Origin: Gongronella butleri
Lineage: Eukaryota; Mucoromycota; Mucoromycetes; Mucorales; Cunninghamellaceae
Assembly (NCBI GenBank): GCA_025201375.1
Contig: JAIWZP010000052.1
Span: forward strand, 145,016-209,015
Direction: 5' to 3'
Length of the DNA: 64,000 bases
Shown: positions 1 to 64,000 of the stretch, one piece after another
Position numbering within the stretch: the first letter of the stretch is position 1
Layout: each line of letters opens with the position of its first letter
The notes under the pieces: generated by a model
What the model was told of the DNA's origin: nothing
Databases searched by the model: none
Seen by the model: only the letters and a program-made list of their open reading frames with translations
Program-made: the position numbers and the translations under genes

Positions 1-3000
1 ATTACAACACGGGTTCGCCATCGATGGGCCATGCGCGCACATCGTCGTATGGGTCGAATGATGCGTATTATGGATATGGTGGAGCCACCATGCCGCAACC
101 TGGGGCGTATAACAGCAGCAGCAGCGCGAGCAGTACGCCGTCATCGTATCCAGATGCGTATTCGTCGTATCCATCGTCGAATTATTACAACAGCAACAGC
201 AACAGCCATCCTAGCAGCCACCAAAGCAACCCCAGCGCCAACCAGCAATTGGGAGGGTATACCATGCCTCAGCCTCGTCCCAATAGTGGCGGGATGGCGA
301 CGACTGTGTCACCGTTGGATTTTGCGTCACACGCTACCTACCAACCGGCCACCCAGGCGGCCAATGGCACATTCAGTGGTGCACACACCACGACAGCAAC
401 CACCATGGCGCCCACGTCGGGCGGCGGGAACATGGCTGCCGTTTATGATCCGTCCATTACCGTGTCATCCAACCCTAGTTCGTATCAATCGTCGCCAGTC
501 CCGGCTTTTGCCCAGCAGCATTCGCCTCGGCAGCAATATCAGCAGCATCAGCAGCAGCAGCAACATTATCAGGCCCAGCAGCAACCAATGCAGCAACCAT
601 TGCAGCAACAACAGCAACAATTACAACAGCAGCAGCCAATGCAACAACCACAGCAGCAGCAGCAACCGCAGCCTTCATCGCGACCCCAAAGCCAGGCATC
701 GTCCACACACTCGAATTCTCGCCCCATTTCCATGCCGACACCCATTGACACTACGTATCGCCCACAACCACAGGCCATGGTGCCTGTTTCGCCCCTGGAC
801 AGTAGCGACGATGATGATTACTCGCCGACGCCCTTGGATGTCATGCGAAAAGTCGAGCGTAACAACCAAAACAAGCGTGCCTCGGATTCGCATCAACCTC
901 CACCTGCCATTCAACCACAGACCATGCCTCAGCCGCAGCGCCTGGTGCCTCAGTACCCGCCAGCCATGGAAAATGACGCGACACATGTGAATGGTCAGGC
1001 TTACACACAGCCACAACCGCCTCCCCAGCCATCGCCCAGGATCAACACTTCAAACAACATTGTTGAGCCTTCCATCCTGTCTCCTGCGACCCTTGCGAGC
1101 GCATCGTCCGCCACAACCTTTGCGACAGCCACCACTTACCCATCCTCCATGCTCGACAAGGTCTTGCCCCCGCCACCTGCACACAATGCCACGCAACAGT
1201 CGCCCCCCATGACCTCGGCCACGCCCGCAACAGACCCATTCTCTCCACAGCACCAACGGGTGCCCTCCATCACGTCTCAGGCCGCTCAACAGCCGCGTCC
1301 CACACCGCCTCGTCATAGCACATCGTCCTTGTCGCCTTCCGTCAATGCCGCATTGCTCTCGGAGCTGTCCAGTGTCTTTGTGCGCCGCATCAAGGCCTTG
1401 GAAAACGTCCGTGAACTCTATTGCGCCAATGAGTATCCCGATTCCTTTAGTGGCACAGAGGCCGTCGTAAGTCAATTGCCCTTTACTTTTTCTTTTTTTT
1501 TTCTTTTTTCACTCAATGCCCCATTTTTTTCCCTTAGCGTGCCATTTTCAAGACATTGGATGAAAAGATCCCGGAGCAATACTGTGTGCGCATTGCAACC
1601 ACGTTGATGCACAACAATTTGTTTAAACCCGTCCATTATTCGCAAAAATCCATGATTGCAAAGACCGTGTTCAATTCGCTCGACCAATACTACTATTTTG
1701 GCGACGATGGCACCAAGGATGATGTTCCGCGCGGTGTGCTCACGTGCCTGACAAAGTGCTACTCGACGAGCTGCGTCCCTGGCCAAGGTGGCTGTTATTC
1801 ACCCATGTGTCCTAACAAGACCGACTTTTTCGCCAATGAATTTGCCGTACGTCCCTTCTTTTTAACATTTCAGGCCTCCCATGCGCCATGGCATTAGCGT
1901 GGTCGATTCGCACGAAAGCTCACATTTATGATTTCTCTCTCTCTCCCTCTCTTTTTTTTTTTTTTTTTTTTTTTTTTGCATTAGGTCGAGACGCAATTGT
2001 TGCCTGAAACGTCGCAGCGCGCCAGTGTCCAAGAGGAGATGCCTATTCTCGTGAGTGTTGTGGCCATTGACTCCTGATGCAATTGCTCAATTCGTTCTTT
2101 TTTTTTTTCCTTGCCTAGTCTGAGGGTTATGTCGCGTGGGGCCAGCAAGTCGACCGTGAGCTCTTTGAGAGCACGCCGCAGCGCGAGCGCGACCGCCAGG
2201 AAGCCATCAATGAAGTGATTTTCAACGAAGAAAACTACATGAAGGACCTGATCACCATCCACGAGGTAAAAAAAAAAAAAAATGCGAAAAAAACGCGTTT
2301 CCTCCCGTTTTTCATGTTTTCTCACGTGTTGTTTGCTGTCTTGTGATTCAGGTCATGGTGACGCCACTGCTGGAGGGCAATTTCATCGAGCCGAACCGTC
2401 GCAAGCAGTTTGTGCGCGATGTTTTTGCGAATTATTACGAAATCAGGGACATTAGCACGGCATTGTACAAGGATTTGTACGAGCAGAAGCGGCGATACGA
2501 GAAGCAATGCCTTCCTGGGATTGGCGAGACGATTGTGCAGCACGTTGCGTACTTTGAGAAGCCGTACACCAAGTTTGGCCCGCAAGTGCCCATGTCGGAG
2601 CATCTGTTGATGGTTGAGAACAGGAACAATCCTGAATTCGCACGCTGGTTCGAGGAGGTGAACAAGAATCCGCGTTTGCGCCGCTTGGGTTTCCGCGCGT
2701 TCCTTGTGACGCCTGCATTGCGCATGGGTCGTTTCCAGCTGCTGCTTGAGGCTGTGCTCAAAAAGACGGACAAGGACCACCACGACTATACGTTCCTGAC
2801 GCGGTGCATCGACATGACGGGCCAGGTCGCCAGCAAGGTCAATGCGCTAAAGGACGCCACGGATCAACGTGTCGAAATCTTGCGCATCAACGACGCGCTC
2901 GATTTCAAGCAGGGCGAGTCGTACAATCTACGCCTGACCGATCCCCACCGCAAGCTGTACCACAGCGGCGAGCTCAAGCGCCAATCGGACCGCTCCGACA

Positions 3001-4543
3001 TTTTCGCCTATGTGTTTGACCACATGCTGATCATGACAAAGGTGCGCAAAACCAACAATGGCGAGGAATACCGTGTGTGGAAGCGCCCCATCCCCATGCA
3101 AATGCTCATTGTCCCTGCCAATGCTGCCCTTCCGCCCGTGCCCATTAGCGGCGGCGCAAGTGCTTACCCATTGCAGCTCAATCAGCTCAGCCAGGGCGGC
3201 CACCAGCATCTCTTCTTTTGCAACACCGCACAAGAACGCCAACAATGGATCAAGGCCATTGAGGACGCAAAGAGTGCTCTCAAGCGTCGCCAGGGCAGCG
3301 AGAGCGACGCCCTTGAAATCCATACCCTCGACGACTCGTCCTTCCGCGTCTTTGGCGGAGCAACCACAGGCGGCCAGGGCAGAATCAATTGCTCCGTGCC
3401 TTTTGGTAAGACATAGAACTGTGACAAAGAGAAAGGAGAGAAAAAAGAGAGAAATGCGAAGAAAAAAAAAATGAAAAAATTGAAAAATGTGCTAACAAAT
3501 TGATTTGCTTAGTGACGGTGGAGAACGAGTACCGGATCGCGATTGGCACGGACACGGGTGTGTACTTCAAGTCTCTCAAGACGAACCAGGTGCGTCGTGT
3601 GATCAATTGCGAGAATGTGCGGCAGCTGGACGTGCTGGACAGCCACAATATTCTTTTGGTGTTGGCAGACAAGATGTTGTACGCGTACCCGCTGGATGCG
3701 CTCAATGATCGCACCAACATCAAGGCGCCCGAGCGATTGCGTGAGGAAGTGGACAAGGGCGTCAATTTCTTCGCCGTGGGTATGTGCAACAACAAGCATC
3801 TGCTCGTGTACAAGAAACGTAACGCGACCGATTCGCTGTTTGTGGCCATGGAGCCAAAGGCCGACGTGCGCGACAGCCGCAACGACCACGCGCGCTCCGG
3901 CAGACGCAATCTCTTTGGCAGGTCCAACCAGTCGCTTTTCCGCAAAGAAAAGGATTTCAACATTGGCGGCGTCGATGCCACCAACCTTCAATTCTTCCGC
4001 ACAAAGCTCAATGTGGCCTGCGACCAGCGCTGCTTCCAGGTCATCAATCCCAACAATCTGAGCGACATCCGCGACATCCCCGACAATTCGTTCCCGGAAT
4101 TCAATTTCATCTCTCACAGTGCAGAGCCCATGAAACCACTCGCCATGTTCCGCATCGAAAAGTTCTTCCTCGTGTGCTACGACCGCGTCGCATTCTATGT
4201 TCACAACCGCAATGGCGCCCTCGTCGTGAAAAACGACGGAAAGCCATACATCCTGTGCGAATGGGAGGGCCATCCGGACCATGTCGTCTACATTCACCCG
4301 TACGTCGTCGGCATCTGCAGCCAATTCCTCGAGGTCCGCAACGTCGAGACCGGCGAACTCGTCCAGGTCATCCCCGGCGAGAACATCCGCCTCACGTATT
4401 ATGATGAGCAGCTCAACATTGTCCATTGTTGCATGACACACACTCAGCGCCCCGAAGTTCAGCATCTCTTCCACCTCTACCTCGACCCCACAAAGGCTAG
4501 AAACACAGGATACCCTTCTCGACGCGCCCTGGTCCTCGGATGA
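1..4543 (+). CDS. ROM2: Rom2-type Rho guanine nucleotide exchange factor (5' end beyond window)
   Basis: Activates Rho1-type GTPases at the cell surface to drive cell-wall and actin signalling (family knowledge). The frame is open from base 3, so the N terminus lies off the window. Exons read: ..1466, 1538-1846, 1985-2050, 2119-2265, 2352-3405, 3513-4543, all with GT-AG introns and matching phases, giving about 1356 visible residues. Domain order: a long Gln/Ser/Pro/His-rich disordered region (to about residue 445), a DEP-like segment (about 455-600, around TLMHNNLFKPVHYSQKS), a DH/RhoGEF domain (about 640-840, starting near EVIFNEENYMKDL), a PH domain (about 850-1000) and a C-terminal CNH/citron domain (about 1014-1356, starting VTVENEYRIAIGTDTGVYFK). 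DEP-DH-PH-CNH is the Rom1/Rom2/Rgf architecture. The poly-Gln tract (about 530-690) is an obvious length-variable site. Confidence 0.9.
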
Positions 4544-5116
4544 TCGCCCCCTTTCCACCCCTTCCCCATTCCCCACTTTTTTTTTTCTTTCTCTCTCACT
4601 TCTCCTCCTTTTTCTCTCCATCTCCCCCCTTTCTTTTTCTTTCTTTCTTTCCCCTGTTGTTCATATTTTCCCTCCCTCTTTTCGCTACATCTATCTTTAT
4701 TGTCGCGTGAATTCGCACTTTTGTGTGTGATCATCTTGCAAATGAATAAATGTCCCCCCCCATACTATTATGTGCTCTACTACGTATTCAATTAGTCTTT
4801 TTTCATCCAAGGATGATCAAAAGAGGGAACAAAATGCATTTTTAATGACATGACGCCGCATTGGCGCCACCAAGTAAAGTGATGGCATTTATGCAACACG
4901 CGTCAAAAAATGGCAAAAATAGTCCAATGCCTGGGGCCATCGCAACACTCTTTGGCTGCGCGGATGGCAGGGTTGAACCCGGAGTTTTGACGCTTGGCTG
5001 GCTGGGCAAAATCCCCCTTGGCGCCTGGAAAAAAGTCGCCCCTTGCTCACTTTTTTTTTTTGTCCCTTTCTGTCCTTTGTTCCCTTTTTTTTTCTTTTCT
5101 TCTCTTCTGAAAACCT
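4544..5116. other. Intergenic region between RhoGEF and TroA-like gene
   Basis: Pyrimidine-rich 3' UTR-like sequence, then a low-complexity T-rich stretch just before the next start codon. A 112-codon ORF at 4861-5199 has no coding character and overlaps the next gene in another frame. I see no other gene here. Confidence 0.5.
4745..4750 (+). terminator. Poly(A) signal of the RhoGEF gene
   Basis: AATAAA about 200 bp after the stop codon in an AT-rich stretch. Position fits the 3' end of the upstream gene. Confidence 0.5.
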
Positions 5117-5799
5117 ATGGTGCGCCTTTTTTCTTTGCGACCAATGCGCTTCGCATGGATAGCCGCGTGCTTGCACGCCACATATGCACAAACAAGTGAC
5201 TTTGACACGTCGGTCGATCAGTTTCCCGTGAAAACAACCATCGATCAAGGTATTTTTTTGCTAAAATTTCTCGGGAACCCGCAGGCAAACTTTTTTTTTT
5301 TTTATTACAGACGTGAAGCCGCTGTTCTCGGTGGAATATCACAATTGGTACAAGGTGGTGACAAATCATGCCGTGAACCAGAAATATGCGCTTGTTTGTT
5401 GTGGCCAGACGCTCGAGAGCGATTTGTACGATGCCGTGGTGCCAGTGCCCGTCCAATCGGTTGGTGTGGACGGCGCATTGCCCGTGCTGCCTTTTCTCGA
5501 TGTAAAAAAAAAAAAAATGGCGCGAATGACGCGGAGGACCCGGATGAAAGGCAAAATCCAGGCCATGCGCTAATCAATTATTTCGTTTTTATTCTTACAG
5601 CTGCTTGGTCAGCAAGACGTGGTGCACTTCATCCATGGGATTGCCAATGTGACGTCGCCATGCTACGACACGGTGGAAAAGGACGACGGTGACGCGGATG
5701 TGGTGTTTCTGTCGCGCCAGGCGCCGCCGCGCGCCAGGCGCCGCCGCGCGCCAATGGCGTCGTCTTTAGTGCCACCGATCCCCAATTGAGCCCGCTCCA

Positions 5800-5836
<37 letters not shown>

Positions 5837-6871
5837 AGTACAAGCTCACACAACCCAACAATCGCCAACAAGAAAAAGGCACGGCGTGCATCTTGCCTCA
5901 ATTAGCATGTTGTACCCGGAAAAGCAAACCATGTGCTGAACCTCCTATTTTTTTTTTTTTGACCCATTGTGTAGCAAGCTGCCTGGGTCGTGTATGCATC
6001 ACTTTTCTTCAACAACGAGGACCAGGCGGAAAAGTTGTACGAAAAAGTCAAAACACAATACGATTGCCACCGCGCCAATATGGCGCACGCCATGACACGG
6101 CCCGCCATTGCCTGGACCGCCTATGACCAGGGTGAATGGAGCATGCACGACGACACTTTTTACCAGCAATTGGCTGCCGACGCTGGTACGAGTCCTGCTT
6201 TTTTTTTTTTTTTTGAAAAAAAAGTAATTCGATGAAAAAGATGCGCTGACTTATTTTTTTTAATAGGCACGACGCTCGTCTCACCTTCGGCACCGATCCA
6301 ATTCCACGAAAATGTTCATGCGGCGGACGTGGTGATTGATCAATCGACTATCAATCCTGCCGATTTCGATGAATGGTTGCGTGTGGGCGACTTTGTGCCT
6401 GGCACCATCAGCTTTGATCAGCCATTCCTGCACCATAAGACCGTCTACCGCCTCGACGGCCTCGTCGACGACCTCGGGTTCCAAGATTGGAAGCAGCGTG
6501 CGGCGGCGCGGCCTGACTTGGCGCTGACGGACCTGATCCACGTGGCGCACCCACTTTACGATCGCACGTACCACTTTGAGTGGCTGCGCAATGTGGCCAA
6601 GGGCGATCACGCGCGAGAATTGACGGAGGCCACCTACGACTGCCGCCAGCCGCTGTCGACGTTGCCCATGTGCACGCAGCGCGCCGACTGGGACAATGCG
6701 TTGCCCTCGAGCCCGGGCCAGCAGGACGGACCGGATTACCGACATAGCGGCAACGTCGGCATCATCCTGGGCATCCTCTTGACAAGCGGCGTCCTCGTTG
6801 CAGGCATCTTGTACTATCGCCATTGGCAGCGCCAATCCAAGGTCGAGTATTTCCCTCTCAGTAACTTTTAA
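5117..6871 (+). pseudogene. TroA-like (periplasmic-binding-fold) type I membrane protein, frame broken by a 17-bp duplication
   Basis: Exons 5117-5249, 5311-5501, 5601-5800, 5975-6185 and 6267-6871. The start gives a signal peptide (to about TYAQ, residue 25). The body resembles the fungal TroA-superfamily membrane proteins (motifs like VEYHNWYKVVTN, LVCCGQT, PFLDLLG, SLFFNNEDQAEKLY). A single C-terminal TM helix (GIILGILLTSGVLVAGILYY) and a short basic cytosolic tail follow. Exon 3 is 200 nt and reads into a TGA. It contains two adjacent copies of a 17-bp unit (5718-5734 and 5735-5751). With one copy the exon would be 183 nt and exons 3 and 4 would join in phase, so the duplication alone accounts for the break. 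It could be a real null allele, a variant or an assembly error. Ligand and function are unknown; metal or iron binding is only a family guess. Confidence 0.7.
5718..5751 (+). repeat. 17-bp tandem duplication inside exon 3 of the TroA-like gene
   Basis: Two perfect adjacent copies of a 17-bp unit beginning CAGGCGCCGCC. The length is not a multiple of three, so it shifts the frame and brings in an early TGA at about 5786-5788. Confidence 0.9.
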
Positions 6872-7167
6872 TCCGCAGCACCAATGTTCTCTGTCTCTTG
6901 GTCGTTCCCCCACATCATTTGTTGTCATTATAGTCTTTCCCTTGTTGTGTAGATACCTCCTTTTTTTTCTATTCTTTCTTTTCACGCACTCTGTCTTTAT
7001 CATTCCATTCGCATTTTTTTCTATTTTTTTATGATGAAAACACACGCTTGACTAATTTCTGAAACGAGCCAAATTTCTTATTTTTCTTCTTGGGTTGTGA
7101 TGTGTCGCTTACTTTTGCTTCAGGGGGCAACGACGACGAGAATGATATGACGGCGGCGGGTTTGCGA

Positions 7168-7527
7168 TCACCAGATTTGCCTTTTTTTTCTTTTTTGCAC
7201 CTCGACAGCCGTCTTCCTCGCTTCCTCTTCTGCCATTTGTCGCTTCCATTCTTTGGCGCGTTTACTGTAATATACTCGCGCCACTCGCGTGACAGGCCGA
7301 TTTGGACAGTGGCTTCGTTGTTCTGCTGCTGCCGCCTTTGTTTTGCGCCTGCAGCTTCCTTTTCTGTTGCAAATCGCGCCGATGACGGTTGTTCTGCCGT
7401 CCTCGCGCTCGTGGCGTGCACGCATCGCCTTGGCAAGCTCTGCATTGGCAATGGCGCGCGAATCTCGCTCCCACTCCAGCTGTGCCTGCGCCGCATAATT
7501 AGGTCGCGTCGTCCTCTGAGTACTCAT
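7168..7527 (-). CDS. Hypothetical small basic protein (doubtful)
   Basis: The simplest reading is a single-exon ORF of 119 codons starting at ATG 7527-7525 (MSTQRTTRPNYAAQAQLEWE), rich in charged helical sequence (for example KRAKEWKRQMAEEEARK). The protein-like character drifts between two frames: the first 45 residues and the KRAKEWKRQ segment lie in this frame, while a second frame stays open to a TAA at 7029-7031 and gives a Lys-rich C terminus ending SFQKLVKRVFSS. The switch near 7180-7195 falls in an A-rich run (CAAAAAAGAAAAAAAAGG on the minus strand), so an indel, a missed intron or a decaying gene are all possible. No family was recognised. Confidence 0.3.
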   Translation of the reverse strand: MSTQRTTRPNYAAQAQLEWERDSRAIANAELAKAMRARHEREDGRTTVIGAICNRKGSCRRKTKAAAAEQRSHCPNRPVTRVARVYYSKRAKEWKRQMAEEEARKTAVEVQKRKKRQIW

Positions 7528-7699
7528 CGTGGGCGAGCGTAAAAAAAAAAACGAGTAGAAAAGACAAGAGGAAAACATGCAAAAAAAAAAGCTGCAAAAA
7601 AGGCACGAGAATATGATAATGGATGGAAGCATCGTGACAGATGTTCTTTTGTGGCTGTGGCGCTGTGCCACACTAACTTAATTTCTTTTTCTACGCGCT

Positions 7700-10009
7700 G
7701 AATCAACCAATGCAGTATTCGTGATCTCTGCTCTGGTGCAAAACACATGACCCTTCATGTCTCTCACGTCTCAGCGCGTCAAATGAAACAACGAAACACT
7801 TTTTCATAGTGTTGTACTGAATGACCATTTCAACTTTTTTATATCATAATTTTGCGTTTCTTGTGCGTGGTGTATGATACCTCTTAAATTTGGCGCGGAC
7901 ATTGCTGCAAGCATGAGTGCATGACACAACATACGGTATCTATTCCCTGTTGCCTGTTCGAAAAAAAACAGTCAGCAAACGCCCGAGAAAGTGTACTGTA
8001 CAAATGCACAGTTTTCATCCCTTTGTGATTTATCGTATCATACAACAACAACAGCACCAACGTGGTTGATCTGTCCAATTTTAAATCTCAGGGCGTCAGT
8101 GGACAGAAATTGACGCGTCTGATGACTGCGTTTCAATACCAGAAAAAGTGCAAAAAAGGACGCAAAAAAGGACGCCTTTGCCTTTAAAAAACGAAAAAGC
8201 GTGTTTTTCAGACTTTGCCGACATGCTGTGCCTCCAGAATTTTTTTACAGCCTACTGTAGCTGCCTGCTAATGAAAAATGCGTCAAGCATAAGCTACGAC
8301 CCTGTGCTCAATACGAACCCACCCGATTTTTTTTGGACTCGAAAAAGCAAAAACCCTCATATTTGTACTATTTTGCATTCATCTCGCCATCTGCATGGTT
8401 GGCCCCTCTCAAAAATAGCCGCATCGAATTCAGCTCAGAATTTGCAACGAAAAAGCTTAAACCCCGCCAAAGCGCTACGACCACTTTTGAAAAATTCAGG
8501 GGTCACTCAGGGGTCACACATTTCAATCTCCGAAAATGCCAAATTTGGGAAATTTCGAACTCCGAGTGATCAATGCATCCCAAACAGGTAATTCCGACAA
8601 TTTGCTACAGGCAGGCAAAGTGGCAGGTCGCCCCAGCTTACGAAAAATGACCAAAGAGAGACGCATGAACGGCGATCGACCGAGAAAAGTGCCATCTTTG
8701 GGCAAGATTTTTTGCAAAAATTTAAGGTTTGACACTTCCAAATTAAGGTGGTGGATTGCATGGAAGTTTTATTTTTTTTTAATTTTTTAATTTTTTGGTT
8801 TGCAGATTTTTATGCGCCGAGTGGGCTGCAGGCTGGTGAAATGACCCGATGCCAAAAGTTCAAACCCAAGCTAGCGCACTGCAAGTCATCTCATTAGATG
8901 CTTCGCACCCTTGTTTGTTAGTAAAACTGGAATAAAAATCACACGTTTATTAGACCGTTGTCGAGAGCATGGCGATCAAAAATTTTGATGAAAAAGTGGA
9001 TTTTCTCTGCGAGTTTTAGCCATCCATAGATGAAACTGGTCTCATTCGATAGAGATTCAACTAGTGCTTTCGACATGTTAAGAACACCGTGGGTTGTTTT
9101 ATCAGTTGCCGGGAAAAGTGAGTCCGAAAATTAATCCAATGTTTGATCGACTTTTGCAGGCGTGCAAAGTTCGTCCATCGGGCAAGCAAACAATCCAAAA
9201 ACGGCATTCAAATTTATCTCTTTCGAACGATGCCATTTTCAACGCGATCCACAAGATTTTTCGAGCACGACCAATGCTAAATTTGTGAAAATGACGGCAT
9301 TCTGGATTCGTCTGCACAAGGAACAAGGTGATCTGTGGTTGTTAAGAGTTTGTGAGAAATGGACGCCCAAAAATAACCTAACGCATAGGTTTGGAGAGGC
9401 GACACAACTGTAGTTTGTGGTGATTAACACCAGATTTGTGAAAATCATGGAAGAGTTGCCAATTTTCTAAAATTGTCGACAGCAGCCGAATCACCTACTG
9501 GTTTTTAAAAAGTGACGTGCCAAAATTGCCTAATGGCCAATTTTGGGACCGATCCAATCACTGTTTGTGGCATTCAGTATTGCATTTGCGAAAATTCAAG
9601 CAATCAGCGCATATCTCGACAACGGTCAGAGCGACCTCTGATCTTCATTTTTTTTCTGAAAAGAGGAGTGTTAAAAAACACAGGACGTTAGGTTTGGTCG
9701 TGATTGAAGCACTATTTTACCGCGAAATGATTTTTTGAAAAATGCGTTCCAGCCAAAATTTCAGCAATGTCAAGTTGCTGGCCGAACCAACTGAGTTCGA
9801 TATCGGAGATTTAATTTTTTTGAAACGAAAAGAGCCGAAAACTATAGTTGGGAAAGTTTCTTCATGGCGTTGTGATGAGTCTTTGGTGGTGAAATGAATT
9901 TTTTTTCGATTTTTAGAAAAAAAAGTTGGTCAGGTCAAAATGCATCTGGAGGGTCCCATCTTAAAGAGATTCATTCCCAGCAGAAAATTCAAATCCGTTT
10001 TTTGGCAAC
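7700..10009. repeat. Repeat island 1: modular non-coding repeats
   Basis: No ORF with coding character. About 8190-9300 is a diverged direct copy of about 50745-51880; shared landmarks include GTGCCTCCAGAATTTTTTTA, TTCAGGGGTCACTCAGGGGT and CAAGATTTTTTGCAAAAATT. About 9355-9640 matches about 30825-31115 (landmarks AATGGACGCCC and AGTTGCCAAC/ATTTTCTAAAATTGTCG). Both pairs are in the same orientation. Confidence 0.75.
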
Positions 10010-10012
10010 CTA

Positions 10013-10255
10013 GGCGATCGGGCAAGTCTTTTTGTTCAAAATTTGTCTAATTGTTTAAAACGCGTCTAGATAATCATTTGCAAACCAATTGATTACGTAA
10101 TCGGGACCGAAGCAAAGACACGGGTATAAGGCCACAGTGTCTTCCCGGGAGACAATGTTCAGTGCAATTAAAAAGACTTTAAAGGCATAGATGTCCTATA
10201 AAATAAATGTTGATCTATCATACTAAGCACAGGCAACCAATTATGACCGACCTCC
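10013..10255 (+). repeat. Left direct terminal repeat of the 10-13.8 kb element
   Basis: Matches 13547-13789 base for base except one position (G at about 10091, A in the right copy). Holds a perfect palindrome GATTACGTAATC and a 7-bp inverted repeat AAGACAC (10115-10121) / GTGTCTT (10137-10143) around a 15-nt loop. Confidence 0.92.
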
Positions 10256-10267
10256 TTGTTTTAAATA

Positions 10268-11719
10268 TTAACCCTCAGTAATGGTGGTAAGCATACCGGT
10301 ATATTCTTGTACCATGTTCCCATCGTCGTTAAATTCGTCCATTGATAGCCACCTATTATGTCTGTTGTCATATCCAATCCATTTTACTCTGTATTGTTGG
10401 ATGCCATTAGGGGTATGACGATGATTAATAATCCTCTCAACCTCGTAATTACCGGTACTCTGATCGGCATCTTGCATTACCATCTCTTCTTCAACATTAG
10501 TGCTAACAATACAATTCCTCCCTTGTGCAAAAGCATCTTCAATAGTAAGATTAAAAAGCTCTTGTTGTATTGTCTCTATTTTCTCTTTATGCGCACGTCT
10601 GTCAGATATGCTCAAAATGTCGACGACATCATAAATAGAACTAGTAGAAGCAGTACCACCGTAATAATCAAAGTCTTTATGCATCCAAAATGTATGATGA
10701 TCTGTTTGTTGAAGTTGTCCCATGGCAACAAACTTTTTCATGTTGCTTAAAACGCATGCCAACTTGAATTGTGCCGTAAAGACAGCAGTTTCAGATACGC
10801 GGATCACAGATTTGCCATTAAATCGATGGAAAAGATGACCAAGCTCTCCAAAACGAGATTCTATAGATGACCTAAACCCGCCAAGCAGCTGGTTATAAGC
10901 TATCTCTTCTGCACTAAGATTTACACCTCTTGATCTTCTCACAGGAGTTACAAAGCTCTCAATCTGAAGATGGGGGTTCATGTGCAATATACGATTTATA
11001 AATAGGGTATATCCTCCATCCACACAAACGACATCAAAGCGACTTATTTTATCAGATAAATCCATCGAAACAAGCATCGAACCATCATTATTTGCAGCAC
11101 ATGGTGCAGCCTCTGAAACAAACAAAATCATGCTATTGATATCCATGCCTACCTGGGTGCGAAAGCCAGATTTCTTTAATTTGTAAGAATAATAATCAGC
11201 TCTCGATGATGCATTTATATAGGTTGCTCGTGAATCGTGACCATCAATCATCATCGTTACATGTTTAAACTCGTTAGGATTCATTTCTCTTGCATACATT
11301 ACTCTAATCTTTACATTCGAAAACATCACGGCTAGGCATTCATCTAATTTTTTATTTAGCCAGTCCACTTGCTTTGAATAAAAGGCTTTGTAAATGGTAT
11401 TGAAGGTGCTTTTGGGTATAAATTGCCCCATTTGATCCATGGACGCACCGGTCAATAGATGATACAATATCAAAAGGCCTTTCTCCACTCCACGATATGG
11501 TCCAGGATAATCTCTATTGCTAAATAATACTGTCAAAAAGAAATATACAGGTATATAGCCCAAACGTTCAAGCACGTAATTTTTTACCATCTCTATACCA
11601 AGTATTCCCTTTATTTCAGATCGATGGTTCTCTCTTTCAACAATGGGCCAGTCATCATTCAGAAATGACCAATATATTCTAACCAAATATTGAAATAACT
11701 GTCTAAGATCATCGTTCAT
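10268..11719 (-). CDS. PIF/Harbinger-like DDE transposase with C-terminal chromodomain
   Basis: A 483-aa intronless protein expected to cut and join element ends in the nucleus. The DDE_Tnp_4/Harbinger layout is visible: first Asp in KHVTMMIDGHDSR (D159, D162 nearby), second in DVVCVDGGYT (D234), and Glu in FRSSIESRFGELGHLFHRF (E287), where the E-x3-FG-x-L...F pattern is typical of the family. Helical sequence between residues 75 and 130 precedes the catalytic core. The C terminus (about 424-463, NYEVERI...YRVKWIGY...NRWLSMDEF) is a chromodomain with the expected aromatic residues Y425, W447 and W457, so it may steer the enzyme to methylated histone H3 (family knowledge). The ORF stops 13 bp from the left terminal repeat. 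Its AT-rich codon use differs from the GC-rich host genes nearby. It looks intact. Confidence 0.85.
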   Translation of the reverse strand: MNDDLRQLFQYLVRIYWSFLNDDWPIVERENHRSEIKGILGIEMVKNYVLERLGYIPVYFFLTVLFSNRDYPGPYRGVEKGLLILYHLLTGASMDQMGQFIPKSTFNTIYKAFYSKQVDWLNKKLDECLAVMFSNVKIRVMYAREMNPNEFKHVTMMIDGHDSRATYINASSRADYYSYKLKKSGFRTQVGMDINSMILFVSEAAPCAANNDGSMLVSMDLSDKISRFDVVCVDGGYTLFINRILHMNPHLQIESFVTPVRRSRGVNLSAEEIAYNQLLGGFRSSIESRFGELGHLFHRFNGKSVIRVSETAVFTAQFKLACVLSNMKKFVAMGQLQQTDHHTFWMHKDFDYYGGTASTSSIYDVVDILSISDRRAHKEKIETIQQELFNLTIEDAFAQGRNCIVSTNVEEEMVMQDADQSTGNYEVERIINHRHTPNGIQQYRVKWIGYDNRHNRWLSMDEFNDDGNMVQEYTGMLTTITEG

Positions 11720-11856
11720 CTTGCCTTTGATCTCATGTATAGTGCATTCAAATAAAGCCCCGTTTTAAAATGGTCACATGATTAATCATTTATGTGAAGA
11801 GCTATTTATTTAATCAAACGCCGACGACCAAGCAAGATTTGTAAAGTCTGTGCAAT
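11720..11856. promoter_or_regulatory. Shared divergent promoter with a 12-bp palindrome
   Basis: The 137-bp gap between the two element genes must hold both promoters. It contains a perfect palindrome ATGATTAATCAT (11778-11789) nested between TCAC (11774-11777) and GTGA (11794-11797), a likely binding site for a dimeric protein. That one of the two element proteins binds it is inference. Confidence 0.5.
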
Positions 11857-13539
11857 ATGATGACCAACACTATTGTAAACTCTTTCCTTTATGAACATTC
11901 CCAATACCTAAACGACCTTTATGGTATTGACTACACAGAAAATTATGACAAACTTTATGGATGGACAGATTTTACGAGCATTTTCGTTGACAGCATTATG
12001 CTATGGTGCGCCTTTGACACGAATTGTGACGTTACCCAAAAGATCAAGTTCTTCATGGGTATCATCAAGAGCTGCTTGTTATCTGCCTTTGAAAATCATC
12101 AGTTTCGCATAAAATATATCAGAAAAGGCATATGGCAGAGCTTTGATCTCGCATCTGAGGAAATGGAAATGCGTCAATCATGGAATGAAGTAGGTTACCT
12201 TGGTATTAATGTCACGTTTCATAATATTAGCTTGAATGACGTACTTCATTCCTTGCAACAAGAGGCTCTCGCAAGATTGCATGAAAATAGGGTCTTAATT
12301 CGAAGTATCGATGTGACAGTTGATTGCGCACGCATTTCGACGCGTAAAATCATCGAAAAATACCTCCTGTCACGCAATCTTGCCACCATATTTGATATTG
12401 TGAATGACCGACGAAAAACTGGTGATAACTGCATCTCTTACCTAGGCAAGTGTCCCCAATTGAACAACGCAAATACTCGTACGAAAATCTATAACAAGTT
12501 CATTCAGGCCTTGGAAAGCACGCAAGTTCTTCAGCTCCTAGGATCACGTCTCAGCCATCTTGTTGCCAGTCCAGATACCTCATCCATGGAAAGACTAAAG
12601 CGTTTTCTAGGTGCTGGATATACTCGTATCGAATTAACCATCTACGGCAGCACGCTCTTTGCTCCCACCTCATACGAACATGCAATGAACAACTTGCTGG
12701 ATGATCTTGCAGAATGCCCCACTTTCAATGTTCCCTTGTACGAGCAATGGCACAAGATTGTCGATAAGCTTTCCCAAGTTACTGCAGTGTACATCGAGAG
12801 TGCAGGTACTTTTGCTTACTGTCATTGGTGGAACTCACTTACAAGGCGAATGCAGGGTATTTGTAAAGATAAAATTAGCAGAGATAAACTTGAGTGCTTG
12901 TTAGCCAACTTCAGCTTCAACGACAGAATTATCCACTGCTTCTTTATTGAGCAAATCACTGCTGACACCACCGGTAACAATCACTCGTATGACGTTATTA
13001 AACACGAGCGTTACCAAAGAGCTGAAGGATGTAACGCCATGACGTTGGTACCTGGTCTGTCCAATTCCTTGTTTCCTTCCCGTAGTCGTCTTCAAATAGA
13101 AAATATCAGCATGTTTGCCGACGTTGGCCTTGATATCTATAAGAACATCTACATCGAGTGGCCTAACCATCGCCTGGAAAATTCTATCAATCGCAGTTTG
13201 GCGCCGTTGGTCAAGATAGAAGATTCCTTTAGCATGTTATCCTTGACCAATGCGCTCCCAGAGTCATTGATCGTCATAAACAGCCCTCAGGTATCATCAT
13301 ACAGAGCTGATTATTCATGTCTTGCCATTGGTGAAACTTACACTGTAAATAAGTATGGATACGCGTCGTTCAGAAATAAAACGTATCTACATCTGGTCCT
13401 CAATAATGGCATTGTGAAAGCACGCTGCAGCAGTGATGAATTGCAAGGAGTAATCGAAGCAAATATCGCTGGAAATGTAGTCTTTAGCTTTATTGTTACT
13501 CGCAAGGTAAAAAGAACCGTTTACGTTAATATCATCTGA
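11857..13539 (+). CDS. 560-aa element protein with motifs like replication-initiation (Rep) proteins
   Basis: Intact, intronless second gene of the element, starting at ATG 11857 and ending 5 bp before the right terminal repeat. I do not recognise it as a whole. The centre has a motif series seen in plasmid/phage replication-initiation factors of the Rep_trans type: LIRSIDVTVDC (D151, D156), CISYLGKC (195-197), RTKIYNKFIQALE (Y212, K214, E220) and GYTRIELTIYG (R257, E259), in the family's order and rough spacing. The catalytic assignment is unproven. Flanking regions (1-145 and 265-560) have no family I can name, and no Myb/trihelix domain is visible, although a Myb-like protein is the usual PIF/Harbinger partner. 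Alternatives are a DNA-binding accessory factor or a protein of unknown fold. Confidence 0.55.
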   Translation: MMTNTIVNSFLYEHSQYLNDLYGIDYTENYDKLYGWTDFTSIFVDSIMLWCAFDTNCDVTQKIKFFMGIIKSCLLSAFENHQFRIKYIRKGIWQSFDLASEEMEMRQSWNEVGYLGINVTFHNISLNDVLHSLQQEALARLHENRVLIRSIDVTVDCARISTRKIIEKYLLSRNLATIFDIVNDRRKTGDNCISYLGKCPQLNNANTRTKIYNKFIQALESTQVLQLLGSRLSHLVASPDTSSMERLKRFLGAGYTRIELTIYGSTLFAPTSYEHAMNNLLDDLAECPTFNVPLYEQWHKIVDKLSQVTAVYIESAGTFAYCHWWNSLTRRMQGICKDKISRDKLECLLANFSFNDRIIHCFFIEQITADTTGNNHSYDVIKHERYQRAEGCNAMTLVPGLSNSLFPSRSRLQIENISMFADVGLDIYKNIYIEWPNHRLENSINRSLAPLVKIEDSFSMLSLTNALPESLIVINSPQVSSYRADYSCLAIGETYTVNKYGYASFRNKTYLHLVLNNGIVKARCSSDELQGVIEANIAGNVVFSFIVTRKVKRTVYVNII

Positions 13540-13546
13540 TGCTGTA

Positions 13547-13789
13547 GGCGATCGGGCAAGTCTTTTTGTTCAAAATTTGTCTAATTGTTTAAAACGCGTC
13601 TAGATAATCATTTGCAAACCAATTAATTACGTAATCGGGACCGAAGCAAAGACACGGGTATAAGGCCACAGTGTCTTCCCGGGAGACAATGTTCAGTGCA
13701 ATTAAAAAGACTTTAAAGGCATAGATGTCCTATAAAATAAATGTTGATCTATCATACTAAGCACAGGCAACCAATTATGACCGACCTCC
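13547..13789 (+). repeat. Right direct terminal repeat of the 10-13.8 kb element
   Basis: Same 243-bp sequence and orientation as 10013-10255, with A instead of G in the palindrome (AATTACGTAATC). The AAGACAC/GTGTCTT stem is at 13649-13655 and 13671-13677. It ends at the CTA flank. Confidence 0.92.
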
Positions 13790-13792
13790 CTA

Positions 13793-14810
13793 GACACCAG
13801 CGCTTTTAGAGTCATCTCATTAGATGCTTTGATCCCCTCTTCTTGTTAAGCAAATCTGTAATAAAAATCGGGGGTTGACTTGACGGATCGCGAGGAAATG
13901 GTGATCTAAGTCAAATTTTAGTAGAAACTGGAATTTCTAGACCAGTTTAGGTCTTAGGTCAGTGAAACTGGTCTTACAGTATTTAACAGAGAATCAAATT
14001 CTACATTTTTATCACCGCAAGTTTGCCGTGGGTTGCTTTGTTCGTTTCCGAGAAAATAAATTGGGATTGAAATATTAAATTTGGCGCCACAAGTGTACAA
14101 ATATTGCACATCGCTCGGCTTTGCTGGGCTGAGACAAACTGGCCCTCGCGCGCGTCTTGTTCGGTTTGTAAATTTTCAGCATGATCGAATGAAAATTTAG
14201 CGCGCCAGGGCCGAAATTGTGAATTTCTAGAGAAATATCATCGATTTTCTCGTCAACGGCCTGATCAAACCCCGGTTCTTATTATTTTGTTTCCGTGAAG
14301 TACTGTATGTACCGGTAAGTCTACATTATACGACGGTAGTATCCTAAATACTACATTGGCCTTTTGAGTGCACTTGGCTTTGCGTTCTTGATGCTTTGAC
14401 AGACGTTCTAGAGGTAATTGATGATTCTAATAAATCGCAGCATGGTGAAGTCTGAAATGCACTTCAGATTGCTGCATTTTGAGCACTCAGCGTTTTGCAC
14501 AGATTTCGCCCTGTCATTGCAGTTTCTGCTCTAATACAGGTGCCTCAAAAATCGCTCAATTCGTAATTCTGTTCCGCGTTGCCGATGTAAAATTTGATTT
14601 AGAATCGAATAAAGTTTTCACACGGTGTCCGTTAACTTAATAAAATTTCGAGATAATCGCACTTTACGCGATTTTACAGTATATCACACAATTTAATGTT
14701 CTAGGCGTACAGTATTTGATCCCGGAAAATTCAACATAGGCCAAATTTGGGATCAGATGAGCATCAAGTTTCTGATGAGAATGCGCCAGTTTCATGATGG
14801 ATGTAAAAAA
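13793..14810. repeat. Repeat island 1, continued: module shared with 55 kb
   Basis: About 13805-14295 is a diverged direct copy of about 54975-55405 (landmark AATAAAAATCGGGGGTTGAC and the string following it; CTCGTCAACGGCC near the end of both). The rest is AT-rich with no coding ORF. Confidence 0.65.
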
Positions 14811-14814
14811 TGGG

Positions 14815-16110
14815 GTAAAATCACCAACATTTGGTCTCGCACAGCGGTAACGGCTAAGCGCCCCAACGCGTGAGACGCCTCAAATGAATCAGTAAGCAAA
14901 CGCGGTGAAAGCGCTTGTGATTTGGAGACGATATCGCGTCAAGTTCTCGGCGAGTTAGCTTTCAGGAGTGCTTTGACCCTGCTTTGGCCCTGATTTTACA
15001 TAAAATGCATTTTCTTAGGACCGAGTGATCCGATTCACAAAAAAAATTGGAATCGTTGAATTTTTGAGTCGACGTTTCATCGGTCTAAATTTTGGGCCAG
15101 ATGGTGGGCCTCATCGGGAGAAACGGGTAAAATATTGTTTTGCGCTGGGGTTTACACTAGCAAACACAAATCTTGCGATTTCTCAGGACTGAGTGATCCG
15201 ATACATTTGCGAAACAATTCAACACCTTTGAAAAATTGGGTCTACGCTACCATCATTTGATCCAGATCTTGGGCCAGAGGAGCAAGTACAGTATCATTTG
15301 AGGGAGCGCCAGATCCATAGCCGTAAAGGGGAGTAAAATCACCAACATTTGGTCTCGTACGGTGGCTACAGCTGAGCGCCCCGACGCGTGAGTCACCTCA
15401 AATGCATTAGTGAGCAAACGCGGTGAAATTGCTTGTGGTTTGGAGATATCGCGTCAATTTTACGGCGAGTTAGCCTTCAGGGATCGTTTTGGTTCTGATT
15501 TGGCTCTAATTTTACACAAAATGCATTTTCTCAAGATTGAGCTATCCGATCCCTGGAAAAGCTTGAACCCATTGAAGTTTTGAGTCGGTTATCCAGTGGT
15601 CTAAATTTGGCGCCATGTAGTCAGGCTCATCGGGAGGAACTCGCATAATATTATTTGGCGCTAGGTTTTCTCTAGCAAACACGAATCTCGCGATTTCTCG
15701 AGACTGAGTGATCTGATCCGCTAAAAAAATTAACACCGCTGGAGACTTGGGTCTACCATTAGCTGGTCCAAATTTGGGGTCAGATAAGCAAGTTTCTGAG
15801 TAAGTGCCAAATTCATTGGCATAAAGGTAAAACCACCTCCATTTGGTGTCGTACCACGGCGACGGCTGAGCACCCCGACACGCGACGCACTCAAATGAAT
15901 CAGCGAGCAAACGCGCGCGGTAAAAGCGCTTATGGTTTTGGGACATCGCGTCGATTCCTCGGCGAGTTAGACTTCAGGGGTCGTTTTGGCCCTGACTTTG
16001 TGCAATACAGTATGCATTTTCTCACGACTGAGTGATCCGATCTTTGAAAAAAAACTTGACATCGTTGAAATTTTGTGTAAATTATGCGTCCTCTAGCTCA
16101 AATATAGGAC
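14815..16110 (+). repeat. Diverged tandem array, unit about 515 bp, about 2.5 copies
   Basis: Copies begin near 14815, 15330 and 15830 (the last truncated near 16110). Each opens with a version of AAATCACCAACATTTGGTCTCG, continues through AGCAAACGCGGTGAAA and GGCGAGTTAG, and carries ACTGAGTGATCCGAT. The 134-codon minus ORF inside it (15542-15946) is an accident of the repeat. A partial unit also occurs at about 30600-30830. Confidence 0.75.
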
Positions 16111-16152
16111 CATATGAACCGGCTCCAGAGTGCGCGCCCTATTTGACCCTGT

Positions 16153-16189
<37 letters not shown>

Positions 16190-17408
16190 ATTCAACGCAG
16201 AATTTGACACATGCTTGCGCTTGTAAACGCCTACATACGCCATGTCAATGTTGGCATCTCTTGCAGCAGACTCTCGTTTGGGTTTCCTCTCGTCAAAAAT
16301 CAAAAGGGTGCCCTATTTTGCGCGTTTCGGAGTTTGGCCGACTTTTTGCTTATGTTGCATACCGTGTCGACGCGTCGCCCAGCTAGGCGGAGATTAATTT
16401 TTGCGCGTAGTTCACGTGTCGTGTCAAATAAACGATGGTCAATCAGAATGTTACCGGCAACAGAACGACGATTTGAGTAGATTTGTTGCTTTTTAGGTTA
16501 CTGGTCAATGAGCCTGCAGCTTTTACAATATCGAGCAAATGATTCCTAGGTCCTATCATAGCATTCTCGTTCAAAGGAACCCACCCGCGTCGATCTGCGA
16601 TCAGTGAATGGTGCGCCATGTCGCTTTCCAAAATCACAGATTTTCCAAAAGGTACAGTCGAGGACAAAAAAATGGAGAAATTTAGGTCCTCCGATTGCGA
16701 GGCCATTGCACTATATGGTGAAGCATCGTAATCACTAAAAATGTATCAAAAACCAGGTGTCCCTTGGCTGGTTTTCGCGTGACACGCGATTAAGGGCCAA
16801 TTTTCGTGACAAGGCTAGTTCAACGAAAAGTGCATGTATCTCCGAAAAAAAAAAAAACGCACCATCAAGAAGAGCACGACTTGCTGCGTGTTTTGCCATT
16901 GGTGATCAATGAAAAAAAAAAAAAAGCATTTTTTTTGCCATTTTTATCACTATTTCAAAGCCATAGGCATTTTTCAACACAGGAAATCTCCCGTCGTGTG
17001 CACAGCTATGCGTGCCTGTTTCTACTTTATTCATGAAGCTGCTCGTATCTTGCTGGTGGGCGCATATGCGCGGTTCTATGGACGACTCAAGGGTCCAAAA
17101 ATGACATTATTCGGAGGCGTGAAACGCGGGAAAAATGCGAATTTTCTTTGTTTAGAGAGGAATCGCAAAATGTGAAGCGAATGCGCGTGGTCTCGTCTGA
17201 CAAAAGACTTGAAGCAGATCAAGTCGGGCCTGTTGCGACATTCCCACTAGCTGAAAAAATTGCCATTGCAATGTGAATTTATGCAAACTTTTTATTTTTT
17301 ATTTTTGAGCGTCATGCGTGGAATCGAAAGAGATAAAAGTCGCCATAATGTAATTTTATAAGGGTATGGGTTTAAATGGGAATCCTAGATAATTGATTGT
17401 TGCGAGTC
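16111..17408. repeat. Repeat-derived non-coding stretch
   Basis: Contains an A tract near 16160 and a module (about 16440-17100) related to 43220-43970 and 55440-56170 (for example CACAGATTTTCCAAAAGGTA and TTGGCTGGTTTTCGCGTGAC). No supported gene. Confidence 0.55.
17291..17296 (-). terminator. Candidate poly(A) signal of the F-box/WD40 gene
   Basis: TTTATT on the plus strand (AATAAA on the minus), about 110 bp beyond the stop codon. Confidence 0.35.
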
Positions 17409-19420
17409 TCACTCGTGTGCCACGCCGGTGTGCGCGTAATTCCACATGTGAGCAATGCCATTGATGGAGACGAGGAGCGCCGACCACGAGAGCGCAATGG
17501 CGTTGACGGGATGCTCGAGTATACGTGAGTAAATGCATTCGCCGGTGGCGACAGACCAGATGCGCACGGACCGGTCTTTTGCGCCTGTGGCAATGCGCAG
17601 GCCATCGGATGCCATGCATGTAATGTGGTCGACGTGGCCAAAAAGCGTGCGCAGGCATTGGCCTGTTTCCAGGTCCCACAGGCGCACGGTGTGGTCCTGG
17701 CTGCAAGAAAGTGCCAGCGGCAGCAGGGCACGCGACAAATTTGTCGACTTTGGTGTATTTTCTTGGTCGGGTGATGGCAATGCGGTTAAAACGGCCGTGT
17801 CATCATAATGTTGGTTGTGTAAAAGGTCGCGCGGCACGAGTGCGACCTTGTTGATCGGCGCGTGATGGCCGGTGAGGACGCGTACACATTGATTATCGAG
17901 CCATACACGGATAGAGGCGTCATCGCCGGCGGAAATGATGACACGTGTTGGAGAGGAGGTCAAAGCACGATCCAGGATGTCGACGGAGCGAACGGGGCCA
18001 TCGTGGCCAGCGAGCAAGGTGCTGTGGCCAGAGGCAAAGTCCCAAACACGCAAAGTGTGATCGATTGCGCCAGTGACAAGCACATTGGATGCGAATTTCA
18101 ACGCCGTCAAGGGCGCGTGGTGGCCGACGAGGGTGCGGATGTTCACGCCGCGGTGCCAGTCCCAAATGGACACGCTGTGATTGGTGTGGCCAACAATTAA
18201 CTTGTTTTCGTCGAATTGAAGGCACGCCAATTCGGACGGCATGACCAGGACGCGCATCAAGGGATGATCCTGTTGCTGCTGCTGGTTATGCTGATGGTGC
18301 AGCAGGGGCTTTGAATCGTGTTTGTAGACGTGGATCGTCCGATCCGCATAGCCAATCATGTAAACGCCAATGGGATCGCAAAAGGCCATGCAGATCACGC
18401 CATCCTTGGGTGCGCGCTCGTCACCACTGGGCTGCTCGTCATTTTTGGGAGGTTGGTCGTCGGCGTTGTGTTCGGGGAGATCGACGAGCGTGTCTTTGTA
18501 GCGGTGATGGCGCCAATTCCTCTCAACAAGCATTCCGTCGCGATACAGCGTCTTCCATGAGCGTATCCTGTGGTCGGTATGATTGTTAGAAGGGTGTTTT
18601 GCGTGCCGCGTGCTGTTTGTTGCGTGTCGGGTGTTTCTTTTTTTGGCAATTCCGCGGTGGTGGCCATTTGCTGGCTCATTTGCAGCCATTCGCGATAATG
18701 GGAGGCCGTGCAGCGCCTTTTTAAGGAGACGTGCTGGTGGTGGTGGTGTTGGTGGTGCAAGATGGCGAGACGGCTCCAGCAGCCATGGTGCACATGCCAA
18801 AGCCCAGCCGCACCGCAAACAATGGCGGCCAATATGCTGCTGACAGAGGCTATGCCAGAGCGTCTCGTCATTTGCCATGCGCTGCCAAGCACGCGACACT
18901 TGCGCAACTTGGCACAGTGTAATCGCATCCAAGTAGCTAAAAATTTCAAGTGACACATGCCTGGAGTGTGATCACATGGCAAAAAAAGAAGAAAAAAGAA
19001 AAAAAAGGAGAAACGGGCTCTGTCAATCAATTTTGTCGGTGATGATGCCATGCCTCTTTTTTTTTTCTATTTTGTTTTTGTTGGCGACCCCCCTCCCCAA
19101 TAGGTTTGTACCTCGGAAGCACGGCAACAAAGTCGATTTTCAGCAGCGGCTGTAGAGATTCGTAGATAAAGGACAATTGGGGCATACAGCACGCGGAAAG
19201 AATGCCCTTGAGCATCAATTGCCTCTGATTCTGCGGCGCGGCGGCAAACAGCGACCAAATATGCTGAATGGACGCGCCATCAACGGATGACAAGCGTTCT
19301 AGGGACTTTTTTCCAATAACTGTGAGTCAAAGCGTGAAACATCGAATGAGATGGACGTACCAAATCAAATGGAGGGTCATGACGTTTCTTGGCAAGGTCC
19401 TTGCGATGCCGATAACACCT
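17409..19420 (-). CDS. F-box/WD40 ubiquitin-ligase adaptor of the Met30/Pof1/SconB type (start exon not resolved)
   Basis: Substrate receptor of an SCF ubiquitin ligase (family knowledge). Exons read on the minus strand: 19420-19361, 19305-19112 and 18960-17409 (introns 55 and 151 nt), 601 visible residues. The first visible exon encodes CYRHRKDLAKKR, a Met30/Pof1 N-terminal signature. The second holds the pre-F-box dimerisation-type helix (SIQHIWSLFAAAP, LSFIYESLQPLLKIDF). The F-box spans the 151-nt intron (VAVLPR/HVSLEIFSYLD). The NWRHHRY linker is followed by a poorly conserved first WD blade, a His/Gln-rich insert and about six clear WD repeats ending near the C terminus. The initiator exon should lie upstream in 19430-19800 but I could not join one in phase. 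Sulfur-regulation specificity is an inference from the closest family. Confidence 0.75.
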
Positions 19421-19634
19421 CTGAGTGGGCGAGGACATGTGTCAAGGGGGTCAAGTCGATTGAAGAAAAAACAAGAAAAACAAGCAAAAAAGAAAAAGAA
19501 AAACTTTAAAAAACGAACCAAGGGAGAAATCCATAGGCATGTCAATTGCGTGCTGCTTGCAGCGCGTAAAAAAGGAAATTGTCAAAGGAGCAAAAGCATG
19601 GCTTTGGAACAATCAAGCTTCGTGGCACCTGTCT

Positions 19635-19640
19635 TTTATT
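19635..19640 (-). terminator. Candidate poly(A) signal of the Na+/H+ antiporter gene
   Basis: TTTATT on the plus strand, about 170 bp past the antiporter stop codon on the minus strand. Confidence 0.35.
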
Positions 19641-19806
19641 GATGTCATACAAGTTAAAATACGCAAAAAAAGGGACGAGGTTGGAAGGGGAAGTGCCAGG
19701 GGGGTTTGGCCAAGTATGTAGCAAGGGAATGCAGTTTAAAATAGACAAAATGAAATGGCAAAATAATCGACAAAACGAATAAAATGACTCTTTTTTTTTT
19801 TTAAAT

Positions 19807-22800
19807 CTACAGCTGCGGCTGCCTCTCATTGTGGTCAGAGGTGATGGTGGATTTAGTGGTGTGTTCAGACGATCGACGGGGTTGTCTGACTGTTGGGGGC
19901 GAAAGTTGCATCTCCAACACGCCAGGGGCTAGGATGGAAGGTGGTTGTGGTGTTTGTGCCTCCTGAGCACGAGGCGTAGCGGCACTGGCTGGCGCCGCAC
20001 GCTTAAAAAAATAATGGCGTAATCCCTGAGAGGAATGGTGCCTCGTGGTCGCGTCGTCGTCGTGTGCCGTTGAGGCGTCTTTATCTTTTTGCAGGTCAGG
20101 TGCACGTCTCAACGGTGAATGCTTGTTGATCCAAGACATGAGGCTGGGGGTATCGTGCGCTGGATCGTTTTCGTCCTCTTCTTGCCTTTGGAGATGCTCG
20201 TGCGGATGGCGCTGAGGTGACTTGGACAAGGTGGACAGATTCGTGTGCGATAAATTGCGTGGCTTGATCGGTTCCACAAAGCGGATGCCTTGTGTTTCAA
20301 TGGTGGCCGAGCTCCCTCGGCGGCGCGTCTTGTGACGCGCCAAGTAGATGGTTGGCGGGCTATACATGCCGGTCGGCACGCGCAGAGTCGCATCCATGTT
20401 CTCGGAAGACGTGTCTTTTTTCGTCTTTTCCTTTTCGTCCTCGTGGATCGTGTGTTCCTCGACTGTGCGCATGTACCCAAGTGACGGCACGTCATTGATA
20501 TCATTTTCCAAGGTCACGGACACGCGCGGCTGGTGTGCCGGTGGTGCAAGCATGGAATTGTCGTCATTGTTGGGCAAATAGTCCTCCTCGGCAAGATCAT
20601 CGTCCAAATCCATTTGAATGACCTTGGCATCCAGCGGCATGGGCGCGCCTGAAGCCGTCTTTTCTTGCCAATGGCGGTGGATCGTGTTAAAAAGCGTATT
20701 TCGCTGCAGCTCCGTCATGGACGGCGGCTGCTTTTGCTGATTGTGGTAGTGGTGCAGCAAATCATCCTCGCTGCGCCGGTGTTGGAATTTTGGCAGGTGC
20801 AGCACCTGGCTGGCATTGCTACCAATGCTTGTAATGGACAATGTTCGCGATCGGATGCGCTTTCCAAGCTTGAACAGTGGAATTGTCGTGCCATGCACGA
20901 GCACGGACGATAACACAATGAACAGTACAACCGGATTGATCACCTGGATCGACACGGGCAGCGGCTGCCCCGCGTACACATGCTCCAGCTCCTCTTTGGC
21001 GATTTTTGACAAAAACACGGCTCCGACGCCCATGGGGCCAAACCATCCGCTAAATGCAGCCTCCCGGTACGTCTTGATGGACGGCATCGCTGGCTTGAGG
21101 AGCAACACAATCGGCAGACGACGGAAAAGTAAAATCATAATGGCAAGCACCACCAATCTCCAAGGCGCAAGCCCAATGCTCGCATTGGTGAATTCACTCC
21201 ATGGCTATGAATACACCCAATCGCGTATCATAAAAAAAACCGCGTCAATAGACCAATTCAAACATAAAAGAAAATGTGCTGTGGGCTTACAATGATGGCG
21301 CCAATGTATACAAAAATAGCCAAATTCAGCATCATGTCAATCACTTCTTGGAAATGCGCTTCCTCAGTCTCCTTTCGAAACCACGCATCCCAGGAAAAGG
21401 CATTGCCTGCCACAAAGCACGCCAACACGTCATCGCTGCCGGAGAAACCGGTCATGCTCATGAGAAACAGCTAAAAAACGTTAAAAAAGAGAACCGTGAG
21501 CGCCGAAAACTCGTGTGGCGGCCATGACGCGTGCCTTTTTTTTTTCCCATTTCACTTACAGCTAGAGCAATTGCAAATGACAAAAAAGAAGGTTTGTCGA
21601 TCAAATGGCTAGAATGAGAAGAACGAAAAAGAAAGCGCATCACGCAAAAGGGTCAGTCGTCGCAGCTGCATGAATGTTGCGTCCGGAAAAGGAAGGCTCG
21701 TGTCACGTTTGCCCGGAGCGGCGAGAAATGGAAGCATTTCTTACTGTTTTTCGGACCATTGCAGGATTTTTCGAGCCAGGTAGCCGACAACGACACCAAT
21801 GACACATGAAAGCACAATCTGAAAGAGGCATGTCACGTATATCCACTTGCCAACGGCCACGCCCACGGTATCCTCGCCAATTAAAAAGATGGCAAGGAAC
21901 AAAAAAGGAAATCCCATGCCATCATTCGCGCCGCTGATTCATGCAAGATTCAAAAAAAAAAAAAAAGATGAGACGACTCGCCCCTTGTTTTTCCTCCCCT
22001 ATTCAGTTTTTAAACGTGGATCGTGCCCTACCTTTCGGCCGAAAGTGCATTGCGGATATGCGCAGGCACATGCTTTTCCGCAAAACGACCCTTGACAACC
22101 GAATTGGCCAGCACCTAAAAGCAAAAAAAAAAAAAAAAAAAAAGCATGCGTGTCCTTGGCATCAGCATAAATCCCTTGCCCCTGGTTTTATCTTGCAAAA
22201 AGATTTTACCGGATCAGTGGGACACACACATGCCGCAATCACCAAGGATTCAAGCTACAAAAAAAATAGAGTCAATGGGATGTGTGTGTGTTTTTTTTCT
22301 CTGCGACAAACTTACGTAGCTGATGGGCGGGATCAATGCCCAGATGAACATGCCACTGATGAGCCACATAAATATCATGACCGGCAGCAAAAACATCAGC
22401 ATGGTGAGCCATTCCTTTTTAAAATAATGCCTGCCATTGGAAAAAAAAGGGCTTTTGTGTGAGTGGAAATCGTGCAGAAAAAATCATGCTACAATCCTTA
22501 CTTTGGCAATTCAATCCCGACAGCCATCACCTTTTTTTTTTTTTTTTTTTGCGAAAAAAAAGACAGATCAGACGCGCTTTTTGCTCGATTTTTGCTTGAA
22601 GCTATTTTTTTTACCTGGATGGCAATGATGCAGCGCGTCAGCTGCTTGGTGATTTCATCATGGTCCTGCCATGTGTAGGGGTTGATTGCATTGGTCACCA
22701 AGGGTCCCGACAAGATGCCAATGACAAGCGCGACAACTCGAAAAAAAAAGAAATGGGTCGCAGTGTGAGCCGTCTACGTGCTTTTTTTTCCGACCGCCAC

Positions 22801-22962
22801 ACTTTTTTTTCTCTTTCTCATTTTAAGCTTACAAGCTTCGGAAAGAAAGAGTCTTTCCTTGAGAAACATGGACACATAACCAAAAAATACAATAAAGCCG
22901 CTAAGCACGGCGATTGCAATGGTGAACGCCGAGAACTCGCCTGGAATCAGCTCGACCGCCAT
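19807..22962 (-). CDS. NHA1: Plasma-membrane Na+/H+ antiporter, NHA1/Sod2 type
   Basis: Exports Na+ or K+ in exchange for H+ at the plasma membrane (family knowledge). Ten exons on the minus strand: 22962-22833, 22736-22615, 22530-22502, 22430-22316, 22254-22210, 22114-22032, 21933-21745, 21608-21560, 21470-21291 and 21204-19807. All phases agree and give 779 residues. Exon 1 starts MAVELIPGEFSAF, with the first TM helix and KERLFLSEA. Hallmarks follow: VMAVGIELPK, LESLVIAACVCPTDP (143-147; TPTDP is usual in the family), the acidic pair in TGFSGSDDVLACFVAGNAF (D267, D268) and FSGWFGPMGVGAVF. About 12 hydrophobic segments end near residue 430. A long hydrophilic tail follows, with Ser, Arg and acidic clusters, as in fungal NHA1 proteins. 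Exon 3 is only 29 nt. Confidence 0.92.
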
Positions 22963-23658
22963 GAATTGAGTGTATAATTGGGAGCTGGGGGTTCGGGTAA
23001 CTCGATAAAGGAGGCAAAAACGAAAGAAAGGAAGAGAAAAAACAGGACGACAAACACAAAAAGACAAATAAAATAGAAAAATTGGGTTAGTATCAAAAGG
23101 AACCACCCCAAATAAGAATCATCTGGTGGCAAAAGACACGCTCACTCAGTTTGTCGTTTTGTGGAGAGCGTGTCCCAGGATTTTTTTCGCGCTGAGCTTC
23201 GGTGTTTCAATGTTCAGGATCGAAATTCATGCTACCGTGCTGAAAAAAAAGGGTTGGTCCCATTCAAATGAGCCAAGGGTTGCCTCCCTCCCTCCTCCTT
23301 TTTTTCCATTTGACTCTCTCCATCCGTTCGCTACTCCTGCAAAACATACAAAAAGCGATTTGCGTCCCCTATTTTCTGACAAAGGATTGCCCAATTGCAA
23401 TTCCAGGGCTTGCTTTTGCTTTTTTTTTTCTCTTCTTTCTTTTTTTTCTTTTTCATTGTTGTTTTGAGACGCGCGCGGCTGCCTGGCCCCTTTTTTGTTG
23501 CTGTATAGATGAAATCCATTCAATGCCCTCTTTTCCATCGTCGTTTTGACGATCAATATTCGCTGGACCTGCAAGGCTTTGTAATTGACAGCTAAAAAGG
23601 GGAGACGCGGGGGAGGGGACTGACGTCGTTTGTTTTTTTTCTCTCTTTTTCGGATTAG
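22963..23658. promoter_or_regulatory. Divergent intergenic region (NHA1 / two-pass membrane protein)
   Basis: The 696-bp gap between two outward-facing genes must contain both promoters. It is T-rich towards 23660. I see no clear TATA box and no other gene. Confidence 0.4.
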
Positions 23659-24527
23659 ATGTCACCACAAGAGTTTGCGTCCGTGATCAACACCTTTAAT
23701 GAGGCAGTCTATCATACCCCACCGCCGCCCAATTTGTCCTCCAGTCTGTCCACGATTCTTTTTGCCTGTTTCAGCACGCTTGTCATTCTCATTGTCATTG
23801 CATCCATCCATTACACGCATCATTTGTCGCTCATCTTGATCATCCCCAGCACGTTTTTGCTCTTGACCACCACCATCTTGGCCTGGCGTCGACGTTTAAA
23901 AAAACGCGTAAAAAACCACCCCGTCTCTTTCTCATTTTTTTCTTTGCTTGTCGCCGTGTTGACACATTTTTTTTTATTTTAATTTATTTTATGGCAAGTT
24001 TGAGCGAGCCATGCTTGATCTTTGCTCATGCATGAATGCGACCGAAAACGTGCGTGGCATCAATGTGCGCTTTACCAAGTTTGCGCCTGGCAATCACCCA
24101 TCATTTGTCGGCAATCAAAAGCCGCCCAACTACGTAAAATGAACCTTAATGTTGCCTTGCCCTCTTTTTCTCTCTCTCCCTTTCTCGAAACATCATCTTG
24201 GCCCAATTTCCCCTTCCGACCCCCCATCCCTCCCTTGACACACTCCCTTTTTTTTTATTCACGCTCAAGGGAGAGAGGAGAGAGGGGGCACGACGATGCT
24301 CGTTTTTTAGCTCGAGTCCCCCCGAATACTCACCCTCAATTCCCATTTTTTTTTCTTGGTCTCGCTAGGCCATCACGATCGAATTTGACGAAAGATACAA
24401 CTTGTTGCATCATTTCACGACCGGTCCAGTCCATCCTTTGCCACCATACAAATTGGGCACGCTTCCTCCGTCCTACACGGCGACAATGCTTCCCACCTTG
24501 CCTGAAAACACATACCAAGAGAAATGA
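23659..24527 (+). CDS. Small two-pass membrane protein, conserved-looking, unknown function
   Basis: Exons 23659-23907, 23999-24133 and 24369-24527 join in phase to 180 residues. The start MSPQEFASVINTFNEAVY is followed by two adjacent TM helices (about 27-49 and 53-72) ending in a basic stop-transfer (RRRLKKR). The soluble C-terminal half contains CSCMNATENVRGINVRFTKF and IEFDERYNLLHHF, then a Pro-rich tail. The exon organisation and the motif character argue for a real conserved protein, but I do not recognise the family and assign no function. The first intron's 3' splice site (GCAAG) is weak. Confidence 0.6.
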
Positions 24528-25399
24528 GGTTCTTTTTGGAGCCATTGAGTCCTTGAAATGGCACAATTGTTTGTTTCATGGGCAAGACATCAAGACAATG
24601 GCTCATTGTTAGCCTGCGTGCTGCTTTGTACACGCCTCCTCGTCCTCCCTGCTTCGCCCCCCTCCTAATATAATAAAGAAAATCAACTCAGCAAGCGTAT
24701 GAAAAGGCTATGTGACGCATGGTTGGTACGCATCCCGCATCCGGACCTTCAATTGAGCAGTGCACATGTGATTGGTGCTTCCAACAAGGCAGCCATGAGG
24801 GAAAGCGTGCTATTTTACCAGCCGCAAGGAGAAAAAAAAAGAGGGACAAAAATGGGGATGCTCACCACCGATTTTCCTTCCCTTTTTTTTTTTTTTTTCT
24901 CTCTCTTTCTCTTTTTTTTTCTTTTTGTTTCTTCTTGTTCAGCGGGCTCCCCTCCTTCATCTGGCGCGACTCACTTGTTCTCTTTTGCTTGTAATTCGCG
25001 CGTTTTCTTCTCGTCCGTCTTTCTCTTGTCTTTGCAAAAAGTAGGCGCTTGCTCTTCCCCTCGTCACCTCCCCCTTTTTTATTCCCTTGGCTACCTTTTC
25101 CTTCTCGCTCCCTTTTTAGTTTCTGTTTACGCTTCCCCTTTGCTTTTTCTCTCTCTTTTTTTTCTTCTGCCCGTCTCTTTCCCCTCCCCTTTGTCTCCTC
25201 TTTCTTCCGTCGTCCGTCCCCTATTTCGCAAGTCCAACGCGCCTTTTTTTTTTCACTTGCCAAGAGCCACAACCCTCGTCGACTAGTCCTCAGCCCGCTT
25301 CCACTCGCCATTTGCCCTTTTTTTTTCTTTTTTTGGTCTCACGCCCGTCCGCTTGCCTTTTATTTTTAATCCCTCTTTTGTTATTTGTGACCTGCACTC
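24528..25399. other. Pyrimidine-rich intergenic region
   Basis: 3' UTR of the upstream gene, then a long C/T-rich strand (about 24880-25340), probably the promoter and 5' leader of the MYND gene. ORFs here are low-complexity Phe/Ser/Leu products of the pyrimidine tract and not genes. Confidence 0.5.
24672..24677 (+). terminator. Poly(A) signal of the two-pass membrane protein gene
   Basis: AATAAA about 145 bp after the stop codon. Confidence 0.45.
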
Positions 25400-27154
25400 A
25401 TGAGGGAACCGAATTTGTGCTTTCCATCGAGCAACAAGGCTGCTGTGTGCATCACATCGGCGCTTTATGACCGTCGCGCGCTGGACTGCACGGCGAGCCT
25501 GCCATTGATCAACTCGCTGACGCATCTTGCTTACCTGACGTCGACGTCGCCGCGGATCCGCGAGATCCTGGTGATGGACGGTGGTCTGGAGCGCCTGGTG
25601 CGCATGATGGCGCCGCAGCATGTCGAGGCTGGCCGCAGGCACTTGTGGAAATGGTCGCTGGCATTCCAATGCGTGGTCAATATTGGCGTCCGTGGCACAG
25701 AGCACATCCGTACAAAGGTCGTCGACGCTGGCATGATCCCCATTGTCTTGCGCGTCTTGGAAAACTTTTTAAAAGCGCTGGAAATCGTACGACGAGAAGC
25801 CGACAAAGGAAGCGAGCCGACACGTGCTCTCTACTCGCCAGATTGGTACTCGGACTCTAGGACCAATCGGCCCGTCATGCTCGATCCTCTAGGTAAAAAA
25901 AAAAAAGGGAAAAAAAAAACGCTCAAAATCGTCATATTTGTCAGCACCCGGCCCCCCTCCTGACACCAATTCATATTTTTTTTGCCTTTATTCACCCTCC
26001 TTTAATTATTTTCGATAGCCGTCGGCTACCATTCGTATGTCAATATGGTCAATGCATCGTCATCGTCGTCGTCATCACCATCGGATCCGTCTCCAGTCGA
26101 TACCAGCAATTCAAGCAACCCAAACCAGGCGTCGCCTGCGCCACCTTCGTCGTCATCGGCGTCCTCGTCGTCCATACCCTCGTCGCCGTCGCAAAATCAG
26201 TCAATTGATCCGTCGGACGCGTCAACCAACCACAAACGACGCGTCATTCGCCGGTCGACATTCCCCTATCGTAAGCCGACCGTCGCGCAACGGCGCAAGC
26301 AGCGTCTGGGCCGGGATCCATCGATCAAGTCGGTGCCGTCATGGCAAGATGCTCAGCAACCGACGATTGACAATGTGTTTTACCGCGAAGAGGATATTTT
26401 GCTGTCGTTGCAGCTTCTTGCTTATCTGTCAAAGTACCCGCACATTCGCGATTTGTTCCATACGGCCTACAGCAAGAACGTGTTTTCGGTCGTTGAGCAA
26501 TTCTGCCATCGTCGCCACCCCAATCCTATCCAATATTGGGCGGGTGTCATCATGCGCAATGCCTGCCGCAAGGACGAGACCAAGGGAGGCATCCGTCGCT
26601 GCGCAAACATGCATTGTGGCAAATGGGAGTCGCAACCCCGCGATTTCGCCAAATGTCGCCGCTGCCGAAAGGCGAAATATTGTTGCAAAGCGTGTCAATC
26701 GCGTGCCTGGGCGGATGGTCATCGCTGGTGGTGCATTGAGCGCCATGCCTCGTCCGTCCCGCAACCTGAATCGGCCAACGCTCAGGCATTGGCCGCTGCA
26801 ACTGCCGCAGTCATCACGGCCAATCCCGCCCAAGTCGCGACAACTCTCGCTCAAGGCACGACCACGGCCACAAGCACGAATACGACCGCCACAGCGGCTG
26901 CTATCGATGCTTCTGGCTCTGCGGCCCCCACCATCACACAGCAACAACAGCCATTGGATCACCAAACCCAATCGACTACCGCAGCATCTCCCTCGACCGC
27001 CGACGAATCCGTGACCAATCACGTTCACGGCGATCCTCCGGCTCCACAGCCCGCTCAGGCATCCCATGATGCCAGAATCGACCTGGCCCCGCGCTCATCC
27101 GACGACACAAATCGCCAATTGCTCATGGACATGGAGGTTTCCATGGAACTTTGA
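25400..27154 (+). CDS. MUB1: MYND-finger protein of the MUB1/SamB family
   Basis: In yeast this family works with the Ubr2 ubiquitin ligase to target the proteasome regulator Rpn4; in Aspergillus, SamB affects growth polarity and development (family knowledge). Exons 25400-25892 and 26019-27154 give 542 residues. The N-terminal Armadillo-like helical region (CITSALYDRRALDCTASL, FQCVVNIGVRGTEHIR) is interrupted by a Ser/Pro/Asn-rich linker. It continues in the second exon (DILLSLQLLAYLSKYPHIR, NPIQYWAGVIMRNACRKD). A MYND zinc finger follows (about 359-403) with the expected Cys/His ligands (CANMHC, CRRCRKAKYCCKACQ, H and C at the end). The C-terminal 140 residues are Ala/Thr/Gln-rich and probably disordered. 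Length and order fit the family. Confidence 0.85.
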
Positions 27155-27554
27155 AAAAAAAAAGAGAAATCACGCTCTTTTTTTTTCCTTCACGTTTGTA
27201 CACCAATTCCCCCCTCCCGCATCGCTTGGATGCCTCGCGCTCCTCACTCTTTCGCTCACTCACTCTCTCTCACTCTCTCTCTCTCTTTTATCATCTACGA
27301 TATCTGCCCTCTTTTTCTTTCTTTTCTTGTATACCTTATGCCATTCCTTCGAGTACACCCATCGTTCTTTCTCGTTTTTCTCAACCCCTCATGCATCCCA
27401 TTCTTCTCACCCTCGCTCTCTTTATTCTTCTCACCTGTACGTCACATGTGTGTGCCTCCGGCAACTCCTTTTGGCAATTATTTCGCATGATTGGCCACTA
27501 TTTCTAGCGTGGGCGAGCCACACCTCCCTTTCTTCTCGCCTCCCAACAAACACA

Positions 27555-27560
27555 AATAAA
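27555..27560 (+). terminator. Poly(A) signal of the MUB1-like gene
   Basis: AATAAA about 400 bp after the stop codon, following a long C/T-rich 3' UTR-like region. Confidence 0.35.
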
Positions 27561-28037
27561 AGAATTAGCATTTGATCAAAGAGCAGGTGATGTCATGGCA
27601 TAAAACAAAAAAAAGAAAAAATAAACCAGACAAAAGGCCCAATTGGCCACGCATTGCGTCAATGGGGCCCATGGACCCTTGTTTTCCTTTTGTGAGCCAA
27701 ATCAAGGGCGTACATGTAGCGCATCATTGTATCTGCGTTCTTGTCAATTAGGCTCTCTTTTGGTTTTTAGAATGTGGTGGGCAGCATTGGGAATCAATGG
27801 ATGGTGGAAAAGAGGGAAAGCGGGTACAATTGGTATCAGGGCCATCCAGGGCAATTTTCCACCAGGTTGATTGCTGTCGCGCGCGGGGAAAGCGGGCGGA
27901 GCCAATCAGAGCCATTCACATATTGGCTGGCCTCAACCCAATGCTCTCTTTTTTTTTTTTATTCTTTCTCCTCCCCTCCCTCCGTTTGCCCATACCCCCC
28001 TCTTCTTTTTCTTTCCCTTTTTCTCACCACGTCAACT
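27561..28037. promoter_or_regulatory. Upstream region of the p24 gene with a CCAAT box
   Basis: A CCAAT motif (27902-27906, GAGCCAATCAGAG context) lies about 135 bp before the start codon, a typical distance for a Hap/NF-Y site. A C/T-rich leader follows. No other gene is seen. Confidence 0.4.
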
Positions 28038-29098
28038 ATGAAGTGGGCCGTCCTCTTGCTCGTGTGTGTCTATGTCGCCTTGGCCGACGCCTTGTATTTT
28101 TACCTGGAAGGCTCGGAAAAAAAGTGCTTTTTGGAAGAGTTGCCCAAGGAAACGATGGTCGTTGGTACGTCTTTTACTGTTGTTTGACGCGTTTTGCCGC
28201 GAAACATGGCCGTGTGCGTGCTTCATCTGACACCTTTCCTCCACTTTAGGTACTTTTGAGGCCGAACAATGGCATGAACAGTCCAACAGCTGGGTCCGCG
28301 ACCCCAACCTCAAGATTCAGGTTACTGTCGAGGAACTCCCCCAGAACAACATCGTCGTCGACCGCAAGATCAGCGCAAAGGGCAAATTCACCTTCACCTC
28401 GGCCGAATCAGGCGACCACAACATCTGTCTGTCCACCATTAGCAACTCTTGGTTCGATTCTTCCCGCACTGTAAGTCAAATCTCGCTCTAGATGAGCGCA
28501 ATGGACAGCGCACGCGCTCAATTGGACACGCACACGTCATTGGGAACACGCACACGCTCAATTGCACACTCGCGTAGTCAGATGTGCATGATTCTCATTT
28601 TTTTTTTTTTTTTTTGCTTCTTTTTCTTTTTTTTTCTGTTAGAAAATCACCTTTGACATGGACTTTGATGACCCTGCTGGCGACAGCCACAACCATAGAG
28701 AGACGCTCGGCGGTAAGACATCCATCAAATCCAAAAGGCATTGAAAACTCATTTTCATTCTCTAGAATTGGCGTCCAAGATCCACGAGCTGAACGAGCGC
28801 GTGCAAGATATCCGACGTGAGCAATTCTCCCAACGTGTAAGTCTTTGGAGAGGAAAGGGACAGCGACAGGCGTGCGTCAAACGCAAGAATCTCATTTTTT
28901 TTGTTTTTGTGCCCTCCTCCCCCCCCCTTTTTTTTTTTTTTTTTTTAGGAGCGTGAGGCTGAATTCCGTGATCAATCTGAGCTGACCAACTCGCGTGTTG
29001 TCTGGTGGACCGTGCTGCAGCTGATTGTCCTCGGCGTCGTGTGTGTTTGGCAAATGCGCCACTTTAAGAACTTCTTTGTCGCAAAGAAGCTCGTGTAG
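28038..29098 (+). CDS. ERP1: p24-alpha family cargo receptor (Erp1/TMED9 type)
   Basis: Cycles between ER and Golgi in COPII/COPI vesicles as part of p24 complexes (family knowledge). Exons 28038-28164, 28250-28470, 28643-28712, 28766-28836 and 28949-29098 give 212 residues. Signal peptide 1-20 (cut near ALA-DA). The mature N terminus reads [19 protein letters not shown], as in the alpha class. The GOLD domain has its two Cys (EKKC and HNIC). A coiled coil (about 125-165, [18 protein letters not shown]) and one TM helix (about 183-203) follow. The tail [12 protein letters not shown] carries an FF motif and the KKLV dilysine-type COPI signal. The length is normal for the family. Its 3' end faces that of the secreted protein gene 151 bp away. 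Confidence 0.93.
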
Positions 29099-29158
29099 AC
29101 GCCGGCCCTCTCCAACTTGTGATTTTATGTTTTCCCTCGCGGAATTGAAGATTGAAAT

Positions 29159-29164
29159 AATAAA
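29159..29164 (+). terminator. Poly(A) signal of the p24 gene
   Basis: AATAAA about 60 bp downstream of the stop codon. Confidence 0.5.
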
Positions 29165-29249
29165 AAAGTGATTGATTTCTATGATAGTTTATTGATGAAT
29201 TACGGAGAAAGATGTCTTGAAAAGAGATCAAAAAGATCTGAAGAGCATT

Positions 29250-29886
29250 TTAAAAGGCATCCCATGCCGAACCGCTGTAGGGAGGGCCAGTGTACACGTA
29301 TGGGTCGCCGTACGCATCCCAAATGTCGACGCGCGGGTTCATGGGGTTACCAGCGTGTCGGCAAGACCCGCCACTCAGCATGTAGAGGTAGGACAGGCCA
29401 TGGATCTGGCCACCTTCTTGATCTGGGTGTATCCATCTCTAAGTTGCATCAAAAAGAACACGGATCAGGGGGATCTTGCCTTGCCTTGGCTTTTTTTTTC
29501 TTTTTTACTTACGGCAAAGACGGTCGGGGCATCATTGCCTCCCAGAGCATTGCAATCCATATTGTTGTAGTTGCAGCAGCTCTTCTCGCCGGGATGCAGC
29601 GTGCACTCGAATTTCCTGGTGTGTTTGAGGTTGCAAAGAAACGCATTGGAGACTGTAAGTCCTAGAAATCATTCCTTTTTTTCTTTTTCTTTTCTTTTCT
29701 TTTTTTTTTTTCAAGAAAGACTTGCGATGGCCAGCCGTTTCCAAAGTTGTTGACCTGGCGAATCGTGAGGAGCTTGTTCTCGGCATTGGGATCGAATTGG
29801 TTTTCAAAGCAAAAGCCCGCAACGTGTACACTCAATTCGACGGAAGACCAAAGCAGCACAAGGATCGCCCAAACAAAGAGAATCAT
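29250..29886 (-). CDS. Secreted cysteine-containing protein, unknown function (one junction unresolved)
   Basis: The first exon starts at ATG 29886 with a clear signal peptide (MILFVWAILVLLWSSVELSV) and runs to about 29711 (FGNGWPSQ). The second (about 29661 or 29652 to 29513) encodes SNAFLCNLKHTRKFEC and GEKSCCNYNNMDC. The third (29438-29250) encodes a Tyr/Gly-rich C terminus ending YSGSAWDAF. The second-third junction is in phase (GTAAGT, TTAG). The first-second junction is not: the plausible donor (CAA/GTCTTT) is phase 0 while both acceptors need phase 1, so a non-canonical site, a missed micro-exon or a 1-nt lesion is involved. No family was recognised. An extracellular or cell-wall role is a guess from the signal peptide and Cys content. 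Confidence 0.5.
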
Positions 29887-30599
29887 CGAAAAGAATTACG
29901 CGACGGTGAAGTGATGAATGAAAGAAAAAGAAAAGGTGAAGGAATGCCTATTTTCTCTCCCTGCTTTTATGCTTTTTTTTTTTTTTCGTCTCGCAGACAA
30001 TGAAATGATGGACCGCATCATGCAGTTACCCGATGCGGATGCAGGTTAATGACGCGTCGGAATGGGTACCGAATTCTCATTGTTTTCCTCGCCCCAGGGC
30101 CATGTGGCAATTGAGAAGGAGTCAGGCGCAAGGAGGTGTCTCATTTCATCAGGAGAGAGCCCCATTACGACACTGCCAATTATGGGCCGACTTTGTTACC
30201 CTCTTCACACATCCAATCACGGATCAAAGGCACTGGCATCCACGTGCCTTATGACGAGTCAATGCAAAAGAAAAACTGGAGACAATTCAACCATGGCATG
30301 AACAGTAATGTTTAAAGAAAATCTGCAATTTTTTTTTTGGAATTTCACTACAACGGTCTGATTGACCTTCAGGTTTCAAGGATTTTTTTTTGAAATGAGA
30401 CGCGCCGAATAGTCAAATGACAAAACTATGAAGGTAATTTATGTATTGATTCGCGATAGTCATTAGTAAGTTTTGGGGAAATTCATGGAAACAATGTCCA
30501 TCTCCACAACAGGCTTATTGCCTTTAGAGCTTTTTAATTTTTTATGAAAAGAGAAGCCATGGAATATCAAAAGTGGTCGCATTTGCCGGTGATCCAAGC
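29887..30599. other. Intergenic stretch upstream of the secreted protein gene, grading into repeats
   Basis: Holds the promoter of the minus-strand secreted protein gene and unassigned AT-rich sequence. I see no gene. Confidence 0.4.
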
Positions 30600-31130
30600 A
30601 TGATTTTACAGCGAAAAGCGAAAGCGCGTAAAATACTATTTTTGGCTCAGATTTTCACTAGCAAATGCCAATGTCGCGATTTCTCAAGACTGAATGATCC
30701 GTTTTGCAAACAAACTAGAAATCATTGGAGTTTTGAGTCGTGTATCCACTGGTCTAAATTTGGCGCCATGCCGTTAGGCTCATTGGGAGAAACGCGTAAA
30801 ATATTATTTGGCGTGGGGTTTCAGTAATGGACGCCCGAAAATAACCTAATAATGCACAACTTTGGAGAGCCAATCCATCCATGTTTGGTGGCCTTTAAGA
30901 ATAGCTATCTAGCTATCATAGATTTGTGAAAATTATGGAAAAGTTGCCAACTTTCTAAAATTGTCGGCAACAGCCTAATCACCCACTGGTTTTCAACGTT
31001 TCTTTATAAATTGACGTGCCAAAATTAGGCTAATTTTGGCCCAATCCAACCACGTTTTGTGGCTGTCAGCATTGCATTTGTGAAAATTAATGAAATCAGT
31101 GCATGTCTCGACTTTCATAGCTGGTGCCGC
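30600..31130 (+). repeat. Repeat island 2: partial array unit plus shared module
   Basis: About 30600-30830 is a partial copy of the 515-bp unit at 14.8-16.1 kb (TCTAAATTTGGCGCCATG and AAATATTATTTGGCG shared). It is followed directly by about 30825-31115, which matches about 9355-9640. Both are on the plus strand. Confidence 0.65.
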
Positions 31131-31525
31131 AAGGGATTGCCACAAAATAACTTTTGGAAAGGGAAGCGAATTGACCGCCACCGCGGTCGCGCTGAACGAT
31201 CGCGACGCGCTCCAATTCATCTCCGCCGAGTGCAATTCCAAAGATCGATGGCTGGTTTTACAGTACACGTACATTTATTATTATGGCGAAATGCAAAGTA
31301 CAATTCAGGGTGCCTTGGTAAGAGCGGAAAGGCTTTCATCAACAAAAAAAAAATAATAGAAAGAGCGAAGGAAAACTTTAACAGGCAGAGACAAAGACGA
31401 AAAAAAAAAAAAGAAAATTGGAAATAGGGATCTATGATTGAAATGGAGGATGGGGGTCGGGCAGAGAAAAAGAGCAAAAAGGAGAGAGAAAGAGAGTGAG
31501 AGTGAGAGAGAAACGGGAGGGGGAA
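31131..31525. other. 3' flank of the Cid1-like gene
   Basis: Purine-rich on the plus strand (about 31340-31525), so a C/T-rich 3' UTR on the gene's strand. No gene seen. Confidence 0.4.
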
Positions 31526-34318
31526 TCAATGTCTGTTCTTTTTCTTGTTGGCGTGTTTTTGCGATGCGTGCGGCGCCGGCTCAATGTGTGAGCGGTGCTG
31601 CGGGTCGACGCGCACGATATCGGCCATGGTGCGCTCCTTGTTTGGCAGCTTGATCTCGATGGAGGTTGGCGGTGGTGGTGGGTGGTCGCTTGCGGTGGGT
31701 TTCTTGGCTGTAGACCAGCGTCGTCGTCGCTGCTGTTGGTGATTGGGATGATTTTGCTGTTGATGCGACGTGTGGTGGTGTTGGTGGTGTTGATGGTGTT
31801 GGTGTTGCAGATGATGGGAATGATGGCGGCCATTGGAGGAGCTACTGCTTGTTGCTGGTGAATTTGTGCGTGATGAAGACGACGAGGACGACATCGAGGG
31901 GCGCATGGACACTGCTGGATGATTTGTCGAGGTGGATGACCCTATGGATGGCCATTCCGGGGGCGACGGCCGCCTTGAAGGTGCGGGGGACGACGATGCG
32001 ACGGCAGATGGTCTGCGATTGTTGTTGATGGCCGGGTTGTTCATATGGTGGTACCGCGCAAAAATGGTGTCGACAGACCGTGGCTCGATGGCGACGAGGG
32101 ATTGGTACGTGTAATTGCGCTGCGCCATGGGGTCCGCAGCAATGTAGGTGAGAATGACGGGCGGCATGCCATTGGCGGCGTGGTGGTGGATGGGGACGGG
32201 CGAAATGGCATGGTGGTCATGGTGGTGTGGATGAGGCATATGTGGGTAGGCATGCGATGGCATTGGCGGCGATGTGATGGGGGCATGGGGTGGTGAGGAT
32301 GCCATGGAAGGCGATGTCGGGGGCAAAAGGACGTGCGTCGGTACGGGCGACGTGACGGAAGGCTGGCGTTTGCGTTGGTGGGCATAATGCTGGTCCAATG
32401 GGACTTGGACAGGCATTGGGGACGGTGGCGAGGCGGCAGCAGCCAGAGAATGAGCGGGAGCGGGAGTGGATGGGGCGGGCAGGACGGGTGAGACGGGGAG
32501 AATGGGAATTGGGGCTGCTGCGGGAGGCGGGAAAGAGGCCGGTGCGAGAGTGGACGCGTAGTGTGTGACGGCATTGGGGTCGTGGACGGCAGCGGCGGTC
32601 GTCTTCCCAAAGATGGGCGGACGGTAAGGCGCACAAACATCGTACCACGAAGCTCCCTCCACCAACATTTCCATTGCGCGCCGCAACTCATCACGAATGC
32701 CGCGTACAGAATAGACATCGGCTGAATTGCCCAAATTGCGCGTCACATTGAAAGGCTCCTCAACACATAGGCTTGTCTTGTTGCGCCCAATGTGCCATCC
32801 TTTTTCCCGTTTTGTCAGGTATCGGCCATGACGCACGCTAATCACCTGGTCGTCATAGTCGAATTCCAACGCATACCGCCGGAAAAACGCAAAGAGCAGA
32901 CCGCCCAGGCTCTCGCGATTCGCGTCACCAAATCCACGCAGTTTGTCGGCATCCGCGCAGAACAATTCCTTCTCGTCATCACCTTTTAGCTGGTGCAAAA
33001 CGGGCAAAATCGGCGGCTGGCGCATCTGAAGAAAATGGATGATCATGCAATTCCATGTATAAGTGGACAATGTCCCACCATTGGCTACAAATCGAGAAAA
33101 AATAAAAAAATAAAATAAAAAAAGACGCAGTGAGATGCCCATGCGCGATGCAAACACCCATTTGGCACCAATGATTCTCGTATCACCTTGCACACACACC
33201 CCCTGGTTCGCCCGTGCCACTTTTTTTTTTCTCTCTCTCTCTGTCACCCCCCACTTTCTTCTTTTTCGTGTTTCTTACCGGCATCATTGAGGACGCGCTG
33301 CTTGGTCCAATACTTGATCATCATGGTCAATGGGCGGACGCGCGGGTCAATGGCCACGTACGTGCGGATCATCTTTGTGTTTTGCAACGCGAGCGTATTG
33401 TTGACGTTCATATCACATGCCATTTGACTATAAAAGAGCATTTGCAGAAAGTAAAGTTCATCAATAAATATGAGCAACAAATGAAAATGTGATGATGCTT
33501 ACTATTCTGGATCCACCAGTCGAACAATGGGGACCTTTGCGCGAGGGATACACACGACGTGCTGCATTCCGCCTAAAAGAGCGAGAAACAAGGGGATTGG
33601 TCGCGCGTGAGATTGAGCCGACGCGCTCTTTTTTTTTTTTTTTTTTTTGCCATTTTATCCTTTTGGGAGGCCTTACACTTGCGAAAGAGCTTGGCAAGGA
33701 CGCGCACATTGCGCAGACCGTTCCATTGTGTGGTGATGCACAGGTCGACGTCAGATTGGCTCGTGCCTAGATCATTGACCGAGGAGCTGAAACGAGAATA
33801 ATGAGATTTGGCGTCCAAATTGATCTTTTTTTTTTTTTCATTATTCTTTTACCCAAAGAGATGGACCTTGATCTCCTTGTCGGGCCATTCTGTGGTCAGA
33901 ATGCGCTCAATCTTGGCGACAAAGCCCATGCGGCGCTCGTAGCTCTCGTTGGTGGGCAGCAATTGCTAAAAATTAAAAAAAGGAAAAAAATGGCCATTGA
34001 GAACCATTGGCGCCGACCAAGAGGATGGGCTATTTTTACCTCAAAGAGAGCCAGAATAGTGGCGCTCAGGTGGCCTTCCTGTGCAGGTGGCAGCGTCAAG
34101 GGCGTCGCCTGCTGGTGCGGCGCGTCAACAAGGTCGGCAGGCGGCAGGTCTGACGTGCAGTCCAAGTCGTTGCCCGAGTCCTCAGAGTAATCCGACGACG
34201 ACGTCGATTGAACCGACGACGAGAGAGTCTGTTGAAGAGGCTGGTCGTGGGTCTTGACTTGCACTAAAAACGAGGTATCCGGCATATCGTCGCTGCACGC
34301 TACAACGGGTAATGGCAT
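31526..34318 (-). CDS. Cid1-like non-canonical poly(A)/poly(U) polymerase
   Basis: Adds nucleotides to RNA 3' ends (family knowledge); whether U or A cannot be read here. Six exons on the minus strand, all in phase: 34318-34040, 33965-33853, 33786-33677, 33572-33503, 33427-33279 and 33084-31526, giving 759 residues. A Ser/Asp-rich N terminus (about 93 residues) precedes the nucleotidyltransferase core. The core has the GSSVNDLGTSQSDVDLC signature (the DVD pair is catalytic), VPIVRLVDPEY, then ACDMNVNNTLALQNTK with the third acidic residue, and DPRVRPLTMMIKYWTK. The PAP-associated domain follows (STYTWNCMIIHFLQ, PPILPVLHQ, SLGGLLFAFFRRYA). The last 350 residues are low complexity (Pro/Ala/Ser, His-rich, Ser runs) with a basic end, unlike compact Cid1. 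A divergent NME6-like gene starts 468 bp away. Confidence 0.85.
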
Positions 34319-34786
34319 TTTCTAGCAAAAGAAGAAGGCAGGGGGGAATAAAGACAAGGAAACAAGACTGCAGAAAGGCAAAAAGGCACCAAAGTCCAAT
34401 AAATAAACCAGGCACACAAATGAAAATTAAAAAAAAATGGAAAAGAAGCCTATTCGCCTTTGCAAGAGTGGAAGGAGACAGGAGCGGAATGTGCGTGGAG
34501 GAGAGAGAAGGGTTAATAAAAGGGAGTGTGTGGTGTTGGCAGGCGACCAAAAGGAAAAAGCGACGCAATAAAGAAGAAAAAGTAGACGAACAAAGAGGAA
34601 AAAAAGAGTGCGCTCAACAAAATGAGCGCATCATTGAAAAAAAAAAAGGGCACGCGTGCCCCGTCAGGCGGCAAGCAGAGCCATTTCCCTGTAGATTCCG
34701 TCAATTTTTATTTTTTATTTTTGGCCAGTCCGGTACCCTACTTTTTGTTCTTCAATTTACTGTTTTTCCCATTTTTTTCTTTCGCC
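34319..34786. promoter_or_regulatory. Bidirectional promoter region (Cid1-like / NME6-like)
   Basis: A 468-bp gap between divergent start codons, purine-rich on the plus strand. No other ORF with coding character and no clear TATA box. Confidence 0.4.
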
Positions 34787-35503
34787 ATGAAGCAAGCAAA
34801 AACGCTACAATACACGCTTGCACTGCTGAAGCCGGATATTTGTGCCAATGCTGCCCTTGTGCCCGCCATTCAACAAGCTATGAAAGAAAACAACCTGCAA
34901 ATTGTCCAAAAAAGAGACGTTTTATGGTCTGAGGCTGACGCTGCCGCTTTTTACGCCGAACACAAGGGCAAATTCTTTTATCAGCGGCTATGCGGCTACA
35001 TGACGAGGTAGCCATGGGAGCCTGGGGTTGCCAATTCATGCCATTGTCGCAACAAAGAGCCATTCTTACCTTTTTTTTCTCTCTCTTTTTTATTCACCCA
35101 GTGGCCCCTTTCAAGCATATATTCTCGCGTCTCCCAATGCAATTCAAGATTGGCGTCGCTTGATTGGCCCCACGCATCCTGTCAGGTACCCAAAAAGAAA
35201 AAAAGAAAGGAGAAAAAGAAAAAGGCAGTAAAAAGAGCAAAAAGCACGACTGACATGCTGAATTAGGGCAAGAGTGATGCAGCCATCGACATTGCGTGCA
35301 TTGTACGGCTTGACAGACACGCGGAATTCCTTCCACGGCTCAGGTACAACAATGAGAGAGAAGCGCGTGCGTGTGGTTTGCTTCTTGCTCACACTCGTTT
35401 TTCCTTGATTTGGCTAGATTCTATTGACACGGCGCGACAGGAGCTCCAATTCTTTTTTCCAAAGTTTGACGTGCACCATGCATCTGCTTATTGCCGCGCA
35501 TGA
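34787..35503 (+). CDS. NME6: Nucleoside diphosphate kinase, NME6-like (group II)
   Basis: The family transfers phosphate between NTPs and NDPs through a phosphohistidine (family knowledge). Exons 34787-35007, 35102-35185, 35267-35343 and 35418-35503 join to 155 residues. It starts MKQAKTLQYTLALLKPD (the KPD of the fold) and has FFYQRLCGYMTSGPFQAYIL, WRRLIGPT and LRALYGLTDTRNSFHGSD with the catalytic His in the N-x2-HGSD context. The internal FFYQRL, GPT and LTDTRN strings and the C-terminal extension (FFFPKFDVHHASAYCRA) match NME6 better than the canonical group I enzymes. NME6 proteins of animals are mitochondrial. No obvious targeting sequence is visible here. Confidence 0.9.
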
Positions 35504-35717
35504 ATTAGAGTTTGCGCCCCCTGGAGGCGTGCGCCCTAGAAAAACATCCATTTTTAGCTTGCTTTGCGTTGCACAAACGATTCCCCCACAGTAGATTAAA
35601 TATTTTTTTCGTTTTTAATATTGGATTTTTGGCTTTTTCTTCCCTTTTCTTCCCATTCCTTTTTTTTTTTTTTTTTGCCTTTTTTTCCTCTCCTTTCCAC
35701 CTCTTTTCTTTTTTTGC

Positions 35718-38700
35718 ATGTATTCCAAATCCTCCGCCGCCGACTCTGATGTGCTCATTGCTGGCGCCGGCCCCAATGGTCTTTTCACTGCTCTGCTGCT
35801 TTGCCACATGAACATTTCAGTGCGCATCATCGGTAAAGGATCGTCCTTTCACGCCTCTCCGCATCCAACTGGACTTTTTTTTGGAAAGAGGAAAATATGA
35901 GCTGACATTTTTGCAATTGTTTTATTATTTGTTTTTTCTCTCTTTCTCTCTCGCTTTTCCCCACAGACAAGCGCAAGCGCGACGCGTTGCCGGCGCCATT
36001 GAAGGGCGGCAGCCAGCCACGGCATCGATACGAACAAGGGCCATGCAATCAATCGAGTGATCATTACGCAAACACGCTTGTACTGCTGTCGCCGCGCACA
36101 TTGCAGCTGCTTGCACTTGTTGGTCTGTTTGACATTATCAAGGCGCGCGGACGGCGGCACAGCCAGGTGCAATTATTCTCATCGACGACGGTCACGTCCA
36201 CGTCCATGGACATGTCGGCCATGGCCAGCCTGATTGACACGTTTGCGCTCTGGGACAACAAAACGACCGACTACAATTTTGCATTGTCCATCGATAAGAA
36301 GCAGCTGTGCGACATTCTCGAATCCGCGCTCCACCAGCGCCACGGCATCCAGGTCGACTATGGCCACACGCTCGTCAAAAAGACAAATCACCACGTTGGC
36401 TCGGACATGGTCATTTGCGATCTGCAATCAAGAACAAGTCGCAATCACCTGACGACACACACTTGGCGCTGTCTCTACTTGATTGCATCGGACGCAAAAT
36501 CGAATTTGGTGCAACAACAGATGGCGGGTAAGGCAATTGACTCATGCATGGGTGCTCAAGCCATGTTTACTCCACAAAAAAAAAAAAAGAGCCATTGCCT
36601 CCCCCTTTGCTATTGTGTTCTCTTTTCTCGTTGCTCAATTTTTTCCTCTTTTTTTTTGGGGGGAGGGTTGCCACAGCGTCCATGTCGTCGCTCAATCGCA
36701 AAAAGAAATCAAAGACCAAAGTGTATTCCATCATGGCGCGTGTGGAAACCAATTATCCTGAAGCTCAGGCGCTGTCCATCATTTCTAAGCCCGAAGCTAG
36801 TCTATTTATGCTAGGTAACAAAAGGGGGAAAGAGAAAAGCGCGTGAAAAACCCAGGATCTCTATTTTTTGTGTCACACATGCTCACTGAACGTGCCATTT
36901 CATCTGCTAGTGCATGAATCTTATTTTTCGTTTGTGCTACAACCATCTGTCGTGAACGACGTAGCTCCGCTCGATTTGGCCGCGTGCCAGCAACTGATCC
37001 AGCGCATTTTGCAGCCACACACCATCGAATTCCTTGAAACGTACGATTTTAGCTACTTTCATGGCGTGCCGCCCACGGCTGACCAGCAACAAATGCTCTT
37101 GGACTCGCGCTACTTTTTGCTCGGTAATGCGTCGCAGCCGACGTTCCCTCCGGGCTGGTTTTCGACGGATCTGGGCTTTGAACAAGCGATGAATCTGTCC
37201 TGGAAGCTGAATTTGCATCTGCAGCGACGATCGACCCCGCATCTACTCAACACGTACCAATCCGAGACGCGACTGCGGCGCAAGGATGCGTCGGCGGCAT
37301 CACAGCTCGTGCCTGGCGTGCACCGGCTGATGAAAGCGTGTCACCACGAGGATGCAAGCGTTTTGCTGCAGGAGCATCGATCGTGCTTCACTGGCGGCAT
37401 GCTCCTCGAGGACAATATCTTGAATTGGAATTGCCCGCGCTCTTTGCAGGTCCACCGCGGCGCCGTAGGCACGCTCGCACCCAATGCACGCATGAAACCA
37501 TACAATTTGCAACAACTTGCCGTCAAGGCACGCAACAACCAGTTGCGCCAGCACCAGCTCACACAAAAGAAGAAACATAGTGTCTCTGTGAACAGCCTGT
37601 CGTCCAACGAAGATGATCCCGCCACCTCACCCACAACGAAACGTTCGTTTTTCCGCCAATTGCTCCCATTCTCCAAGAAAAAGCCATTGGCGGACACCGC
37701 GCCAAGCCCGTCACCCGTCTCGTTCAACTTGTCCATCCCGCCGCCACCATCGACACCGTCGCTCGCGCCAACAAACACGGGCAATGCGTCAAACAACACG
37801 AATTCCGATAAATGGCGCCGCATCAAAGCAAACCATTACTTTTTATGGGACGAGATCGCGTCGCACCGGCAAATCCAGCAATCCAGCGTCAATAACAACA
37901 ACAGCAGCAACAATGGCAATGTCAATGGCAATGCGAATGGCAACGGTAGCAAAGCCAATGCCTCCAACAAGTCGTTTGCGACCTTTACACTGCTCATTTT
38001 GTGCGGCTCGCTGACGGATCCCGGCAATGTCATGGCGCTCAAGCGGTTTGGAAGGCACCTGGACCAGGCCAACTCGTTTTTGCGCCAATTCGAATACGCA
38101 AACCATGTGCCGTCGCATCAACCGCGTCGATCCACATCGACACCCACGCAAAATCAGCAACCTTCGCATCACCATTATTACGCGTCGACCCCCTTGCCGC
38201 CCTTACCTACGGGCTACGCGTCCGTGACACCCACGGACGTGACGCCGCCCTTGTCGGCCGCATCCACCACGTTTTCCTTTGGAAAAACGCAATCACACGC
38301 GCAATACGACTTTTTATTGTCGCCGCCAACATCGCCCATGACCCCGTTGGACAATTCACGCATTTCGACATTCACGCACTTGTCGTCGTCCACCGCATCA
38401 TCGTCGACAACGACCAATGGCTACGCACCGTCGTTTAGGCGGTCGTCAAGCGCATCATCGTCATCGTCAGCGCCATTGGCGACTCTACCGCTACATTACG
38501 CGTCATCTGCAGGCGACCACGGCGACACGGCGCCTCTCTTCTCCTTTACCTACTTGACGGTGTCCCCCAAACCGGTGTGTTCCGCGTTTATTGCAGAACA
38601 AACACCACAAGCGCTTGATCAGCTTTTCCCTGCAGGGCTGGATCGCGTCTTTTTGGACCACGACCATCAGGCACACAGTCTGTACACTGAGGATGACCAA

Positions 38701-38871
38701 CAGGCGCCACTGGCCGTCGTCATCCGGCCCGATGGTTACATTGGTGCCAAATTCAGCCTCAATGACGACAAACAACTTTACCAGATGAACCGTTACTTTG
38801 ATGGCTTCTTGCTGCCCATTGTCGACATGCATTCCGCGGCCGCCATGGTCGCCAATGATTTTATTTTCTAA
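35718..38871 (+). CDS. FAD-dependent monooxygenase-like protein with eroded FAD motifs and long inserts
   Basis: Exons 35718-35832, 35967-36527, 36677-36814 and 36911-38871 give 924 residues, long for the class (about 600 in phenol hydroxylases). The N-terminal Rossmann motif is intact (DVLIAGAGPNGLFTALLL, GxGxxG at 16-21), followed by LLSPRTLQLLALVGLFDII. The NAD(P)H/FAD DG-type motif is weak (LIASDAKSNLVQ). The ribose-binding segment, normally GDAAH...P..G.G.N, reads LGNASQPTFPPGWFSTDLGF (about residue 341), so the usual Asp and His are missing. NLSWKLNLHL and a C-terminal thioredoxin-like part (AVVIRPDGYIGAKF) keep the family frame. Ser/Pro/Thr/Asn-rich inserts occupy about 500-640 and 690-815. 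It may be a regulatory relative or a diverged enzyme; no substrate can be proposed. Confidence 0.75.
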
Positions 38872-39202
38872 TTTATGCCACCCACACTCCCTTCATTTGT
38901 CAGTCTTTCCTTCTGCTTCTCTCTCTCCCTTTTTGCCTCCTTGGCTTACTTAATATTTAGTCTGTCATCTAATTTTTATAATAATTAAAAACAATCTGTG
39001 AATAAGCTTCGCAGCGTGGGCTTGGGAAGGCGGGAAAAGGGAACCGATCGTCTGTGCGACGCGTGTCACCCGGGGCATTGGCGCGTGTGAGAGCCATTTG
39101 GGGCACAAACATTTTTCGATGCCAATGGGTTCTATGAGATGCTTTTTATTGACGAGGATTCGATGGAATGCTGTAAAAAAATAAAAAATAAAAAAAAGAA
39201 GA
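38872..39202. other. Convergent intergenic region
   Basis: The 331 bp between the 3' ends of the monooxygenase-like gene and NOC2. The TTTATT at 39145-39150 is a candidate NOC2 poly(A) signal on the minus strand. No gene. Confidence 0.4.
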
Positions 39203-42020
39203 TTATGCAAGCACGTACGACTCGGCTTCCGCGTCAATGGGGGCGAAATCCACGCGCGATCGCTGCAATAGTACAGAGTTGGACTTGGCCTCCAGCTATA
39301 GGAAAAAAAGGAGCGTGTGCGACAAGAGAATTAAGGGTGTTAATGAAAGGTAACACAGCGCGGTACTCGCTCATGCAAAAAGAAGAGCAAATGCTCCTAA
39401 TCCTCCTTTGATTTCCCGTCGTCTTACCGTGTGGACCAATTTGAGCAATTTGCCATTCCCCTTGACATTGCCAGATTTCTTCACAAAGCGCTTGATCTGA
39501 GAGCACAAAAGAAAAAAAAAATAGGTGAGACACGCGCACAGATCCAAAAGAGCTGCACTTACGCCAACAATGGCAGGGATGGCCAGCTCAGGGAAAGACA
39601 GATCGTGGTAGTAGGGCGAAAGTGCAAGGTCCATGGCAGCGACCACTTGCTCAATGATGCCATCCTAAGAAAACAACAACAACGACAAAAAAAAAAAATG
39701 AGAATTTTGGCTTCTTTTGCGTTTTTTTTTTCTTTCTCTTGTACCTGATACACGCGGCCGTGCAGATACGTCTTTGGCGCGCGGAGAATCACGTCCCAGT
39801 CGAGCGCCTTGGCGGTCGATGGCTTGGCCTTGTTCTGCAGCTCCGTGCTATTGAGAACCTCGAGAATATAGGGCACCAGCGTGATGTAGGCCTTGGTGGC
39901 GCGGCTCAGTGACGCGAGCGACTTGAGAATGTGGAATCGAAGGGGGTAGTATTGAGCGGTCGGGATCAATCTACAAAAAAAAAAAAAGGCGAGGGTAAGC
40001 GTACCATGTCGCGAATTATTTTTCGTTTTTCATCTTTTTCTTTTGTTTTACCGGACAGCACCAAGGGCCACCTGCGACAATGGATAGATGAGGGACTTGA
40101 GGGGTGACTCTTGGTCCGTGTCATCGCTGGGCTGGCAGTAGGTGGCAAGGACGTTTGTCCAAAAATCGATACAATGGATGTATTGCCAGTTGTACACGGC
40201 CTTGTATGTCTCATCGGAGCGGGTTTGCATGGCACCGCGCAAGTGGACGGCCAATTGGCGGATGTAGACAAATGCTTGCTGGTAGCTGGCGTCGTGGTCG
40301 AGGCCAAACAGATCGACGGCAAGATTGCGCATCAAATTGATCGACGGCAGCGTGTGCGCATTCGTGTTTTTGCACGTGCGCACAAATTCAAGGTACGTGT
40401 ATTTAAGGCACAGGTCCAACATTGGCTCGTCCTTGTCCTTTTTCTGGCTGGTATGATGGCTCGTCGACGCGAGAGACCGGATCGCAAGGAAGCTCTGGAT
40501 GCGCACATTGTCCGACGACCCCATGCTCGAGTACATGTTCAGCAGCACCTACAGGGAGAGGAATAAACGAAGGTCAGCACCGTGAAATGCGGGGGAGGGG
40601 CTCAATTGAGAAGAAAGACACGCCTTTGCAATTCTTTTTTCGCGTTTTTCGATTTTTTTTTTTTTTTTTTTTTTTTTTTACCTTGAGATAGTCCTTGGGG
40701 AGGCGCTCAAAGCAGACCCAATAGGCGGTGCACTTTTCGGCCTCTTGAACAGCAAGATATTGCATGTTGACGTCGGTAAGCGACTTTAAAAGATAGAGCA
40801 TGTTGTGCAAATAGGACTTGACCATGGATTGGAGGTGCGACCACGACTTGGACTTGCGCGGGTTGGCGCCGGGCTTGCTCTTCAGATGACGGTCAAAGAC
40901 AATGGGCGCGTAGTGCATGGCGGACGTGAGAACCTTGTTGAAAACCTCGGGATCGACGATTTTGTACACAAAATTGTGCTTTTCGCGCTCTTCCTCGTCG
41001 TTCATCTTGGTCGCCGACTTGAAGGCGGCAAACAGGCGTCGCGCCGCCTTGATGTCGCCCTTTTTTTCAATCTGCGCCACCCACGACGCCAACATGGACG
41101 CAGTGACCGTCGTCAAGTCCGCGTCGTCAAAGCCGCCCATGTCGTCTGCGTCCGATTCCTCCTCGGCCGACTCATCGTCCTCTTGCTCCTCGGCGTCACT
41201 GCCCGCGTCACCGGCCTCCTCGTCGGACATGTCGAAATCGAGCAACTCGGCATCTTCCTTGGACAAATACTTGTAAAACTCGGGATCGCGCTTCTTGAGC
41301 TCCTCCATCTCTTGCTTGTGGCGTTCCGCGTCGCGCTTAAGCTTCTCCTTGCTGTCGCCGCCCTCCTCATCGTCATCATCGCTGTTCGAGGCGTCATCGG
41401 ACGCGCTGTCGTCGTCGTCTTTTTCGCTTTCGTCTTTTTCGTCTTCGTCTTCCTCGGTGTCCAATTCCATCTCGACGTCGTCCGAGTCGCTGGCCTCTTG
41501 CGCTTGCTCCTCGACCTCATCGACGACCTCGTCCATGCTACTGTCGCCATCCTCGTCGACAACATCTGCTTTGGTGGCCGATTTGGGCGCGGGCGCGCTG
41601 AAAAAGGCGTCATCGTCATCGCTGTCCGAGCCAACCTCCACCTGGTCGATCTGGTCAAGCTCCTTGTCGAGCAGCTCGTTGTTCGCGGCTGTCGCAAAGC
41701 CCCCGCCAAAGAAATCGTCCACAGACATCGTCCTTTAAAGGAGAAAAAAAGAATGAAATTAGCCTTTTGAGATTTCCCCTTCCCCCTTCCCCCATTGTCA
41801 CTTACTTTTTGCTCTTCTTGCCCTTTTCCTTGGCCTTGGGCGACTCCTTCTTGCTCACCTTGGACGCTAAAAAGAACAAGAAAAATATGAGCCGGGCAAA
41901 AAAAGACCGGATCTCGCGGTGTTTACCTTGCTTTTGCACCTTGGCCTTGCCAGAGTCGTGCTTGGAAGCCTTGCCGTGTTTCTTGCCGCCTTTTTTAGCT
42001 TGCGCTTTGTTCTTGCCCAT
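39203..42020 (-). CDS. NOC2: Nucleolar complex protein 2 (Noc2), 60S ribosome biogenesis
   Basis: Noc2 pairs with Noc1 or Noc3 to move pre-60S particles from nucleolus to nucleoplasm (family knowledge). Eight exons on the minus strand: 42020-41927, 41866-41806, 41732-40682, 40548-40052, 39970-39745, 39664-39563, 39496-39428 and 39295-39203, phases consistent, 730 residues. The Lys-rich N terminus (MGKNKAQAKKGGKKHGK) leads into VDDFFGGGF, then an extended Asp/Glu/Ser acidic region. The conserved HEAT-like body follows: SWSHLQSMVKSYLHNMLYLL, LLNMYSSMGSSDNVRIQSFL, INLMRNLAVDLFGLD, FVYIRQLAVHLRGAM, YPLRFHILKSL and HDLSFPELAIPAIVG. An antisense ORF of 321 codons over the acidic region is a compositional shadow. 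Confidence 0.93.
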
Positions 42021-42325
42021 CGCTGATCGATCAAAAAGTGAGAAAAAAAGAAGTAAAAGGGGACAAAGAAGAGAATAGCGAAGAAACCCCGCCCGGCTCG
42101 AAGCCACTTTTTCAAGGCCGAGCGGAGTTCTCAATTTTAAATTCCGCGTCTCTGCGCCTTCAGACGCGCCCCTGAAAGCCTTGTTTTCGAGAATGGGTGT
42201 ACCCCTTTTTTTGTGCAAACGGCCATGGTCAGGTCTTTTTTTATTAATATTTTTGTGGCGCACAATGGCTAGTCCACCACATTGCAAAATTCAAAGAATA
42301 ATTTTACGTATTCAGCAACAAACGT
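42021..42325. promoter_or_regulatory. NOC2 upstream region
   Basis: The 305 bp between NOC2 and the secreted-protein locus on the same strand, containing the NOC2 promoter. No distinct motif identified. Confidence 0.35.
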
Positions 42326-42658
42326 CTAGAAAGGTCCGTCGACGCAGCTGTACTCGGCCGTGCCAATATTGTTCCAGCCTTTGGCATCGACGAAGCGGCT
42401 TTTATTGTCATTATCGCTGCAATGCAATCTGCATCCTTCCACAGTGAATAAAAGCACATTGTATTGGCCAGTGGCGCGTACAGAGACGAGTCTGGTTTGG
42501 AAGAAACTTGGTAGCAAGCAACAATCTTGGTACCCACACGAGAACGACTGGCATTGCCCCGTGAATCCTTTACCGGAGCAGCCGTAGATTTTCAGATCCT
42601 AGCTACGAACCAGCAGAGTGCACAGGGAGAGCATCAAGAGAAGTACATTCAACATCAT
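42326..42658 (-). pseudogene. Small secreted Cys-rich protein interrupted by one TAG after the signal peptide
   Basis: From ATG 42658 the frame gives MMLNVLLLMLSLCTLLVRS, a good signal peptide, then TAG at 42599-42601. The same frame then runs 90 residues without further stops to TAG at 42326: Cys-rich sequence with GCSGKGFTGQCQSFSCG, QDCC, FTVEGCRLHCSDND and YSCVDGPF (9 Cys in the mature part). No GT-AG intron can remove the codon, since the nearby GT...TAG is only about 12 nt. It is either a very recent nonsense lesion, a polymorphism, a base error or a readthrough codon. No family recognised. Confidence 0.6.
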
Positions 42659-44309
42659 TTTTGCCATTCCAAACGAGCAACGAGCAACGAGCAAAGAAAA
42701 AGAAAAAGAAAAGAAAAAAAAGTACGGAAATCCAAAAAAAAGGACTACTTGCATTTTGTGATTTAGCATCATGCAGCCGCCTTTGGATGATCCTTGCCTC
42801 CTTTTTGATCGATCGCAGTCATGCATGGATTCGTAAAAATAGCAAAAAAAAGGACGAAAAAAGGCTGTATTTCTAGCTTGGTTCAGGAGAATAAAGCCGA
42901 TATTACAATACGATCTACAGTTGTCCAGACCGAGTGCGCAAATAAAGGAGCTCCATGCATGAGGCGTGTGTGAATATAGTCCCTTTCTTCCCCCCCCCCT
43001 CGCGACCGTGACTTTTTATTTCTTTTCGTGCCACATCTTTTGGTGTTTTCACGCGCAGACCGCTAAACAAGATTTACATGATTCGGAGCAAGGACGCGTC
43101 GAGCGACTTGTCACTTGATGAAGTCCCATCAGCTTTATTTTCTAGTTTCAGCATTTTTTTTTGTTCAACTACGCGTTTTTGGTTGTGAATCTGTGTCTAC
43201 ATGACTAGGAGATGCATTCTGGGTGTCCATCGTTTACTTGGATTCTGTCTCTTTCATTTAAGCCCACTCTTAGCCCTCTGCAGCCACTGGATGGCACACA
43301 ATACTGGCTTCCGAAAATCACTGATTTTCCAAGGGGTTCAGGCAAGGGGTTGAAAATGAAGAAATTTGAGCCCCCAGATCGCCACGCGAGTCAACTACAA
43401 GATAAACACGCCTCATTCACCTACGAAAATCAATTTAAAACCAAGAGTCCATTGGCTAGTTTTCGCGTAACATGCGTTTGACGTTATATTTTCGGCGCAA
43501 GGACATTTCGGCAAAGTTGCTCGTATCTCCAAAACTTGCAATTACCAGAAAGAACTTGGCTCGAAGCGTAGGTGGACATTGGTGATCTATGAAAAAAGTG
43601 ATATTTTGGGCACTTTTGACGCGGTTTGAAAATCATAGAGATGGTCGACGCGTGAAAAAGCGCGTCAAACATCGATATTCACGCGCCCGTTCCTAGTCAA
43701 TTCCATGCACCCTGCATCTCTCGTGCTAGCGGACGCGTTAGTGGAGCTGTGTGAGCGTGTTTTTCCGTGTAATTCGCGCTTGAAATTTGATCTAAAATCG
43801 CGAGTTGCTCGTCAACCAGCAAGTCGATCCCACTCATTTTTGATGTTTTTCGTGGTTTCTCTATGCGGCATCCCTACTGTGCAAGTATGGCTAAGTTTTG
43901 AAGACCCATTTTTTCGATTTTGGTTTGAGAGCTTGCCACGGCTCAAATTTTGATTTGCGTGTGGTGGGCCCCAACGACTTTTGACAGCGGCAAGATCGCT
44001 TTTACGGGTGTGATTGTTTATGCTGGGAGGTATTTTAGGCCTACAAAGTGCCCAGCTGACTTTTGCTAGCAGATATATCTCTGAATACAATTGTTTTATT
44101 GAATTTTTATTGATCCTTCGTTTAAATGAGCACGCTCATGAAGCTGTCTCGCCTGTTGACTGCGGCAATGTCGGCATGAATGAGGGCTGCGTGCGGAGAT
44201 TGAGCGTGTCCCAAAAGTTTACAAGCAAAGCCACCTGCCAAATTTGAATGGCACTTTTTCGCGCGCCTTAATTCTTTCTCATTCCCACTTTTTTTTTTTT
44301 TTGACACGA
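42659..44309. repeat. Repeat island 3
   Basis: After a short promoter-like stretch with A-rich tracts, about 43220-43970 is a diverged direct copy of about 55440-56170 (CATTTTTTCGATTTTGGTTT and CAGCAAGTCGAT/CAGCAAGTCAAT landmarks), part of which also occurs at 16440-17100. No coding ORF. Confidence 0.6.
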
Positions 44310-46591
44310 ATGACGGACACGTTTGGAGTACAAGGTGACGCGTTTTGGAAGTGGCTCTCTGATAATGGCGTTGGACTTTCGGACGGAATAGCTTTCAAAG
44401 ACTACCGGTGCGACCAAGCCGGCCGTGGCGTGGTTGCTACGCGACTTATCAAGGTAAAAAAAAAGCTACTTGGCGATCAACTTGTCACACTCACGCGGAC
44501 TATAGGACGGCGAGACCCTCTTTTCTTTGCCTCGAAAGGTGCTTTTTTCGACAAAAACAGCGGCGCTTGCCAAACAGCCCGGATTTGACGCCATTTTGCA
44601 GAGCCTCCAGGGAGGCTGGACGGCATTGATCCTTTGCATGATGTACGAGCTGGACCGCGCCGATTCTTTTTGGAAGCCTTACTTTGGTAAAAAGCGCGTA
44701 AAAAAGTAAAACTTAAAAAAAGCACACTCATTCTTGCATTGCGTTGCCAATTGGTCTGCTTTAGATGTTTTGCCTCGCGAGTTTTCGACGCCCATGTTCT
44801 GGGATGATTGGTCGTCGCTGCAAGGCACGGGCATCATGAACAAGATTGGCAAGGAAGAGGCGGACCAATGCTACGATGAGCAGATTTTGCCGATTATTCA
44901 GGTTAGTTTCCAACGTGGAAATGATCAATTGAGCAATGACAACTGATGATTCATGTGATTTAGGCGCACCCCGATTTGTTTGACACGGCTGTGCACACAA
45001 AGCATCTGTTCCACGTGTGCGGGTCGCTGATCATGGCGTACAGCTTCCATGAAGAGGTGCCAGCCGATGAAACGAGCAAAAAAGAGGGCAATGGCGCGCA
45101 CGACGACAGCTTAGACGACTCGGAAGAGGACGAGGAGGAAGAGGACGAGGACCAGGGCCTCATTGCGATGGTGCCCATGGCCGACATGCTCAATCACAAG
45201 ACCGGGTACAACAATGCGCGTTTGTTCCACGAGCCCGAGCAATTGGTCATGAAAGCCATCAAGGACATTGCCTCTGGCGACCAAATCTATAACACGTATG
45301 GCGACCTGTGCAATGCGGACCTATTGCGCAAGTACGGCTTTACCGACGATCCGAACCCCTTTGACCTCGTGGAAATCGACGGCCAAGACGTCATGACCCT
45401 CGCATGTCCTGCAGACCACGATGACGAGATCAAAGAAGAGAAGGTACCAATAGAGTTGGGGGGGAGGACATCAAGAAAAAAAAAAAAGGGAGCTGACACG
45501 CGCATTCGCCCCCCTTTTTTTTCTTGTCCAGCTGGGCTATCTCATGGAGGAAGGCGTCATGGACGAGTAAGTTTATTTTTTTTATTTGTTTGAAGTGCGT
45601 GCGAGTGAATGTGCTGCGTGAAAGAGCAAAAAGAGAGAGCGAGAAAGCAGGCAAAAGCGGGGAAAGAGGCGTGTCCATGCAGTCTTTTTGCGTTTTCTGC
45701 GGTTCAGTGTGACTCGGACGGCGATGCGTCCTGCACCGTCTTATGCAATGTCGTTGTTTATGTCGCGGCCTGGCTGAAAGAGAAGGAGGGAAAAGGGGAT
45801 GGAGCGGGAGCCGGCGCCGAGGCGTATGAAAAAAAAAAACAAATTGGCCAAAAATAGAAACGATGGTGCATTCATGCATATTTTTTAGCTGCTTTGTGAT
45901 AGATGGCGATCACGAGATCCCCCCTGAACTGGTCGCGTCGGGTAAGCCGATGCATTGGATTTTTTTTTTTGTCTTTTTGCCTCATCAGGTGCCCCTTTTG
46001 GCCCTTTTTTTTTGTCTTTTGTCATCATAGTGATTGTGTTTTCAAGCCCTGTGGAGACATTCAAGAAATGGGCCAGTAAAGGCAAGGTGCCGTCACCAAA
46101 GCTCACAGAGCCGGTTCAACAAGTCCTTCTAAAGATTCTCGGCGCCCGACTTGAAAAGTACACCTGCAGCCTACAAGTAAGATGCGTGCACCAAACACAT
46201 AGCGTGTGCAAGCGTGCCGCCGTCGCCCACCCGCCGCTAAGCGCGCGCGCGAGCCGCGGGGGAGGAAATTGGGGGAGAGGGGGAGGACGAGGGGCCGTCA
46301 AAGCAAGAGAGTGTGGGCCCTTTTTCCCTAAAAAAAAAAAAAAAAAACAGGTCCACGTCGTTGCTCACTCCTGCTTTTTTCTCTCTCTCTTTTTTTAAGG
46401 CTGACCTGGAGCAAGGGATGACGAGCGCATTGGATGAAAATGAGAAGAACGCGCTCCGTGTTAGGATAGGTGAAAAGAAGATCTTGGAAACGACCATCAA
46501 CAAGCTGCGCCAGTTGGACATCAGCGATAAGAAGCGATCGTCATCTTACAATGGCACCGAACAGCAACCAAAAAAGCAACGATCCAAATAA
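44310..46591 (+). CDS. RKM4: SET-domain protein lysine methyltransferase, SETD6/Rkm4 type
   Basis: Rkm4 methylates ribosomal protein L42 in yeast; human SETD6 targets RelA and others (family knowledge). Exons 44310-44453, 44539-44686, 44765-44901, 44964-45443, 45532-45566, 45889-45941, 46031-46176 and 46400-46591 give 444 residues. Visible marks: FWKWLSDNGVGLSDGI, AGRGVVATRLI (start of SET), GGWTALILCMMYEL, FWKPYF, QGTGIM, AHPDLFDT, MVPMADMLNHKTGYNNA (the SET N-H motif), IASGDQIYNTYGDLCNADLL (Tyr of the active site) and YGFTDDPNPFD. A 20-residue acidic run sits inside the SET insert. The C-terminal Rubisco-LSMT-type helical domain ends in a Lys/Gln-rich tail. The exon 1-2 junction lacks about three residues usually present (A-x-GE-x-LF), so that boundary may be slightly off. 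The fifth intron is long (322 nt). Confidence 0.85.
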
Positions 46592-46738
46592 ACCCCATCT
46601 AGGTGCCCCCACCCACCCCAGTGGCGCCATTCCGTCCATCTCGCTCTTGTTTGCCGTGTGAGAGAGAGAAAAATCATCTGGCGTGCGTGGATTTGTTTAC
46701 GAATATGCAAACCATAAGGGGCGCGGCAAAGGGGGGCC

Positions 46739-46744
46739 AATAAA
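46739..46744 (+). terminator. Poly(A) signal of the SETD6/Rkm4-like gene
   Basis: AATAAA about 150 bp after the stop codon. Confidence 0.4.
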
Positions 46745-47186
46745 TAAGGAGCAGCACGATGTAAAAAGAGGAAAGAGAGTAATGAGAGAGACGCGTCCAA
46801 AAAAGGAGACCAATGCACAGCATAATAAAAAAAAAAGAGATAGAGAGAGAAATTGAGGGGTCGTCGCGATTTCAGGGGCCCGGCGAAATGAGGATTTTCA
46901 TTGCCCAATTGAGAAAAATTAATCTGCTTTTGGAAAAAGAAAAAAGGGCCATCCAGCAACGACCCCAACTCTGTTTTGTATTTTTTTGTTGAAAAAAGGA
47001 AATATTATCCCTTTCTCTCTTTTTTTTCTTCTTTTTTTCTTTAGTTTTCTCTCTTGTATTTTTTTCTCCACTCTCGAAAACAAGACCTAACTGGGGGACC
47101 GCTTACCTTGTCCAACATCCCCAATTGCAGCCTGCTTTTTGTATTTTTATTCTTTATCTTGACGCGCCCTTTTTTGTTGATTTGCC
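46745..47186. other. Intergenic region upstream of the Pho85-type cyclin
   Basis: A-rich then T-rich sequence leading to the cyclin start codon, presumably its promoter. No gene or clear motif. Confidence 0.4.
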
Positions 47187-47858
47187 ATGGCCACCAACTC
47201 GCCCACCTTGGATTTCTTTGATAGCCCCGAGCCTGCGCTGTCGTACATGGTACAAAAAGTGGATGGGCTGCTGGATTGCAGCCGGTCGGCGCGGATCCGC
47301 GCGATCCCGTCGCTGCCAAATTTCGTACGACAGGTCTACGTCAAGTGCCGCCTGTCGCCTGCCATCCTGGTGATTGCACTGATATATATCCACCGCCTGC
47401 AAGCGCGTCTGCCCATGGATTCAAAAGGCGACTATGACACGCCACACAAGGTCTTTTTGGCTGCCATCATCCTTGCTTGTAAATACAACGAGGACTGCAA
47501 GTCGCGCACCCAGGCTATTTATCGATGTGTCTCTGTCGTCTATTCCAACCAAGAATTGAACGAAATGGAGCGCAGCTTTCTCAGCGTTGTTCAGGTAAAA
47601 AACAAAAAAAGTGAAAAAAAAAAGAGCGCAGAGTGCTTCATGCCGCCGCTCAATCGGAGACGGCTTTCTTGTGCCACCCCAAACACACACACACAATCCA
47701 TGACGCGTGCATGATTGTTAAACCAACCAACCAAGATGCTCACCCGCATTCTTTTTTTTCTTATTTGCCTTTCTTAGTATGACTTGTACGTCGACATGAA
47801 GCAAGTTTACCACTACATCCAAGAGCATCCCACGCTTGAATTGAATTGGGAAGACTGA
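47187..47858 (+). CDS. Pho85-type cyclin (PHO80/PCL family)
   Basis: Regulatory partner of a Pho85/CDK5-type kinase in nutrient or cell-cycle control (family knowledge). Exons 47187-47594 and 47778-47858 give 162 residues, close to a minimal cyclin box. Visible: PNFVRQVYVKCRLSPAILVI, ALIYIHRLQ, then HKVFLAAIILACKYNEDC, the cyclin-box helices of the PCL family, and NQELNEMERSFLSVVQYDLYV, matching the family's E-x3-LE..FL..+.Y.L.V helix. The intron falls before YDLYV. The C terminus ends soon after (HPTLELNWED). It is shorter than yeast Pho80, and the PCL1/2 versus PHO80 subtype cannot be decided. Confidence 0.85.
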
Positions 47859-48247
47859 GCAACCATGCCGTGCGTGTGATTGAAATATCGCCCTGTTTTC
47901 CACTTTTTCTCGTTTTTTTTTTTTTTTGCATTCGTCACCTCAGCTCCGCTCCGATACGCGCCCCCCTATCATCTCAGCCCGCTTCCCTCCCTCCCTATGT
48001 TGCTCAACATTTGCCGCATTGCGCGCCATGATGTTTCGCTTATGCAGCCCGCCATATGCCCAATCCTTTTTTTTTTTTCTCTGGAAACAAACTCTATGCC
48101 CTTTAACAACTATGCCCTCCTTTTTTTTTTTTTTTATCCTCCTCCCTCCCTCCACTCTTAAAAATCTGAACTCCTACGATCCAATATCTTATGTACATAT
48201 CTTTTCTTTACTCATTACCCATAATTTTTATTTTTCATTGCTGAATG

Positions 48248-48253
48248 AATAAA
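48248..48253 (+). terminator. Candidate poly(A) signal of the cyclin gene
   Basis: AATAAA about 390 bp past the stop codon, after a C/T-rich stretch. Confidence 0.35.
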
Positions 48254-49454
48254 AGAGAGAACAAGTTGCATGATGCTGATGCAAAACATCTACCTACTTG
48301 GTCGCATGGGCGTAAAATGACGGATTGGGAATTGCCCCCCTCTTTTTTTTAGGAGACCCTCCTTTTTTTCTTTATCTCTCTCTCTTGCGCCATGCACACC
48401 ACACACGCTGATGCACGTCAGCATGGCTATTTTTAGCACGCTCTGCTTTTAATTTTTGCATCGCGACACCCTTTGCCACCACTTACCCATCTGCTGCGGC
48501 GAAAGTGCGTGTGTACCCCCAATCCAACGCTTGGTCGGCGCCCGCGGCACTCATGGCACTGTTGAGCTCGGATCACCTGATCACTCGCTATTCTCACGAG
48601 CATCCAAACAATGAGCCAAAATCCCACACGTGCAGATAGAGGTACAATGAAATACACCACTCTGAGCAAAAAAAAAAAAAAAAAAAAAGGAATCATAGAG
48701 CGCGTCGTTCACCTGGCATTTGCGGCCCCCTCCCCACTGACCGCGTCGCTGCCAAGCGAAGCGTATATGCCACAACACATCGTTTATCATATCATTGTAA
48801 AGCAACTATGCTGCCTATGCATCTTATCTCGTCCGGCAATTTGTGCATATTCTCTCGCAAGACAATCCTTTCCAATGCAAACGCCGCACTCGGCCATACC
48901 AATTTAAACTAAAATTTTATTGCTGTGAGCAGCCCGCTACGAACCTCCACGCTCTGAAAATGGCTAATTACTGCACATACTACTGTAAAAGGGCTTTTTC
49001 TGACATTTCGCGTCATGCATCAAATGCACACGATACTGTATATCTGGAGATCGAAAGCGGCTTTTATGCGCGTATGATAGCTTGAAATTTGGAGGAACAA
49101 GCGATTTCACTGGGGCTCAATCGCAGCATTATTTGAAAACGGTGCAAATGTGCCCATTGCAAAAAAAAAAATAAAATAAAAATCGTCTATGATACAGTAT
49201 TTTTGTATGTTACCAAAAGACTCTACTACTGTAGTAGTAGCTATGAAAGATTAAATTTTTGACTTTTGCTTTCCAAATCGTTTGTCTGTAACCATGATTG
49301 ACACTACATACAGTACTAAATAAAGTTTTACAAATGCTACTGACTGTAACACAGTAGCACTGCAGCCAAAAAAAAAAAAAAATCCAGCAAGCAATGTCAA
49401 AGTCTCTCGCGTCTCGCTGAGCCAGCTGATCGACCTTCTTCATATCATGCACGC
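48254..49454. other. Gene-free AT-rich stretch
   Basis: T-rich and A-rich tracts and short ORFs without coding character. The 41-codon ORF at 48959-49084 contains a Cys/His pattern (YCTYYCKRAF...RHASNAH) that could be a decayed zinc-finger fragment but is too short to support. Confidence 0.35.
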
Positions 49455-50500
49455 TACAGTACCGTACAGTGCCCTCCCAAAAAAAAGTTGACACTTTGGC
49501 TATTGCTCCACAGTGTGAGGTGTCAAGCAATCACGTTAATCTGTTCTGTATTGATCAATAATGGCTCAAATGACATGAAATTTCGTAGAAACAATGATAT
49601 AAAAGTGTAAAAACAAGTTCTAAAATTATGAACGGGCTATAGCAAGCGGGTTTTGAAATAGAGCAAAAAAGGGGTACCTGACGCGTCACGCGACGCGACG
49701 CGTACCGTATCTACGCGTATACAATGGCCTGTGGAGATGAAATGACATTATGAACACCATCTCCAAAATTTTTTATGACGAGCGTAATGGTTCCTGATTG
49801 TATTTTATGAATCAATTCCATGTTACATGCATCACATCGGTACTGTGATTGCTAAATGTAAGATTATTATGCGACGCGTGCACGTGTCAGACGCGTCAAA
49901 AGTCGCGATTTTCTTCCTAACATGGTCGTAATGCTCCTACTGGTCAACCAATTGATAACAGCCTATTCTTGTCCTTCAAAATAAAGTATTACAATGGCTT
50001 TAAGTCAAGTAGTGATTAAAATTAAATGACAGAAATGAATATTGTTATTTCAGATGCGCCTGACGGGTGACGCGTGTCACATGATGACTTTACGTTTATC
50101 GATCACAGCACCGATGTGATGCATGTAACATGGAATTGATTCATAAAATACAATCAGGAACCATTACGCTCGTCATAAAAAATTTTGGAGATGGTGTTCA
50201 TAATGTCATTTCATCTCCACAGGCCATTGTATACGCGTAGATACGGTACGCGTCGCGTCGCGTGACGCGTCAGGTACCCCTTTTTTGCTCTATTTCAAAA
50301 CCCGCTTGCTATAGCCCGTTCATAATTTTAGAACTTGTTTTTACACTTTTATATCATTGTTTCTACGAAATTTCATGTCATTTGAGCCATTATTGATCAA
50401 TACAGAACAGATTAACGTGATTGCTTGACACCTCACACTGTAGAGCAATAGCCAAATAAAGTGTAAACTTTTTTTTGGGAGGGCACTGTACAGTACTGTA
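49455..50500. repeat. Long inverted repeat, arms about 400 bp, spacer 250 bp
   Basis: The left arm (49455-49850) is the reverse complement of the right arm (50101-50500) with about four mismatches and one 4-nt indel. Both arms carry the same cluster of ACGCGT/CGCGACGCG motifs. The ends begin TACAGTACCGTACAGTGCCC and its counterpart. There is no ORF of note in the arms or spacer. It looks like a foldback or MITE-like element, or a locus able to make hairpin RNA. Confidence 0.88.
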
Positions 50501-50744
50501 CAGCACAGTACTGTAATACTGTAAAGCATACTGTATTACTGTATGATACAGTACAACAGTATCATATATACCGTATCATATCCGCCAATATCATCGTCTC
50601 AAGCTCAGTGGGCAGAACTGACGCCATGGTGACGCGTGATAGTGTTGTTGTACTGTCACTTGAATGCTGGAAACATCGCGCGCGCCACACTGCACAAAAA
50701 CGTATGCATTTATCGTACCTTTTAGGTACAGTAGGTAAAAATCA

Positions 50745-51880
50745 AAGAGCGAGTTTTTTCAGACGAGACTTTGCCGGCGTGCTGTGCCTCCAGAATTTTT
50801 TTACAGCCTGCCTACCCGCTAATAATGAAACTTCTTGCGTCACAGCGTAAACTACGGCCCTGTGCGCAAGACGGTCCCGCCCGATTTTTTTTGGACTCGA
50901 AAATACCAAAAAAAAGTCGGATTTGTACTATTTTGCATTCATCTGGCCACCTGCATCTTGGTCGACCCCGCTCAAAATTGGCCGCATCGCGTTCACCGCA
51001 AAAATTGCAACAAAAAAGCTTAAAACCCGAAAGCGCTACGACGACCACTTTTGAAAAATTCAGGGGTCACTCAGGGGTCACACATTTCAATCTCAGAAAA
51101 TGCCTAATTTGGAAAATTTCGAACTCCGAGTGATCAATGCATCCCAAACAGACAACTCCGACAATTTCCTATTGGCAGACAAAATGGCAGGTCGCACCGA
51201 ACTAAGAAAAAATTCCAAAGAGTGACGCATGAACGGCGATCGACTGAGAAAAGTGTCTGCTTTGGGCAAGATTTTTTGCAAAAATTTAAGGTTTGGCACT
51301 TCCAAATTAAGGTCGTGGATTGCATGGAATTTTTATTTTTTTATCTTTTATTGCATTTCTGTGCGCTGATCATCTTGAGTGGTGGGCTCCAGCCTGGTGA
51401 ATGACCGTTGCAAAAAGTCAAAACCCAAGCGAGCGCGCTGCAAGAAGTCATTACATTATATGCTTTGCCTCCCAGTTTGTTACTGTAACGTAGTAAAACT
51501 GGAATAAAAATCGGGGGTCGACTAGACCATTGCCGAGCAAATCGCGATCAAAGATTTCGTTGAAAAAGTGGATTTTCTCTGCGAGTTTTAACCATTCTAC
51601 CGGTACATCGATGAAACTGGTCTCGTTCGATAGAGATTCAACGGATGCTTTCGACACGTTACGTAAACGCGCCTTGTGTTGTTGTGCAATCCGTTGCCGA
51701 GAACATCGAGGTTGAAAATTATTTTTGAAATGTTTGAACGACTTTCGCAAGCGTACAAAGATCACTCATCGGGCGAATAAACATTCCAGAAATGACAGTT
51801 GCGCAGCGTGTCTCTTTCTGTCAGTGCCATTTGCACCGCGATCCACAAGATACTGTACGTATTTCGAGATCATGTGCCAA
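50745..51880 (+). repeat. Second copy of the 1.1-kb dispersed repeat
   Basis: A diverged direct copy of about 8190-9300. Landmarks occur in the same order: GTGCCTCCAGAATTTTTTTA, TTCAGGGGTCACTCAGGGGT, AACTCCGAGTGATCAATGCA and AAAAAGTGGATTTTCTCTGC. Confidence 0.75.
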
Positions 51881-52254
51881 ATTTGTAAAAATAACGGTAT
51901 ACTGTATAGTGTATACCTGCGCATCATTCATGCATACCAAAAATGGCTGTTGCGTGAGAGTGTTGTGGTTTCATTGCAGCAATTGGATGGACATCACGAG
52001 AAATGAGAGCATGAGTGTCTCGATTCACTTTATATGCAAACCTCCTCGGGGGTCGCTGCTCTTTTTTTTAGTCCAGCAACTCCCGATTGTTCGGTGTAAA
52101 TGGTAGGACACAGCACAATACCAAGGGGAAATGTCGACGTCGTCATACAAACCCAAGGACTTTGCGCAATAAAACATGATGAATTCGTCACCCCCCGCTT
52201 AAAGCCCGCCCTGGAGCCGACTTCTTTTCCTACGCTACTTACTCTTCTTTCTCT
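51881..52254. repeat. Short dispersed repeat related to 52.9-53.2 kb
   Basis: Strings such as AAAAATGGCTGTTG, CATCACGAGAAATGAGAGC and TTTTTTTTAGTCCAG recur at about 52945-53175. Confidence 0.5.
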
Positions 52255-52680
52255 CTCTTTTTTTCCTTTTATAGCCATGCGCACATGCGAGCACATGCAA
52301 GCACGACACCACGCAACAGACTGAAAAAGCACTGGAAAAGGACAAAAGCCGCTGGTGTTCACTATTTTTTGGTGTCTTGGCGCGTCCTGTTGCCTGGCTT
52401 CGTCCTCTTTTTTTCTCTAATGGCCATGCATGCGAGCACATGCAAGCATGACGTCGCGCAACACATTGCAAAAGCACCGGAAATGGACGAAAACAAGTGA
52501 TAATTTCTTTTTTTTGCTGCCTTGGGCACGCATCATGTTGTTGCCTGACATCCTTTGTCCTGTTTTTTTGTCAAGGCCATGCGAGCATATCATATGGGCG
52601 CTCGACACCACGCAACGCACTGTGAAAGGACCGGAAATCGATGAAAACAACCGCTATTTGCTGTACTTTGTCTTTTGTAT
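52255..52680 (+). repeat. About 150-bp tandem repeat, three diverged copies
   Basis: Copies anchored by GCCATGC near 52274, 52423 and 52576. Each contains an AGCACATGCAAGCA-like string, CACGCAAC/CGCGCAAC and a GGAAA-GACGAAAAC-like string, separated by T-rich spacers. Small ORFs here follow the repeat and are not genes. Confidence 0.6.
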
Positions 52681-53550
52681 TGCTCGGTGAATCAATGGGG
52701 CCAGCAGCGATTTGCACCAGCAGCAACGACATCAGCGCTTCATGGCCCCCAAAAATGATTTAGAGCCAAGGTAGTAAGACCTCTCTCTCTTTTGTCTTCA
52801 CTCAATTTAATAAAGAAGCTGCTACACACAAAACGACATATAGTAGCTAAAAAGGGCGCGATGAGAAAGACTTGGAATCATGCAAAATTGGTCATGGATT
52901 CCAAGATGATGGCTGCCGTTGTCAGAGTGTTGTGGGTCGCTCGTCCTTTTTTTTAGTCCAGAAACCCCCAATAGCTCGTCGGTGTGCGCATCATGCATCC
53001 CAAAAATGGCTGTTGGCTGTTGGCGAGTATTGTGTTTCGTTGCAGCAAAAAAAAAAAAAAAAGGCGGATGGGCATCACGAGAAATGAGAGCTTGAATGTC
53101 TCAATTCACTTTTTACGCAAACCTTGGGGGTCATTCGTCCTTCCATTCCAAAAATGGCTGTTGGGCGAGTATTACGGTTTCAGATCCGGTCGACACGCGG
53201 GTTTTATGATAATTATTGAGTTCATGAGGAGAGGAAATCAAAAAATATGACTATCGTGGCCCAGCACCTTTCAACGCCAAGAAGTGACCCCACATCTTGC
53301 CAGGCCAGGCAAGGGCCTCCGGACCTTGTCCTATTCTTTCATGCAATGCATTCACTTGCTTGCTCCTTTCTTTGCCGCAATTTTTGTGGGTTCTCGAGGT
53401 TTTCATGACTCCTTTTCTTGACACAAACACACTTGCTGATCGGCATTTTGCAGCATATGATGTTTTTCCATTAAAAAGGGATTTTCCACGTTTGATAATA
53501 CCAGACCGCTCCAAAGTCGTGCATCAATTGGACTTGAAAGCTCTGCAGTA

Positions 53551-53593
<43 letters not shown>

Positions 53594-53732
53594 AACCATT
53601 GACGACTAGAGTCATTGAAAATGCACGCCAAATTCTACGTTCTTTATTTTTTATTATGCAATCCTGCACAACAGGATGCATGCTCTGTTGTGGAAAAGGA
53701 GAATTTATTCGCCCCCTGAAAATAAGTTGCAC
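52681..53732. other. Repeat-derived region with a T12A29 tract
   Basis: Contains the partner of the 51.9-kb repeat (52945-53175) and a run of 12 T followed by 29 A (53551-53591), a possible retroposed tail or replication-slippage site. No supported gene. Confidence 0.4.
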
Positions 53733-53739
53733 TATAAAA
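53733..53739 (+). promoter_or_regulatory. TATA box of the small secreted protein gene
   Basis: TATAAAA 65-71 bp before the start codon of the 118-aa ORF, the expected distance for a short leader. Confidence 0.45.
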
Positions 53740-53803
53740 ACAAGATAAAAAGCGCTACCTATTGCAATTCAAAAAAAATTGTTGCTTTATTATAAAAAAC
53801 ACC

Positions 53804-54160
53804 ATGGCTATCTTCATTTTGCCCTACTTCACGCTCGTTTTTGTGTGTTTTTTTATCGCTCACAGTGCCATTGCCCAACCTAACGGACCTATCCTCCAGG
53901 AATCTAAACCGATTGCTGAGCTTGTGCCAGACTTGCTGGGTTTTGCAAGCCAAGGCTGCACGGAAAAGCAATTACAATCGGGGGCCGCGTACCTGGGCAC
54001 TGATTTACTTGATGCCCTTGAAGCCTGTGCTGGTGCAGGCCTTCCCGGGAGAGCTTCATGCCCTCCGGGTGGTATAAGTCAGTTAATTGCTGAATACCCA
54101 TCGCGTATAGCAATGTACACCCAATTCATCTCCCAATGTTCCAGCAGCGCAAATCCCTAG
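53804..54160 (+). CDS. Small secreted protein, unknown function
   Basis: Single-exon ORF of 118 residues from ATG 53804 (in-frame codons upstream lack an ATG). The signal peptide (about 1-24, FTLVFVCFFIAHSAIA then QPNG) is followed by a helical mature part with four Cys (GCTEKQ, EACAGAG, ASCPPG, SQCSSS) and a short Ser/Asn/Pro end. A TATA box precedes it and a candidate AATAAA lies at 54280-54285. It stands alone in a repeat island, the kind of setting where effector-like genes occur, but that is only context. No family recognised. Confidence 0.6.
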   Translation: MAIFILPYFTLVFVCFFIAHSAIAQPNGPILQESKPIAELVPDLLGFASQGCTEKQLQSGAAYLGTDLLDALEACAGAGLPGRASCPPGGISQLIAEYPSRIAMYTQFISQCSSSANP

Positions 54161-54279
54161 CTTGCTTTATTTCATTGTCTTTTACATTCTCTTGGGCTCT
54201 CTTTGGTCGAGCTACATTGCACGGAAAGTGGTAAAAAGCTGTCCATGATGCTGCTACTTGCTATTAGGTGTTCTTAAGG

Positions 54280-54285
54280 CAATAA
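54280..54285 (+). terminator. Candidate poly(A) signal of the small secreted protein gene
   Basis: AATAAA in GGCAATAAAAACTTT about 120 bp after the stop codon. Confidence 0.4.
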
Positions 54286-56860
54286 AAACTTTTTTACACT
54301 ATATAAACTACGAGGTTGTGTAAAAAAAAGAAAAAAAGTTGCACATGGAAGCGTCAATTCGGACATGTGTCGCGTTTACAACGCGTAGATGTGAATTAAA
54401 ACAGCGCGCTATCATGATCGTACTTTTATGTTGTCGCCTCCGCAAGTCTATTTCTTTTCTTTTTGTATCAAATACTACGGATATTGCCATAGATTTCGTC
54501 ATGAATGTCAATGACATGACTCTAATTGCTCCATGCCTCATTGCCATTCTGTACGTCCAGCAAGGAGTACAATTGCTCGATCTCGTCCATTTGATGCAGT
54601 AAGGAGTAAAAAAAGAGATGGTTCCCTATTTTCGCATAATAACCTTTGCCCTATGCCAACCAGCCGTAGCAGATTGAGAATTTTTATAAAAACCTCAAGC
54701 TAATATCAATCAAAAACAGATAAACTGCAAAAATCACCATGATCCTCGCCATTTGACCCTGCATCGTACTTTTCTCTGCTCTTCCTCATGCCGACGCTCA
54801 AAGCGCTGCATTTTGGTATATCCTAAAATGCACCTATTTTTTGAAAAAAAGGCAAGATTGCGCGTTTGCTATTAATTAATAACAATACCGCATCAAAGCG
54901 CCAACGAGGATGAAAATCGTGTCACTTTTAGCCGTTCCATGTTATTTTTTCTGTGCGTAAGAGTCTCTTTCTTGTTCGAAGCAAATCAGCAATAAAAATC
55001 GGGGGTTGACTTGACGGATCGTGAGAAAAAAGCGAGAAACGTCAAATATTAGAAATTTGAATTTCTCGACCAGTTTTGGTCTTATACTGGTGAAAGTGGG
55101 TTCATCCGACAGAAAATCAGATTCTGCATCTATGTCCACCGCAGCACGCCATCCTTTGTCTTGTCCATTGCCGAGAAAAATGAAGCTGAAGTGTTTGATT
55201 GGGCGTTGCAAGTGTACAAATGTTGCGCATCGTCTTTGCCGGGCAGGGACAAAATGACACTCTAGCGCGTCTCTTTCCATTTGCAAATTTTGAGCGAGGT
55301 CGAATAGCAATCTGACGCGTTAGAAGAGGCAAAATTGTGAATTTGTGGGTAAATGTCGACTTACTCGTCAACGGCCAGATCAACCCCCAGTTTTTATTTT
55401 TATTCTGAAAAGAGAGAGGCCAAAATACCTACAGTATGAGTCAAAGTTTCGTGCAACTGAAAGCACCCGATGGTGCCCTGTGTCGAATTGAAAAAAGCAC
55501 GATTTTCTACCGATTTTCCAAGGGATGGTACGGTCATGAATTTTAAACCGGTGGAAATCAGATCCTCGGATCGTCGCGATATTCAACCACATGGTAGAAT
55601 GCATCCATTTACCAATGAAAATGCAATAAAACGCGGTGCTCTATTGACTGGTTGTTGTACAATGTGCAATTTGCTTCATATTTTCACCATATGCTTCTTA
55701 TCTCGATGAAAACTGGCCGCAGATTCTCGAAACACAGCTCATAAGAAAGAGCGCAATCTGCTGCGTACGTGACCATCAATGATCACTTCAAAAAATGAGT
55801 TCCAGACGGAATCGATGCGAACAATCTATTTGCGAGGTAACTTGGACGTGTGAAAAACCGCGCGAGACACTGATTTAAGTGCGCCTATTTCAAGTCAAAT
55901 CCATGCACCTGGGGCCTCTTCTGTTGCTAGTGAATGTGTCAGTATCATACGGGCGCTTTTCCGCGCGCCATTTTTCTGCAAAGTTTATTCTAAAAACACT
56001 AATTGCTTGCCAGCCAGCAAGTCAATGTTGCTCGCTTTTAGCATTTTTCGTGGTTTTTCCCTGCACTGCTTTTTGGGTGCAATTTTGGAGGAATTCTGGA
56101 GGCCCATTTTTTCGATTTTGGTTTTGGAGCCCTGAGGCGGCCATTTTTGATTTGCGCTTGGCACTCCTCCTCCAGCGCGCTGTAAGTCATCCCATTAGAT
56201 GCTTTGCCTCCCTGTTCGTTAGAAAATCTGGAATAAAAATCGCAAGTCGACTATCATAGACCGTTGTCGAGCAAGTCTTCATTTAAGATTTTGTTGAAAA
56301 AGTTCATTTCCTCTGTCAGTTTTGGTCATCCACCGATGAAACTGGTCGCATTCGCGAGAGATTCAGTAGCTGCATTTGATACGTCAAAAACATTATGGGT
56401 CATTTTACCAGTTGTCGAGAAAAGTGAAATTTGAAAATTAATTCAATGATTGATTGACTTGTGCAAGCATGCAAAGTTCGCTCACCAGCCAACCAAACAA
56501 TCCAAAATTGACACCCACCAAGGGTGTCTCTTTTGATCGGTGTCGTTTTCAATGCTATCCACAAAATATTTATGATATCATTGAGAAAAGTACGTACTGG
56601 ATTTGTGGAAATGTCATGATTTTGGATTCATCTGCACAATGATTCAGTCGACTCCTGTCTTGAACGTCTTGCCAAAAAGAGATGCACCGATATAACCTAA
56701 CGTGAAGCTTTTGGACGATACAAGTTTTAAGTTTGATGTTGGGGCCTGACGTGGGTCAAAAAAGAAAAATGTGTTACTGTTTGCCGAACTCGAGGGATTC
56801 TTGTCCGCATGGCTCCAAATTCGAATCATGGATCGTCGAGGCGGAAACTTGACGATTTGC

Positions 56861-56901
<41 letters not shown>

Positions 56902-57172
56902 GTGATCGATTTGCTCATTCTTTATGATATATGGTGCGTTTTGTGTAAATATTGGAACAAAAAGTGCCTTTGACAGCCAACATCGTCAAGATTTGCCTGG
57001 TGAAAACTTACTTTTCATTAGGCTGACCTAGTTTTCCACTGTAGCATCAAGCAAGTCGGTGGTGTGCCTTTTAGATGAGAAACGGATGGTGAAAGCCAAT
57101 CCCCCTTTTTATGAGCAATACTTTAGCTCTTGAAAATGATATTGCAAGTATTCGAGAATAAAAAGGGCGTGA
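54286..57172. repeat. Repeat island 4: three modules in a row
   Basis: About 54975-55405 matches 13805-14295; about 55440-56170 matches 43220-43970; about 56165-56650 matches part of 8870-9300 and 51425-51880. All are in the plus orientation. A run of 38 T (56863-56900) follows. ORFs here lack coding character. Confidence 0.65.
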
Positions 57173-57178
57173 TTTATT
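57173..57178 (-). terminator. Candidate poly(A) signal of MED13
   Basis: TTTATT on the plus strand about 320 bp beyond the MED13 stop codon, at the edge of the repeat island. Confidence 0.35.
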
Positions 57179-57494
57179 ATTAAAAAAATTTACATCGAAG
57201 CAAGAATATTAATGCAAAAAAAAAGAAAACAGATGAACAGTGAGGCGCCGTCGACATCCATTGGCCGATTCGCCCTTTGGTTGGGTGCTTTGTGAAGGTT
57301 GGCGAGGTTGAAGTGCGGGCGAAAATCAATGGTGAAGAGATGGGGACGGTGAGGGCGTGAGATGGATCTAAATGCAAGAAAAAAAAAAAGAGGGGAAAGG
57401 GGGGAAGGGCAAAAGACAGCAAGAAACAAGGGGAAAAAAGGGCAACTACGTACATTTAAAATAAAAAAAAGGGAGAGGTGGGTCTGAAGATTTT

Positions 57495-59497
57495 CTAATG
57501 GTCGACGACGAGGAGCAGTCGCCAGAGTCTGTCTGCGAGGACGACGTGGATGGGGAGACAATTGTAGGAGGAGGGGACGAGGTTGACAAAGGAGAGGGCA
57601 TAGTAGCGTTTGATGATATCGCGGAGGGTGGTATAGTTTGAGTGCTGTGTCTGATTGTAGATGAGGTGTAGTTCCAGGACGCAGGGAGCGCGGCCAAACT
57701 GTTCCTCTGTGGGTGCGGTGGGTCCGCCTTGCTTTGGCATATGGATCAGGTAGCCGGAGGCCAGGGGCAAGATCCAGCTCTCAATGTCGGAGATGGCGTC
57801 CATGAGGGTAACGCCCTCGGCGACGCGGTGGCGCTTGCGCGAGTACGCGACGCGGTGGTTTAAAAGCAGGATCTTGGTCAATGTGGTAGCGGACGCGGCA
57901 TCAATGGCGGCATTGTCGGCGGTGACGGCCGCGGCTGCGGCTGCGGCTGCGGCGGCGTGCTTGTTGATGGCGGCTGCAGGCGACTGGACGGCCGACTGCG
58001 ACGATGACGCGGAGGGCGGTGGCGTTGAGATGTGATTGGGTCCCACGTTGGGTGTTTGTGGTGTTTGTGGCGTGTCGGGCGCGTACGATGGCGACGCCGC
58101 GTCAGCCGCATTCGTCAGACTGTCGACGCGCAGCGACGATTCCATGTCCAGGCTGACAATGGCCACCTTTTCATTTTCGGCAATGACGTGCACCCATGCT
58201 AAAATACAGGAGATGGGTGATGAGCCACATTTTTTTTCCTTTTCTTTTTCATTTTTTCTCTTTCATTCTTGACGAATTTTTTACCTTGCAATTCACTGTC
58301 AAACATGAGTCCGAGCTTGACAATGACAAAGGACCAATTGAAGTCTGTCTGCGCTGCGATTTCTTTTGTTTTTCGCCATGCGTCCTCAAAGACGACGGTG
58401 AAGGGGGCTGCCTGGCGGCTTGAGGCGCGCAGGATGGCGAAATCAATGAGCTCGCCGCGATGGTCTGACCAGACGACGGTCATCCAGCGGCGGTCGAGTG
58501 TGTAAGCGTAGGCCATGTGCAGTGTTGCGTCCTGATCCATGATGGCGGGGACGCGGACGGACGAATTGAGGGAAAAGGCGATGTGGTCCGGGACCTGCTT
58601 TGTCAGGACAAAGGGCGGGGCGTAAATTTCTGCGGTGGACAGGCCGTGCTGGTGCGATGTGGACGGTTTTGGCTGCGGATGGTTGTTGGCGACAATGGCG
58701 GGGCATTTGCTATAGACAGAAAAGGCGATTTCCTTGAGGCCGCTCTTGGTATAAGTGCCGAATTCGGAGCAGCGCACAATGTGCTCGATGGGCACGAGCT
58801 GAAGGACGAGACGTGCACGAGTCTTGTCGGATGGGACGCGTGTGCCGCTGACGAGTGACGCGTTGATGTGTTCTTGGCGCGCATCCTCAAAGGCGGAGAC
58901 GAGGCGGTCGTAGCACTTGCTCAAATACAGGTTGGACGACAATTGGGGCGACGGATTGACCATGTAAATGACAATGTACACATTCTCGGCCATGACGCCG
59001 CCCAGCGTGGTGCCTAGCTGCTCGCAAGTCTTTGTGTAGCTGCGCCATTGCCGGTCCTTGCGCGATTCGTTTTGTTCTTCGGGCAACAGGTGGATGGGCA
59101 CGCTGCCGCGGCGGAAGGAGCCCATGTGGCCGGCATGATGGTTGCCCAGACAGCACGTCTCGTACACCGCAGACAAGTTTTTGAAAAACGCCTGCACCGC
59201 GCTCTCGAGCTCGTCGTTGCCCGGGAACACAACAAAATAGCTGATGTTCTTCTTTGGCGAGTACGGCTCGAGTCGCAATTTCTCCCAAAACCCGATGAGC
59301 TTGGGCGACCCTTCAATGAATTCGTCGTGGCGGCTGACCACAATGTCCGGCGAGTGTAGCGTGTCGAAATTGGGCTCGGCAGGCCGGCGCTTCTTGACTT
59401 GGTACTTTCCGTACTTGCTGTGCGTCTGATTCGATTCTATAAAAAAAAACGGGGGGAGAAGAACTATGAGCATGGTGTCTCGAATTCAAGCACTCCT

Positions 59498-59532
<35 letters not shown>

Positions 59533-62500
59533 GGACAGCTCATAATATTGCTGAATGTTGAGAGGGCCATTGACGCTCACCGAGCTCGCGTACTCGGGTG
59601 CATCGGCCATGGCCAGCGGCTCTTCATCGTCATTGGACTGCGGATCAAAAATGTCACCGAGAATCGCTTTGAAATCGTGCGCCACGCGATCAAAGTCTGT
59701 GGGCAGACTGGGCACGTGCGTGGTTCCTTTTGAGAATGGCGCGTCAGTGCTCCCTTTTTTTCTTCTTTCGCTTTTTTTTCATCCTCTTTTTGTCTCGTTT
59801 TTTTCCCCACTTTTTTCCCACTTTCCCCCCCCCTTTTTCCATTTTTTTTTTCACATTTCTCCCCCTCTCTTTTTTTTCCACATTTTATCCCTCTCAATTT
59901 TTACCTCCTCGGGCGCTCTGAAGCAAATCACGGCGTCGAGAGACAATGATGCGCGTGGATTCGCCAAGGGCGACTTCCCCGCCATTGGTGGAGACCTCGG
60001 CAAGGCCGCCAGCAAACGGATAGCCGCCGAGGACGGCCTGCTGGCACAGGTAATGGATGGAGCGCTCGTCGTCGGGCTTGTAGCGTTCGGGGTGGATGTT
60101 TCCGCTTGCGACTGTGCCTGAAAAGGGCGTGTCATAATCGATGTCGAGCTTGTCGAGGGCGTAGCGGCGCTTGCCACCATGGGCGACCTTTACATCGCCA
60201 ATGAGTCTGTGCAAATAGATGGCGCACGCTTTTGTGAGGGCCGACAGCATGTTTGCTGGATCATCGGCGTCGTCTGAGGCGTGGATCACGTTTTGATGTG
60301 TTGAAGGTGCGGCAGAGGAAGAGGCGCTGGAGGAGGTGGTGAGTGGCGGGCGGTCATCTTGGGCGTCCATGGACGTGTCGGCATTGAATGGGGCGCTGTC
60401 TTCACTTTGTGCACGAGAAAAGGCCATGGACGAGGACGCGGCCGAGGCGGCTTGCGTCGGGATTTCGCCTTCCTCGCTCACATTGTCGTTTTCTTTTTGC
60501 ATCTTATCGATCTTGCTGTCATTGTCGCTGTCGCTGCTGCTACCATCACTGCCATCGTCACTTGACGAGCTGCCACTGCTACTGCTGCCATCATCGTCAT
60601 CGTCGTCGTCGTCATTGTCACTGCTGCTGCTGCTGCTGCTTCGGCTTCTGCTGGTGGAGACATTGGTCTGGCGTCGAATGTTGCGTGCATGCTGCAATTG
60701 GCGCTGCTGGGCCTTGGCGGCCGGTGCGGCCCATGGATCGGCCATTATCTGGTCGCCGTCCTTGTCGGTGGTCGGTAGATTCGTGCTTGTGACGGTGGTA
60801 TAGTCATTATCTTCATTGGCCACAGCCGGCGTCGTCTTTTTCTTCTTTTTAATCAAAGGCACATAGTCGGGCCTGTACCCGCGGTCCTTTTTCTTGCGTG
60901 GTTTGTCCTTTCCATCGGCTGCTTCGGGCGGAATGTACGTGAATTTGCCACCTTGCATGTATTTTGCATTGTTCACGTGATTGGCAATGGACAATGGTGC
61001 AAAAGAGGGCGGGACAAGACGTTGTTCACGACCGGTCATGGGCGAAAAAGACGATCGACGCGTCCTTTTGTCCAAAACGTCCGTGGGCGGTGCGGAAGGA
61101 GGTTGTTGTTGTTGTTGTTGTTGCTGTTGTGCATCTGTGTCCATGGCCATGAGATCCATTGGCTCGGCTTTGATGGCCTCGTGCTCCGACATTGGCGCCG
61201 CAGGTTCGGGCATGGGTGTCTCTGTAAGGATCAATTCCTGTTTTGTGTCGATGGCCATGTCGTCCAGGGCCATTGGGTCATTGACGGGCGCGGCAATGGA
61301 GGACGCGATGGCTGCAGAGGTCGATGACGAGGACGCGTCCAGCAGACTGTCAAGCGCGTCCGACGTGAGCGTGTCGGGTTTGTCGAAATCGAGCGAATCG
61401 AGCAGCATCTGATCTTCTTGCTTGACGGCCGGCAAGAAATCCATGGCAGCCGACGTGGTCATAGGAGCCAGCGACGTGGCGCCGGGTTTGCTGGTCGATT
61501 CGAAAAAGTCGAAATCTTCCTCAGTCACATCCAAATCGAGATCGAGCTTGTCAAGGCCGTCGTCGGCACCGCCCCAGCCACCGCCCATATCGTAAGTCAT
61601 GGAATCCATCGCATCCATCATGGACAAATCCAGATTCGCGCCATTGCCATTGCCATCGCCGTCGTTTTGCATGGCATCCATCATATTTTGCTGATGATTG
61701 CCGCCATTCGCTGAATTGGACGCATTGCCGGCCAAATGCTGCATGTAGGCGTCTTGAGAAGGCTGTTGCAACTGCTGCTGTTGCTGCTGCTGCTGTTGCT
61801 GCTGCTGATGCTGTTGCAATTGTTGCTGTTGGGCCTCAGGAGATTGTTGCTGCAATTGTTGATGCTGCTGCTGCTGCTGCTGTTGCTGTTGCAATGGATC
61901 CGTCTGATGCGGAAGCGTGCCATTGTAAGCGAGCGTGTTTGGCGAGGTATAAGGCAATCCTGTGAGCGGGTCAATATTTTGTGCTTGTTGCTGTTGCAAT
62001 TGTTGCATGCCAGGGGCCATGAGTGTGCCTGGCTGACCAAAAAGCGCGTTTTGAGGCTGTTGCATCTGCTGCTGCTGCTGCTGCTGCTGTTGTTGTTGTT
62101 GCATGAGCATGGGGGACGACGACGATTGCAAGTACAAAAGATCCATTTGGCCATTGATCATGTCGTTCATGGAGTTTTGTTGCATTTGCTGAGGCCCTGA
62201 TGCCGGCGGGGTGGTCAAATATTGCTGGACAAAGTCGACCAAGGAGGTCTGATTGGCGGCGGCGGCGGCCCTTGGCGTGGAGACGGCCATTGGGTTGTTA
62301 TTATTATTGTTGCTGTCGAGCGGTGTATGCGAATTGCTGTCTGTTCCGGGCACATGGAGCCATTTGTCCTGTTGCATTGGCGCGTCGTCCCAATCGTCCT
62401 TTGGCAAGGGGCTGGCAGGCGTGGCGACGGATTTCGTGGCCATGAGCGGGCTGGAAAGAACAGGCTCGCTAAGCGCCTTTAGCAAGACGCCGCCATTGAT

Positions 62501-64000
62501 CAACATGGGAGAATTGGGGTCGCCAGAGACACTGCTGCTCGTGGCAAGGGAATCCAATGCTGCTAGCGTGTTGTTGAGTCTTGGATTCTTGTATGCCCAG
62601 TAATCGACGCGATGTGGATGATGATGATGATGCCGCGTGGACCCTTGATTGGGTTGGGGCTGCAAATGCGCCTGTTGCTGTTGTTGCTGCATGGCAACCA
62701 CCTGCCCAATCCACATTTCTCGATTCCATTTCTGCGCCAGATCCTCCACAAGGCCATGATTGTACCCAAGCGTCCCACTCATTCCCGCCATGGCGCTCGG
62801 CGAGTATTTCGTCGGTGTCAGCGCAAACACAAGTCGACTGGGGTAATACACCGTCTCCCCAGACCCAATGCGGATCGGCACCACCAATGGCAGGTTCGCG
62901 GCTGACATGTCCGTCAAATTGCCCATGGGGATCTGCAACAATGCTGACCATTGCTGCAAAATCTGCGTTTCCAACGTCGACGACACGTGCCGCCGCTGTG
63001 GAACAAGCAATGCCTGCTCGCCGGTCGGTGAAAGAAGCACTATTTGGGAAGAATTGGAAAAAAAAAAAGAAAAAAAATAAAAAAGTTGACATGAGCCTCC
63101 ATTTTGCCCTGGTTTCTCCCTTTTTTTTTTTTTTTACTCACCCTTGACGCGCATCTGCAGATCCGCGGCTGCCAGATGGCGGAGGCGAATACGTCTTGAA
63201 TTTGGCTGAAAAATAAGATTGGTCGAGATGAGGTAGATGTTGTAGGTGCAACAGAGCGACGTGGATCGATTGGCTGCGTGGTCATTGTCGCCCACGGCAG
63301 GCTCCAAATAGTTTGGCGGAAAGATGAAAAAGTCGCCCAGTGGCATCACGTTCTTTTTGAGCATGAGGCTGATGCAAAAGAAAAAAAAAAAGGCTCGGTG
63401 AGAGGTCCTAAAAGAGCGCGATTTGATGCGATTCACGCGACTTACGGCACAATGAGATTTCGAATGGCCTTTATAAATAACTTGTATTCGAGCACGACGG
63501 TGACCAGCGCGCAAGCATTGACGCGATGCGTGTTTTTGGCAGTGACATTCTCCCATGTGAAAGAGCCAACACGCAATTCTAGCGGAAAAAAAAGAGAAAA
63601 AAATCCAAAAAAAATGAGATTGACGCGTCCCCCCCCATGACGAATGGCGGCGCTTACCATCCAATTGCTTGAGCATGGTATTGGCGTCAATGTCGCCGGT
63701 GTGCCTGTCGTCAAACCAAAAGACCCATAATTCAAGAATCACATTGTCCTCTGGATTGTCTGCATTGGCCGGTTGCATTTGCCACATACAAGGGATCTTT
63801 TGGTGGATGAGCTGTTGGTACGCGGCGATCAAGAGCGTCTCGTTGGCCGGCGGCTCGTTCCACGTGAACATTGCCTGGAGCGACGCGCGTGAGCAGCATT
63901 GCTGGTACGCCCGATACCGGATTTGCGACACGCCGCTCTGCAAAAAGGAAAAAAGAAAAGTGACGTGAGCACACTTTTTCTTGACCCACTCTCTCTCTCT
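57495..64000 (-). CDS. MED13: Mediator subunit 13 (MED13/Ssn2), 5' end beyond window
   Basis: Links the CDK8 kinase module to core Mediator and so controls RNA polymerase II transcription (family knowledge). Exons on the minus strand: 63937-63658, 63578-63446, 63368-63142, 63039-59905, 59726-59532, 59436-58285 and 58198-57495, all in phase, 1941 residues. A 3' splice site at 63938 shows at least one more exon to the right. N-terminal domain: RYRAYQQCCSRASLQAMFTW, ILELWVFWFDD, LFIKAIRNLIVPLML. The middle is disordered with large Gln runs (61760-62100), Asp/Ser runs and a Lys-rich patch. The C-terminal PIWI-like part includes ISYFVVFPGNDELE, AENVYIVIYMVNP, MTVVWSDHRGELID, LPLASGYLI and ALSFVNLVPSSYNCLPIHVV, the usual MED13 ending. 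An Ala run (AAAAAAAAAA) lies near residue 1750. Confidence 0.9.

Follow-up and report, generated by a model that had tools for sequence, protein, structure and literature searches.

A Gongronella butleri DNA transposon with long terminal direct repeats, a chromodomain DDE transposase and a predicted Rep_trans-like second protein

Introduction

In the literature covered here, long direct repeats are reported in one lineage of DNA transposons, the KolobokP elements of animals (Kojima and Bao 2022, PMC9587614), whose mechanism is left open in the part of that account available to us. These consist of two long terminal direct repeats (LTDRs) around an internal region (INT). A first-pass annotation of the fungal locus described below had considered such an architecture not obviously described before, a view that KolobokP overturns, although its transposase belongs to another superfamily and its nuclease is of another kind (PMC9587614). 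The fungal element and KolobokP share the LTDR-INT-LTDR layout with short inverted ends on each LTDR, solo LTDRs inside target duplications, a transposase gene accompanied by a nuclease-like second gene, and a similar length (3.8 kb here, 4.0–4.7 kb in autonomous oyster families). They differ in host, transposase (DDE_Tnp_4 here, Kolobok there), second protein (P2, predicted to be Rep_trans-like, as opposed to an I-PpoI-like His-Me nuclease) and LTDR length (221–243 bp as opposed to about 450 or 660 bp), and the loci fetched here include no multimers, which are common there (PMC9587614, as far as available). The chromodomain on the fungal transposase is a further difference.

PIF/Harbinger elements and the wider PHIS group resemble the fungal element in the type of DDE transposase, the 3-bp duplication, the short inverted ends and the presence of two genes, whereas the fungal element adds long direct repeats and a chromodomain, and its P2 has no convincing Myb/SANT match (PMC4482050, available portion). 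PIF/Harbinger proper makes TWA duplications, which of the fungal whole-element duplications only TAA fits (PMC4482050). P2 itself can be compared with Rep_trans initiators and MOBT relaxases (RepSTK1, RepD, RelSt3), with which, in the portions of PMC4797284 and PMC6499999 consulted, it shares a predicted TBP-like fold, three metal acids, a tyrosine within [RK]xYxKxx[EQ] and an RxE motif; unlike them, it has no detectable sequence similarity to the group, lacks R140 and A144 of RepDE, belongs to a eukaryotic host, lies inside a DDE transposon and carries about 270 extra C-terminal residues. A 2026 paper describes nickases of the Rep_trans/TBP fold as apparently confined to bacteria, apart from a distant branch in archaea. 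Rep-Arvir of archaeal viruses is likewise a further Rep_trans-like group detectable by structure alone, although it belongs to archaeal replicons and has another tyrosine motif, and the available part of its description mentions no transposase (PMC13107129).

Our literature search found no report of the LTDR-INT-LTDR layout with a Rep_trans-like protein or within PIF/Harbinger. Helitrons are eukaryotic transposons that use a rolling-circle type enzyme, as is proposed here, although theirs is an HUH enzyme with a helicase, and they lack a DDE transposase, direct terminal repeats and target duplication.

Results

Coordinates are positions in the window, the 64,000-nt stretch of Gongronella butleri contig JAIWZP010000052.1 (145,016–209,015, forward strand) that was analysed, which carries one mobile element at 10013–13789, arranged as LTDR-INT-LTDR with a divergent gene pair. 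The two LTDRs (10013–10255 and 13547–13789, plus strand) are 243 bp each with one mismatch (position 79, G/A), each has weak inverted ends of its own, and the ends of the element, GGCGATCGGGCA on the left and GGAGGTCGGTCA on the right (reverse complement), are identical at nine of 12 positions. CTA flanks the element on both sides (10010–10012 and 13790–13792), and the inner LTDR/INT junctions carry no 3-bp duplication. The minus-strand gene (10268–11719) encodes 483 aa and the plus-strand gene (11857–13539) 560 aa, and the 137-bp gap between them (11720–11856) is probably their shared promoter. The first-pass annotation is thereby confirmed; it had described the repeats with their single mismatch, the weak 12-bp inverted ends, the flanking CTA and the divergent transposase and 560-aa genes.

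Paralogue alignment identifies the left (9700–10012) and right (13793–14300) flanks as parts of the same dispersed host repeat, the site of insertion. This repeat gave 502 first-look candidates genome-wide, of which 40 were scored and 10 copies fetched; nine of the ten can be aligned through the junction and lack the element, the tenth falling short of spanning it, and the junction holds exactly one CTA in six of these nine and a CTA with one base changed in three. The whole unit is present at two further loci with 99% identity, and one additional copy is broken by inserted DNA. Because there are whole-unit copies and element-free host repeats, the boundaries stand and the LTDRs are not a nested insertion: the unit inserts whole, making a 3-bp duplication. 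The earlier reading of a single DDE element with the LTDRs as its true ends thus survives the check for nesting or shifting boundaries that was proposed with it. Assembly collapse or an unrelated nested insertion has nothing in its favor, is refuted by the empty sites and contradicted by copies that lie at separate loci and have different duplications; it can be given a negligible probability. Chance is likewise rejected on the copies and empty sites.

Pfam matches in the 483-aa protein were DDE_Tnp_4 (PF13359, E 5.7e-9; residues 171–326, 10742–11209, minus strand) and a C-terminal chromodomain (PF00385, E 2.3e-10; residues 425–473, 10301–10447, minus strand) only, with nothing of Kolobok type, and an NCBIfam IS5-like match (E 4.9e-4) is short of that model's cut-off. 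Residues D159, D234 and E287 are invariant and are read as the putative DDE triad, and on these sequence matches we assign gene 1 as a DDE transposase of the PIF/Harbinger-IS5 (PHIS) group with a chromodomain. A retroelement is rejected, as neither of the main ORFs encodes an enzyme of retroviral type (ORF list, Pfam). The earlier statement that nothing retroviral is present therefore holds for enzymes in these two ORFs, the ones scanned, and is to be qualified by the chromodomain, a domain also carried by some retroelement integrases.

We found 12 LTDR-INT-LTDR elements in four families, 11 of which have identical flanking 3-bp duplications (CTA, ATA, TAT, TAG, TTT in three cases, TTG, TAA, ACA and AGA). 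In every one of the 12, the left LTDR nearly matches the right one in sequence, yet LTDRs of different families are 41–73% alike, which suggests that the pair is renewed by propagation; signs of recent activity, noted earlier from the window alone, are supported. The solo repeats that had been suggested as a search target are plentiful, with 20 full-length rows in three families, and are flanked by 3-bp duplications of their own; both recombination and MITE-like movement may account for them and are compatible with the data. Two MITE copies that had come to flank a gene pair, in the manner of bacterial composite transposons and without any special mechanism, would agree with the weak inverted ends present on each LTDR and with the occurrence of LTDRs alone with duplications. 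We disfavor this explanation as very improbable, since four families with different LTDRs share one layout and both genes and have left and right repeats that are nearly identical, and since the window element has no duplication at its inner junctions. A transposase-only locus (C34) has a repeat pair.

As candidates for a conserved origin hairpin, stems at LTDR positions 20–45, a position picked post hoc, stand out for F2, F4 and F5 (3, 11 and 10 of 500 shuffles, respectively) and do not stand out against shuffles for F1 and F3. Small indels are also seen inside LTDRs, of 3 bp in L003, L031 and L048 and of 4 bp in L049, and these may be footprints.

Pfam gives no match to the window P2 at E≤1, and its 37 relatives have scattered weak single-member matches only, so that no known nuclease domain is recognized by Pfam; one of the 37 matches a SANT/Myb-like model (E 0.11), and none does so convincingly. 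The Rep_trans profile PF02486 gives no significant match (hhalign E 0.4 and 0.19), and a permissive, non-significant profile alignment pairs all four motif regions. Homology in sequence between P2 and Rep_trans is thus rejected as undetectable by profile, and because of this we limit the claim for P2 to fold and motif order. The N-terminal domain (residues 37–290, 11965–12726, plus strand) is predicted to form a TBP-like two-lobed sheet, and 4cij and TBP are the best whole-domain matches of the model, with low TM-scores and tied Z; fold scores are middling. This assignment covers the N-terminal domain and not the C-terminal half of P2. Three candidate metal acids (D45, D152 and E259) and the tyrosine motif occur in Rep_trans order, as sequence positions rather than 3D geometry, with motif III as KIYNKFIQ (K210–Q217, 12484–12507; motif from the available part of PMC4797284) and Tyr212 (12490–12492) as the predicted nucleophile. 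R140 and A144 (RepDE numbering) are replaced by S150 and T154, and the permutation test of the motifs omitted both, taking its pattern from the same source and its spacing windows in knowledge of the P2 positions. The acid-and-tyrosine set is kept among relatives down to 28% identity, and P2 is under purifying selection between families, with most of the Rep_trans residue set retained. A phage search at E≤10 gave 11 records, the best at E 0.3, which we attribute to chance, no plasmid relative was found at E≤1, and none of 192 pattern matches in IMG/VR contigs was confirmed. By its predicted fold and near-invariant residues, P2 resembles the Rep_trans rolling-circle nickases of bacterial plasmids.

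An ordinary cut-and-paste PHIS transposon, in which P2 is a DNA-binding partner in a Myb-like role and host gene conversion maintains the likeness of the LTDRs, would agree with the DNA-binding second protein encoded by most PIF/Harbinger elements (PMC4482050, available portion) and with the presence of TBP, a non-enzymatic DNA binder, among the top fold matches. We regard it as rather improbable, however, as a pure binder has no need of acids and a tyrosine conserved at Rep_trans positions, and near-identical LTDRs in four diverged families call for a process linked to propagation.

Discussion

Beyond the first-pass annotation, we find a chromodomain on the transposase, solo repeats and further families, and can suggest what the second gene encodes. 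We put at about even the chance that the element is a composite-like PHIS-group DNA transposon, whose transposase has a chromodomain and whose P2 is a tyrosine nickase of Rep_trans-like type, moving by way of a circle with one LTDR. The mechanism that we infer and prefer has this one-repeat circle nicked by the product of gene 2 and integrated by that of gene 1. P2 would nick within one LTDR and so prime displacement synthesis up to the next, freeing a circle of one LTDR and INT. The DDE transposase, perhaps drawn by its chromodomain toward methylated chromatin, would then cut the LTDR of the circle at both its ends on opposite strands, so that each 3' end has one of the two strands of that LTDR. 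If these ends were joined to a target with a 3-bp stagger and fill-in followed, two identical LTDRs would result. Solo LTDRs would be products of recombination between both repeats, or MITE-like units moving alone. The earlier conjecture of a role for the repeats in replication or circle formation agrees with the predicted character of P2.

A different role for P2 follows the homing-type proposal made for KolobokP, with P2 nicking or breaking LTDRs, repair from full elements copying INT into solos or evening out the pair, and the DDE transposase alone transposing LTDRs as well as whole units in cut-and-paste fashion. The abundance of solo LTDRs, the joint divergence of P2 and LTDRs, one locus (L006) where both the LTDRs and the flanking triplets are unlike each other, as after exchange between elements, and the precedent in KolobokP (PMC9587614, in part) all speak for it. 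We nevertheless think it unlikely, albeit worth weighing, because the fold and residues of P2 best fit a rolling-circle initiator, the fold matches listed include no homing nuclease, though none is thereby excluded, and tandem multimers are absent among the loci fetched.

Returning to the copy-out circle, a broader and more tentative claim, to which we give somewhat less than even chances, is that these elements form a hybrid eukaryotic class, in which a nickase of Rep_trans fold copies the element out into a circle with one repeat, to be reinserted by a DDE transposase with a chromodomain so that the two strands of that one repeat serve to remake both; P2 would then be the first eukaryotic nickase of the Rep_trans/TBP fold.

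The layout itself is already known from KolobokP, within the part of that source available; our literature search gave no precedent for it in PIF/Harbinger or with a Rep_trans-like partner. Finding the layout again in a lineage whose transposase superfamily and partner enzyme both differ suggests that it has had more than one origin, with a repeat-acting enzyme as its companion. Should P2 prove to be a real nickase, the range of the Rep_trans fold would include eukaryotes, and small, seemingly young elements would allow tests of a DDE transposon that has copy-out replication built in.

Results

The window element (10013-13789) is bounded by 243-bp long terminal direct repeats (LTDRs; 10013-10255 and 13547-13789) that differ at one position. 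A divergent pair of open reading frames lies between them: a DDE-type transposase of 483 aa on the minus strand (10268..11719) and a second product of 560 aa, P2, on the plus strand (11857..13539). Each LTDR has weak inverted ends (GGCGATCGGGCA versus GGAGGTCGGTCA, with 9 of 12 positions alike in sequence), CTA stands on either side of the element, and the named relatives of its proteins are fungal. The element lies in a dispersed repeat of at least 650 bp (9700-10012 and 13793-14300) that includes its right flank and has 502 first-look candidates genome-wide, of which 40 were scored; the compared copies are about 75-81% alike. Nine of ten fetched copies align across the junction (the tenth did not span it), and at this element-free junction six have CTA exactly and three have it with one changed base. 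At 14818-15995, three stretches that resemble one another and are spaced by about 500 bp match flanks of other insertions (loci L005 and L046), and another family of repeated units therefore adjoins the element.

With the complete element as query, 42 matches were found in the source genome (33.0 Mb, 110 contigs), and the elements fall into six families. F1 comprises the window element, units on contigs C45 and C100, and a C20 copy interrupted by about 7.6 kb; F2, F4, and F5 have five, two, and one whole elements with LTDRs of 221, 224–227, and 243 bp respectively, F3 consists of remnants and solo LTDRs, and F6 is a damaged element on C105 whose repeats match over a 154-bp start. The genes are divergent in F1-F3 and run in the same direction in F4-F6. 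Identical 3-bp flanks are present in 11 of the 12 whole elements, C20 included, and the exception (L006, ATT/AAT) also has LTDRs that are unlike at position 152. An open frame of 524 aa in the DNA that interrupts the C20 element matches a chromodomain (L036, G000:C20:410754-410885), perhaps marking a chromovirus-type retroelement.

Searches with the repeats of F1, F2, and F4 found at least seven, seven, and six full-length solo LTDRs respectively. Identical 3-bp flanks are seen in all seven F1 solos, in six of seven F2 solos (L050 has CTG/CTC), and in all five distinct F4 solos, counting once two that lie in an inverted duplication and excluding a 59-bp fragment. Twelve F3-like repeats were listed, and identical flanks are present in seven of the ten kept after exclusion of L025 and L028 as parts of element remnants; those lacking them are L017, one copy in L020, and L024. 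We also note that L051 and L052 (G000:C102, about 70.1 and 78.6 kb) are one solo LTDR present in both orientations on a single 81-kb contig, their near flanks also being identical, which suggests that a large segment is duplicated in inverted orientation or that the assembly contains a palindrome.

For 30 insertions (11 whole and 19 solo, C20 omitted) the two flanks were joined and compared with fetched loci; 13 gave a match spanning the junction. The 16 alignments inspected were chosen from the listed flank pairs and represent 11 insertions (five whole, six solo); these read through the junction with the triplet present once, small indels lie close to it, and some also show base changes.

Matches to P2 occur at 17 loci, 14 of which also have the transposase and 12 a full LTDR pair. 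Of the three loci lacking transposase, C78 is a truncated remnant, C69 is a copy close to the end of its contig, and C47 is a weak fragment. Transposase relatives with no P2 match are found on C18, C54, and C34, and no flanking repeat pair was found in the 9–10 kb around each of the first two. On C34 (L040:3095-4514) two direct copies of a 244-bp repeat, which are 94% alike and start with GGAGGTCGGTC or similar, enclose a transposase fragment, and a third copy is partial and inverted; this arrangement looks like the rearranged remains of one more LTDR family. Near one transposase-only relative, two 175-nt arms form a perfect inverted repeat around an 18-nt spacer (L041:6714-7081). Several P2 and transposase homologues from environmental data (P0001/P0050, P0002/P0052, P0005/P0053, P0009/P0057, and others) have the same longest-contig sizes, 3.3–4.0 kb, which is near that of the internal region plus one LTDR (3534 bp); such contigs may represent circles or a collapse of the direct repeats during assembly.

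The Pfam models matched by the transposase are DDE_Tnp_4, at E 5.7e-9, and a chromodomain, at E 2.3e-10; D159, D234, and E287 are shared by all 28 aligned sequences. Most of the 28 have a YEVE-like chromodomain start and a KWxGY-like core, a pattern that can be read as an H3K9me-binding cage, and two lack the domain. Named relatives are from Rhizomucor, Cunninghamella, Apophysomyces, Mortierella, and kin. One from Cunninghamella blakesleeana (P0076) is listed with PF00077 (retropepsin), chromo, and DDE_Tnp_4 together, possibly a fusion or mis-annotation.

P2 can be compared with the Rep_trans rolling-circle initiators of bacterial plasmids. In the excerpted text of Carr et al. (PMC4797284), RepDE (RepSTK1) has metal ligands D46 (D9), D142 (D116), and E214 (E196), the tyrosine Y191, and R189, K193, E196 (Q184), and R212 (R194), with R140, A144, and D146 also given for RepDE. 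The P2 counterparts are D45, D152, and E259, then Y212, K210, K214, Q217, and R257, and D156; R140 and A144 lack counterparts, P2 having S150 and T154 there. The 107-residue D45-D152 spacing equals that of D9-D116 in RepSTK1. Seven of the nine matching positions are conserved in 37 of 37 sequences, and D45 and E259 in 36. When the 55 conserved residues were permuted among their positions, none of 200,000 trials reproduced the ordered pattern and 13 of 200,000 reproduced motif III alone; the spacing windows had been chosen with the P2 positions already known. Profile comparison of P2 with Rep_trans gave no significant match; the archaeal Rep-Arvir is a like case, its Rep_trans kinship not being recognisable by sequence according to the excerpted text of PMC13107129.

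Discussion

The left and right LTDRs are 98.7–100% identical within each of the 12 whole elements, whereas identity between families is 41–73% (41.8–43.8% in shuffled controls). Variants common to both LTDRs of one element include a GTG insertion (L003), G152T (L008 and L027), and C168G (L031), and G152T is also present in one LTDR of L006 and in the solo L046; counting the other way are single-sided changes, one each in the window element, C20, and L027, and a single-sided 3-bp insertion in L031. Plain cut and paste would allow the two repeats to drift, and propagation therefore probably includes a step in which one LTDR is copied from its partner or a single template gives rise to both. Gene conversion would also account for the likeness. 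We note too that insertions of 3–4 bp inside LTDRs of L003, L031, L048, L049, and L023 are possibly excision footprints of other elements.

In rolling-circle replicons that contain direct repeats, the nickase can free a one-repeat circle via displacement synthesis between the repeats. A copying step of this kind is plausible here: with P2 as the nickase, synthesis from one LTDR to the next would yield a circle with one LTDR, the DDE transposase would cut the ends of that LTDR on opposite strands to give a linear form with its two strands as 3' tails, and joining and fill-in would leave two identical LTDRs between 3-bp duplications. Across the six families, P2 identity correlates with LTDR similarity (rho 0.50, reached in 4 of 720 relabelings), and transposase identity does so less (rho 0.22, reached in 141 of 720), in a comparison of few families in which the genes of F3 and F5 are incomplete and most LTDR pairs score close to background. 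The family nearest to F1 is F2 by transposase (86%) but F3 by both P2 (73%) and LTDR (72%). The tracking of LTDR by P2, together with this discordance, suggests an action of P2 on the LTDR and an exchange of transposase modules. Alternatively, P2 may be purely DNA-binding, or a homing-type model may apply as for KolobokP, animal DNA transposons with the same layout of LTDRs around an internal region (PMC9587614, in excerpt).

The KolobokP authors describe that layout, in the excerpted text, as unlike any other DNA transposon (PMC9587614). Among the titles and abstracts of the matches listed, a set outside subscription papers and Repbase, we found neither a PIF/Harbinger element with direct repeats nor a eukaryotic transposon encoding a Rep_trans-like protein. 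The element is thus a variation on a known layout, and its more novel part is P2.
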